From NCBI GenBank assembly GCA_903813345.2, contig CAIIXF020000008.1, positions 3,111,341 through 3,175,340 of the forward strand: DNA of 64,000 nucleotides, given 5' to 3'. The stretch's first letter is position 1. Each line of letters starts with the position of its first letter. Shown here piece by piece: positions 1 through 64,000 of this stretch. The position numbers were made by a program, and so were the translations under genes. Origin of the DNA: Owenia fusiformis. Lineage: Eukaryota; Annelida; Polychaeta; Sabellida; Oweniidae. The notes under the pieces are model-generated. The model was not told the origin of the DNA. It did no database searches and saw only the letters and a list, made by a program, of their open reading frames with translations.

Positions 1-246
1 TTGAAAAACTAAGAAAAACAGCAACTCCACGGAGTAGCAAATCCCACCGAACAAAACATATTTAGATTATTAGTGGCCATCTTGAAAATTCCTTCTTGAG
101 CAGAGCTTGTTTGTCCCTAAGCATCAACATATAAAATGTAAACCATATCCATTAATTAAAATTTGAGTTATCAAAGATTACATTCTTTTTTACTAAAAAT
201 GGGGCCAATTCTGCAGTCATTTTGAAAATCTTTCTTGAACAGAGCT

Positions 247-1442
247 ATAGTGTCCCTACTGTGTTCGCTGGTATTAGAATTATCAAAATTTTATGTTTTT
301 TTTACGAAAAATGGCCACCATTTTGAAATTCAGTGGCCATCTTGAAAATTCATTTTTGAACAAAGCAACTGTGTCCCTAGCCATCATCATATAAAATTTG
401 AACCAAATCCGTTCACTGGTATTTGAGTTATCAAAGATTATGTTTTTTAACGAAAAATTGCCGTCATTTTGAAATAAAGTGGCCATCTTGAAAAGTCCTT
501 GTCGAACATAGCAACTGTGTCCCTAGGCATCATCATATAAAATTTGAACCAAATCCGTTCACTTGTATATGAGTTATCAAAGATAACGTTTCCCACGAAA
601 ATTGCCATCAGCATATAAAAGGACGATTCTCGGTTTGGAGAACGAAGTTCATCAATCTAAATGAGCATTATCCCTGCTTCGGACAAATTTGATTTTTTTT
701 ACATATTATAGATTCGAATGTCTTCTTTTGAATAGTCATAATTTAATTTGGGTAATATTTCTAGATTTTTCGCAAAAAAATATTAGCGCAGTACACTGAT
801 GAACTTCCTTCCCCAAATCGAGACGTTGTATTTTATTGAATCGGTCTAATTGAGCGTTATCCCTGCTTCTGACCAATTTGTTATTTTTACATCTTGTAGA
901 TTTAAATGTCCTCTTTTGAATATTCATAGTTTAATTTGGGTAATATTTTTATATTTTTCATGAAAAAAATTATTAGCCCAGGAGACTGTTCTCCAAACCG
1001 AGAATCGTCCTTTGAATTAAGAAAAATGGCAACCATTTTGAAATTCAGCTGCCATTTTGAAAATTCTTCCTCGAACAGAGCTACTGTGTCCCTACTGTGT
1101 TCGCTGGTATTAGAATTATCAAAATTTTATGTTTTTTTTACGAAAAATGGCCACCATTTTGAAATTCAGTGGCCATCTTGAAAATTCATTTTTGAACAAA
1201 GCAACTGTGTCCCTAGCCATCATCATATAAAATTTGAACCAAATCCGTTCACTGGTATTTGAGTAATCAAAGATTATGTTTTTTAACGAAAAATTGCCGT
1301 CATTTTGAAATAAAGTGGCCATCTTGAAAATTCCTTGTCAAACATAGCAACTGTGTCCCTAGGCATCATCATATAAAATTTGAACCAAATCCGTTCACTT
1401 GTATATGAGTTATCAAAGATTACGTTTCCCACGAAAATTGCC
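247..1442. repeat. Higher-order direct duplication inside family A array
   Basis: About 360 bp at 247-606 recurs almost identically at 1083-1442, an offset of 836 bp. The duplicated block spans several basic units and is far more similar than neighbouring units are to one another, so it is a recent segmental duplication within the array. The interval between the copies holds the hairpin insertion at 618-1013. Confidence 0.75.
618..1013. mobile_element. Inverted-repeat element inside family A array
   Basis: Perfect 26-bp terminal inverted repeats begin AAAGGACGATTCTCGG at 618 and end with the complement at 1013. Inside, two ~150-bp direct repeats each start with a 'gcgttatccctgcttc'-like phrase (near 664 and 848). 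No coding potential. Flanking array sequence resumes in a different phase, so the original target site is not clean and no duplication can be named. Confidence 0.7.
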
Positions 1443-1913
1443 GCCATTTTGAAATTAAGCGGCCATCTTGAAAAAATTTTGTCGAACATAGCTACTGTGA
1501 CCCTAAGCATCATCATATAAAATTTGAACCAAATCCGTTCACTGGTATTTGAGTTATCAAAGATTACATATTTTTACGAAAAATGGCCGCCATTTTGAAA
1601 TTAAGTGGCCATCTTGAAAATCTCTTTTTGTGCAGAACTCCTTTGTCCCTAGGCATCAGCATATAAGATTTGAACCAAATCCGTCTACTTGTATTTGAGT
1701 TATCAACGATTACATTTTTTACGAAAAATGGCAGCCATTTTGAATCGAGCAGAGGTTCTACACTCATAAGGCATAATCATATCAAATTTGAACCAAATCC
1801 GTCAACCGGTATTGGAGTTATCGCCTGGACAGACGGACGGACAGACGGACGGACGGACAAACGGACGGCTTCTCTATATCCCCCTCGAACTTCGTTCGGT
1901 GGGATAATTATGA

Positions 1914-3133
1914 ATAGGGACCCCATGTCAACATTTTTTTCAAAATATTGAACCTATTCACACAAAAGAGGATCTTACTTATGATTTTTATTTCATGAAA
2001 AGATTATCCAACAAGGGGTCTAAAACTTCTTCAAAAATAGAATGGTATTGAAAGTCTAGTTTTGAAGATATCAATTTTCGATGACCAAAATTATGCTGAA
2101 AACAAATGATAGCACGAGTTTTCCCTATGGGAAAATAACATGGGATATGTGGTTTTTATCTTTAATGCATTTTAATACCCACCCCCTTTTCAGAAATTGT
2201 TAATATAGTGTAGAGGAGACATCCCATATGTTTAAATTGAATAAAACAAGATCATCTTTTGAGAAAATAAACCTAACATTTTTTGAAAAGTGCCAAGGTG
2301 GCACCCTAATCCATTATTTTTCAGAGAGTTGGATTGATATTTTACTATCATGGGGACTTCACTTGAAAGAAAACATATTGTTTTAATAATAACCACTGTA
2401 TTTAAATTAATGGCCAGAAAGTACTCATGGTGAAAGCTATGACTGTCTAAAACCACTTGCCATACTGCACATAGACCTTTCAGATATAATATAATATAAT
2501 ATTAAGGATCAAGAAATAGAGGCAAGAATATACTCTGTCCATTTTGATACTTGAATAGAGGTGAAATAAACAGGATTTCAGCCCTTGAAGGTAAAAATGT
2601 TTGTGACTTTTACCATAGGCTTTCAAGAGCCCATGCCTTGACCAACTTTTCAATTAAAATATTTACGTTTAGGCTTAAGTTAACAAAACATTGTAATAGA
2701 TATTTTGAAGTACATTATCAAAAGGATGTCATGCTACAGTGAAACATTTGTTTAAAACTGTAACAAAATCAGCTGACACGTTTTATTTGCAGGATATGTG
2801 TTTTCAACTAAAGATTAGTGAACTAAGTCCTGTAGCTGGTGGTACATGTACATATCCACATTTTTAACTTTGGGGTAAATGTTTATGCTGTTGGGTAAAC
2901 CAATTGCAATTTCATTTATAATTTTAACATAACTTGAGATTGCCTTGGTTACACATTTAAACCATGTATAAATCTTAGATCTTCATAATAAGAATTTATT
3001 ACCATGTGACTAATATGATGAGAATGTAAAATGACTCGCGTTATTGATGACACTTTGATTATTCCTTAAACCTTTTCATTTGTTTAGATGTAATGTGTAA
3101 CACTCCAAAGGACAAATTCGAAATATTCCGTCA
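1914..3133. other. Intergenic, no gene seen
   Basis: AT-rich sequence with no ORF of coding character, no RNA gene and no clear repeat boundary. It separates family A copy 1 from the G-run element starting at 3142. Confidence 0.6.
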
Positions 3134-3636
3134 ATTCAAGGGGGGGGGGGGGTGTATAGGGGGTCTTGGAAGTCCATATACAATATTTTTCAGCCCTCTT
3201 ATACCATATACAATATTTTTTCACCATATACAATATTTTTTGCCTCTCTTATACCATATACGATATTTTAGGTGAAATACAATATACGATAATTTTGAAA
3301 CTGCTGTTGATTAATGTTTGGATATTTATAAGGAAATAATATTAGGAGGGAATCCATGTACTACCAAATATATTATTTTGAGGCAAATAGACTGCACAGT
3401 GCACATAATTAGACCACAATAATTCCATTTTATACATTATCAACAATATTCATTTTGGACACAACCCCATGGTCAAAAATTCTGTAACTCCATATTATTG
3501 TCAAGTAGACAAATTGTACAACTTAATGTACTTCTTTCTTATGACTTATGTCAATTGCATCCTTCATAGTGAGTCAGGGAAATGATTCTTCTTTCCTTGG
3601 GAACACAATTGATTTAAAAATGAGAATGTGGAACCA

Positions 3637-3668
3637 TGGGCTTTCAATTAGAAAGTTGAAAGCCCATG
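3637..3668. mobile_element. 32-bp hairpin insertion, copy 1
   Basis: TGGGCTTTCAA and its exact complement, separated by a short loop, form a near-perfect hairpin. It is flanked by GTGGAACCA (3628-3636) and GTGGAATGA (3669-3677), which match at 7 of 9 positions. The same hairpin occurs at 30368-30397 with a perfect 9-bp flanking duplication. Confidence 0.55.
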
Positions 3669-4489
3669 GTGGAATGAAAGACTGTATGATTCATCATGAC
3701 ATTGTATTCTTTAAAAAATAAAGTTTATTGCGGCAAAGTATGTACAAATAAATCTGTCAGGTAGATAGTGAAGATACAAAATGTACAATAATTTGGCAAA
3801 GCAGCCACTAACCTGTAAAAATGTTTTAAATGTTTGAAAATACAAAACAATATTACTGACTCCTTAAATAATTCATTTCCACATAAAAGTTTTGTTTGCC
3901 AGTTTCAATAAAATGTTTAAAAATTGGTGACCTACTTCTTTTGAAACTACTGAAAGTAGATCACTGAAAGTTCTCATTTTTAAACATCTCTACACTCTTG
4001 TCTTGTCTATAAAGTGTATTCTTTGTGGACAATGTTGGATCAAGTTATTAATAATTGAAAGTAGCATGACTTCAATGAGGATTGCCAAAAACATACTGGC
4101 TTACCTTAACAATAGTAAATAATAGTTAGCCTACATATAATATCAATTGATTTCATAATTATGTTCAGGGTGTTTCATGATGAATGTCCTCCCATCCAAA
4201 GTCAATCCTAGGTTATATACCTTTACAATCTTTATATCATAAAAAACCTTATACAGTATGGATTTATGGGTCACATACACATGTATCGTCATGATCGATA
4301 AATGGGAACATAATTTGTGAAGTTATGTTTGGAAGTAACTGTTGCATTTAGCAAGGTACAGTGTTGGTGTTTGAGAAAAGGTTGCATTTAGATTATGTAT
4401 TTAGAAATGGGTACCTTTTTGTAGAGATGTTTAGCAACACTGATCAACTGAATCAGCTTTCACATGCTATATGATAGGTTATAAATTAT

Positions 4490-5928
4490 AACAAGGCATT
4501 AACATGACAAAATGTCACCACCTAAAACAATTTGGTCAATTTAAAGCAAGTTGGAAAATACCTTTTGACCTTAAGAAGGTTTGATTTGAACTTCTTAGAA
4601 CATGTAGATGATTTTGAAAAAAAGATTCGTCAATTTGAAGCAAGTTGAAAAAATACCTCTTTGACTTTTTTTGACATTGAGAAGGTCATTGAAGGTCAAA
4701 TGTCAAATGTAAAGTCAGATTTGAACTTCTGAGAACATGTAGATGATTTTGAAAAAAAAATTAAGTAAATTTGAAGCAAGTTGAAAAAAGACCTTTTTGA
4801 CCTTGAAAAGGTCATTGAAGGTCTAATGTCAAATCTAAAGTCAGATTTGAACTTCTGAGAACATGTAGATGATTTTGAAAAATAAATTAGTCAATTTGAA
4901 GCAAGTTGAAAAAAGACCTTTTTGACCTTGAGAAGGTCATTGAAGGTCAAAGGTCAAATCTAAAGTCAGATTTGAACTTCTGAGAACTTTTAAAGTCAAA
5001 TTTGAACTTCTGAAAAGATGTAGATGATTTTGAAAAAAAAAATTGGTCAATTTGAAGCAAGTTGAAACAGACCTTTTTTACCTTTTTTGACCTTGAGAAG
5101 GTCAAAAAGGTCAAATGTCAAATCTAAAGTCAGAATGAATTTCTGAGAACATGTAGATGATTTTGAAAAAAAAAATTGTCAATTTGAAGCAAGTTGAAAA
5201 AAGACCTTTTTGACCTTGAGAAGGTCATTGAAGGTCAAATGTCAAATCTAAAGTCAAATCTAAAGTCAGATTTGAATTTCTGAGAACACGTAGATGATTT
5301 TGAAAAAGATTTTTAGTCAATTTGAAGCAAGTTGATAACAGACCTTTTTTACCTTGAGAAGGTTATTGAAGGTCAAATGTCAAATCTAAAGTCAAATCTT
5401 AAGTCAGATTTGAATTTCTGAGAACACGTAGATGATTTTGAAAAAAAAATTTAGTCAATTTGAAGTAAGTTGAAAACAGACCTTTTTGACTTCTTTGACC
5501 TTGAGAAGGTCATTGAAGGTCAAATGTCAAATCTAAAGTCAGATTTGAAGGTCAAATGTCAAATCTAAAGTCAGATTTGAATTTCTGAGAACATGTAGAT
5601 GATTTTGAAAAAAAATTTAGTCAATGTGAAGCAAGTTGAAAAAAGACATTTTTGACCTTGAGAAGGTCATTGAAGGTCAAATGTCAAATCTAAAGTCAGA
5701 TTTGAACTTCTGAGAACATGTAGATGATTTAGAAAAAATTGAAGTCAGTCTAAACAGTATTTGTTAAGTTATAGTAAGTTGTAAGAAATTGTTACAGACG
5801 CCGGACGCCGGACGCCAACCTCCAACCACCAACCACCGTCGCAAAAAAACGGAGACCATAACAATATGTCACCACTTTTAGTGGTGACATAATAACAATA
5901 TGTCACCACTTTTAGTGGTGACATAATA
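4490..5928. repeat. Family B repeat element, long copy
   Basis: Starts ACAAGGCATTAACATGACAA and runs through about eight copies of a ~120-150-bp unit (ccttgagaaggtcattgaag, then cttctgagaacatgtagatg, then caatttgaagcaagttga). It then passes a (GACGCCG)n stretch at 5797 and GGAGACCATAACA. It ends with two tandem copies of the palindrome ATGTCACCACTTTTAGTGG plus its mirror half (about 5867-5892 and 5901-5926). The left end also carries AATGTCACCAC, so short terminal inverted repeats bound a tandem core, the same architecture as family A. Reduced copies are near 10.7, 35.7, 50.3 and 51.3 kb. Confidence 0.75.
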
Positions 5929-5991
5929 AATAGTATTTATAAAGTTTAAAATCAAGTGTACATGTATGATGTAACTCAGGAATGATGATCA

Positions 5992-6765
5992 TTAATTTAC
6001 ATAATCATTAAGATATGAGGGTACCCTTGTCTGCCTTCTATTTCCTCGAGATACCCCTGTCACCTTTTTTTGCACTAAAGGTTCATCAATTTCATCATTT
6101 TCATCATCTGATGGTGTTTGGAATAAATTCTCATATTCCTCAATAGTAAGGTTCAAAACACCCTCTTCATTAAACCTCATGTCTGAAAGAACTTCAACAA
6201 CTTCCGTCAAATGGATGATGGTGTTTTCAGCTTGATGAAATGATGTAACATCTCTTTCTGTATTTTCAAGCCATTTGGCCTGAATCAGTCTGTCATCGTC
6301 TGTTACCTCAATCGATACAACACATACACGGACCTCTCTTTGTGTTTTTACACATAATATTGAGTTTTTTGCGAATCTAGCTATAAGTTGTGGTGTGTTT
6401 TGACCTTTGAAGATATCATCCATTTCCATATTGACATATTCATGATCCTCCTTTACTGTTGGTGTAAAATAAGCGTACAGCGGAAGTGTACCAACTTTGT
6501 CTTTTGTAGTTTGACTTCGTATGGCCAGCTGCCGAACACCTTGAAGGTATGATTTTCTATAGTCTTGCAGGAGTTGTACTTCTCCAGGATCCAGATGATT
6601 ATGCTCCTGCTTGGGAATTTGGGGCATTTTATCAAGAGTCATGTGTATATTAGACGCCATTCGCTCGTAGTATTTTTCATTTGTATGATAAATAAATGGC
6701 AGATTGCCTGCTCTCATGATTAAATTATCCACGGCGTGTGGGAACAGTCTACTAAAGTCAAGCAT
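5992..6765 (-). CDS. Unidentified 257-aa ORF inside the G-run element
   Basis: The only long ORF between the inverted ends at 3142 and 7018. The protein is soluble, mixed charged, with an acidic stretch near residues 220-230 (DDENDEIDEP). Its C-terminus (RRQTRVPSYLNDYVN) is basic then ends in a P-x-Y-L-x-D-Y-V motif resembling the tails of some retroelement or transposon polyproteins. No zinc finger, DDE triad, helix-turn-helix or signal peptide is recognised. An acceptor-like acaacag lies 2 nt before the ATG, so it could be one exon of a longer gene, although only ~100 bp remain before the terminal arrays. It may be the element's own product or a captured host exon. Function not assigned. 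Confidence 0.45.
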   Translation of the reverse strand: MLDFSRLFPHAVDNLIMRAGNLPFIYHTNEKYYERMASNIHMTLDKMPQIPKQEHNHLDPGEVQLLQDYRKSYLQGVRQLAIRSQTTKDKVGTLPLYAYFTPTVKEDHEYVNMEMDDIFKGQNTPQLIARFAKNSILCVKTQREVRVCVVSIEVTDDDRLIQAKWLENTERDVTSFHQAENTIIHLTEVVEVLSDMRFNEEGVLNLTIEEYENLFQTPSDDENDEIDEPLVQKKVTGVSRGNRRQTRVPSYLNDYVN

Positions 6766-7346
6766 TTCTGTTGTGGTGCTAATGGCTATTCATATTAGGC
6801 ATGTTTAATTGTTTTAGATAAAATATTTAGGTAACTGGTGACATATTAAGACTTCAGATTCCTTTAGATACCATATACCATATATTTCTCTTATACCATA
6901 TACCATATTTTTTTCTTCTCTTATACCATATACGATAAATTTTGGCCCCTCTTATACAATATACAATAAATTTTCACGCTCTTATACGATATACGATATC
7001 TCTATACACCCCCCCCCCATTCAAGGAGATAGAAAAGGATTCTAATCTCAATATCAGTAAAAAAAATCCGTCTAGTACATGATATGACAAATTGACTTCT
7101 GGTGTAAAATTTACAAAACAAAAATATATCTAGGCACCATGTCTATGTAAACAATCTATTTATTTCATGTGATGATGACCCAAGATCAGCAAAAAACTCT
7201 TTGTGCACTTGCTAAGTTGATAAAAACATGTGCTAACATTAGATAAAAAAAAAGTTTCACATCAGGGATAAACAAGTGAATCTTTATCTTACACAACTTT
7301 CTTAAAAAAATATATTTCATAAGTTTTGTTTCATAATGGATTTGGC

Positions 7347-7354
7347 TATAAAAG
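7347..7354 (+). promoter_or_regulatory. TATA box of the SOUL/HEBP2-like gene
   Basis: TATAAAAG in the context ggcTATAAAAGagg. About 45 nt downstream a consensus donor (aag|gtgagt, exon end 7400) closes a short presumptive untranslated first exon starting around 7375-7380. Later acceptors at 7918-7919 and 8045-8046 precede the two leader exons. The canonical TATA suggests a strongly or tissue-specifically expressed gene. Confidence 0.6.
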
Positions 7355-7919
7355 AGGAAAATCATTCTGCTGGAAATCACCCGCAACAGAAACCCTTAAG
7401 GTGAGTTAAATCTTCAAAATCATCATCTAGTTATGACGATTTTTTGCTGTTCTTTAATGTAAAAAGTTAGAATAATTTGGAAATTTTGTTAATATTTCAT
7501 TTGAAATATCTAATATCATCAAATTAGCATTAGAAATGTGTGATTATATGGATCCACATCATGAAAAAAGCAATTTTTTAGATTATAATGAACAATAACT
7601 TTTAGAATGGGTAATATTCTTCATTCTCTTAAGTAGATATTTGCTTGTTGTGGTAGAAAACATTGTTCGAAAACAAAATTTCAATGAACTCAATGAAAAA
7701 TTTTAAATCTTGACTTTATTAAAATGTGATAAAAAAATCAGTATTTTATGAAATAAAGAATGAATGAATTACAAAAACTGAATAATTCTTCTTTGCTTTG
7801 AAAATATAGAAAAACATTAATAAACAAATTCTATATCATGTAAATGTATATGTGAATAAGAAGTTATCGATACCATTTAAATTTTAAAGAGCTTGAAAGA
7901 ATTTTTCTGATATTTTCAG

Positions 7920-8004
7920 CAATCCATCAATGACTTGTCAAATCCAACTGATCATGTACACACTTGCACTGATCCCTTTACTTGCATTCAATGCTATTGC
8001 TGAT
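7920..8004 (+). other. Duplicated leader (signal-peptide) exon of the HEBP2-like gene
   Basis: After an acceptor (tattttcag, exon from 7920) lies ATG at 7954 encoding MYTLALIPLLAFNAIAD, then a donor (GAT|gtaaga, 8004/8005). The main first coding exon at 8081 begins MYTLALIALLAASAMAD and has the same layout: an acceptor ~34 nt before the ATG and the same spacing. This is a tandem exon duplication. Its donor is phase 0, like the acceptor of exon 2 (8537), so it could be used as an alternative first coding exon that skips the segment from IPSSC to KTG. It may equally be a relic. Confidence 0.65.
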
Positions 8005-8080
8005 GTAAGACTTGTATTAATATAATTGTTTTTGTTTGTATTGCAGCATATAGATTATTCTACATCAATTCCTAGTCATC

Positions 8081-9643
8081 ATGTACACACTCGCACTGAT
8101 CGCTCTATTGGCTGCCAGCGCTATGGCTGACATACCAAGCTCCTGCAAAAGACTCGACTGCCCAAAATTCAAAGTCCTCAGAAAAACAGGCGTAAGTCTC
8201 TTTAGATCCATAATTATCAAAATTAATTTAATGGGTCTGCAGCATCTTGTTGAAATGCATATATCATTTAAAATGCATGTTCAAATTACTAATAACAATT
8301 ATAATTTATTTCATATGTTATTTCTCATTATTTTATTTCCCATTAGAGGAGTTTATATCTCAAAATAATTTTTTTTTTCGTAAAAATATCTCTCAATATC
8401 TCACAATAAATCTATTTTTAGTAAAAAAAGATGTGATGAGTATAAGAAAGTTAATTCTGTTTTGTGATGTATCAAAAGTCGTAAATGTTTTATATTAGAC
8501 CAATCGTATCTCATTAATAAAATACATTCATTCCAGGAGTATGAGGTACGTGAGTACGAGGAATCACGTTGGGCAAGCACGGATGTTTATGACATGGACT
8601 GCAGTAGAGCTCGCAGCATCGGCTTCAAACATCTCTTCAACTACATCTCAGGAGATAATGCAGCTAGTAAGTCTAACTGTTTTTTCTTTTATTGAAACAC
8701 AATAACATATGTAGCATGTGAACTGGCCAAACAAGGGGGTGAATAATAGTCACATAGTGAAGTAAGAATTTAAATAAAAAATGTGTTTGTGCCATACAAA
8801 ATCTTAAATGCTAATTCATGGGTGAATAAAATACATTGAGATGGTCAATTAGGTTGTCTCATCAGAATTATGAACCTTGAACAAATTTTTATAGGTTAAT
8901 ATGGATGGAACTGAAATAGCTCAATATCATTGCATGTGTTTAGTGAGTGTTTGGTAGTTCAATCGAATGGTATCAACAATTTTAATGTTATTTTCAGTTC
9001 TGTTCTGTTTCAATTTAAGTCAGTTCCTCTATTTGAAAAATTAAGTTTGAATTTAATAAAAGTTGTGTCAAGTTAAAAAAAAGTACAAAATATTTTTAGA
9101 TGCCAAGATCCCAATGACTGCCCCTGTATTGACAACCATTATCCCTGGAGAGGGCCCTGCCTGTGAAAGCAACTTCACCGTATCATTCTACCAACCTTTC
9201 AACATGCAGGAGAATGGAGGCCCCGCCCCATCTGATGCTAATATCTACCTTAGTGTTCTTCCTAATGTCACTATGTATGTCAGGTAGGTATATTTTGATA
9301 TTTTAACTGACGTGTCTTATACAGTTGACCAAGGTGAAACTGAATATGATATAGTTTTAAGATTGGTCTCAAGAATTTTTTTTTTGAAATACAATTTCAC
9401 TCACATGGTTGTAAAATGAATGTGAATACATACTTAAGATGAAAATAATTTAGAACTGTACTTGTTTCCAGGTCTTTTCCTGGTTATGCAAGTGAGGAGG
9501 AATATCTCAACCAAGCTGGTCAGCTTGCAGCCGCAATCAACAACCCAGACATATATGACACTGACTTATACTACACAGCTGGCTATGACAGTCCCTACAA
9601 ATTCCTGAACAGACACAATGAGGTCTTGTTCCAAGCTAAATAG
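8081..9643 (+). CDS. Secreted SOUL heme-binding protein (HEBP2-like)
   Basis: Four coding exons: 8081-8191, 8537-8666, 9100-9283 and 9472-9643, in frame across GT-AG introns, giving 198 aa with stop TAG at 9641. Residues 1-16 (MYTLALIALLAASAMA) are a signal peptide, so the product is secreted or lumenal. The SOUL domain follows: an N-terminal CKRLDCPKF segment, YEVREYEESRWAST, IPMTAPVLTTI (the conserved MTAPV strand), and the C-terminal half with FPGYASEEEYLNQAGQLAA and a final FLNRHNEVLF. Length and motif order match the HEBP2/SOUL family, whose members bind tetrapyrroles; secreted invertebrate members are common. HEBP1-like assignment cannot be excluded. The gene converges on TASP1. Introns hold no other gene. 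Confidence 0.9.
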
Positions 9644-9969
9644 ACTATTGACATACTAATCTCGTGGCCAGTCTTCAACACTATTAATTCTGGCAGGCCA
9701 TGTTGACATTAACACTCATTGTTTCAGGAACTCATTTTCCAACAAACAAGAATTTGACTAGTGAAAGGTTCTTATATTTCATATCATTTTCAAGGACTTT
9801 TACTAACTCAATTCTCAGTACAAATGAGAACCATTATATCTGAACACTTGTCAATACAATAATTCTTATTACATTGATATATTTTAGATAAAATGAACGA
9901 GTGCCAATTGTTGTAAATACATCTATGACTATTTATTATTGCTCGTAGCAATGCAAACATATTTTTATA

Positions 9970-9979
9970 AATAAATAAA
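9970..9979 (+). terminator. Polyadenylation signals of the HEBP2-like gene
   Basis: Overlapping AATAAA hexamers in aataaataaaa, about 330 nt after the stop codon, followed by an AT-rich then GT-containing stretch. Confidence 0.55.
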
Positions 9980-10550
9980 AGAAATATAATATATACAATC
10001 TGTCCTTTATTTCACTGGATATTCAAAACAATACTGGGCATCACAAAATTATTGAAAAAAGTTAAGCATCAGAGTTTGAAGTCCATCCTACTTCCAATGT
10101 TCAATAATTTACACTAGCAAGCTTAGCTTATATATCTATGAATGAACTGGCAATGTCTGTAATTCTGATCTTACTCAACCTAAAATGTTTTCGATTTATA
10201 ATAACCCTTTTACTTGGACATCATTAACCATATTTTCTGAAGTTAAGAAATTACTCAGTTTTTATTACATGTACTCATCAAATGTCCCAAATTGAATTTA
10301 ATAATTCTACATACCTTCATGAATTTTAAAATGCATGAATTTGAAGAGCACTTGGGTCCATGTATCTCTCCCTATATGACATCCAAGAACATATACATGT
10401 AGTGCACAAACTGCTTTGTAAGTTCATACCCAGGTATCGATTTCTTCATATAACAAGACAAACCACTTCATGCCATTATTTCATAAAAACTATTTCTATT
10501 ACCCTATGGTTTGCAACATGCAAGCCTTAATCTTATTTTTCCCCACTCAC

Positions 10551-13500
10551 CTTTGTCCAGCTCTTCCTTGTCATGTTTAAGAATGAGTGCTCCACCATAC
10601 TTTTCTGAGAATTGTTTTAGAAATCTTGAGCCTGGAAGAGACATACATGTAGTTAGAATAAGCAAAATAGGTTAATGGATATTTGCTGACCAACAAATGC
10701 TGAACACTGTCTACAAAAAAGTTGGAGACTACAACAACATGTCACCACTTCTGGTGGTGACAAAAAACTATTCTTGGCAAACTGACAGTGACTTATAATG
10801 CAATAAGCAAAGCTGTTACAAGTGTTTACATTATATCTGAAGCTATAACTAGACAACAGAAACGCCAAAGCGTAGCAAATCCCATCGAACAGCCATGGCT
10901 GGCATTTTTACAAACAAAGTATTAAGCAAAAATGGCAGCCATTTTTCAAAATGACCACCTTCTACCACAAGTGTCATTAGACAATGTGCCAAGCCCATAG
11001 TATTCAAATACCAAATATGAACAGAATCGCTTCACTACTTTTCAGTTAAAGTAAAATAGGATAAAAGGTGGCCATTATGAAAAATGGCCGTCTTCTACCA
11101 AAGTGTCATAAGACAGTGTGCCATGCTTATAGTATTCACATACCAAATATGAACAAAATCGCTCCGCTTCTTTTCGAGTTATAGTAAAATATGTGTGTGT
11201 CATTAGACAGTGTGCCATGCTTATAGTATTCACATACCAAATAAAAACAAAATTGCTCCACTACTTTTCGAGTTATTTTAAAATACATTAGAAGGCGGCC
11301 ATTTTTCAAAATAGCCGCCTTCTACCGAAAGCGTCATTAGACAATGTGCCATGCTTATAGTATTCACATACAAAATATTAATGAAATCGCTCCACTACCT
11401 TTCGAGTTCCAGCAAAAATCGTAGCGAGTAAAGGCCGCCATTTTTCAAGATGGCTGCCATGTGCTTCTTGAAGATCTACATTTCTAGCTTTATTAAAGTC
11501 TCATATAATTTTTTACATATAAAACATATTGCTATTACAGTTTTACATATTGTACCTAAATTACTGTAAAATCGACACTAAAATGGCAGCCATTTTTGAA
11601 TGAGTGGCTATTTTGAAAATTGGCTTTCGAGTAGAACTTTTACCTCCATAGGGTATATGTTTACAAAATATGAACAAAATCAGGCCAACAGTATTTGAGT
11701 TATTGCCCGGACGGATGTACGTTCGGACGGACAGACCATATAATAGGACGGAGGCGTTCCCTATATCCCTCAGAACTTGGTTCGATGAGATAATAAATTC
11801 TATGAATGAAAAATTGACACCTTGCATTAATGTAAGAGAAAAATCCAATTCACTTACGTATAAAATGTTGTTCAAATGCTTTTTGTGTATCTTGCATAGC
11901 ATTGGTCCCATTAAGAAGACATTCTGCACAATTCTTGGCTAGTTGAGATTTCAAAATATGTTCCCCACTACCTGTTAAGACATACATTTAGTTAGATAAC
12001 TCTATGAGATACATGCAAACATAGCACATTTAATAGCAATAGATTAAGGCACAGGGATTTGCATATTTAGGAGATTCATCCCAGATTGAAGGAATCAAAA
12101 CAGATTTATGAACACTGTCACTATATGAAAAACTTGCAGCAAAACATTAGGTATATGGACTGCATTGAAATGCTATTGAGATTATTTTACAATTTGATAT
12201 GTTCTATTCTGACTTAGTTTGTTAACGAGAGACTATACAGAGCTTAGGAGTAAGCCATACTGTTACAATAATACTAAATTATGTTATTGAAATACACTCT
12301 GATGCTTTGATGATATTCACACACAAAGTACCACATGCTCATTAAAACACATAACATGTATTTGATTGCAAGAAAGAAGCAACACACTGACTGACCTGTA
12401 GTGCTAACTGCTACAGAGTGGGGGATCCCTGTGTCTGACCAGCAGCCACAACCATAAACTGATGCCTGAAATACAATCATTCATAGAAATATTGACACCA
12501 AATTATTGAAATTGATGCCTGGAATACATTCATTCATACAATTATTGACACCAAATTATTGACACTGATGCGTGACATACATTCATTCATAGAATTATTG
12601 ACATTATTTCTTGATTATACCTGAAAATGCTAGGTATGTGGAAAATGATCTGATCAAGGACTGATCATTAAAGAGAATTTGTATTGCCCATCATATTCAG
12701 TATTCACCCTCCCCTCTTATTACTGAAGCTTAAGTGTAGGATTAACCTTTGTTATACCTGACCCACTCTTCCAGCTTGTTTTAGAATGATGCCTCCACTT
12801 GATACAGCTGAGGCAACATTGCCATGGTGATCTAGACAAACTGCACCCACAGTATCCAACAATTTGTCACCAGAAATCTGAAATACCATACATAATCAAT
12901 ATAGGTGACTCTAGTAGTACATCGGGACAGGAGCTGGATTCATTAACAAATCATATGTAATGATCAGACTAATAAATTATGAAACAACAGTTATCAATAT
13001 ACATGGTAAAGGTAAAATGACCCTAAATATAAGGTATACAATATTCAGAAATCCCGACCCCTCTGAAGATTAGAATTTATCCTGTAGTTCTGTCATTTTT
13101 TGAAAATTGTCTGAAATATTAGATTATTATTTAGCTTATATGTAAATATAAGGTATTCAATAATATTTGCTTATATAGGAATTTTTATTCAAAATGGCCG
13201 ATGTAGTTAAATTAATCTGCATATCTTTTACTTTCGCTAGCTTTATCTCCACTTGACAATATGCTGTGTTGCTTATTATAGCATCTAATTGTACCTAACT
13301 ATTCTTTTTTATTTAATTAAAACATAGTTACATTTGTACAGATTTATGGTCATGACATCTGTATGGGTGTATATTTGACCACATTTGAAAACATAAATCA
13401 AGAAAATTTTGAGTCCTTGAAAGTTTAACAACACAATATGACACTGGGTAAACCATAATTTGTCTCATGAATTATAAGCATTGGTAAATAATGATAATGT

Positions 13501-16500
13501 ACAACATAGAGGATGGAATCACCTTAAGTTTACTGAACATCAAAATCAATATTTTGAGAACATATTTTCTTTAAAAAGGCTTTTTTTAGTTTTATAAATA
13601 TTATTAAGAAGTTTAATCTTGTTTAATGTTCCAGATGATTTCACCTTGTACTTTAAAACTGTATCTTAAATAATTGGTTTTGAAGTACCTTATTGAAGTG
13701 TTGTAATGCTTATTTTTGAGAAGTAATGCTTAATCAAATTGATAATTTTGTGCATGGAATTCCACTAGATTTTCCACATAAGGTTGACAGATGGTGTCCT
13801 ATACAGGCTTCTCTCCGGTTTGTTCAGCTTAAGTAGGAAATGATGGTAAATAGGATTATTACTACAGTCTATCAGAATTATTGCCATTCCTGATAGACAT
13901 ACCACCAATTATTGATTTCTTAAAGCTTTATTAAAATTAGCATATCTTCAATGATATGAGTGTTTGCAATAAGATTTATGCTTCACACATGTTTGATTAA
14001 TTTAAATTGCCAATATTGAAATTAAAAATCTGATGCTGAATTTTCCCAGTATCATTCAGGAAGCCTCTATAGCTCAGTGGCAGAGCACTGGTCTTGTAAA
14101 CCAGGGGTCATGAGTTCAATCCTCATTGGAGGCTAGCTTCTGTTGGAGCTTCTTTTTATTTTTTTATTTTGATCTTTATCTCAAAAAACAAATATTTTGG
14201 GGGATTAAATTGCCAAAATAATTACTTTTATGTGTAAATTATATAATGGTAATACACAAATAACTTGAATTTATGAAATGCAAAACAATGAGAGTTTTTG
14301 GGAAATGATATGGCCAGAATCCAGAGTGACCTCCAAAATCATAGTCTTGCTTAAAAGACCCTGTACTCCCCCCCCCCCCTTTATCCTTCTCTGTATATTG
14401 CCAGGTAAAGAGAGTGAAGGTGACAGAGGGGGGGGGGGGGTGGATACAGTCTTTGAGCAAGACTACCAAAATGATGTAATCAAAAATATTTTTCAGGTAA
14501 AACAAGTTTAACAAAAAAGCCATATGTGGTATTTAATAGCAAATAGGTTTAACATAAAATTTTAAGTCAATATGTGGATCACCCTGAACATACAAACATT
14601 CTGTATAATATCAAACCTACATCTTCGTCAGCTATCTCTCCATTTGTTGTACTATTGCTTGAGTTTGAGCTGTTATCTATCTTCTGTCTCTTCCTTGCTC
14701 CACTATTACCATCTCCAACTCTGTCCAACCTTCTCTTGTATTTCTTGTGATTGCTAAGTGTGGCATCTACAGAGTGGTCCAAAAATGTCCATATTTTTAT
14801 TTTGGTCTCATTCAATTTCATAATGCATGGAAATATGCAAATATTCATGCTGGGGAGAATGTCAATTATAAATTAGATTTCAAAATGACATCAGTATTCT
14901 TTAGAAACATTTGGATGAGATAGGTTAAGAACAATTTGACCATTTTCTTTATAAATGGAAAAATAGATGGCAGCATGGATGTCCGTTGGGCCAGAATACA
15001 TGGAAACATATAGCAAGAGTCACTTAATTTCTTGATCTAACAAGTAATTCCATTTGGATCAACTAAAACACCATTGAAATGTAACTTTATTAACTTGTTG
15101 ACAAATGGATTGAGATTTCCCATTAAAATTGCAATCTTTATAAGAAGAAATGAACTTTTAAAGGTTTTTAAACACTGTGTCAATCTGGATTTAGCCCGAG
15201 CTTTTTCAGAAAATTTTTCAGAAAAAGGTAAAAAAGTGTGGAAACTGCAAATCCAAGTTGGTTTGACAGAAACTTATTCATTGTTTTAAAATATGTCATC
15301 AAATAGAAGAAAATGTTAGACTTTAAAGGATAAAAATACAGATCTCATAAAAAACTTTAACGAGATTTCTAAGCTATATGGAAAGTCCTCTATTGAAAGT
15401 AAAAATAAAAAGTGTTGGTTTATTAACTAACCCTAGGTCAATGGTTTAATTGCAATTAGATTATTATTAACAAGTGGAAAACTTTTGGAGAGGGGATGCT
15501 TTTTTGGGACATTCTTATATCACACCATTCGTTTAATAAGTTTAACAGATTTTCTACCACATAAAAATGAGTTGATTTGATAAAATTACATGTAATTTCA
15601 TCCCTTTCTAATTCAAGAGGAAGTCCAATGGCTAATTTGGAAATAAGCTCATTTAGCTGAATGGTTAAGTTTTCCCAAAGTTTGGTACAATTATATACAG
15701 AAAGTAGAATAACTAAGTAAAGTAATTTCTATTCACCTGTTATTAATGAAGTTTTGTCTACCATCTTTATCTTCTGGGTCTCTGCCCATTTTCTTGCTCC
15801 TTCACCAACCATGAAACTGAAATAATTAATAACTCATTTCGCATATCATTCCTATTATAATGAAATGATTAATAACTCATTTCGCATATCATTCCTATTA
15901 TAACAACTCGTATCATTCAGAGGCAAAGCAAGGTTCTAAAATTAGGCACAACAAAATGAGTTAAAGTCAAAGTATTATCGTTCGAGATGAAGGCAAAATA
16001 CCATCATTAGACTTGAAAAATGTATGAATTAATATATATGAAATATTATTGAAGCAGTTAGCTTGTCCATCTCATGTCTGATTACGACTGTGTTATTATT
16101 TCTTTATGATAAGAAAATGGAGAAAAAATAGTAACATTTAAATCATACTAGCCAAACTTGTTCAAGATTATTTCAAGGCCATACAATCCACAGAATTCCT
16201 CTCATGCAGAAAAGTATCTTTCAAGGTGCAATAAATTCATATTGAACATTTACAGCAATGTCAAGGTCAGTTGATCCTGTCTTACCAAGAGTTTCACTGT
16301 TTCTTACCAAGGTGGTATTCGTCCCAGAGATAAGGAACCCTCCGTCTGTTTCACCAATAACTCCCTGGCGACCTCTATTGGATTTTTGACACCTTCAACC
16401 AACAAAATATAATAATTTTAATTTCAAGTGGTACAATTGGGGACAGCAATAGTTTCATCATAAAGTATTTTTTGTAATAAAATGACTTATAAATCGCATA

Positions 16501-17779
16501 CTGTACCTTGCAGAGCCCCTACAGCACCAAACTCCAGACTCTCCCCATCCATGATGCTAGCGTCACATTCTACGGTGCCATCTATAGTCAAATTAGAGCC
16601 TAAGCCAGCATTTGTGTGTGGGGAATCCTGTGAAATAAAAAACACATTTTAAATCAAACTTTATGTTCCCTGTTCTAGCTGATTTTGATATTACCATTAT
16701 GAAGTAATAAAAGGATTTTATTTATTTTCACTTCAAAAAGTACATTATATTCTAAAGTTGTTGATTCTTGCAGTGTTGCATGTTGGGTACTACAGCATAC
16801 CTCCAGTGCGGCAACAGCACGAGTTACTATATCAACAGCAGACTTGCCCTCTCTGATTGCAGCCATTGCCTGGAAACATTGTATTATAAAATTATTAACA
16901 CAGTTAAGAAGTTTTTTTACCAACTACTCAAAGAAACAACATCTTAGTACTATGTACACGTAAATGTAAAGTTTTAATGCAGACGCAATACCTGAATATG
17001 GAATAGTAAGACAGAGTCAAAACTATAAGTTACTATGTTCAGCAGTTTAATTAGCAGATTTTCACTGTTCTTCTGTTAGCAAAATCGCCTGTTATTTTGA
17101 TAAATTTTGCAACTATTTCCAACTTTCCATGATGAAATCATAATTTTCAATAATTTTGCCTGTTCTAATTATTTTTGCCCGATGTCAGCAGCAATTCTAT
17201 TAACACCCTTGATGTTGTTACAAAATGTTTTTTCGACATGCCTTGTTGATGATGACGGACATGTATGCCTTCATGAAATTCTAAATTTTTTATTGTACAA
17301 CTTACCACTCTACATGCCTTAGCACATACGCTTGTGTATTTCATCTCATTACATGGGGCATGGTATCCTGCACCTGGAACACAATATATAATATCATTTA
17401 TTTTATTTTAAATCATTAGGAGTCCATGAGAATGTAAGGTTAGGAGATGTTGATAGACAATATTTTTAGGAAAGGCTTGGGAAAGTTAGTTGCCTTAATT
17501 TTCTCAAAATATTATGAGAAGACCAGAGGAGGCTACTTTCTATGAATCTTAATTTGAAAAGTAAACGAGAAACAAATACACAACAAATGAAATAAAATCT
17601 TAGCAAGTTACACTCATCAAATTAAAATAATCTCTCTAAATATCAAGCAATAACATCATGTTATTCTGACATACTGTACCTATGTGTAAAGCTATGAATC
17701 CCTTAAATTCTGATTGTCCCTTTTCATTGATGGATGATGATGCAGCATGGGATGTGTTGACATCCTCTGTGGATGCCAT
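10551..17779 (-). CDS. TASP1: Threonine aspartase 1 (taspase-1), 3' end not found
   Basis: Ntn-hydrolase of the asparaginase-2 family; in animals it cleaves MLL/trithorax and TFIIA precursors in the nucleus. Exons (- strand order): 17680-17779, 17306-17373, 16801-16869, 16507-16627, 16308-16392, 15737-15816, 14621-14766, 12758-12877, 12396-12465, 11858-11971, 10551-10631; all phases agree. Visible motifs: HIGAGYHAP near the N-terminus, [47 protein letters not shown] loop follows with two basic clusters (HKKYKRR and ARKRQKID), like the human bipartite nuclear signal. Then LLDTVGAV has the Asp|Thr self-cleavage site and catalytic Thr, followed by [12 protein letters not shown] non-coding 5' part (17780-17818) has an acceptor, so a 5' exon lies upstream near 18.67 kb. 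The ~350 residues found match human taspase up to about residue 350. The conserved last ~70 residues are not seen before the HEBP2-like 3' end. Introns hold a tRNA and repeats. Confidence 0.93.
10690..10762 (+). repeat. Family B fragment in TASP1 intron
   Basis: Only the right end is kept: AAAAAAGTTGGAGACTACAA followed by ATGTCACCACTTCTGGTGGTGAC, i.e. the terminal palindrome of family B. Confidence 0.6.
10853..11797. repeat. Family A element, copy 2 (TASP1 intron)
   Basis: Begins ACAACAGAAACGCCAAAGCG with GTAGCAAATCCCATCGAAC. About five degenerate units follow (gtcattagacagtgtgccat, then caaatatgaacaaaatcgct). It ends in a GGACGGAC microsatellite near 11708 and CAGAACTTGGTTCGATGAGAT. It stops about 60 bp from the donor of TASP1 exon 10. 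Confidence 0.75.
12461..12630. repeat. Tandem triplication around a TASP1 splice acceptor
   Basis: Three copies of a 53-bp unit start at 12461, 12514 and 12567 (gatgcctgaaatacaatcat and variants). The first contains the true acceptor and first codons of TASP1 exon 9 (minus strand ttcag|GCATCAG). The second repeats it as ccag|gcatcaat and the third is altered to gtcacgcatc, so one decoy acceptor survives upstream of the real site. Confidence 0.75.
14063..14134 (+). tRNA. tRNA-Thr (anticodon TGT)
   Basis: A 72-nt cloverleaf. The acceptor arm is GCCTCTA paired with TGGAGGC, and the D-arm A box is TAGCTCAGTGG. The anticodon stem CTGGT/ACCAG encloses loop CTTGTAA, giving anticodon TGT. The T-arm ATGAG/CTCAT encloses TTCAATC (B box). 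No intron. A T-rich stretch 15-30 nt downstream (cttctttttatttttttatt) suits RNA polymerase III termination. It lies antisense inside the TASP1 intron between exons 7 and 8. The intact arms argue for a functional gene rather than a SINE head. Confidence 0.9.
14344..14463. mobile_element. Short inverted-repeat element with C-run/G-run arms, TA target
   Basis: Ends GTCTTGC...GCAAGAC with TA on both sides (14342-14343, 14464-14465). Arms continue through AAAGACCCTGTACT into a long C run on the left and a long G run with the matching stem on the right, making a ~120-bp hairpin. A half copy (AGTCTTGCTTCAAGACCCTG) is at about 42343. Consistent with a Tc1/mariner-type MITE. Confidence 0.6.
15818..15902. 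repeat. 43-bp tandem duplication beside TASP1 exon 6 acceptor
   Basis: Two nearly identical copies of gaaatgattaataactcatt plus ttcgcatatcattcctatta, directly upstream (in transcript sense) of the exon 6 acceptor, so branch-point-region sequence is duplicated. Confidence 0.7.
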
Positions 17780-18059
17780 TTGGTCTAAATTGTTTGTTTT
17801 TTGCTATCATTCAATTCCCTGAAATTTAAAGGCATAAAATGAGGAGATGTAAAAGCCCTTAAGAAATTCTTCTTTTGACCAAGGGATATGAGCTGAGTTT
17901 GATATCATAAGTTAATTTTTTTGCTTGAATATAGTTCTGAGTACTGTAGCGGTTACCATTGGTAATTTGGTTTCCTGTATAAAAAACAAGCCTTTTCTCC
18001 TTTTCTGGCCCAGCACAGTGCCATTTAGTATTGATAAATGAATCAAGGTTTATTCCTGA

Positions 18060-18245
18060 TAGGGCAGTAGGCTAAGTACTGTAACGACCCTTGGGCATGC
18101 TCGTCGGGGAGTTGAGTGTACCGAGCCAGATACTAGACTCGAAAGAGAATGTGCTAAATTCAATGCCCCGTACGGGAATCGAACCCAGGACCTTCTGCTC
18201 TCAGAGTCAGACGTTCTACCCCTGAGCCATAAAGGCTAGCCACTA
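18060..18245 (-). repeat. tRNA-derived SINE or tRNA pseudogene
   Basis: On the minus strand the head reads GCCTTTATGGCTCAGGGGTA (A box), an anticodon-like arm around CTCTGAG, then GGTCCTGGGTTCGATTCCCG (perfect B box). The anticodon loop is 8 nt and one stem pair is mismatched, and the acceptor arm pairs poorly, so it is not a working tRNA. A non-tRNA body (cattgaatttagcac ... gtcgttacagtacttagcct) follows for ~110 bp, as in a SINE. Confidence 0.6.
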
Positions 18246-18659
18246 CAGCTGAGACTGTAGACCCCCAGATTAAGATGATTGGGATTCCAACAATTGATAC
18301 TCTCTCTAATATTCATGTGCTACAGAATATAAGAAAGAGGAGTGACTTTCTCCCCGTTGATTGGGATTTGGACGTGACAATTGCGATTCGGACCAATGGA
18401 TGGGGAGACCCAAAAAGTTCTACTGGATCTATAAGCTGGTTATATACTTGTTCCTTGATACTGACAATATATCAAATGAAAAACGAAAACAACAGTCCGA
18501 GGGAAAGAAACTGAAAACACAAATGACAGTGTATCACATCGCATCACAGAGAAAAGTTATTTCAACCATGCGGGTCAAAATCACGAATATCCCTTAAAAG
18601 GTTTGGATGTAATCAGTCTGCTGAAAAATATAGAGTCGTGGTGGAAATTACTAAAATGC

Positions 18660-18760
18660 TCTTACCTACCGTAGATTATTCGAGGGCGCTGACATATTCC
18701 CAGAATGCAACAAACCGAACATCCGGCGCCGTTTGAAAAAATAAAATAGTAAGATATTTT
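18660..18760. promoter_or_regulatory. Putative bidirectional promoter, TASP1 / SDHAF1-TAMM41
   Basis: A locally GC-richer stretch (gagggcgctg, ccggcgccg). It contains TATTCCCAGAATGCA (18696-18710), which resembles the Staf/ZNF143 element common in divergent housekeeping promoters. On the minus strand a donor CTACGGTAG|GTAAG ends a presumptive TASP1 5' untranslated exon at about 18666. On the plus strand a possible donor (aata|gtaaga, about 18749) could feed the acceptor at 20617. Transcript starts are inferred, not seen. Confidence 0.5.
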
Positions 18761-19091
18761 GTTTAATTTATGCAATAAAGGCAGTTAGTATTGCGTTTAG
18801 ATATATCTTAACGTATCCAAAACGTTCTGTAGTTAGTGTTGATTGGTTTATAAACGATCAATAAGCTGTGAAATGTGAAGAATATAAAAAAGAATCTCAC
18901 AATTGAAAATTGGTGGGTGATAATTGACAATAAAATTTATTTTTTATTTCTCAAAAACTGTTATTCAACGGGGATCAAAACATAAATATACAGATGGCCA
19001 AAATATAAACAATCTACTAATTTGAATATTTATAAATATAATCTCTCGAGAGCATGACCTTTCTTACAACTTTGATTTACCTGGCTTTCAA

Positions 19092-20455
19092 GGCTGCCTC
19101 TAGGGTGTTTCATTTTTCAAGAATGTTCTCAGATCACAGGGGCCCTTTGAGGTAACAAGTGGTGCTGGTAGTTCACTGATTTTTTTCAGGTAACTGGTCG
19201 TTGTTGTTGTTGGTATCCTAATGGTGACTTTATGTCACCTATTAGTCTCTCGGTGCTGGTTTATCACTAGGTTGCTATAGCTCTCTGTGCTGTCACTTTT
19301 TGTAAGTCACTTGTTGGTCCGTCGGTCATTCTTTCTGTCCCATTGGATTACATTACATTTTCAATAGATAACATAGTTTCGCACTTCTTTGCTAAAATCA
19401 TTTGCCAGGAATGGTTAGAACAATTTTTCTGTTATAAGCATTTGGGAATACATCAAAACACTCTCATTTGATGCAAACTGCACTGTTATAGCACTTTTTA
19501 TCGCTGAAATTTTTCCAGTCTACTAAACCTGGGGAGGGGGTCAAAATAAAAATTGATTTCAGCCACTTTTATTCTTAAAACATGTTCTATTAGATTTAAA
19601 GCCCCCTAGCCATTAGATCTGCCATATGTTTGCGATAAAAAGTGCTAGGACAGTCTAGTTTGCATCAATTTAGACTGTTTTGATGTATTCCCAAATGCTT
19701 ATAACAGAAACATTTGTTCTAACTATTCCTGGCATATGAGCAGCAAAGAGCAAACTATTTTTTCCATTGAAAAGTGGGCGTTTCCCGCAATGTACTGTAA
19801 AACGGGTAATTTTGACACCTGGAAATTTTAGCGATTTTTCAATTTTAGGGGGTTTTAGCGCGGGAAATTTTAGCGAAATGAAGATTAATCTTTAAAAAAC
19901 AAATTAGCGAAATGCATTAGAAATTTTATCATTTATGGCAGAAGAATGAATAACGGACATCAAAATGTAAGACTTCTAGTTCTAATGCACATGGTATTGG
20001 TTCAAACTACTGTAATCTCATCTGACTAATCGCAAAATCACGGTAGCATTTAAAATCGATTTAAAAACACTGATTTAAAAATATTTACCTTTTTCAAATT
20101 ACAAACCGTTGGTCGAGCACTGAACGAAAAGCTCCTTAAATACTAGATTAGTATTCATGTAGTTTCCCAGGAATTTGCAAATTTTAGCGCCCGGTTTATT
20201 TTAACCCCGATTTATTTTAGCGAATTGAATTTTTAGCGAAACTATAGCGATCGCTAACAATCGCTAACAATTACCCCTCGCTAACAATACCCATTTCACA
20301 GTAATCCAATAGAATGGCTGACAGACCAGTTTGAACGTTATCTGATTTTGTGGAAAAAAATCAGTGAACTACAGGCACCATTTGTAACCCCATGTTAAAG
20401 GGCCATTGTGATCTGAGAACATTCTTGAAAAATGAAACACCCCAGCTGCCTCTTT
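19092..20455. mobile_element. Large foldback element
   Basis: Long imperfect inverted arms. 19092-19190 (ggctgcctctagggtgtttc, ttctcagatcacaggggccc) is mirrored at 20355-20455. An inner part, 19330-19530 (attctttctgtcccattgga, tgttataagcatttgggaat), is mirrored at 19600-19765 and, after the nested insertion, 20304-20330. It contains no ORF and sits between the TASP1 promoter region and SDHAF1, probably within the 5' intron of the latter. A separate TA-flanked element interrupts the right arm. Confidence 0.7.
19795..20301. mobile_element. TA-flanked MITE nested in the foldback arm
   Basis: Terminal inverted repeats start CTGTAAAACGGGTAATTTT on the left. The right end reads CCCATTTCACAG, its inverse with two mismatches. 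TA dinucleotides at 19793-19794 and 20302-20303 form the target duplication. Removing it rejoins aatg-TA-atccaat, which matches the opposite foldback arm. The interior is full of ttttagcgaaat motifs. 507 bp, non-coding, Tc1/mariner-like by its TA target. Confidence 0.75.
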
Positions 20456-20643
20456 ATACCAGCCTTGACTTACCTTCTTCCAGGGTTGTTTTTGAATTTC
20501 AGCATATCAGCTGTTTCTGTTAATATGACACATTAGCATATTTTTCAAGAAAAAATAAACCATTGCTCATGAACTATTACATTCATTTTTCACCACCTCT
20601 GTGTCATTTTTTTCAGATATACATTGGTTCAGCACCTGTCCTG

Positions 20644-20676
20644 ATGTACTACTAGAGACATCTATTCTATATGTGA
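20644..20676 (+). promoter_or_regulatory. Two minimal upstream ORFs before SDHAF1
   Basis: ATG TAC TAC TAG (20644-20655) and an ATG-TGA start-stop at 20671-20676 whose last base is the first base of the SDHAF1 start codon (ATGTGATG). Both are in the same exon as SDHAF1 if the acceptor at 20616-20617 is used. They would be expected to lower or gate translation of the downstream frame. Confidence 0.5.
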
Positions 20677-20918
20677 TGCCACGGCACAGTAAAATTCAGC
20701 TTCAAGTCCTCAGTCTTTACAGACAATTCCTGAGAGTAACTAAGGACAAACCCGGATTTCATGAAAGTATAAGAAATGAATTCAAGAAAAATGCCTCAAT
20801 TCCTAGAAAGCAGACAATGCAAATTGAATATTTAATACGTAGAGGACAGAATCAATTAAAAGTTTTCCAGAGCCCTCAAGTTAAAGGAATGGGCGTCTTC
20901 GTTAATGAGGAAAAGTAA
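20676..20918 (+). CDS. SDHAF1: Succinate dehydrogenase assembly factor 1 (LYR protein)
   Basis: 80 aa. The open frame extends upstream to 20601, but the start MPRHSKIQLQVLSLYRQFLR at 20676 aligns with the human start (MSRHS...). The LYR tripeptide is at residues 14-16, which in this family contacts the HSC20/HSPA9 iron-sulfur transfer complex. The basic IEYLIRRGQNQL segment near residues 49-60 corresponds to the region that binds SDHB. The protein acts in the mitochondrial matrix to mature the iron-sulfur subunit of complex II. It lacks the long acidic tail of the human protein, which is variable. An acceptor at 20616-20617 (tttttttcag) indicates a 5' untranslated exon. The TAMM41 frame starts 36 nt after its stop, apparently in the same exon. 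Confidence 0.9.
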   Translation: MPRHSKIQLQVLSLYRQFLRVTKDKPGFHESIRNEFKKNASIPRKQTMQIEYLIRRGQNQLKVFQSPQVKGMGVFVNEEK

Positions 20919-20954
20919 ACTTTGCAAGGACATTGAATAGGCGAGTAAAGCATT

Positions 20955-21935
20955 ATGGCACTGAGACAAATTTTTGGGAAGGTAATGGATCGTTTTCCAA
21001 CCACACGTTTAGCTTTCGCTTATGGCTCTGGAGTTTTCCAGCAAAAAGGCCACAAGGATATGTCAAAAAATATTTTGGATTTTATATTTGTTGTGGATGA
21101 TCCCATTGTTTGGCATCAACAAAATCTAGTTAAAAATGCTCAGCATTATTCAATACTAAAAAGGCTTGGTGCAAAAGGAATCACATCTATCCAAGATAAC
21201 TATGGTTCTGGAGTATACTTTAACACGTTAGTACCATGCGAAGGAAGGATTATCAAATATGGCGTAATTGGCACAAAGAGGTTGATCACAGACCTGTTAG
21301 AATGGGACACATTGTATGTTAGCGGGCGTCTTCATAAACCTGTGCTTCTATACCAGTACACAGATGAAATAGGCAAGGAGCTAACACATGCCATCAATAA
21401 CAACCTAGGGAGTGCAGTCCATACTGCATTGCTGCTCTTGCCTGAGACATTCACTGAACTGGAACTGTATATGACAATAACTGGACTCTCGTATGGTGGC
21501 GATTTTCGTATGATTGTTGGTGAAGATAAGAATAAGGTGCGTAACATTGTTGAACCAAATATCGAGCATTTCCGTAGCCTTTATCAGCATATTTTGAGCA
21601 AGCATGAGAAGTTGTGGTGGCGTGCTAATGATGGCGTTTATGAGCAACATATCACGCATGTCAGCCAGTATGAACATATGGATGCTCTACCACTATGCCT
21701 CATACAAGGTATGGTCAGGCACTTCAATAAAACTGGCAAGAATTTAGATGTCGAAGAAGTATTACGCATTCTAGCTCAGGATACACATAGTGATGACATC
21801 ATCAAATCCGCCCTGCGTAAGATAGTTCAGCGCTCTAGTTTGACACAGAGTATCAAAAGTATCTTTACAGCAGGGACCATGAAGTCGATCAAGTACAGTG
21901 GAAGTAAATTGAAAAAAATGTTTAAAAGCAAATGA
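20955..21935 (+). CDS. TAMM41: Mitochondrial phosphatidate cytidylyltransferase TAMM41
   Basis: 326 aa, no intron. Makes CDP-diacylglycerol from phosphatidic acid and CTP on the matrix side of the inner mitochondrial membrane, the entry step to cardiolipin. The nucleotidyltransferase signature is visible: AFAYGSGVFQQKG (residues ~19-31), then LDFIFVVDD (~41-49) with the acidic pair. Further conserved blocks are NYGSGVYFNTLV, IIKYGVIGTKRLITDLLEW, AGLSYGGDFRM-type (TGLSYGGDFRMIVGEDKNKV) and a C-terminal SIKSIFTAGTMKSIKYSGSK. Length agrees with the short human isoform. The first Met fits the family start. The vertebrate gene has several introns, so a single-exon form beside SDHAF1 may reflect intron loss or retroposition. 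No poly-Y/AG trans-splice acceptor is apparent in the 36-nt gap. Confidence 0.93.
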   Translation: MALRQIFGKVMDRFPTTRLAFAYGSGVFQQKGHKDMSKNILDFIFVVDDPIVWHQQNLVKNAQHYSILKRLGAKGITSIQDNYGSGVYFNTLVPCEGRIIKYGVIGTKRLITDLLEWDTLYVSGRLHKPVLLYQYTDEIGKELTHAINNNLGSAVHTALLLLPETFTELELYMTITGLSYGGDFRMIVGEDKNKVRNIVEPNIEHFRSLYQHILSKHEKLWWRANDGVYEQHITHVSQYEHMDALPLCLIQGMVRHFNKTGKNLDVEEVLRILAQDTHSDDIIKSALRKIVQRSSLTQSIKSIFTAGTMKSIKYSGSKLKKMFKSK

Positions 21936-22051
21936 TGTTAATCGGAATAGGAAAATATTCTAGAGAATAAGTTAATGTGTACAACATATGTGATCAAATG
22001 TGATACTGTTTTTAATGTTTTGTGTGTAAAATTACTTTGATGAGGAAAGTT

Positions 22052-22057
22052 AATAAA
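22052..22057 (+). terminator. Polyadenylation signal after TAMM41
   Basis: AATAAA about 115 nt after the TAMM41 stop; no such signal lies between SDHAF1 and TAMM41. Confidence 0.6.
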
Positions 22058-22353
22058 TTTCTTGATTTGTGTATCATATTCATTTCTAATGTTGGTCAAA
22101 ACTTTAGTCTGGCAAATGTTTATCCTTTAGGTCTTGGCTCAAGTTGCTTCTACCATTACAATACATTGCCTAATTCCCCAGCAGTCATTTAAGCCTCCCC
22201 TCACCTCATGTCTGAAACAACAGCAATTAACCGTCTGCTGTTGAATCTAGTTTGTCATGATTTTGTGGCACCACTTTCTTATAGTAAAAAATAAAGGGAA
22301 GTCGTTAATTGTTCAAACAGTGATTTGTAAATGAAATATTTCAAACTCACAAT

Positions 22354-22516
22354 GCAGGGGTTTCATTAGCAGAGGCAACAGGCAATTTTCACCAGTTGTT
22401 TTCACAAAATCACCTGTTGATTTTAGGGAGTTTTCCAAGTTAAATTTATGATTTCGATTTTGCCTGTTGTTTTCATTTATTTAGCCTGTTTTGAGAAATT
22501 CTAGTGAAACCCCTGC
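22354..22516. mobile_element. 163-bp MITE with GCAGGGGTTTCA ends
   Basis: GCAGGGGTTTCATTAG at the left is mirrored by CTAGTGAAACCCCTGC at the right (one mismatch in 16). The interior has repeated 'gcctgtt' phrases. Diverged sequence of the same kind is at about 17060-17215 in a TASP1 intron. Confidence 0.65.
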
Positions 22517-22768
22517 CATTTCATTAATGTTAATTCATACACTGCAGAAAGAAGAGATTTTTTTCGAAATATTGTTTTTTGTTTGATGGAAAACCTCTTA
22601 CCTCTCCTCAAATAGCAACCATAGGATTAATAGCAATCTTCAGCAACCTTAACGTTAATGAGAAGTGAGCATCTCATACCATTTGCCATTTTGTACAAGA
22701 CTTTGTATTGGTATTGGAGTGGTTCTGAAAGGATTATTACAAGACTAGGGATATATCAGAAATATATT

Positions 22769-22898
22769 CAGTGTTCTCCCCAGGATTTTTTCTCAAGTGG
22801 GTGCAAAATTCTCATTTTCACAATTCAGTTCAAGTGGGTGCAAATGAAATCTCAGGTGGATGCTACGTCCACTTGCTTTAATGCTGGGGAGATCACTG
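22769..22898. mobile_element. 130-bp hAT-like MITE
   Basis: Ends CAGTGTTCTCCCCAG and CTGGGGAGATCACTG. The interior has aagtgggtgcaaa phrases. CAGTG termini suit hAT elements, but a clean 8-bp duplication is not visible. A partial relative lies at 50390-50475. Confidence 0.55.
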
Positions 22899-25849
22899 AT
22901 ATTGTTGCTTACTAGATTCATGCTTTGAATAATTCAAAATGGCCACTCAAATGCACTTAAAATGTTCATCCAAAAATTTAAATTTTTTGTTCTCTTCAAA
23001 GTACATGTATATCTTTAAATGTAAAATAAACTATTAAATAGTAAATTGTGATTGTCACTCTTATTGCCTATAGAAGATGTTCCATTGTGGAAATGATTCA
23101 GTTGAATTTTTTAAAATAAACTATATATGATATACATGTGGCCTTTTTACATTTCTACTTTTATTAAATATGGTGAAATAATCATTTGAAATTTCAACAG
23201 CATGGATAGCGGCTGAATACACTCATAATATTTACCAAGCTTTACAAACAAACATAAAACATAATATGTTCTATCCATATACATATATTTCATGTATTTT
23301 GATATTTCTTCCACTACTAAGTATGCATACAGAATACTTCTATATGCTGCTTTTTACAAACTGGAATGTTGTTCATTACTCAATCAATAGTAAATATAAA
23401 CACTATCAACAAACTTTTAAAGCAGACTACTGAATCACATTACTTAACACAACATGCATTTCAGGTCTTTCCAAAAAACACTTCTTTGGTTCTTTTAATC
23501 CAAGTATGAAAATTGATAGAGCCTTCTGTATCAAAAAGTGCATGTACTGAATTATTTCGGCTGATACTGCTGAAATAGCCATGATTTACTCCTCAAATTA
23601 GCCACACTTCATTGCAGTTGAAAACATTACAATGCATGATTGTAGAGCAATGCATAGCCAGGATTTGCCAAGGGGGGTTCACTTTTTGAAAATTTCCAAG
23701 GGGGTTCACTTTTGACATTTTTTCACTTAAAATGTGCTCAGAATGATGAAAAACTTCATGATTTTGAAAGAATTTTTGGCCAGGGGGGGGAGGGGGAGGG
23801 TTAAAGTTAAAAGAACCCATTGACCCCCCCCCCCCCTGGCCACGGGCCTGAGAGCATACTTAGAAATGATTCCTAAAACTAGTATGCCCAGGATCAAGTG
23901 TTATTTTAAAATTTTATTGGAAAGAGCTGAATACATGGACATAAATATTGAACTAGGCCTACTCCAATTCACAATTCAAGTCTCACAGCAAACTGAAGTT
24001 GTTATTATATTGCAAAATCCACTGTACACAATATAAAAAATTACAAAGTATAAACAATATAAAAGTAACAGATTCAGCAATACCTTCTTATCTACAGCTC
24101 ACAATACTCTACCAAAAGTAGAATATGGCTGCTCAGTCTACATCCATGACAAAATAGGTATTGTACCTACCTGTTTTATGTATGTATCATAATGAAATTA
24201 AGATACAGTAGTTGCAAATTGTTCAGATATAACAAGTCATAAAACCCCTGGGGGACGGGTTCCCTTGATGGTATACTCGGTGCATGCCATGCATAATTCC
24301 AGGATCTTATTCAAGAATGGTCTGAAACTTTTAGTTATGATAATATGTTCAGATTTTCCCACTTTTTGGAATGGAAATAGAATGGCCATGGATGAAACCT
24401 CACCTCACATTTGTGCTAGAACATTGGTCCACTTGCACATATCTTTTAATATATACAGTGAATCCCCATCCATATAATAAGTAATTTTACAAAGATGAAT
24501 AGACTAGATGCGAGTAGAAAAAATCTTGATTACGCCATTAAATATTCAAAATTCAGTCAAAGCGATGTTATATTTGAAATCTACATGTAAAAGTACATCT
24601 AGAAATATGGTTTCGAAAATTGTTTATCAAGTTTGAAAATTTAATTATTTTTGAAAGTGGGACTTCTAGTTCGGGTTGATTCTCCATAGAGTCCATGTTA
24701 CAAAATCACAAAAAGTGAAATATCTTTTCTTGTATTGGTCAGATAACATTTTCATTTACTGTATATATTTTGATTTGCATAACTATTAGATACACAAGGG
24801 TTATATGAAAATCGAACCACTAAAACAGATGTTATTTAAGTTAAAGAGAACTTTCTACTATACCCGCCATGCTATCTGACCCGAACGAGCCACCTGTTGG
24901 TGAAACTGGTAACTACCTACTCGCATCTGTGTTATTAAACTTCGATGAAAATGAAAATTCTTAAATCTAGCATTTGTAATCAAACAATGTAGCTGATAAG
25001 ACAGCATTAAAGCAAATATGGCATTAGGAAATGGCAAGCGTTAACATCAATGTAACTCTTTAACAAAATCTCCCTTATATAGAATTTTTTTTATCATGTT
25101 CAAAGGTAATTTATAGATCAAACACAGACTTCTAAAGCTATTAACCCCAAAATCATTATGAAATAGGGAGAATAAAGGACAAGGGGGTTAGTTTCATTTT
25201 TCTGTGTTTGTTTAGTCATGGTAGAGATATACTAATAAGACTATCATTTCTAAAATACTTTTTATCAAAATTATGTTCAGTTTAAGTAATTTTAACCCTC
25301 AGAAGCAGTAATATGTTTTATATGATCAACTTTTACATTTATATGATCAAGTTTATAACAGTAAATCCCTTAAAGTATAGGATTCCATTGTTTCAACAAA
25401 TGAATGGACATTTACAATGCTATAATACATTTTTCAATTGTGCATTTGACACTCTATCAGAGGAATTAACGGATATTGGTTTCTTGTTCATTTCTGAAAT
25501 AATCAACACCAGTTTCAGACTTCTTTATCATTCTTACAAAGAGCTGCCTATGAAAACAACTTTACTGAGAGTATAAAAATTAATATTTAGAATTTAGTTT
25601 GATCTATTTGATGATTTGATCTGAATAATGATACCATATTCTTCCCTTTAAACATGCATTAAGCACACAATGATCCAAATCTCCAGATCTCTAGTACGAG
25701 TTGATTAATTACACCAAGTTGTATTTTTCATATCAGGCTCAAAATCCAACAAATACATTGGGTGTTTAAAGGAAGAATATAGAAAAACTCATGTTATCTG
25801 ATTTATTCACATCTGTAGATGAATGAAATTCCCTATTGAAGCATTTAGG
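22899..25849. other. Intergenic, repeats only
   Basis: No gene seen. It holds a diverged copy (about 23645-23850) of the MITE family also found at 34930-35112, here with long G and C runs (23781, 23824). It also holds the inverted-repeat element at 24506-24928. The rest is AT-rich unique sequence up to the 3' end of the HRC-like gene. Confidence 0.6.
24506..24928. mobile_element. Possible 420-bp inverted-repeat element
   Basis: AGATGCGAGTAG (24506-24517) and its exact complement CTACTCGCATCT (24917-24928) bracket non-coding sequence. GTTCGGGTTG near 24672 is partly mirrored by CCCGAACGAG near 24880. No target duplication recognised. Confidence 0.45.
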
Positions 25850-28800
25850 TTAAAGTTCATCTTTGTCTTTGATGTAGTCTTTTACGCCATCTAAATCTTT
25901 ATCAATTTCTTCTTTGTTATATGTGGGTAGAGCGCTGGAAATACAAGTGCAGTCATGGCTTAGTTATGTTTTGAAATGCACAATAAAGAGGATAAGAGTG
26001 AAATTATTAAGGATTAACAGGCATATTGTCAATACTTTCAACTGGATAGATTCTTGAAAATCTGAATCTTCAATCTTTAGAGAGAAAGATAGTGGAACAG
26101 GCTTAAGAACCATGAATTTTTCTAACTACTGAGCTACTTATATTTAGAGTCAGGGTTTGTTTTGGGCAAGGTCTTATTCATGTGTCAAAAAAGCCAGGGA
26201 TAACCAAAACAAAAATTGATGTTGTCAATGTCATGAAATACACTTTTGATCCAGTCTCTGTCAAACTAAATCAAAAACATTTTAGACATCAATGTTTTGA
26301 CATCGAAAAAAGGTCAATATGTGGAATAATATACAAATGGTGACTGCCACAGTGCATCGGGCAATAGTGTAAATAAGTTCTCCAAGGGAATATCTCAAAT
26401 GAACTATTCTCAAAGCTGTAGCCTTTAAAAAGTACTTGCCTCATGATAGTTGATGATATAGTATCTACCATGCCTCCAGGCTTGCATATTGTGTCACAGA
26501 ACATTGAGCAAAACTTGCAGTATTTACAGTACTGAAATGAAACATGAAAATTGTGAAAACTACATTACTGAAATAAAACATGAGGAAAACTTGAATCTTA
26601 GCAATGTTACTCTCTATTGTGATAAAAAACGGTGACTTTTCTTAATGTTCTAGTCAAAAATGAAAAATATGAAGTTTTAGTACATTTGAATCAGGTACAA
26701 AGTGTAGTATACAATGCATTTGGAAAAGTGATTAACAGCTGAAAGAAAAAAATCATTAATTTAACTTTCACATTTCGGAAATCAAACATTAGAAAAAAGT
26801 TAGTTTCTAGAAAAGTAGAATATTGTTTTTAAGAAATAGTATCAATGATATTACCTTGCACATGTGGCAGTTAGGTTTTCCTGGGCCAGTTGTACATGGG
26901 CAGTCTTCATCACAAAGCTTACAGAACTGAAATAATACAATGTTGTATACACAAGTAAACTTCAGCGAAGGCATGTCACTCGATAAAGGGAACCAGAAAC
27001 CTATATGAAGTAGAAACATATCAATCATATCATGTATGCAAATGTCATCTCTCATGATTTCTGGAAGTTCTGATCTGTTTCGGTAACAATATGGTTACAG
27101 TTTCAAGCAGAAAGTTCGGTGAGATTTTCTAATTTTTTGATTTCTTGAGATATAGCATAAACCATCCCAATCTTTCTGGCACAAATATGTTTAAGCATCA
27201 TATGTTTCTGGAAATCCAAGTGATTTTGCACAAAATAGTTTGTGGGATGACAGAATTTTCAATTTAATTCCTCACTTTTGTAACATAAACAGAACTTCAA
27301 AAACGGTTTCATCTACTTTGAACATTTACATAATAATAGTGAGGTATCAAATCTATGATTCTGCTGTTTTTTGAACTACATGTATTTGTTTGCAATAACA
27401 TATGATACTGAAAATGTAATGAAAATGTTGTTGAAATTCTGCCTACAACTTGTGAAATAAGGAAAAATGAAAAATGTTTCATTGTAAATATTTTGCAATG
27501 TGTGAAAGTATTTAGCCCAAGACTTGATGCATTATGGCTGACTCATTCCACTCAGGCATTGTTTCCTAAACTTTGCATTCCTGCTGCCCAGTCATGCAAA
27601 GATTTGAAAATAACTGCTCCAAGGGAATGATTTACTCATTCAGTTCTCAATCCAGGGCTAATCTTTAAGGTAAGACATGGTCACTGGTTCTGCACTCTTC
27701 AAAGGCCTTCAGACTAGTTACTGAAACAGATCTTTTTCGGAACCTCCAAGGTTCAAGGTGAGTCTGCATTTTCAGAATTTTGCTGCATTTCTCAAATGAG
27801 TCACATGTTATTTTTAAATAGGAATCACTCCTTCACGCTGAACAGAATTTCCTTCATATTATTATTTAAAACTACAAGTGCGGAATTTTTTTCGTCAAAT
27901 ATATTGACGTTTTTCAAATGGATAATGCACATCTTTATCATGATTTTTGAGATTCGTCAGATCGAGATAACACCCTAAAGTTATCCCGTTCCCGGACTAT
28001 AGTCCTGCACTGAGCGCATTCATTTGCCTGTACGATTACAACTTGGGAGAATTATCTACGCCCCTTACACTTAAGATACCTACCTCAATGCATTATAGAA
28101 CTCAAGATGTAACTTCTAATATATTGGAACCGCCGATTGTCTGGGTATATCGGCACAACGGGAACATTTCTCTTTTTCATCGAGAGAGATTCCATCACTT
28201 TTCAAAATGGCGGTTGGATTTAAAAGGGGAATCCCCCGTTTGGCTGTCCCGGATGTAGACCGGAAGTACCAATATGGAGGAATTTGACGGTTGAAATAAG
28301 TTAAATGTTACACGCAAATATTGCGATCAAAAACGAAAATGTCTTCGTTCTGCCGATAAACCCAGACAATTGTGGATTCAACTACACGAAAAGAATGCTA
28401 AATTACCAAGGAATCTATTGAAGTAGGTATCTGAAGTGTAAGATGAGTAAAAATTCTCCCATGTTGTAATCGCACAGGCAAAAGATTGAGATGTTCACAG
28501 GACCATAGTCCGGGAACGGGATAACCCTAAAGGATCTAGAAAAACATATTTAATACCTCATTTTTTCTAGTATTCATGAATAAATATTACGTCACATCAT
28601 TTCGTTATTATGAACTGCTTCCCAGAATCTGAGACCATCATAATTAGGTCTCAGCCAGAATAAAAAAAAACTTAATCTTACTTTTGAAGTTCCGAAAAGG
28701 ATCTATTTCAGTAACTAGTTTGAAGAGTGCAGAACTACTACTTTTTTCAAGGCCTGACTTCGTCGCTAACATGCTAAATATAAGAGTTAGCTGACGTTTG

Positions 28801-29952
28801 GGAGTCTGACTTACCTTCTAAAGGTTAGAACCCAAATCTTAATGAAACCATATCACCTTTGTTGCGTCGATGATGATGCATAAACATAGCATTTGATAGA
28901 AATTAGCGTAAATGCTTTTCCGACTTTTTCATTTTTCATCAATGTTGACTTCCGGGAAGGCGTTGTAGTTATCACGAAATAACGCATTGACCCTTGAACT
29001 TTACTTTGTTGACGTGTCAACCAAGCATGTCTGGTGTGAAAATTAAAAGAATATTAAGCAATGTTCTACATCCGCCAAGCTAAGTGAAGTAGTCAATATT
29101 TAAAATTACCAATTTCAAGTGAAGTACGCAACGAACGAAACTGCGTGATCTACACTCGCACTATTGGTCTGAATGAAATGCTACGTAGAAATATGAGCCG
29201 TCTGCTGTATTAGTCGATTAATAGAGTAAGACCTGTTGGTGATGCTTTATAATTTAGACCAAAACATTGAAGAACAAACGAACCTGTAAATCGTGAAAAC
29301 AACGAACAAATATTCAGTTTTCACATATGTTCGGTAATTTTTCGTATTGAAACTTCCGGAACTTACAAGGAAATCATTCATTTTCTCGGTCCATGATTTA
29401 CCTCTTGGATGTTGTGGCAAATGCTCCATGGTTGACGGAACAAAGGTGATATGGTTTCATTAAGATTCGGATTCTAACCTTTAGAAGGTAAGTCAGACTC
29501 CTAAACGTCAGCTAACTCTTATATTTAGCATGTTAGCGACGAAGTCAGGCCTTGAAAAAAGTAGTAGTGACCATCATAGGCCAAGGGAAAAGTAATAGTA
29601 AACTGTATATATCTTCTATAGAATCTATACGGCTTACTATTACTTTACCCTTGGCCTATGGTGACCATGATATACAATTTTAATTGCAAGACACATTCAT
29701 TCTAAAGTAGATCTGATATTTCTAACCAATGGAATTTACCTTGCAATAAGTGCAATATCCGCATAATGATCCCTTCGCATATTCCAATTCCTCTTCGGTT
29801 ATTGGCTTTTCACCTTCCTCTAGCGTAGCAGCATCTTCACCAGTTGTTGCTGTATCATCTGCACATAACACAACTCCGGCTAAAGTCAATATAAAGACTA
29901 AAAAGTAAACTTTGTTGGACATTTTTGAAATTTTGGAAATCGTAACCTCCAT
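25850..29952 (-). CDS. HRC-like Cys-rich ER-lumenal protein ending in KDEL
   Basis: Exons 29740-29952, 26855-26926, 26440-26531 and 25850-25934, in frame, 153 aa from the first ATG (or 143 from the inner Met at 29922, which starts the signal peptide directly). Signal peptide NKVYFLVFILTLAGVVLC; short acidic spacer (EEGEKPITEEELE). A 14-Cys module follows: CGYCTYCKFCKLCDEDCPC, then NCHMCKYCKYCKFC, CDTICKPGGMVDTISSTIM. The acidic end is DKDLDGVKDYIKDKDEL with a C-terminal KDEL. This pattern (CxxC ladder, then xCxxxCxPGxxVDxxSS) matches the C-terminal domain of vertebrate sarcoplasmic-reticulum HRC, without its His-rich repeats. Likely role: Ca2+ handling or redox/metal binding in the ER lumen (inference). 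Exon 3 ends in a GC donor (ATGAG|gcaagt). The 2.8-kb first intron is packed with nested foldbacks. Confidence 0.85.
27690..28733. mobile_element. Outer foldback in HRC-like gene intron
   Basis: GTTCTGCACTCTTCAA plus ACTAGTTACTGAAACAGATC at 27687-27735 is mirrored at 28682-28733 (ttccgaaaaggatctatttc, agtaactagtttgaagagtg). The left arm has a 10-bp extra piece. The interior carries the independent element 27980-28525. Confidence 0.6.
27980..28525. mobile_element. 546-bp element with ~115-bp inverted ends and 6-bp duplication
   Basis: Ends GTTATCCCGTTCCCGGACTA and the inverse. Arms extend through gattacaacatgggagaatt and cttacacttaagatacctac. CCTAAA lies on both sides (27974-27979, 28526-28531). 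The interior has ttccgccattttg-type and GGAATTTGACGGTTGAAATA sequence. A second, older copy is at about 48905-49400. No ORF. Confidence 0.7.
28734..29568. mobile_element. Foldback with nearly identical ~138-bp arms
   Basis: 28734-28871 (ACTACTACTTTTTTCAAGGC, ttagctgacgtttgggagtc, ccttctaaaggttagaaccc) is mirrored at 29431-29568 with only a few mismatches, so the pairing is recent or maintained. Between the arms the minus strand has ATG at 29429 encoding MEHLPQHPRGKSWTEKMNDF, followed by a consensus donor (ctt|gtaagt), an exon-like piece of unknown origin. A directly abutting 86-bp hairpin follows at 29575. Confidence 0.7.
29575..29660. mobile_element. 86-bp hairpin MITE with 8-bp target duplication
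   Basis: CATAGGCCAAGGG and its exact inverse bound a palindrome (aaaagtaatagtaaac arms). GTGACCAT is repeated exactly on both sides (29567-29574, 29661-29668). An 8-bp duplication and CA... ends suit hAT-type mobilisation. Confidence 0.7.
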
Positions 29953-30367
29953 CTTTAAACTAAAACACAGTCCAAATATTTTGATAGGATATTTTATTTT
30001 CTATCTTTTGGTATCTGGGCAGCCTAACGCAACGATTTGAATGATTGCGTATTGGCTATGATAAAAACTTAATGTTTTGACAAGGAATGACATTCATCCT
30101 GATTTTAGGAACAAAGTTAATCATGAATATTTGGACTGTGTTCTTCGTTTAGCCAATCAGATACATACGCGTTTTTAATTAGTTGACTGTAGGCGGGAAG
30201 TTTGAACTTGATAAAGTTTTAAAATACCGTACTTCTTTCGCTGAAGGAGATTCTATTATTCTGCAATAGTACCAGCTCATGTTCATGATCCATCATAATT
30301 TGATTCTTCTATTTTGACAGCAAAGAATAAAGAGTGCATAATAATTTCAGAAAGTATGGGGATATCA

Positions 30368-30397
30368 TGGGCTTTCAATTCTAGTTGAAAGCCCATT
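30368..30397. mobile_element. 30-bp hairpin insertion with perfect 9-bp duplication, copy 2
   Basis: TGGGCTTTCAATTCTAGTTG then AAAGCCCATT, a hairpin with 11-bp arms, is flanked by GGGATATCA at 30359-30367 and again at 30398-30406. It is the same hairpin as at 3637-3668. Confidence 0.65.
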
Positions 30398-31421
30398 GGG
30401 ATATCACGTGATTTGACTTATTGTAATCAAGACCTCTCGAAGATATCATAGCATCCTTTCAATATTGGATACATGAAACCCATTTAATTAAGTGTACAAA
30501 TGCTGAGAGCACTTGTCAGAATAGCTATATTATGCAGTAAAATGGAGCCTGTTATCCCTAATCAGAGACATATATGTCTCTGCCCTAATCAACCAAAGTA
30601 AGACATTCCTTAGTGCAAATTCAGAAGGTAGTTGCTTGGTGTCTTCTTTGAAATGAAAAATACATTTAGAAATTATTTTGAAAAACAGATGATGCTTCAA
30701 TATTACTTCATCTAACTTTGACCATCATATGCCTAAAACTATAAAATGAAACCAATATAATAGGTTAGGTGCGTTTTCATTCTGTTTGAGTAACCCATCA
30801 CTCTTCAGTTCCATATATGGCTTCAATTTTGAATACGAGGGTATGGCTTCACTGTATACACTCAGGTGCATGAGGCTGAATTAACAAAACAACATAATTT
30901 CTTTTATATACTGTATTCATTTATTACTTTATATTCAGAATAGCTTAGCTGCCATTAGAAAACGGGAAAATAGAATTGTTATGATATTTTAAACAACAAA
31001 TTGTGAATCATAAAGTGAACATTCCAATGCAGGAAAATAGAAAAACTTGATGAATTTTTCTGGAATAATTTCAAATAAGACTGCTATATGTGTGCCTGTG
31101 CGTAGCTTCATGAAATACATTGGGAAAGCCATTATTCATGTTATTTCACAAAACTAAATATATGTATAAACAAGTAACATTTGAAATACATGTATGATGT
31201 ATCTTCTTCATCGTCACAATAAGCAACTACCCCTTCCATTCTTCACCTTATTGCATGAATTACAAGCTAATATTGTTCGGATTTATCAACTGTCATGACC
31301 AATTTCTTTTTTTTGATCATCAGAGTTAACAAAGCTTATTACAAGCATTAGCTGCATTGAGATCCCTCTAAACATAATGGCATTTGGCAATACGCATATC
31401 TACTATAGGCATATACATATA

Positions 31422-31502
31422 CGAGGGTTGTCCCAGAAGTAATGCACTATATGCTCTAAGAAAGATAGAGCATATAGTGCATTACTTCTGGGACAACCCT
31501 AG
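31422..31502. mobile_element. Mariner-end hairpin, TA target
   Basis: An 81-bp near-perfect palindrome. Each arm reads GGGTTGTCCCAGAAGTAATG then CACTATATGCTCT; TA flanks both ends (31420-31421, 31503-31504). The arm resembles the terminal inverted repeats of invertebrate mariner elements (GGGTTGTCC...AAGTAATG, from family knowledge). Only the fused ends remain. Confidence 0.7.
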
Positions 31503-32282
31503 TATTAGGTTCCCTTTCTGTTGTTTTATTGATGAACTTAGTGTTTTTTCTATATTGATAATGCTGGTGGTGCAAAATGTAAAACATATTTAGACAGTTA
31601 GATACAACTCCCACTATTGATGTGCTTGAGAAGACCCAAAAAGGACCTTCAGTACGAACCAGTAGACATGACAAAAAGCAGGTAGAAAAATACATTTTTT
31701 TACAAACAACCATGTTTGAAGATCAATCACTGCATAAATTGTGTCTTTTGTCCTATGATTAACACCTATGATCTTTTACATATACAACTTGATATGTTGA
31801 TCATGTTCAAAATCTAAAAAATATCTCATATAATACACAGTTCACACTTTAGAACTTTTGTTTCTTGTAACTGCAACTGTTAGTGCATTCTTTAATACAG
31901 TGACTACACTCCTAAAACGCAATACCAATATTTTTCTTTACATTTAAACTTGTGAATATTCACTTGGGATTTCTTTGCATATTTACTTGCTTCTGTAATA
32001 CTTTCAGTTGGAAAAAGCTATACAGGCTTACTAGGAAAATACAGAGTTTTTTTCATTCTGTAATTTACATGTAATATCATGATTTGTGTTATTGGTATAA
32101 ATGTCAGATACAACAAAATAATGTGAAACTAGCGTTGGAGTTGTTTCCCATTTAAAGTCAAATTTTGTGTTTCCATAATTTTGTCAAACGGTCCACAGTG
32201 TTTTGTTCTCTGCTTTAGATTCTTCATTCTTGTTTGTATCTCCTATTCATACATATGCCTATATAGTCTCTTTCTTATCACA

Positions 32283-35200
32283 TTATTCCATCTTGGGGAA
32301 TGCCGTGGTTGGCTTGCTGACTCCAGCATCTTGCTGGGACCACATCTGAGTGACAGTCTTTACTTGAGTGTAGAAATTAATTCCCTGAAAAAATAAATAG
32401 AAAAGTATTTATTTGAGATCACTAGGATTCATATGTACACTGACACCTTTTAACAACCAGTTTCAACAACTATGATACAAGTTTAGCGCAATACTTAACA
32501 CCTTGAAAACATTGATAATTCAGCATCAGAAAAGTTTGTACTTCTACTAAATAAAGGTCTTGAGGAAATAAAATCATTCAGTTAGTCAATAAAAAGAATA
32601 TCAAGGCTAGTTGACTTACTTGTTTTCCATAGAAGTTTGTGTCTCCCCTGAATGATCCTCTTGAGCCAGTAAATGAGAACATGGGCAATGGTACAGGGAT
32701 AGGTACATTTACACCAATCTGGAAGAAAATATTGGAATTGGATATATATATTGGAATCAAGGAATATGGGGTGTTCATAATACTAACACATAGTTCATGA
32801 AACTACATATAAAATATGATGTGGAATTCTAAATCATGTCATGATTCAAGTCAACTATAAACATGTTTTATTGTTTGCATATTGCTTACATAAGTTCATT
32901 CAAGTACAAGTGCATTCAGAAGAATCTATAAAACCCTACCTGTCCAACATCAATTTCTTGAGTGAATTTCCTAGCAGTTGCTCCATTAGTGGTAAAGATT
33001 GCAGTGCCATTACCATATGGGTTGTTATTTATAAGCTCAATAGCATCATCAAGTGTGTCTACCTCAGTGCTGACTAAAACTGGGCCAAAGATCTCCTCTG
33101 TGTAGCATTGCATGTCGGGCTGGAATGCAATTATGGGAAAGGCACATTAAGATGGCCAAGTAGAGTGATTCTGGATAATCGTTTGGCTTTTATATATACA
33201 GTACAGAAAAATATGTCTGATCTGAATGCAGCTGGGACCAGCAAAAAGTATTGATTGACAGGTGTCTATATTTCATAATTTTGATAAAATTTTCGAAAGG
33301 GTTTCATGAAAAATCAAACATTGACCAGGGTGAAGTACACAGTTGCTCTACTGTAGGGGAAACCACAATGACGGCATATTGGTAATTGACAGATCCAAGG
33401 TTATCAAACAACATAGATTTGGGAGTACTATTATTAACTACCATTCATGAAAACACAGGATCTGGTAAAGGGCAAAAATTGTGGATTCAAAACTGTTCTT
33501 GTGCATACACTTTTACGTACATTAACTGTTTGCCATTGATAATGTTATCTTGAACTCACATGGGGCATATGCATATAAAATACAAATAATATTGGGCTAA
33601 CAGTATTTGAGTTATTGCCTGGATGGGTGGATGTACGGATGGATGGACATATGGATGGCTAGATCTATGGATGAAGCCATTTTCTATATCTCCCAAACTT
33701 TGTTTGATGGGATAATTCAAGAGGTTGACATACCTTTACTTTATGTAACACAGTTGGGCCAACAAAGTTGCCTTTCTCATAGCCTGGAACTTGAACATCT
33801 CTGCCATCTAACAGGAGGTCTGCTCCTTCATCTACACCTGACTGGACCAATCGCAGCACCTTCTCCTTTGCTGCAGGGGAGATCAGGGGCCCAAGATCAG
33901 CTCCTGGTGCAGTGCCTAGAGATTAACTTATATTATTAATGATGTGATAAAACCAACCATTTAGACAGGTATGAAGAAAGGTAATGTTGGCAAAAACAAA
34001 TATCTTGTTCCATCGGATGAATCTGTTTACACTGAATGAACACAAAGGTGTTGAAGTTACCCTATATGTCAAAGAAATGTCAAAATGAGACAAAATGGTG
34101 CTAAACATTACTAAAATTTTCGAGTCATATATCAAACATTAAATATTTAGCATCTTACTTGTGAGAGTTACAACAATATCTTTCCTTATGCATCAAGGTT
34201 CTCTATCAATATCTTCATCAAAATATTTAGCATCTTACTATAATTATGAGAGCTACTACAATATACATATGCATCAAGGTTCAGTTAAAATATCTTCATG
34301 AAAATATTTTCCAGTTTAACTTACCGACATTGACACTAAGTTTACTGGCTCTTTCTACAATTTCAGGAATCCATTCTTTAGCTTCACCAACAAACACAGC
34401 AGTTGACAGTGCCATACACCTCTGCCCTGCTGCACCAAATGCTGCTCCTACCAACTGGAAATATGAAATGAAATAGTAGTTTGCCCACAAACTATTTTGT
34501 CCCCTTTATCATCTTTTTGATTCAAGAAGAGGATGACTTTTGGAGTAAGTGCCCACTTGGGTTGTCTGTTCAATAAACACCACATTGATTGACTAACATG
34601 CAAAATATCAGCTATAAAAGGATAAAAAGAAGTCAATCCCCTGACCTGAGCTGAGGTTAATTTGGGGAAAACTCTGTATGGATTCAACTTTTGACAGCAA
34701 TGTTCACATTATTCTTTCAACCTAAGGTCATACAAGATGTATGAATCACTAAAAAACATGAAACCAAGTTTATCATGTTATCAACAGCTGTCCTTATTGT
34801 GACCAAATCATCAATGCAAGACATGCACATTATACCAAATCGATATAGCAAAAGTTTTCTTCAGTATCTTTCTTTTATCAGTTGAAAGGATTGATCATTG
34901 AACTGTAGTAAGTTATCGTTCATTTTGTAGGCCCATAGCCAGTATTTGCCAAGAAGGGCTCACTTTTTAAAAAAATTCCAGGGGGTTCACATTTGACAAC
35001 TATGGCCCCAAATCACTTGAAAGTGCTCAGAAAGGTGATGAGCTGCATGATTTTGGAAGAATGTTTGGCCAAGGGAGGGGATGGGTTCTCTTGGCCCTAC
35101 TGGCTATGGGCCTGTTTCGTCATGTGTCAATGCAGGGAGTTCTCTAAGACAAACACTTACCTGGTTGATGGTACTCTCCTTGTTGGCATCAGGCATGATG

Positions 35201-38200
35201 ACACCATGGTTCTTGGCTCCCATGTTGGACTGAACACGTTTGCCATTCTTTGAGCCTCTCTCATAGATATGTGTTCCCTAGAGCATAAATAACATTTATA
35301 TAAGATCTCTACAACATACATTACATTTACATATGACCTCTTACATTTATGTTTGACCTCAAGAACATCGATTACATTAATGAATGAGCTCTATATATCA
35401 TTGATAAAATTAACATTCCTTGTATTATTGCCCTTAACCAATAGTAATTGTGATACATCATATATCTATTATAACAAAATTGAATAAAAGCGGTGATTTA
35501 CTTTTATTTTTACAGAAAATTCATGAGCAAGAGAAAAAATGTTTTGCCATCAATTACCAAAAAGGTTTACTTACAGCCTGGTCAGAGCCAACGAATGAGA
35601 TTGCTTTTATATCAGGGTTATCACAGATGAAGTTGACAGCTGAAAAAACAAATGACACATGTTATAAGTAAATAACAAGGCATTAACATGCAAAATATCA
35701 CTGCCTGCCATTTGTTACAGACACCAAATGCCAACCGCTGATCACCGAACACCATCCAGAAAAAAGTTGGAGACTAACAATGTGTCACCACTTGTAGCCG
35801 GAACATAAAAATGGCATATTGATAATACAAATGACACTTAAAATACAGATTATACGAGGATGAAACAAAGGAAATAGGAATAGAATATACAAATATTGAA
35901 AATAGTAAAACAAAACATAGAAAATATTTATGTCACATGGAAAAAACAAATGACCAAAGAAATGATACAAATCACACACGTAAAAAACAAATGATGCAAG
36001 GAAAATACAAATGACAAATAAAAAATACTTATGCGATGTGGAAAATACTAATGCCAAATGGAAAATACAAATGACACCAGGAAAACACCAAAGGAATATG
36101 AAAAGTGACACATTTGAAATACTTATGCCACATGGGAAGTATGACACAAAGAAAATACCTATGAAACATGGAAAGTATTATAAATGACAAGTGGAAAATA
36201 AAAATGACACTTAGAAAATACCATGCCATATGGAAAATGTAAGTGACACATTAAGTATATATCTTTTAAAGATATGGAGAATAATACAGATGACACATGG
36301 AAAGTCTGCATGGTAACATACATGTATATCAATAACAAAATTTTTATCTCAACAACAGTATATATCTATCAATATCAGAATGCGTGCTCTATAATCTAAA
36401 ACCCTCTCCTTTCTGAAAATTCCAGGGAGGGTTTACATTTCATAACTTTGGCCCAAAATCACTTAAATATTGCTTATAGTGAAATGATTGATTTTTAAGG
36501 AATCTTTGGCTACCCCTGTGGCTACAGACCTGATCTTTAGACATATGGCAATATATTGCTAGCTTCGGGTTCAGAATAACTTTTGGCAAACCAGAACAAC
36601 GGCAACGCCAAAGCGTAGCAAATCCCATCAAACAGAAATGGCTGGCATTTTTACAAACGAAATATATAGAATCATAAAATAACACCCATAAGAAAGTAAG
36701 TAGCCACATATAAAATTTTTAAAAAATGTCACACACACATGTAAATGCTGGTCATTTTTTAAAATTGCCACCTACTACCCAAAATGTCAAAAGACAGTAT
36801 GCAATCCTTACAAGTATTCACATATCAAATATGAATAAAATCGCTCTATTACTTTTTGAGTTTTAATAAAAAATGTAAAATAACACACATAAAAATGGTG
36901 GCCATTTTTTAAAATGGCTGACTACATTAGACAATGTGCCATGCTTAAAGTATTCACATATCAAATATGAACAAAATTGCTCCAATACTTTTTGAGTTAT
37001 AGTAAAAATGTAAAAATGACAGCCATTTTGAAAATGGCCGCCTACTACGCGAAGTGTCATGAGACAGTGTGGAGGGCTCATGAGAATTCACATATCAAAT
37101 ATGAACATAATCGCTCCACTACTTTACAAGTTATAGTAAAAAATGTAAAAATGGTGGCCATTTTTCAAAATGGCTGCCTACTACCCAAAGTGTCATTAGA
37201 CAGTGTGCCATGCTTATAGTATTCACATATAAAATATGAACAAAATCGCTCTACTACTTTTGAGTTAAAGTAAAAAATGTAAAATAACACACGTAAAAAT
37301 GGTGGCCGCCTATGACCCAAAATGTCATTGGACATTGTGCCATGCTTAAAATATTCACATACCAAATATGAACAAAATCGTTCCACTACTTTACAAGTTA
37401 CAACAAAAATCATAAAATGACGTGCAAAGGCAGCCATTTTTCAAGATGGCTGCCATGTATTTCTTCTATATTTACATTGAAAGCTTAATCAATGTCATAT
37501 ATAACTTTTTTACATTTAAAACATATTGCTATTACAGTTTTATATGCAGTACCTAAATTACTGTAAAATCAACACTAAAATGGCCGCCATTTTTAAATGA
37601 GCGGCCATTTTGAAAATCGGTTTTCGAGCAGAACTTCTACCCCCATTGGGTATATGTATACAAAATATGAACAAAATCGGGCCATCGGTATTTGAGTTAT
37701 TGCCCGGACGGACGGACAGACGGACGTATGTACGGACGGACGGAGGCGTTCCCTATCCCTCCGAACTTCGTTCGATGGGATAATAAAAACTTACAATCAT
37801 GTGCTCCATGGATGACCTGAACGATGCCACTAGGGAAACCTGCTTCTTGCGTCATCTCCATCAGCATCATGGTTGCTCCAGGGTCACGCTCTGATGGTTT
37901 CATTACCATTGTGTTGCCACATACTAGGGCCATTGGGAACATCTGCAACATATAATAAAAGGAATATGAATAATTCAATTGAAATGCTTTGAAAGCATGG
38001 TATACTGTACATGTACTAGTACAAAGTACTATTTTTAAAAATTAGATGATGTTACATTCAGACAACACAGTGATGGGATAATGTATATCAAGTAAGTAGG
38101 AAACAAAATACAAAACATTTTTTGATGGCATGACAGAACATTCTTCACTTGACTTATCCAAGACACTGAAGATGCACCCAAATGTTGAAAAATATTTTAA

Positions 38201-41200
38201 TTCTGAGACCAAATGTCCAACAAAATTAAGTTCCATGCTTTAATCCTCAGATTTAAGGAGGAAACTCATTTACATGTTATAATAGGTGATGTTATCTTTG
38301 TGGACTTTGGGCAAGCTAGTGGAATTATGTTTGATAATTACTGCTGATTCTAAGGCATCTGTCAAACAAGTAAATAAAAAATAATATTGATGACTTTGAT
38401 GATAAGCACCATTGAGTGACTTTGATAGAACATGGGTCTCAAACATGATGAGCTGGATACTCCTTGCAATTTTCACACTATTAGTAGGGGGGGGGGGGCT
38501 ACAAATCAGTAGATTAGGCTAATCAGTATTGAGGTATTATCGGGTAATTGAAAAAAATTCCATTCATACACATACTTTCATATTTACACAACATTCAAAA
38601 TTATTCATAAATCTAATTTCTCTAATGTGAGAATTGGTTGGCCCTGAAAAGGGCCTTTGGATTTCGATTGCGTCTTTTTCGTCTAATTTGAGGATGCAAT
38701 GATCTCTTCATCCTCATCAAATGGTTCCATTTCCTCATCTTCCTCATCAGTCACCATGTCCCACTCATCATCTGTGTCGTCATCTTCATCATCTGAAAAT
38801 GTCATCCCTTCAGCACGTTTCTTCAACTCCTCAACTTTGGCTGCTTGCTTCATGGCATATTCGTACATCATACATTTCAGGCCAGTCATCACGGAGAGGT
38901 TCAAGCGTAACGTGTATCTCGCTGATTGCTTGTTGTTCTTCACAGCACGTTGATAGCGGACCTCAATCTGCTTCACCTGATCATCAATGAGCAAAAGCTG
39001 GTCACATGCTCGGGTGAACTTCTTGTACTGAAGTTCGATTTCATCACGTAGCATTCTGGGTGTCATATCTGTTCCTTCATAGTGCTTCTCATTCACGTCA
39101 CTCTCACCATGGTGATGCTGTCCAGCAGCGGCAACGGCACCAACAGGAACATCATTTGAAGCAGCACTAGTAGCCATGGTAACTTATTAGTTGTTGTCTT
39201 GCTGATTGAACAAAGTAAACTGAATTGTTGTAGAATTCACTGTGTCTTTATAGCAGAATGCTGGAGCAGCTTAGCAATGTGGTTTCTCTTAGAAGCCAAA
39301 TTGTAGAATGACTTCAGAGATCCCCTGATTGGGTTATATATTAGATAGTTGGCTTCCTGTGTGTCAATATTGTCACTAATGTATATGGCATGTTTTGATA
39401 AACTGCCACCTGGCAGACTAATTAGCATACCTGACTCTGGTTAATCTCTTTAATCTCCACATGACATGTACAAACTGTACAGGTAAACAAACAAGATCCA
39501 AACTCAGGTAAGTCAATAAATAAACAAACAAATGTTTCAAACTGTGAAATACAAACATAGGGAAGTTTTTGTTTTTAGGGAAAGGTGTTGATGTTTGGGA
39601 TCAAGTGTAATCAAATGCAAACAATGGGATTAAAGAGCGCAGTTCCTGAATGAGATTCATATCTTTAAAGCAGCATAAACTTAGATAACCATCTAAATCA
39701 AATTAACAATATTAATGAAATTCAAGTTCAAATTAGAATCTAAATTCATCCAGGATGTCTATCATTTGATCATTCTGTGATCATCACACCATTCTATTTT
39801 CAAACAATCAAAAAGATGATCTCTGATGATGCCAGCTGATTATTTGAGCAATTTTTATAAAAAATAAGATTAAGATAAATGATGCATATCATAAATCATA
39901 TTTTGCCAAATGTTTTATAAATAATCTTTGAAAAAATTATCTATTTTTAAATCAAAATATATTTTCAGTCGGTGATGATATCTTGATTGCAATTAGCCTT
40001 TCGTCATATGTCTATCATTTGAAAATGAAAAGATCATACAAAGAGATTATCTGACATGTGTATGACATGATGAATTAGAATACTGCCATGTAGTGGCATC
40101 TGCCAATATGTGCATCAATAATCTGACAGTTATATAATCTGCAAAATGGGCATGGAATTATCAGTGGTCATGTCTTGAGAATCATATCAAGAAAACACAA
40201 GGAAAAGAGAGGAATTAGAAAAAGAAGAGAGGAATTGGAAAACCAGGTGGGTGAAATGTCAACTCTTTTGTTCTATTCAAATAAAAAAGCCTTTGATTTT
40301 TATCTTCAAAGACCAAAGCGAAATGAATGAAATCATTATAAACCAGAGGCATATATTATTTCTATGCCTTTTGATAAACCATATCATCACTTTTCATTCT
40401 TGAGATCATGCTTCAAAAACATATCACATTATGTCAAAATTGTTCAAATGTCATCACTTGGATTATTTGGGAGGGAATATTTTGATTGCTTTTATAGTCA
40501 CACTCCTTATTAGGCTTTGTCTACTTATATAATCATACCACTGCAGGTAATGCCTTCCCAAATTGCTCATGGTCAAATGATCCCTTTAATTGATTTGATT
40601 GGTTCCTTCAATTTTTGGGTTGGAGGAAATGCTCTCTGCAGTCTTCTGCTACTGTCTATTCTAAGGGATATTACAGACTGTCGATCCCACAATCTTTGGA
40701 AAGTTGATAAGAATATTTTTCATTATTACAATATTGAAAGATGGCAGCAAATAAAAAGTATATGTATCATAAAGCCAATGATTTTAAGGCAGTTCTGCAT
40801 GGTAAGAATTTTTATGTAATTTTCCTGATTATAATTATAAATAGTTAGTAAATGGGTAATCTTTTCAAGTTTTTATGTGGATATTTACATGTTCTAGAAT
40901 GAAACTTCCATGAATGTTTTTCCATATTCTTTGGATAAGTACAAAATTACCTTAAAGGTTGAACAATATTAGTGCAGAGATGTGGCCAACGATTTTGGAC
41001 CTAGTGTCAAAATATATTAAAGTTTGGATATTTCATCAAGGCTATAACATCTATTTTCATTATTTATAGAGAAACCCCCTGAATGAACGTTATTTCAGCT
41101 GAAATTCCTGCATTTAAAATCTTGGAATATAGCATATCTTAAAAATCTATAAATGGGACTCCTCTTATAGAAACTTTAAACTTAATTTACACTTCTAAAT

Positions 41201-44200
41201 GGTGAATAGATAGGCATGTCCTTACATTTTAAGAAAATAGGTCTGACAAAGAAGATGTTAAGCCAAATGTTGCCCTGATAGCTCAGAAAATGTGAAATTT
41301 TTCAATTTTTCTCTCTACAGGCCTTGTTGCCACTTTAAGGATGAATGGAAACAGCAAAACATCAAATCTATTAAACAACAGAGGTGTCAAGGAAAAAAAA
41401 TTGGAATGATTCGGTTAAGAACATGAGGTAGTCTTTCTTGGCTAGAAGCCAAGTGAAGTGAAAAGGTAAGATTTTCTTGTTTTGGAACTGAACAGAAACA
41501 TTGTACATTGTATATTTGTTCTGACACAAGAGCCTTCAATGAATCGAGATATCAGCTATCCGTGACAACTATCCTAAAAAAATGACAATTCTTTCAAATA
41601 GTGAGGAAGGGGTGGGGGCTACTACCCTACAAGAATTGTCAAAACCTTACTGTGGTATTGATATAAATCTAAAAAATAAACTTACCCATAATGGAATCAT
41701 GGCAGGAAAATTAAATGGTGTGATGCCAGCAGTGACACCTAGTGGGGTTCTGTAAGAGACGAGATCCATATCTTTTGCGATACCTTGTAAACTTTCCCCT
41801 AACTGGAGGGATGTGATACTGCAGCAATGCTCAACTACCTCTGTAAAAACAAATTTATATCATTAACACATTGTATGAGATTTTCATTTTTATTTCTGTT
41901 GAGTATGGAACATGAAAGGCACTGAATTTAACATGAAATCTTTAATAAATACTTTAATAATGATTAACCAAGTGGCTACTTATGTAGGTAAATATGTTCT
42001 AAGATTAAGGAAAGCTACCATTACAAAAATGCCTCTGATTCAATTTCAAATATTTTGGGGTATAGTTACATTTGATGACAACCTGACTTTACTTACGGAG
42101 GCCTCTCATGACGTCACCCTCTGCATCCACCAATGTCTTGCCCTGTTCCTCTGTTATATTAGCTGCAAGCTTTTTCTGAAAAATATGCATATCATAGCTT
42201 CATCCAAAAAATATTGAAGGATCACCAGATGCAAGCTTTTTTCTGAAAAATATGCATAATACTGTAGCTTCATCCAAAGAATATTAAAGGATCATCAGAT
42301 AAACCTAAATTCATATAAATCAATTCTGCTATCCAGAGGATAGTCTTGCTTCAAGACCCTGGACTAAAAATATATGGATAAAGATTTCATTGTGTGAAGT
42401 TATTTTGGCATACAGTTATTGAAAATTGCGATCGTTATAATCGGAGATGATGAGGTGTTTTTTACAGCAATTTATTTTAGGTCTTTAGTGAATCATGCTT
42501 TTATGATTTTGTAATTTTATTTATGTGCTCACCTCATTTTAGTGTTATTCTGGGTAAGAATCAATTGTTGTATTCATTCTTATAGAGGCTAAAATTGTTA
42601 TTTGTTTCTTTATTAACTTAAAGTACTACAGTGTACATACTATATCTCTTTTGATGATGTTCTGAAGGTTGAACATAAGACCCTGACGGGTGAGGGGGGT
42701 GGTCTTGGACCATGTCTTGTAGGCTTCCTTAGCCCCTGCCACTGCTGCCTCCATCTCATCCTGGGTGGATACAGGTACACGTGTGACCAACTCATTGGTT
42801 GCCTGGAGGAATATGAGCAAAGCTTAAACAACAATTTACGATTCAAAATTTCAATCTGGGCTTTGTGGCTTTAGTTCAATTACTAGGATACAGCAAACAA
42901 TATCCAGGGGTCAAGATTAGATAAAATGAAAAAATTGATGCTATGCTCCTATGAAAAATCCTGGGTAGAGCATTTGATACCATGCAGTGTATGTCGATAT
43001 CATGATATGTACTTACTGGGTTCGGCAGGTCAATCCATTTGTCTGTCTTGGATTCTACAAACTCGCCATTGATGTACAGCTTGGTGGTTGGCTGGAAAAT
43101 ACAAGTGCAAATCATATAGAGTGAACAATAAAATATACAATTATAGTAATATTTAAGTAAAATAGACCATATAATTCTTCAATATGCAAAATACTTTCTG
43201 TATTTATAATTCAGAAATCTTTTTATTCAAAACATCCATGTTGGGTTAACTTCCCTAAAATTTAGATGTTCATCAGAATAATGTTAAGAGCTTGGGATAA
43301 AATTAAAGCTAAGAAATGCAATACAAATGAATGAACTTAACATTTGCAGGGGAGGGGGGGGGAAATTAGGAGCCATTTTTCAAACTCTGGGCTTAATTTT
43401 TGAAAATTAGGGCATATTTGTCAAAAAGTTAGGCCCATTGTTACCTCTGATCCACCAGTGATATAAAACATAGTTACATTGCAAGAATCAAATTGAATGA
43501 TCATAGATGAAGAGTGTACAGTATATGTATAAGTGGCTCAAATATTTATCTGCTGTACAATATATATTACAGTGTACATGTATTACTTTAAATGTAATTA
43601 CTGCATTACCCCTATTATCTATACATTAAATTATAAATGCACTTTATTTCCTGTACTGTTTTTGATTGGTATTCTGATGGTTAAATAATCAAATACTTAA
43701 TTGAATACAAAACATGTACATGTCTTCCAGTTTGACAGATTTTTGTTGACTCAGTAGCTTCTATATACTTTCAAAGTCTCTCTCAAGGCTTACTTTAATA
43801 TTTTATGTTTTTTATTTTACTTCTTTGAGGATATTGATACATTTTATGAAAAAAGTTTAAATTGCTTCATTATTAAGCATTTTGACAAAAACCATTGTAA
43901 CAGAGGATTTATGCCTGTGCAACACCATGAAACTTTTCATTATGAAAATTTTCATCAAAATGCTTCGTAACAAAGCGATTAAAACCCAGGTAACAGGAGG
44001 TACCAGGTACTATTAAAGGGATAATAACCTCAAGTAAAAACTATGATTCATAAGAATAATAAGTCTATAATCAAAAACATGACCCGGGTATGAGCGACGA
44101 TCTTCTAATGCATCGGCAGATATATTGGAATTAATTTTGAGGTATTGGATCTTCACCTGGATTATGGAGGTCGCCATAACCTACCTATGAATATTCATGA

Positions 44201-47200
44201 GCGGCGTCACTGCGACTCGACAAATTCCAGCATTTTGATTGGCCCGAAAAATGCGCATGCGCAATTGTAGCGGGGCGGCCACATTGAAAAATATTACGAA
44301 CTTCTTAACAAGAAAATGGAGCAATTTGAAGATTTTGACGATGTATTTGGCATATTGACATACTATAATATGATATCACCTGTTCGAGAAAAACATGACC
44401 ATGTTCACATCAATACTTACAATTCATAGAATTAACTCCCAAAGTGCCAATCAAAACCAAAAACTGACCAACTCGTGAACGTTGGTTACCGACATGACAG
44501 GAAAATGCGTTAATTTTATGTTGACAATCAATTATCTCTCGATCGTTTTGCTTGAAGATTAAACATATTCGGATCTTTTATTTAATAAAATGATGAATGG
44601 CAGATATTAATTGGATTTTTGACACTCTGTTATAAATATAAGGCAGAACTGATAATGTATTCCCCGTCATGAATGATCGCGATCGATGACGCAAGGTTCG
44701 TCATTTCGATCACCATGGAGGTGTATTTCTGTTGTATTTACAGTAGACAACAAACAATTTAAAGGCTCGTAGACCTAGTATGTTATATTCATTTCACAAA
44801 TATGGTATTAAGTTATAAAGCTATTAAAGACATACGATACGATACGATACAATTCAAAAAGTTTTTTCAAAATGGCGTCGACCTAACCGGCACATGGCCT
44901 GGTTCAGTTCTCTTTTTGGGACCGGATTGCTCGCCTTGAATCCGTTTTCTTTGGTTTCTTGTGAGAGAATATGTATGGCATGGCAACTGCCCGAACGACA
45001 GTGAGATTCCATTGTCGATAACGACAGTGTTATTTCTGTTGCCGATAGCAAACTGTCGTGGGTAAACCCGGAAGTAAAATTGGGTTCAATCTACGCCGTT
45101 TGAGGAGAAAATCAGCTAAAACAACTTGCCCCGCGTGTCTAGAACCATCATCACTGTAGCGTCTATATAACCAATACTTGAAATAACCAATATTTGAAAT
45201 ATCCTGACATCGAACTAATAAACCACTCTAACTTCAGTTGTTATTCATTTTTATTCACCAATCTATTTTGAAGAGCTTTTGAAGAGCGATTTCAGCATTT
45301 GAGGCAATCTGCGCCAGTTCCTCTTGATTCGGAATCGAGTTCATGCGCATTAGAATGAATAATTTGATTGGCTTAATTCCAAAAACACATGCGCACTTGT
45401 AAATTATTTCAAACTGCTAGGCATGCGTGAAGAGTTGAAGCAACAACGAAACTGCTGCAGATTACCCTACTTATTTGATGGCGGAATTGGAAAATTCTTT
45501 ATTCAAAATGTTTTCCCGTATTGGGGAGAAAAAACACAACCCCAGGATAGATATAGGACGACAAACAAGACAATAATAAGTAGGAATCTTTGATTGTTAA
45601 AAGCCGTGCATGAAACTTTTCAGAAACTATAGTAAGTGACACTGTTTTAAATGTGTTCTATTCCCCGGGGATTCGGTCCACGACAACGACAGCTGGTTTG
45701 AACTGTCGACAGATTTTAATTCTACCGTCACCAGCCGACTGTCGTACTGTCGTTCAGGCATTTCTTTTAAAGTCCTTATCCCAAGTCTAGCTCTATCAGT
45801 GGAAATATTTGAACAATTTACCGCACAACACATAGGCATTTTCCTTTGTTGTGAATGCTTTCAAGATGGCGGCTCAGGTCGCAGAAACGTCACACTTCCG
45901 GTCTACATCCGGGTCTTTGAGGGAAATATGGCGAGCCCCGTCCAACAGACAACTGGGTCACTGGGTCAATTTATAATTTTTATTTTCAATATTATACAAA
46001 AACTAACACATAACAAGATTTTCAACTTATTGCATTTTATTCAGTAGTATTGTAACTACATATAATGATGATTAGAATACCTGACATTATTTCCGCTTTA
46101 AGGGTTTGTTGGTACAGGTATTAAACATTTGTACATTTACTTTATTATTCATGTCATATGTATGATAATTTTGAATAACAATGAAGCCATATAAAAAAAT
46201 AAAATGTGGTTATACCTATTTTATTTCACTCCCGTTATTTAAACAACTTGAGTGTATGCAAAGAGTGTGGAATTCTCATCTTTTTAATTCAAAGGATAGG
46301 TATCGATATGGTGAACTGAATTTAACAATGTTTTCTCTTAAACCAATTATTGAAAACATTCTGTAAAAATGTAATGTTGACTGATTGACAACAATTTAAT
46401 GCGAAAATTATTTAGAAATATTTTATATAACTGTTTTTGTTAACATTTTTTGTTTTTTAGCGCAATTGTTTTTGTTCCTTTCTACCAATTCTTGAGAATG
46501 AAATAAAATGTCTTTCCGAACCTTGTTGGAACAAAGTAGCATATACAACATTTTCTAAGACCTCTCAATATTATAGTTATACAAAGGAAATTTTGGTTGA
46601 TTTAATTAAAAAAAAATTAAGACAAAACTCCCAAAATAGATAAAAATAAGATAAACCTTTTATTTCATTAACAAGATACTGTTTTAAAATCAACCAAACT
46701 TTCCTTTGTACTATTATAATATTGAGAGACCTAAACACGTTGTGTTTATGTCGTTTTGTTCCAATGAGGTTCTGATAGATGTTTCATTTCATTCCGAACA
46801 TGTGATTCCAAGAACAAAATAAGTGTCTGATGTGTTTTCTAAAACAATATAGAGAAAAGTATATATATATTTTTCAGAATTTATTGTTACCATTAAATTG
46901 ACGATATGTAGAATTTTCGGAATGTTTTGATGACTGGTTTAAGAGAAACGTGTGTTCAAAAAGTTCACCATATCGATACCACTCCTTTAACAGAAAGAGA
47001 AATGTTGCATGTATATGCAAAGAGACTTTGCCAAAGATTAACATGATTAATGTAAGAAAACTTACCACTGATGCTGAAGCATAGAACCTCTGGCTCTCCC
47101 GCCCTACCACACGAGTAAGCTGAAAAAACAACAAGATGCACGGTAAAATTATTTGTAAGGGCATAAATTGATCCCCAGGAATATCTATCGCTTGTTTTTG

Positions 47201-48058
47201 TTAATGAAATGTTTATTCAACATAAAATGTTTCACAGGCAGAATAGATGAGAATTACTCGAGTCTCTATCTTACAGCTAGATGCGACTTCTTTGATTTCA
47301 TATGTACTCTAGAAGTGTCATGCATACCTAGATGTCCTATTTAATCATTTTTTTAAATATTTGTGAGAACATTTATTATACTGAGCTCATCCCGTTTATT
47401 GTCTGAATTTAGATATTTCAAAATTTCTTTTTGGAATGAGCCTCAAACTCAACACCATCTATACAGCTCACTCAGCAGAAAAATGGAGGCCATTTCGAAA
47501 TGAAATCTCGCTTAGCTATATAACAATCATGCATAAAAGTATGTTTCATATAATCATGCCGTAACAAGTGTGCGTTTATCACCATGATTTACAAATATTG
47601 AAAACCACCGTTGCTGAAACTTTCACCAAAAGCTGGAATATAGAGAAGGTTTTGGACCTAAGTAAGATGAGAATACAGCCCCTAAAACTGAAATAACAAC
47701 ATGATTGCTCTGAACATAACGCGAGGACACGATTTAGACATCCATACTGATATAAACGGGCACCATCATTTTTTCACGGCAAGTTTCAGATAACAGGACT
47801 AATAGTGGATCGCTATTGTAGTATTTATTGTACTTGTGTACATGCATAATATTTGTCCTCAGCTGTCATTTGACCTCAGCATTGATGCATTATTTTCAAT
47901 GTTTCATTTTACAAGTTGTTTAGGGGTTGTCATAAATGGAGTTTCAACATGAGGTGCTTTATACATAGTAGAAGAGCTTTGTAAAGTAACAAGTGTGAAA
48001 TCACCAGATATTCAAAGATATTAGCAATTCTTACCTGTTTTGCAACCAAAAATCTCAT
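32283..48058 (-). CDS. ALDH6A1: Methylmalonate-semialdehyde dehydrogenase (acylating), mitochondrial
   Basis: Complete, 14 coding exons, 523 aa (human 535). Exons: 48035-48058, 47066-47119, 43017-43091, 42641-42802, 42097-42175, 41686-41840, 37795-37942, 35575-35639, 35161-35277, 34325-34454, 33734-33915, 32940-33119, 32620-32718, 32283-32384; all phases join. CoA-dependent oxidation of methylmalonate and malonate semialdehydes to propionyl-/acetyl-CoA in valine and thymine breakdown, mitochondrial matrix. The N-terminus [20 protein letters not shown] is a basic presequence. Visible blocks: [95 protein letters not shown] with the catalytic Cys, [55 protein letters not shown]. Introns are repeat-rich; intron 6 (37943-41685) holds a nested gene at 38683 and otherwise nothing recognisable. 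LIN52 starts head-to-head 235 bp away. Confidence 0.96.
33548..33717. repeat. Family A element, short copy 4
   Basis: Retains only the tail: tatttgagttattgcctgga, a GGATGGAT microsatellite, and ctcccaaactttgtttgatg ending GGGATAATT. Ends ~16 bp from the donor of ALDH6A1 exon 11. Confidence 0.65.
34930..35112. mobile_element. 183-bp MITE with perfect 15-bp ends
   Basis: GGCCCATAGCCAGTA at the left and TACTGGCTATGGGCC at the right; non-coding interior (ccagggggttcacatttgac). Related diverged copies at about 23645-23850 and 36410-36530. Located 49 bp from ALDH6A1 exon 9. Confidence 0.7.
35674..35806 (+). repeat. Family B element, deleted copy
   Basis: Both ends kept, core lost: ACAAGGCATTAACATGCAAA at left, a gacaccaaatgccaacc stretch, then AAAAAGTTGGAGACTAACAA and tgtcaccacttgt at right. 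Begins ~34 bp from the acceptor of ALDH6A1 exon 8. Confidence 0.65.
35807..36310. repeat. ~20-bp minisatellite in ALDH6A1 intron 7
   Basis: Degenerate tandem units of the form acatggaaaatacaaatgac, about 25 in all. Minus-strand open frames here simply follow the period and are not genes. Confidence 0.75.
36594..37788. repeat. Family A element, copy 3 (ALDH6A1 intron 7)
   Basis: Left end ACAACGGCAACGCCAAAGCG with GTAGCAAATCCCATCAAAC. Several ~115-bp units follow (gtgccatgcttaaagtattc, caaatatgaacaaaatcgct). A GGACGGAC microsatellite lies at 37706-37743; the right end is CTCCGAACTTCGTTCGATGG then GATAATAA. It stops 6 bp from the donor of ALDH6A1 exon 7. Confidence 0.8.
38683..39177 (-). CDS. 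Nested intronless gene, acidic-tailed coiled-coil protein
   Basis: 164 aa in one exon, inside ALDH6A1 intron 6 and on the same strand. An Ala-rich N-terminus ([20 protein letters not shown]) leads to a helical, charged middle (residues ~38-125; [36 protein letters not shown]) likely to form coiled coils. A strongly acidic tail follows ([12 protein letters not shown], then [15 protein letters not shown]). Composition and codon use look like real coding sequence, unlike the AT-rich surroundings. I do not recognise the family. An acidic tail like this suggests a nuclear or histone/ribosome-associated role, but that is a guess. It could be an old retrocopy, since it is intronless and nested, but no poly-A tract or parent is visible. 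Confidence 0.75.
   Translation of the reverse strand: MATSAASNDVPVGAVAAAGQHHHGESDVNEKHYEGTDMTPRMLRDEIELQYKKFTRACDQLLLIDDQVKQIEVRYQRAVKNNKQSARYTLRLNLSVMTGLKCMMYEYAMKQAAKVEELKKRAEGMTFSDDEDDDTDDEWDMVTDEEDEEMEPFDEDEEIIASSN
42165..42300. repeat. Tandem duplication of ALDH6A1 exon 5 acceptor region
   Basis: Two copies (42165-42230, 42231-42300) of gcaagctttttctgaaaaat plus atgcatatcatagcttcatc. The first holds the true minus-strand acceptor ttttcag|AAAAAGCTTGC and first codons of exon 5. The second reproduces the acceptor upstream as ttttcag|aaaaaagcttgc, a potential decoy that would shift the frame. Confidence 0.75.
44080..45950. other. CpG-richer island in ALDH6A1 intron 2
   Basis: Unlike flanking intron sequence, this stretch has many CG dinucleotides. 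It contains a palindromic TGCGCATGCGCA (44253-44264, NRF1-like), CACATGCGCAC near 45390, AAGATGGCGGC at 45865-45875 (YY1-like) and two CCGG/ETS-like TTCCGG motifs near 45895-45910. On the minus strand an ATG at 45839 opens [11 protein letters not shown], reminiscent of THAP-domain starts, but the frame does not continue as a THAP domain. Inverted pieces around TGCCCGAACGACAGT (about 44987) and its mirror (about 45747) suggest mobile DNA. It may be an alternative promoter or an unrecognised element. Confidence 0.4.
46245..47045. mobile_element. ~800-bp foldback in ALDH6A1 intron 2
   Basis: 46250-46370 (gtatgcaaagagtgtggaat, ggtatcgatatggtgaactg, tctcttaaaccaattattga) is mirrored at 46900-47035. 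Inner arms around tcaatattatagttatacaa (46564) and its mirror (46700) extend the hairpin. No ORF beyond the arms. Confidence 0.65.
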
Positions 48059-48293
48059 TCTTCTTTTTCTGAGTTATAAAACGGGATCTCGTACACAGAT
48101 CATGTGATCGCTAAGGACAAACTATGATTGTTATCAATAATATATATCACATACACTCAAAATATTCCAATGCATTTAATGATTTAATATATGATACTTT
48201 AGAGGTGTTTTACCTTTTCTAATTGATATTTAAGAGAGATGTAAAGAGATTTTAACTTGACTTTATAGCGAGATTTTACGAGAGCTGTCCAAG
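48059..48293. promoter_or_regulatory. Bidirectional promoter, ALDH6A1 / LIN52
   Basis: 235 bp separate the two start codons on opposite strands. The LIN52 start lies in CAAGATGGCGTC (48291-48302), a YY1-type element at a start codon. No convincing TATA box. Head-to-head spacing this short implies a shared core promoter. Confidence 0.7.
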
Positions 48294-51200
48294 ATGGCGT
48301 CACCGACAAGTGCGGGTTATTCAATATTTTGTTTAGTTTTTAATAATTTGCCTGTTGTTAGGATCTATTATAATATATTTTCATTTATATTGAATATCTT
48401 TCCATAATTATACATTTATCTAATGATCTTTCAATAATAGATCTGTATATTTGCGCCCATATTTTTGTAAACATTGCCAATTTCGAAAATAAATTTCAAA
48501 TTTCTTGGCTAAAATAGAGGGGGATTAACCCCAGAGTTCAAAGATGACATACGCTTATAATGTAAACCTGTATTGAGATGACATACACCTCTGATTGGTC
48601 CCAATTGATAAACAAAAATGGCGGATTCAAAATTTTCTAATAACGCTTCGAATAATATTATGTTGATTCCTGGCGTATTAACCACCAATATCATACATGT
48701 AGCTTGGTTTTTCGCATCAAGATAAAGAAATATGTAAGGAATATGTTTACATCGATTAAAACATCACGACGACGCGCTATGTTCGAAAATGAAATGGAGA
48801 GAATTTGCGCAAATGAAGGTGGTACGCAAGAGACGTATTATGTCAGTCATCGTTATCGCATCCTACGACCCCTTTAGATTGTGGTCGTACGCGCCAATTA
48901 TTGGTGAGTCAATGTTTTTAGAAAGTTGGAGAAAATACTACGTATTGCACACCTAAATGACCTACCTCGATACATTCCTTAGTATTTTAGAATTCTTTTT
49001 ATGTAGTTGAATCGCCAATTGTATGGGGTTATCGGCAGAACGAAGAGATTTTAGTTTTTACATCGGAAATATATCAGTAATTTTCAAAATGTCAGAAGGG
49101 GAATTCCCCAGGGATTTCCCTTATGCCGGGAACTGAATGGAGGAATTTGACGGTTGAAATAAGTTAAATATTACACGCAAATATTGCTATCAAAAACGAA
49201 AATTTCTTTGTTCTGGCGATAAACCCACACAATTGTGGATTCAACTACACGGAAAGAATGCTAAAATACCAAGGAATCTATTGAAATAGGTATCTTAAGT
49301 GTAAGAAGCGTAGAAAATTCTCCCATGTTGTAATCGTACAGGCAAAAGAATAAGACGTTCGCAAGACTAGAACGTAGAGATAGTCTTGGAACGAGATAAA
49401 GTCATCGCTAAAGCTCTGGGGCTTTCCCTCCTCTTCTAAAATACTATAGCCTGATAATCAGATGAAGGAGGGTGTGGTTTTAGAAGCATGGACTCAGAAT
49501 TGACGTGTCTGTCATATAACTCGCAAATTGTGAGAGATTAAATCTTGACTCTGTAATGTGTTATATGTTTTACAGACGTCATCCATTGAATGCCCGTTTT
49601 TCGCTAAAAAACAATCTAAAATAAACTTGCGATTCAAACTTTGATTATAGTATTCCTGGGCCTATGGCATCTTTTTGCATCTTTATCACCCTACATGTAC
49701 TTGTAATGTACCCTATAACTCCGCACTGAGTATTTCTGCATGCTCAAGCTGCATAGGCTGTTTATCTCATTCAGGATTTTTATTCTGATGATATACTGTA
49801 ATATGCTAATTTTCAGATTTAGAAAACTCATTACTTAGCTTCGAGCGACTTGACAGAGCCTCTCCAGACCTATGGCCTGAACAAAGTAAGATATTTTGAG
49901 TGACAAATATATTTGAATTAAAGATGTGTTTCATATAGATTGAAATAAAACTAAACTACATGGAGGTTAGCTAAACCAAAATCTCATGTGTTATATTATG
50001 TTAACAAATTTTATGTTAGTCTCAGATGCTACAGAATCACAATTTTTTTGTTTCCAGTTCCTGGTGTCTCAGACTTTGCATCTGTAAGAAGTGTAAGTAT
50101 CAAATCAACATACTTCTTTTGGTTTTACATCTAGCTCTTCTCAGTATTTTTTCTTGAGTACATGTACATATGTAAGTGGAATATTAAAATTTCACGGTTG
50201 TGTCATCAGTTGAAAAATTTTCATTATTTATTATGTCACAACCACAAGTGGTATTTTTATAGTCTCCAACTATTTTGTGGATAGTGTTCACCAGTTGGTG
50301 TTTAGAGTTTGGTGTTTGTGACAAATGGAAGGTGATGAAATTTTGTACATTAATGCCTTGTCTACTTATCTTGTGTTATCGGGTGCAAATGGGGTTTCAG
50401 GTGGGTGAAATTATTTTTTTCAAAAGTTCAAGTGGGTGCAGCATCCATTTGCTTTAATTCTGGTGAAATTTTTGTCATGTTACTTTAGTTTTATTCTAAG
50501 TGTAATTTTTAAGATTCTAAAGAATTTTTAATGAAATAGAAATTGCGGGAAAAAAGCAATTTAAAAATTTAAAAACCGCAGTAGAAACAATAATGATATA
50601 TTAATTGTTGGAAACATATATTGCATTCTGGGAGCCAATCCTCCTTGAGACGATACGTATCAAATATTATTTCTATTGCCCTTTAGCCTATGAAGATTAC
50701 TGATGGTTATGTTTTAAATGGATACCTTATATTTACTTGCAGCCCCTAAGTGGCCCAAAGTGGCTCTCATCAAATATAGACAAGGAAGATATTGACTATG
50801 ATATGCTGCAAGGTAGGTACTGGAATATCGGAGTCAATTTGCACTTTAGTTTTGGGCCCTCTTTGATTTTGTCTTAAACAAAATAAGGTCCTTGGCAATA
50901 TCAATTATTTCCTGAATTTCTGTTGCAGTGTAAAGTGAACAGGTTCTATAAGTAATCTTTATTCACTATATGAGTACTGCTATGGCCCAGTGATAGTTCT
51001 TACAATAGAAAAACAGAATTTTAGTGTTCAGATTGAATTGTTGCATTCAACTGAAACCAAACAAAATCTCAAGCAATATTAGAAAAAATTAAATAAAACA
51101 TGGTTTGATAATATTAAAAATTTCTTCAATTTTTGTTAATTTTTATTTCATTTAGAACTTGGAAGTCTGACCACACAACAGCTTATGGAGAAGGTTCGGG

Positions 51201-52062
51201 GTCTGCAAAATTTGGCCTACCAGCTTGGCTTGGATGAGGGTGAGTGTTCGGACCCTTCCAGGTTCCACTATTTTATGGTCTCCAGTTTTTGTGACGGCGA
51301 TCGGCGGATGGCGGTTGGTGATCGACAACAAAGTCTTACAACTTCCAATAACTAAACAAACACTTTTCAGACTTACTTCAATTTTTTCAAATTCATTTTC
51401 ACGTTTTCTGAAGTTCAAATCTGACTTAAGATTTAAGAGTTGACCTTCAATGACCTTCTCAAGGTCAAAAATAGGTGAAAAGAGGTCAAAAATTGTTCTT
51501 TCAACTTGCTTCAAATTGACTAATTTCTTTTTCAAAATCATCTACAAGTTCTCAGAAGTTCAAATCTGACTATAGATTTGAGATTTCACCTTCAATGACC
51601 TTCTTAAGGTCAAAAAGGTCTTTTTTCAACTTGCTTCAAATTGACTTACAAGTTCTCAAAAGTTAAAATCTGACTATAGATTTGAGGTGTTGACCTTTAA
51701 TGTGCTTCTCAAGGTCAAAAAGATTCATAATATTGTGAGCAACTTGGTGGTGACATTTTGTCAAGTTAAGTCCTTTTTTGCCAAGCATGAATCAGATTCT
51801 ACAAAAAATTCACTTCCAAATAAGGATTGATGTTCATCATTCAATGTCAACTTTAACAATTAAAAATATATATACTTTAGTTGTTCTGTCAAATGCAATG
51901 AAATATGGAAGCCTATACTAGTATTATATAAGTATTTCATGGCATGTACAGTGCATCTTTCATGTGCCAACTTCTGATCTTATGCTGTTTCTGCTTTCAG
52001 CCAGGGAAATGACAAGAGGGAAATTTCTGAACATTCTGGACAAAAATCATACAAAGAGGTGA
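48294..52062 (+). CDS. LIN52: LIN52, MuvB/DREAM complex subunit
   Basis: Complete, 113 aa (human 116). Exons 48294-48315, 49817-49885, 50058-50092, 50743-50812, 51156-51239 and 52001-52062, phases consistent. The first exon (MASPTSA) has a weak donor (G|gttatt), but the start and phase match human MASPT. Nuclear adaptor linking MuvB to p107/p130 (repression) or B-Myb (activation) for cell-cycle genes. NSLLSFERL holds the LxSxExL pocket-protein motif (residues ~13-19). DRASPDLWPEQIPG holds the RxSP serine phosphorylated by DYRK1A in human LIN52. ELGSLTTQQLMEKVRGLQNL and AYQLGLDEAREMTRGKFLNI form the helical LIN9/B-Myb-binding part. Intron 5 holds a reversed family B element. Two AATAAA hexamers lie at 52469-52478. 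Confidence 0.95.
48905..49400. repeat. Second copy of the 27980-type element (LIN52 intron 1)
   Basis: Shares GGAATTTGACGGTTGAAATA, the long stretch to caattgtggattcaactaca, and cccatgttgtaatcgtacag with 27980-28525. Its ends are eroded and no duplication is visible. Confidence 0.65.
50231..50361 (-). repeat. Family B element, short reversed copy
   Basis: Reads TTATGTCACAACCACAAGTGG, tagtctccaac, a ggtgttt-rich middle, then gtacattaatgccttgtc: both family B ends in reverse orientation with the core lost. Adjacent 50390-50475 resembles the 22769 MITE interior. Confidence 0.6.
51262..51771 (-). repeat. Family B element, reversed copy in LIN52 intron 5
   Basis: Starts ccactattttatggtctcca about 22 bp after the exon 5 donor. 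It continues with gacggcgatcggcggatggc, three to four core units (ttgaccttcaatgaccttct, tgcttcaaattgac) and the end gtggtgacattttgtc. Confidence 0.7.
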
Positions 52063-52478
52063 TACAGCAGAAATAAGATACAGGGACATAGACTTATATA
52101 CCCAATATATTTATTTAAGTACTCTACATCTGTGGAAGAATTGTCAACTCATATCTAGTTTTTCTGTGTCGAAAAATGCATTCTGTTTTTCAAGGCCAGA
52201 AAATGTATGTGTGAAAGGTGAAGATTTTCTATACTGTAACAACTGAAAAATCTCAAGATTCATTGTTTAAGCTGTGTATAGAAATTCAAATTCAGATTAA
52301 TTAAATTATTTAACATTGATTGTAAAATGTATGTCTGGGATCACAGTGTAGTACATGTGCTTTGAAGTAACCTTCATTCTTATCTAGTACAAAGTAATTG
52401 TAGTCACATACGGAAAAATCTGTTATGGAATGTATATATTGTAACTTCTTACATAGGAGTTTTAGATAAATAAATAAA

Positions 52479-53095
52479 TGTGAATAATCCATCAATCAAG
52501 TTTTTTTTTTATTTAATTATAGTTTGGGGATGCTTTAAAAAAAAAAAAAATTCTCTCGTGTAAGTTCATCCATTTTGTTATAAAGACATAAAGTCTTTAT
52601 AACCAGGTGAGAACTACTGAAGATGTCAAACACTAGACCCAAAATACACTGTCGCCAGTTCTTGTTAGTGAGGACTCAATGAAAAAATGAAGTTTTCATC
52701 TTAGGGGGGCGTTCAAGTTGAGGAATTACAGTAGCTAGAGGTGATCAGTTTATGCATTATTTATTTCATTCAAAAATATTCCTGAGATATGCTATAAGGC
52801 ATAAAACATATTTTACATTCACAAAAATATGCGTTTATAATTTGAATAGGTGTTCATAATATTATACAATCTAAAATCAACCAGTTACCAGCTGGTGATG
52901 GCAACATAGAGCTCAAACAAGATGAAACATTTAACAGGAAGTTGTACTCTTTTTCCTAAGTTAAACTTTGCATGAAAAAATCAGATCCTAGAGTATGCTT
53001 TTGTACAGTACATTATATTTGATACATACATCATGCAAATATTTATATGTAAAATGTGAGGACTGCTGCAATATCAATAAAATTTTGCCTGCCCC
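52479..53095. other. Intergenic between LIN52 and the kinase gene
   Basis: AT-rich, with poly-T and poly-A tracts at 52501 and 52538 and no gene seen. Confidence 0.5.
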
Positions 53096-53100
53096 ATCAC

Positions 53101-53455
53101 CACGCGGTACTAACTTCGACCGTTAATTTGAATTTTTGACCTACCGGATGTTTCATTCAAAGCATAACAAAAATTCCTTTCTGTTGGTACATTATTCTCT
53201 TAAACAGAGTCCCTACTTCCAGCGGCATTTTGGTCCCCAGCTGTAGGAAGGCCTTCTAACAGCTGGGGACCAAAACGCTGCTAGAACGAGGGACTCTTTA
53301 CAATAAAGTAATGCACCGACAGAAAGGCAATTTTATTTTGCTTTTAATGGTATAAGTTTGAAGAAAAACGGTGCAGTATGAGACTCACAATCTTTGATTT
53401 TCGAGCATCTGGTAGGTCAAAAATTCAAAGTAACGGTCGAAGTTAGTACCGCGTG
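53101..53455. mobile_element. 355-bp hairpin MITE with 5-bp duplication
   Basis: Ends CACGCGGTACTAACTTCGAC and the inverse. Arms pair along almost the whole length to the centre (tccccagctgtaggaaggcc). ATCAC flanks both sides (53096-53100, 53456-53460). CAC ends with a 5-bp duplication are seen in Transib elements, but the rest of the terminus does not match closely, so the class is open. Confidence 0.7.
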
Positions 53456-53851
53456 ATCACATGTCATCATAGTCCATAGTCTCTTTCTAAATTACACTGT
53501 ACAAACTTATATATTTCAACAGATTTTGGCAACATTCTCCATGTGGGAATTGTGATTGGGGTCATTCACAACTCATACAAGTTCCACCACTCACTCTTTG
53601 TGAGTAACAACCCCCTTATATCAGTATATATATCTACAATATTCTACAAGCACCCTAATTTTTGTCATTTTTATATCTCAGTTGACAATATTTGATATTC
53701 AATTTAAACACATATCTGGAAAGCAAGTTCAGTGAAAAATCTAATATAAATATTGATATTTTATTTGCAGAAATATCGATCATTTTTGGTACTCAAAATT
53801 AAAATGTTTTGTGAAGAGCTATACCCCTAATCAATAATGCAATTTTAAATA

Positions 53852-54381
53852 GAAATTGGCAACTTCATGGAGTAGCAAATCCAAATGAACAAAATACTCA
53901 TGAATCTAATATTCCTATCTACAGATCTACTCTACCATTGATTTGAAGACAACAAAAGACAGACATTGGAGATATATCAAAATTTCAATCAATTTAAGCA
54001 TTTGGTGGCCATTCAGAAGTTTCAAAGGTACAATTCATGAAGGCAATACAGTATTTTAGATCGATTGTAGTATATTTATGTAACCATACTTCGACGACTC
54101 TCTAAATTGAGGGCCGAAGCAGAAAAATGATACAATAATTGCAATCAACTTGCTTTTCATTTGAGTATAATAAATATATACATGTACTTCACAAATATAC
54201 CACAATTACTTTGGTTGAAAACTTTATTTTTTGTGAAAATTACCACAATATTAAAGAGGCGGCTATCTTGAACATTGTGTAAACATTTTCACCAATATGC
54301 TTCTCTCCACCAAGTATGAAGAAAATATATCTACTAGCTTCAATCTATCCCTACTGAACTTCGTTCATTGGAATAATTATG
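53852..54381. repeat. Family A element, copy 5
   Basis: Left end ggcaacttcatggagtagcaaatcc and right end ctactgaacttcgttcattg then GAATAATTATGA; the core is diverged and lacks the GGAC microsatellite. It ends 25 bp from the kinase stop codon, so it probably lies in the kinase 3' untranslated region. A further left-end fragment is at 58664-58705. Confidence 0.6.
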
Positions 54382-54405
54382 AAATAAAAAATTACACCGC
54401 TCTTG

Positions 54406-57400
54406 TTAAAGAAGATTAATAATTTCTTCCTCAGTGTCAGTTTTGTAGTGACCAACTTTGTCAATATCCTTCTGTGGGTTTTTGTCATATTCACCAGCAT
54501 CACTGAATAATTTTTTCTGCTTTAAATGTTTAGATCTCTGTAGTTTGTGTCCCCTATACATGGATGTAATGTTTTTCTGGGACATATTTAAGAATTTCAT
54601 TTGTTTCTTTGATTCTTCCATCCCAATAGTTTTAGCTTTCCTTGCACTAGAAGGCCTTTTTAAAGGTATTTCACTTGATTTTAGAGGTGATATGAAATTA
54701 ATGGAGTCATTTCTAGAGGCCCTTTTTAAATCTGGACTCTGATTATCATTCTTTTGTCTCTTGGAATTTATTTCAGTTCTGTGCTTCAATTTTCTTTTTA
54801 TTATTTTTTCATTTGTCACTGAAAGAATGCTGTTTCTTTTTGGACCAATTTCAATGTTTTGCTTTACAATATTTGGAGATTTAACTTTTTCCTTTATATC
54901 AGTTGCACCTGGTGTTGTTTCCGATTCGTAGAATATGTTAGGTGTCGCAACCTCAAAACCATACTCTGCGTGCTTTACTTTGGCAATTGGGGATAAATCC
55001 ATGAGATCATTTTCTGAATCAACCAAATCAAAAATATTTAAATCAACATTTTTGATATCAGTTTCAGTTTGAGGTTGAACATCAAACAGTTTTGACTGTC
55101 TACCAGGTTTAACAGTTTGTTTAGATGTAGTTGATGCAACCAACTTTAGGCTGTCTTGTATAGATTTTGGACTGACCTCTTTTTGTTGTATAGAGTCCAG
55201 CTCTGTGTTTGTAACTATTTTTGTTTGAAGATTCCTGCCATGTTTAATGATATCTCTAACTGGCGTGATGAGCTGAACAATTGTATCATTACTATCTTCA
55301 CTGTCAATACTACCATCATTAATTTCATCATCATCCTCAAATTCAGACGCAATGGATTTTTGTACACCTGGTTTCATCTTAGGAATTCCAGGTACTTTGG
55401 ACACTTCAGGAAGTCTAGGCACTTTAGATTGAGCAGCATTTTTTAGTGTAATAGCCTTCATATCATGATGGTCAACATGCACCTGTTTAGCTAATTTGAG
55501 TTCTGCTTTTAAGACTACATGTTTTCTATTCTGATCATGAACTGGGGTACTGTTACTTGCTCCCGAATCCTCAACTGGAAAGTGTTCAGATTTCATGAAT
55601 TTGTGACTCGGAGATGGGCCTAAAACTAAACCCGATTCCTCCTCTTGGTAGGGTCCATCACAAGGTGAACTCCCATTAGAATCTGTCTGTTGGTATACAG
55701 GTTCAGGGCTAGAATAGAACTCGTTGAAGTCGCTATTGTCTGAAATTCCAAGTGGGTACTCATCTAGCTGAGAATGAAGTGTATCATCAACATATGAACT
55801 CTGGTCTCGATCAGTATCATCATTTTCTTCACTAGCATCATCATCCTGGTTCAGTTCCTTATCATCTCTCCCTTGTGTAGGTTTGCTTGACATTTCGCTT
55901 GATTCACCAATATTCTCATTTGGAAAAAGTATCACGGTATCAGATGGATGTGAAGTTTTAATCAGTTTTTCATATTGTTGGTCAATAATTTTGTCCATTC
56001 TTGACTTCTTTGGTTTTATATTATTGTCCTTGCTGGTCTCAATATCTGGAGGTTCAGTATGACCAGGTCTAACTTGAGAGGGAGCTATTTTAGGCTTCTG
56101 AGATATTGATTTTTCTGTTTTGAGATTTGTGTGATTATTTTCTTTTGCAGTTAAGTTTGACATTTCTTTATCAATCTTTGATTTGAGATCTTTGAGACTG
56201 AGTTGAGTATTTTTTACACTTGACACACTGTCCTGAGTAAGGGCAAGGGGTTGATTGCTCAACTGCTGTTCAGAAGGACGTTGTTTGGTCCTTTGCTGTT
56301 GACCAGAAGGTTGTTTCTTCCTTTGAAATTGAGCAGTAGACAGTTCTTTCACAGGATCAGCTGACCTAGGACATTTATCACTAGTAGTCATAGTCCTAGA
56401 AATTCTAGTCCTGTTATCAAAGCAGGAAGTTTCAGTTTTAATATTGCTATTATTCCTAGAGTCCATTATATTCGAGATCACATTTTTACTGTGACGCTGT
56501 ATTTCTATCATTGCTGCATTGCTACTGCTGTTCAGTGTATCATTAGTGCTGTTTAGTGCATCATTAGTGCTGTTCAGTGCCGCATTAGTGCTGCTCAGTG
56601 CAGAATTAGTGCTGTTACTCTTAGTCTTGGTATAGACTGTTTGACCTGACAACATTTGTTCATCTTCTTCATTTGATATTGTGCTACTATTTACATTGCC
56701 TCCTGGTCCTGAGCCTGTAGTAGTTTCTTCATTACTATGCCTCCTGGGACCTTTATAGACACCAATCCTTCCTTTAGAGTGTCTTGTTTTGTTATGTCCT
56801 CTATCAAGGTTAGTGTCATATGTTACATTTTCAACTCTTTTATCGTCTCTCCTACAATTCTCCTCAACTAAATTAGGACTAAGATGTCCATCATTTTCAC
56901 TGTTTAAGTTTTTTCTATTATTTCTGTTAGTTCTTTGATTTTGATTCCTTTCACTTTGAATTACTTGACCAGTTGCCTTTCTTCTCTCATTAGTCCACAT
57001 TTTACTGTCAGTCCTTACATCTCCTATTTCCACATTGAATTCAGCATGTTCTCTAGACCTGCTAGACATGCCCTCACTATTTGTTGCATTACTACATTCA
57101 CCATATGGCTTAAATGCACTCTGTCTTTCTATGTTTAAAGAACTTTGACTTTCCATTTTTGATAATTGAATAGCCTCAGAACCAAAATCTATAGTGTCAG
57201 TTCCGAAATGTAAATTGTTTGATGTCTTAAGTATTCCAGTCCTTGAGTCAGAAGTTCTTGGATCTCTGTGGTTTCTATATTCACTTGAATCCTCATTAAA
57301 ATTGTAACTTTCTTGTCTATAACTTGATCTCAGTGCTGTATCTGGGTTGTTTGTTTCCTCTTCAGGTTGTGGGCTTGTTGTTTCTCTCTTGACAGGCATC

Positions 57401-60400
57401 ACCTGGGCAACTGGCTTTAAAGGTTCTGGTCTGCTTCCTGTACCTGCAATACAATATGAGCAATGTACTCGAAGTCTAGGGATTGATTTTACCCTTCTGC
57501 ATACAAAGCTAAGATCTTGACCAAACATGCCCTGGACCTTTCCATAAGGGGACAATGATCATATAGCTTTCCCTGAATTTAAGAATTTAAGACGTTCTCT
57601 AATTGTTTCTGTTATTAATGAAATATACAGTTATTGTAATAATTTGTCAAACACAGACTACAAAGCAACTGAAAAGCTGATACAATTAATATTCTTTAAT
57701 ATACTTTAAATTGGCGGATTGACCCTCATCGATCATATTTCTCACTGCACAGTTCATCCCATATGATGCATTTTTATCACTCCTGGTATCAGATTATTTG
57801 ATCTAAACAAATGCATGAGAATTTACCATGTTTGAGAAGTTCCCTGGAGGTCCTGAACAGTTGCTTGTGGTTCTTGTCTATATAAGGACCATCCAGTGAA
57901 GCGTATGTTGTCGCACGCACTGCAATGTTATTGTACTTGTCCATCGACCCTGAATAAGAACATCATCCTGACATGTCAAGATTTTAGATTGAGAGCATAG
58001 TGAGATTGAAAGCTGCCAAACAAGTAATGCATCCAAGATGTTTAAAATTCTTTCACAGAATTTTGAGAACTATTTTTTCTTGGTGCCATATAATACAATA
58101 TTTATATATATATACAATTATACAATATTTCTATATTAAATGAGAAGAGTTGTTTGCTACTGAAGATGGATGCACATATACTCAAGTAAATAATTTAACA
58201 CCTGAATACAATCAGATTCATTGTACAACAGGCTAAGTATGAAAACTGAAATACATATTCCAAACTGTTCAAAAGGTTTTTGAGAGTAAAATTATGAGAT
58301 AGGAATGTACCATCAATATTAGGCATGCTGTAGAGGAAAGCCATCTCTGGTACGAGGAATGGATGCTGGAATGCCTCCGCTGGCGTCATCCTCTCTCGGG
58401 GGTCATATCGCAAAAGTCTTGACAGGAAGTCTGCAAACTGGTAGTGGCCAGGTAGCGGAAGATGGACAGATCTCTCTGAACGTGAATTCCAGTTTTTGTA
58501 AATAATGCTAGAGTCTGATTTCTCTGTCATGGTTTTTTGCAAGGAGAGTGTGCCTAAAGAGAAAATGTTTAAAAGATAGAACTGGGTATATATAAAGCGT
58601 TTCATGTATATGATACATGAAATGGCTCAATGAAAGAGATACAAAGAGATAAAAATGAATAAACTTGACAACAGCAACTCCCTGTAGTAGATAATCCCAA
58701 AGAATAGAACATATATCATCAAGTCAAATAAAAATAATAACAATTTATAGATGGTCATGTAGATTTTTTTGATAAATCTACAAAATTATTGGAATATGAG
58801 ATCACTGTTTGCAATCATGTAGCATCTGAACATACCATCAATCTGTTTAGATTTGGTGCAGAAATCTTCAAGTTCAGTGAAATATTTGCCTCTTTGATAA
58901 ACATCAGTTGGTAATGGCCCCAAGATCTTGGTCATCTGAAACACAGGATATTCAAAGGTCTAATAGCGATAATTAATTCTAATCTTCATTACTCTTAAAG
59001 GCCCTGTATAACGTTTAAACAATTATAACTTTGCACGGGCCTTTGGTATGTGTGGTATGTAACACAATCGACAGATTTGGACACAGCCTATATAATAATT
59101 TCCTTGTTTTGGTCAAAATATCTCAATATTTTATCCCTTTGACAGAGTGCAAACAGACTTTTAACATGTAATTATTTTTCTAATAAGTTTTTATTTCAGG
59201 TTAGCAGCATTACAATTAAAGTAGATGCACAGTGCAATCAAACAAGATTGTACATAATAGTGATTTAAAAAGTTGTAGATTATTTCTGCCAAGAGCTGAA
59301 ATACATAAAAATTTTGACTTGATAATTTCTACATTCTATGTAGATTCTTTGGAGTGTGTTATACAATTAAACAGGAACCTCCTAGATATTCTATCTTACC
59401 TCTTTAAGAATCCCTGGTTTATCCTTTCCATAAAACAATGGTCTTCCAAAGAATAGTTCTGCTAGTACACATCCAAGTGACCACAAATCAACCTCTGTAC
59501 CAAATGGCATCCCATAGATAACCTGAAATCAAATCTAATCAGTAAGTTTTGTGTTACTGAGGACAATTTTAGTTCAGTTTTTTACATTTGGATGTGTGAT
59601 TTATAATTATATATTTGAAACAAATAGCTGATTAAAGATCTACTTTATCTTACTCCATGTAAAACCATGGATTAGGACTTTACCTCAACATCTTTCAAAA
59701 ACAAAGGACTTATCTTCCTCATTTTTATTTCATAGATTATACTATACAAGATCATGAATCTTGAATCTCCAAAGGAAAAATGGCACTGAAAGTCTAATTT
59801 GGAAGATATTACAATGTGGTGACACCTAAATAAGGCTGAAAACAAAGGATATCAAATTATCATACAAAAAATTGTACATACCTCGGGGGCTCTATATAGC
59901 AGGGTTTGCAGCTCATAATCCTCGTAATAAAGAGACACCTCGTTGTGGACATAGTGGATTGCATTGCCAAAATCAATCACCCGCAATGAAGACATGTCTC
60001 CCTCTGAAATACAGATAATGCAGATGAGTATTTCTGTAGCATGTAAGTGACCTTTTTTATTCAGTTACCCTTTATTCAATACAATTGACCTTTATGCAAT
60101 GCCAATGACAATTTTTGACTAAGTTAAATACAATGCAAGTGACCTTTATCCTATGCAAGTGACCTTTGTACATTTGCAAGCAAAATGTGTACGAAGTAAA
60201 TGACCATTTTTTACTCAGTTATAAACAACAATGCAAGTGACTTTTATGCAATGCAAGTGACCTTTGTACAAAGCAAGTGACCTTTACTCGAATACCAATG
60301 CAAGTTACCTTTTAACTAACGAATGACCTTTGTAGAATACAAGTGACCATTTTTTACTCAGTGACATTTTTACAATTTGAGTAACCTTTTAACTAACAAG

Positions 60401-62392
60401 TCATATTTGTTCAAAATATGATCTTCGTACAATACAGCTGTATTACATTTTACTTATATTACCATATGAAAGTAATATTTTACATGATTAACTACTGAAT
60501 ATCAATCATGTATGATAAATACAAAACAGAAATAAAAATATAACTAATGAAAACATGATCGTACTTTACAAAACCCCAGGGTCTTGACCTTGGCAAATGA
60601 AATGTTCTGGAAAATATGACCTTGGCAATCATAGAATCCCAGGGACTTGTAACCTTCAACACTATTTATTGACACTACAGAGTTTGCCAAGAGATATCGT
60701 AAAAATAAAAAAACTTGTACGTTTGAAAAGCAGCTTTCAAATGAACAAACTTAATTCAAAAAGATCAAAATTATTCCACCCATTGATCACAATGTAAGGA
60801 AATTTTACATGTAGGGATATTATATATGTGCCAGACCCATCAAGTAGAAAGATATATGTATTTGTAATATGAATAATAGAGTTGCTCACTTCAGGATGAA
60901 CTCTAATTGCTCATAATTGTGTACACTATTTGAGATACTAAATTAATAATCCAAACAATCGAAATTAACATCACTATGAACCCAGAAGGCAAACAAATGT
61001 GTAAATAATTTTCGAGCCAAAATAAATATTGTGATTCTAATAAAAAATATTGTGCTTATCACTGACGTTACCAAGAGGGGGGTGTTGAGTGTAAATGATC
61101 CCCCATCTTTAAGCCACTCGATATATTTTTGAGGAAATGTCCATAAAATTGAATCTAAAATGTTTTTTTTGAATGTCATCTGTCTGGGATTGAACCAGAT
61201 AAGTTAAATTAGACTTGTTTGTGACTTGGAAGTCAAATATGACATTTCTCAGAAACCCCCATGCTGCACCAAACAGAATCTTTATCTACATGTACATACA
61301 TATTTGGAGGGCGTGCCCCTGGATCACCCCCTATAATTATGGGGTATAACCCTGAAACCTCACTGTACAATTTTCTTAGAAACCCTTCAAAATTGATCAA
61401 GTAAATGTTTCTTCTTCACATAAATTTCTGTCTGGGATATATTGACAAAATATATAGGCTATAGACTTCACAAAAATCCATGTGTCTTCAATTAATTGTT
61501 TTGAAGTGCAAACACTGAAACCAACCTACTTGCATGACACATGTTTGGGAGGAAAATTGAGAAAACTGCACCCCCTTTACAAATATTGTCTGACGTGTTT
61601 GCTAATTAGTCTGTCGGGTCTTTGTCTCATAAACCAACAAACTCCTACACTTTATGGCAAAAATCCCATTTAGTTGTTTAAACCAATACTTCTATTGTTT
61701 AAAGAAATTAATAGTTCCAAAAATTATTGTGCGCTTGTTTTTTAATCATCCAGGCTATTAATGCCTTGATAAAACAGCTCCACCTACAGCAAATTATATC
61801 AAAAGTGTCATTTCCAATTGCCTGCTATATTCTATTAATCCAGGGTATGTCTAATGCTGTTTCCTTAATTGACAGTTTGATTGTCTCACACCGACCTCCT
61901 TACAAGCCATCTTAAAAGTTTTGCTCAAAATTCTACAAGTAATCAATTTTCATTTAACTGACTACCTTTGTCAGCCAAACAGATCAACCAATCAAACAAA
62001 AATATGAGATGGTATCTTAAATTGTAATTTTTAATTTGACTTTTACTTTGAAACATATTAAATCAGTAAGAAGCAAATTGAAATACATGTACATGTATAC
62101 ATTCTGAGCTTATTCCCTAAATTCCCTGAAATAAAGCAACCAAAAAGTTATGGATTCGTACGATATTTTCTTGGGATTAAATACCACTTAAAAATCATTA
62201 TAAACTCTACTTCTACATGCTGATGTTTACAAACCAAATACAGTGCATTCGAGATGACTCATAAGATTCAATGTTACCTTTGGCTAGTAGGATATTTTCA
62301 GGTTTCAAATCTGCGTGAATGACATTCTGGCGCTGAAGAAAGCCAAGCACCGTCAAAAGTCGGATGGCAACTTGTCGTATCTTTGTTAATTT
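54406..62392 (-). CDS. DYRK/HIPK-like CMGC kinase with ~1,000-aa disordered tail (5' end missing)
   Basis: Exons found: 62278-62392, 59882-60003, 59400-59522, 58836-58935, 58311-58553, 57827-57949, 54406-57443; in frame, 1,287 residues. The N-lobe and start are not in view. Catalytic loop [14 protein letters not shown], activation segment VIDFGNAIH ... [11 protein letters not shown], subdomain [15 protein letters not shown]-lobe [31 protein letters not shown] resembles HIPKs. The activation-loop Tyr of DYRK/HIPK (YxQS/YLQS) is replaced by Glu (Y-E-L-Q-T). The last exon encodes ~1,012 Ser/Asn/Lys-rich residues. These include seven-residue repeats (NSTNDAL type, about 56526-56618), acidic-then-hydrophobic SUMO-interaction-like motifs (SNDTIVQLI near 55280; EEEIINLL at the C-terminus) and a basic bipartite stretch (IIKRKLKHR ... 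SKRQKN, about 54755-54810) suiting the nucleus. Orthology to a named kinase is uncertain. Confidence 0.85.
60040..60450. repeat. ~19-bp tandem repeat in kinase intron
   Basis: About 18 degenerate units of aatgcaagtgacctttatgc between the exons at 60003 and 62278. No spacer/repeat regularity of other kinds. The rest of this intron (60451-62277) shows nothing recognisable. Confidence 0.7.
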
Positions 62393-64000
62393 CTGCAAAC
62401 ATAAATGTATACATGTTCTATTGAAGCAACTCAGGTCAGAATTCAAAAATATGTGTATACCAGGGGTGAAACATACAAGATTTATTAATATTGAATACAA
62501 GATCCATAGAAGCAGCTCCCGTGATTTCCTTTACAGTAATTGGAGTATATTGGTCTAAGTTAGAGGTTCAGCTCTTTTAAAAGGCAAATGGCTTAATACA
62601 ATGTACATAACATGATATATAGGAAAAATAAAGCTTATACTGTATAAACAGTAGAAAATATGAGATAGAATCATATAAAAAGCTTTACCAACATTTTACC
62701 AATACTTATTGAACAACCTGCATAATTATTACAGGTATACTGATGGACTTTAAACTTTTGTTTGCCTCAAAATTACTTTTTATAACACCTTTCAACATTT
62801 CTATGTACAAAAGCTCATGTAACAATCTAGTTAGTTTTACTTTATCGCTAAAATTAACATCTGGACAAATTCCAAATCTTTTTGCGATGTTTTGATGATG
62901 TCAGACATGCATAACTTTTAACCACAGAAATGATCAGTGTATTGAGCAAGTGTTAAGGTGAGTACCCTTAAGGTGAGTACCCTTAAGTACAACTCAACTG
63001 TTTGTGTTCATTTTGTGCAGAACTCATAAAAATCAGAGGTTAAGTAAATTGCACAAATTGGAAACTGGCTTGACTCAAGAAAACTGAAATCAAAAATTAC
63101 TTTGAAAGGGAGGTATACAAAAAAGACAATAGCATGTGACAGTTCACTTATTACTCATTATAACTTAGTATTCACGTGCTAATGTCAAGTCCAAAGGAAC
63201 TGGTATTTCTTAAATCAATTGAAAACTGGTGGAAAATTGCTGTTCGGGTGTCAGTTTATTAGTTTACTGTATAGCTGCCAGGTAGATAGTATGTCTAATA
63301 TTTGTATAAATAAGATAATTGAATGTCAATGCAAAGAATTTTCTGTATCTCGTAATCTTATCAATCCCGTGAATCGCCTATCTCCAATTGCGACATTGCA
63401 TCTCTGAACAGGGACCATCCCAAATTTACATATATTCATATTCCAAATGAAACATATGTATTTTGGTCATGTGAAATATTGTTGAATGTATGATACTGAT
63501 GATATCCCCGCAATGTCCTTGTCCTTAAATGTTTTGGGTGAAAAGTCATTTTCTGGGTTTCAACTTTAGGTGTCAGTGGAGATGGCTATAAATAATAGGA
63601 GTGAGAGATGGCACGATTATTGAGAAGTCCCCTGTAAGGAGAGCAGTTGAGAAGAGCAGGTACAGTATTTATCTTAATATTTGGCCTGACATTGCCACAA
63701 CAATGGAAATAATAAATAAATAATAAAAATAAAAGTACTGTAACTTTAGCACTGTATTAAACTGATTATCAAGACACTTATAAAACATTGTGTCAGATAC
63801 ATATTCCTTGCAAATGTTACATCAAGAATAACGCAATATATCAAAAGTTACAGCATTTTTATCAATACTTAATGTAATGAACTATATGACCAGAAACTGG
63901 TAAGAGAATGAACATGTCCAACCCCACCACTATACTAATGTGTTTTAATAGCAATTACACTTGTCAGTTTCCCTTAAATTGTGATATGTAATTATTTTTT
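62393..64000. other. Upstream intron(s) of the kinase gene
   Basis: No N-lobe exon (Gly-rich loop, VAVK-type Lys) recognised on the minus strand. It contains a 17-bp direct repeat (aaggtgagtacccttaa, 62956 and 62973) and otherwise AT-rich unique sequence. The N-terminal exons are probably beyond the window edge. Confidence 0.5.

Follow-up and report, generated by a model that had tools for sequence, protein, structure and literature searches.

HRC is a regulator of calcium cycling whose Ser96Ala variant has been linked to human arrhythmia, according to excerpts of a review that bases its description of the protein on Hofmann et al. (PMC6171002). Its carboxyl end is described there as containing 14 closely spaced cysteines arranged in a Cys-X-X-Cys pattern, and a C-terminal Cys-rich region is also described in excerpts of a second review (PMC9026860). 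According to the same excerpts of the first review, triadin is bound by the Cys-rich region, which covers residues 609-699, and the interaction of HRC with triadin is Ca-dependent (PMC6171002). The His-rich/acidic repeats of HRC have been reported to bind triadin as well (Lee et al. 2001, cited in PMC6171002), and the Cys module is therefore not the sole triadin site as far as these excerpts describe it. No invertebrate HRC module was found among the matches listed in open-licence PMC papers. The HRC name used for C. elegans ttm-4 and in plant papers is probably a label derived from acidic or His-rich repeats and was set aside.

Here we describe a predicted gene of the annelid Owenia fusiformis that encodes a module resembling the HRC carboxyl end within a small protein terminating in KDEL. 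The gene lies in a contiguous stretch of 64,000 nucleotides (64 kb), which is referred to as the window.

Gene structure and predicted protein

The module is encoded by a predicted four-exon gene on the minus strand, which extends from a first ATG at 29952 to a stop codon ending at 25850; the span of 25850-29952 given in the original prediction coincides exactly with these ATG-to-stop limits. Spliced translation of the model yields a joined frame that is open over 153 codons and ends in KDEL, with intron phases of 0/0/2 and neither stops nor frame breaks in any of the four exons. Exon 1 (29740..29952, minus strand) contains the start codon(s), the hydrophobic leader VYFLVFILTLAGVVLCA, a short acidic linker and the first cysteines of the ladder (LCGYCTYCK), and is followed by the donor AAG/GTAAAT. 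Exon 2 (26855..26926, minus strand; 72 nt, phase 0-0) encodes FCKLCDEDCPCTTGPGKPNCHMCK, exon 3 (26440..26531, minus strand) encodes YCKYCKFCSMFCDTICKPGGMVDTISSTIM(S), which includes the HRC-like segment, and exon 4 (25850..25934, minus strand) encodes (S)ALPTYNKEEIDKDLDGVKDYIKDKDEL followed by the stop codon, comprising a DxDxDG-type stretch and the C-terminal KDEL. Introns 1 (26927..29739) and 2 (26532..26854, donor AAG/GTAATA) are both of the GT-AG type and phase 0, with acceptors ending in TTTCAG, and intron 1 contains nested inverted repeats. Intron 3 (25935..26439) is a phase-2 GC-AG intron with the donor GAG/GCAAGT and an acceptor ending in TTTCCAG. The KDEL of the predicted protein depends on the use of this GC-AG intron, as a competing GT donor located 4 nt downstream (CAA/GTACTT) would lead to a protein ending in ...IMRQRSTHI and the loss of KDEL.

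The predicted protein consists of a leader, the short acidic linker (up to 9 D/E per 20 residues), the 14-Cys block, CDTICKPGGMVDTISS, an acidic 28-residue tail and KDEL. A second in-frame ATG is located upstream of the leader, which is the most hydrophobic stretch of the protein (Kyte-Doolittle mean of 2.86 for residues 17-31, compared with 0.97 or less for all 15-residue stretches starting beyond residue 35), and by hydropathy the N-terminal signal feature of HRC is present. If the leader is cleaved after LCA, as assumed here, the mature soluble protein would comprise ~122 residues, of which only one is a His. The true C-terminal KDEL claimed in the original prediction was borne out in the spliced frame: KDEL terminates one of the 1539 stop-to-stop ORFs (at least 25 aa) in the window, and none of the remaining ORFs carries another KDEL-like end ([KRHQSAN][DENQST]EL). 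The features of a KDEL-retained protein of the ER lumen, namely a leader, a C-terminal KDEL and KDEL-receptor domains encoded in the same genome, are all present, and the leader together with KDEL suggests that the predicted protein resides in the ER lumen. The acidic tail contains DKDLDG, a DxDxDG-type pattern that is suggestive only, since 2000 of 200,000 tail shuffles also produce one; an EF hand was ruled out by eye, with Lys at loop position 12.

The 14-Cys module

The module contains 14 cysteines within 48 residues, separated by gaps of 2,2,2,2,3,1,8,2,2,2,2,3,3 residues; the number of cysteines is as originally predicted, while the span is tighter than the ~60 residues proposed. Eight Cys pairs show C..C spacing, compared with a mean of 3.6 and a maximum of 9 when the module was shuffled 20,000 times. 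High Cys density is not unique to the module, as at least 6 Cys were found in 10 of the 29,007 stop-free 24-residue stretches of the window, which fall at two sites, exon 2 and ~9550-9629 on the minus strand. The latter is a Cys-dense open stretch with 7 Cys in 24 residues (HCVCSGICRDCHSQLCSISQCHIC) and without a CxxC ladder. The two Cys halves may stem from an internal duplication, but the evidence is no more than suggestive, with the observed score being reached by 41 of 5000 Cys-fixed shuffles. It is a matter of speculation that the two five-Cys runs (period 3, then an x3-C step) could align on extended or 3-10 helices.

When the spliced protein was scanned against Pfam and NCBIfam, no model exceeded its cut-off, and the sub-threshold Pfam rows v110 (E 0.16) and FGFR3_TM (E 1.3) were taken as chance. 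Similarly, PDB sequence searches with the protein and with a profile combining the module with the HRC tail described below produced no significant match (best E 0.34). The fold of the domain, proposed to be unknown in the original prediction, is thus undescribed insofar as neither Pfam nor PDB sequences matched it significantly. The best PDB sequence match was a 2[4Fe-4S] ferredoxin-like segment of NuoI, whose likeness is confined to the CxxCxxCxxxCP stretch that begins at the end of exon 1 and continues in exon 2; it was non-significant (E 0.34 and 0.64) and was dismissed as a chance Cys match. Fe-S clusters would furthermore be unexpected in a protein of the ER lumen. Prokaryote and viral collections were screened for relatives from contaminating animal DNA; 28, 4, 73 and 122 stretches fitted the pattern, none of which was confirmed by tblastn.

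Comparison with vertebrate HRC

The human HRC tail used for comparison is a provisional sequence, chosen with the window in view, and its alignment to the module is hence not independent proof of relatedness. Module and provisional tail, compared as a single pair, share 28 of 66 identical residues (BLASTP E 1e-17), and the spacing between cysteines is the same in 12 of the 13 gaps. The local score of 176 was reached by none of 5000 Cys-fixed shuffles of the provisional tail (mean 89, sd 12.4, max 143), and when Cys was masked in both sequences the observed score of 47 was reached by 1 of 5000 shuffles, again with the provisional tail. A search of the genome with the provisional tail identified exon 3 as the single match (38% identity over query residues 31-64, E 0.004), whereas the first half of this tail matched nothing in the genome, exons 1 and 2 included. 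The provisional tail did not match any Pfam model either. Searches for HRC or module peptides in print yielded only an unrelated hepatitis C sequencing paper containing CGYCTYC, a string of the window that is absent from the provisional tail.

The original prediction had matched the CxxC ladder and the following segment ending in SS to the C-terminal domain of HRC. The resemblance stands, as indicated by the published description, the alignment to the provisional tail (which includes CDTIC-PG--VD--SS) and the genome match of exon 3, whereas for exons 1 and 2 it was not reproduced in the genome search. We consider the resemblance of the module to the HRC C-terminus to be well supported, partly through the provisional tail, and the module may be homologous to the HRC tail, a reading that likewise draws in part on the provisional sequence.

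The Owenia protein shares with HRC the 14 closely spaced cysteines in a CxxC ladder, as published for HRC in the excerpts cited above (PMC6171002), a leader peptide, an acidic stretch ahead of the module and, judged by the provisional HRC tail, a C-(D/E)-T-x-C-x-PG-xx-VD-xx-SS segment. In contrast to HRC, neither His-rich/acidic tandem repeats nor poly-Glu were found in the Owenia protein, whose longest Glu run is three (TEEELEY) compared with 13 residues in HRC as given in the review excerpts (PMC6171002). The Owenia protein is also much shorter (153 residues, whereas the human HRC numbering in the same excerpts reaches 699; PMC6171002), carries an acidic 28-residue tail after the module, unlike HRC, and ends in KDEL, which is missing from the end of the provisional HRC tail.

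Search for His-rich repeats in the gene model, its flanks and the genome

Four of the open segments of at least 45 aa starting at 22-33 kb passed a loose filter for His or acidic residues, and none was both His-rich and acidic. The most His-rich of these segments (5 His in 20 residues) arises when exon 3 is read on into intron 3, and even its most acidic stretch of 20 residues contains no more than 2 acidic ones. The HRC repeat family PF10529 was found in 0 of 1 genome, in a test that is weak since its 14 controls gave a signal in 1, with 0 over cut-off. The original proposal that the module stands alone, without His-rich repeats, therefore holds for the gene model, for the flanking open segments of at least 45 aa and, with a weak control, for PF10529. 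As His-rich acidic repeats were not found, the gene is regarded here as a carrier of an HRC-type module and is not filed as HRC.

Genomic context and candidate partners

In the 498-Mb genome (525 contigs), the module matches this locus alone, with the exception of one match at E 7.7, and searches with the tail and with exon 3 led to the same locus. In the exon-by-exon genome match of the module, exon 2 was recovered at E 1.7e-12. Genome searches score only the best candidates, and the counts of module, KDEL-receptor and RyR matches are hence lower bounds. KDEL-receptor domains are represented by at least two matches at a single place in the genome, one of which contains internal TGAs, the usual outcome when an exon match extends into intron sequence. 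RyR domains are represented by at least four matches within one 44-kb stretch, one of them with an internal TAG. Vertebrates have three RyR genes and three KDEL-receptor genes, so that the single site seen here for each makes a non-vertebrate host likely. A COX1 search aimed at placing the clade gave no match. The same genome also encodes ASPH-type hydroxylase catalytic domains. The N-terminal family of triadin, junctin and ASPH (PF05279) had no match in the genome, a weak test in which three candidates were scored. Calsequestrin (PF01216) had no genome match either, and as the control was silent too, this provides no evidence of absence.

Within the window, intron 1 of the gene contains nested inverted repeats (27707-29568), the largest arms of which measure 148 nt and are 94% complementary (28734-28881 / 29421-29568); these resemble mobile elements of the foldback type, of which there may be one or several. 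At 29572-29663 lies a tight hairpin whose 41-nt arms are 88% complementary and enclose a 10-nt loop, and a near-perfect palindrome around AGGGTTGTCCCAGAAGTAATGCACTATATGCTCT, recognized by eye at ~31420-31500, may be what is left of a terminal repeat of a DNA transposon. Other features identified by Pfam include a SOUL heme-binding domain (9060-9284, plus strand), Tam41_Mmp37, a mitochondrial phosphatidate cytidylyltransferase (20949-21932, plus strand), and aldehyde dehydrogenase exons (32919-33146 and 37700-38041, minus strand). Beside the latter, on the same strand, lies an open frame of 166 aa (38686-39183) whose end is acidic and which has a sub-threshold Pfam match only (DUF1985). It would fall inside the aldehyde dehydrogenase gene should that gene start with the open frame at 42879-43178, a start judged by eye only. 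Furthermore, the window contains a 1050-aa open frame (54409-57558, minus strand) that is Ser/Asn/Lys-rich by eye and without a Pfam match at E 0.01.

Proposed function and alternative explanations

We hypothesize, with a probability of roughly 0.5, that the module is homologous to the HRC tail and forms part of a KDEL-retained adaptor in the ER lumen, which would dock on membrane proteins involved in calcium release. The N-terminal signal would take the protein into the ER, and the KDEL receptor would return it there. Its core would represent the same 14-Cys module as the vertebrate HRC C-terminus, that is, the homologous domain alone, without His-rich calcium-binding repeats. The module is most likely a small binding platform whose fold is held together by disulfides or by bound metal, and which by analogy could dock on calcium-release membrane proteins in the way that the Cys-rich tail of HRC docks on triadin. 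The acidic flanks, including the DxDxDG-type stretch, may confer calcium dependence. A luminal adaptor is our first guess because the Cys-rich tail of HRC binds triadin and the HRC-triadin interaction depends on Ca, as described in the review excerpts (PMC6171002). The docking partner is a candidate only, since the weak test for the N-terminal family of triadin and junctin gave no match.

The main and serious rival to a calcium-release adaptor is thiol exchange or metal handling, in which the CxxC ladder of a protein of the ER lumen would function in disulfide exchange or in the binding of zinc or heavy metals, with no link to calcium release. We regard this as unlikely on balance. It is favoured by the eight C..C pairs in 48 residues and by the even number of cysteines in a thiol-oxidising compartment such as the ER, whereas the Pfam and PDB sequence searches identified no thioredoxin-fold or other redox family. 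Moreover, CDTICKPGGMVDTISS, which resembles the provisional HRC tail, reaches past the ladder and would be needless for a bare metal trap. Even as a thiol or metal protein, the Owenia protein may be related by descent to the HRC tail, a region that has been suggested to bind heavy metals.

Convergence seems improbable; in this case the protein would be a Cys-rich resident of the ER with no relation to HRC, and its period-3 Cys ladder would have arisen independently. The ladder itself may have prompted the comparison with HRC, the HRC tail used is provisional, and Cys-rich sequences inflate alignment scores, as seen in Cys-fixed shuffles that average as much as 89 of the observed 176. Against convergence, however, stand the Cys-masked score, which is still so rarely reached by shuffles of the provisional tail (1 of 5000), the same spacing at 12 of 13 gaps with that tail, and a Cys count equal to the one published for HRC (excerpts of PMC6171002).

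It is very improbable that the real transcript takes the GT donor of intron 3 or other exons and so lacks KDEL, or that the gene is a decaying copy: intron 3 does require a GC donor, with the alternative GT donor only 4 nt off, yet GAG/GCAAGT is near the U1 consensus, which GC donors usually match closely, the exon 4 frame with its KDEL (one of 1539 ORFs) suits the phase-2 join, and the four exons are joined without a stop or frame break.

Evolutionary implications

The 14-Cys module may tentatively be viewed as an ancient, unnamed ER-lumen domain of animals, known here from one genome, that was originally carried by a small invertebrate KDEL protein. HRC would then have added His-rich calcium-buffering repeats in front of the module and dropped KDEL, and a luminal calcium-release adaptor would predate HRC. 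The original prediction likewise suggested that the Owenia protein could represent an ancestral ER form that gave rise to muscle HRC. Alternatively, the repeats may have been lost in the Owenia lineage, or the module may have been gained by another protein. The free-standing module, at about 85-90 residues, would be small enough for expression and structure solution, and would separate the function of the module from the calcium buffering by the repeats. It could also show when this part of the calcium-release complex arose.
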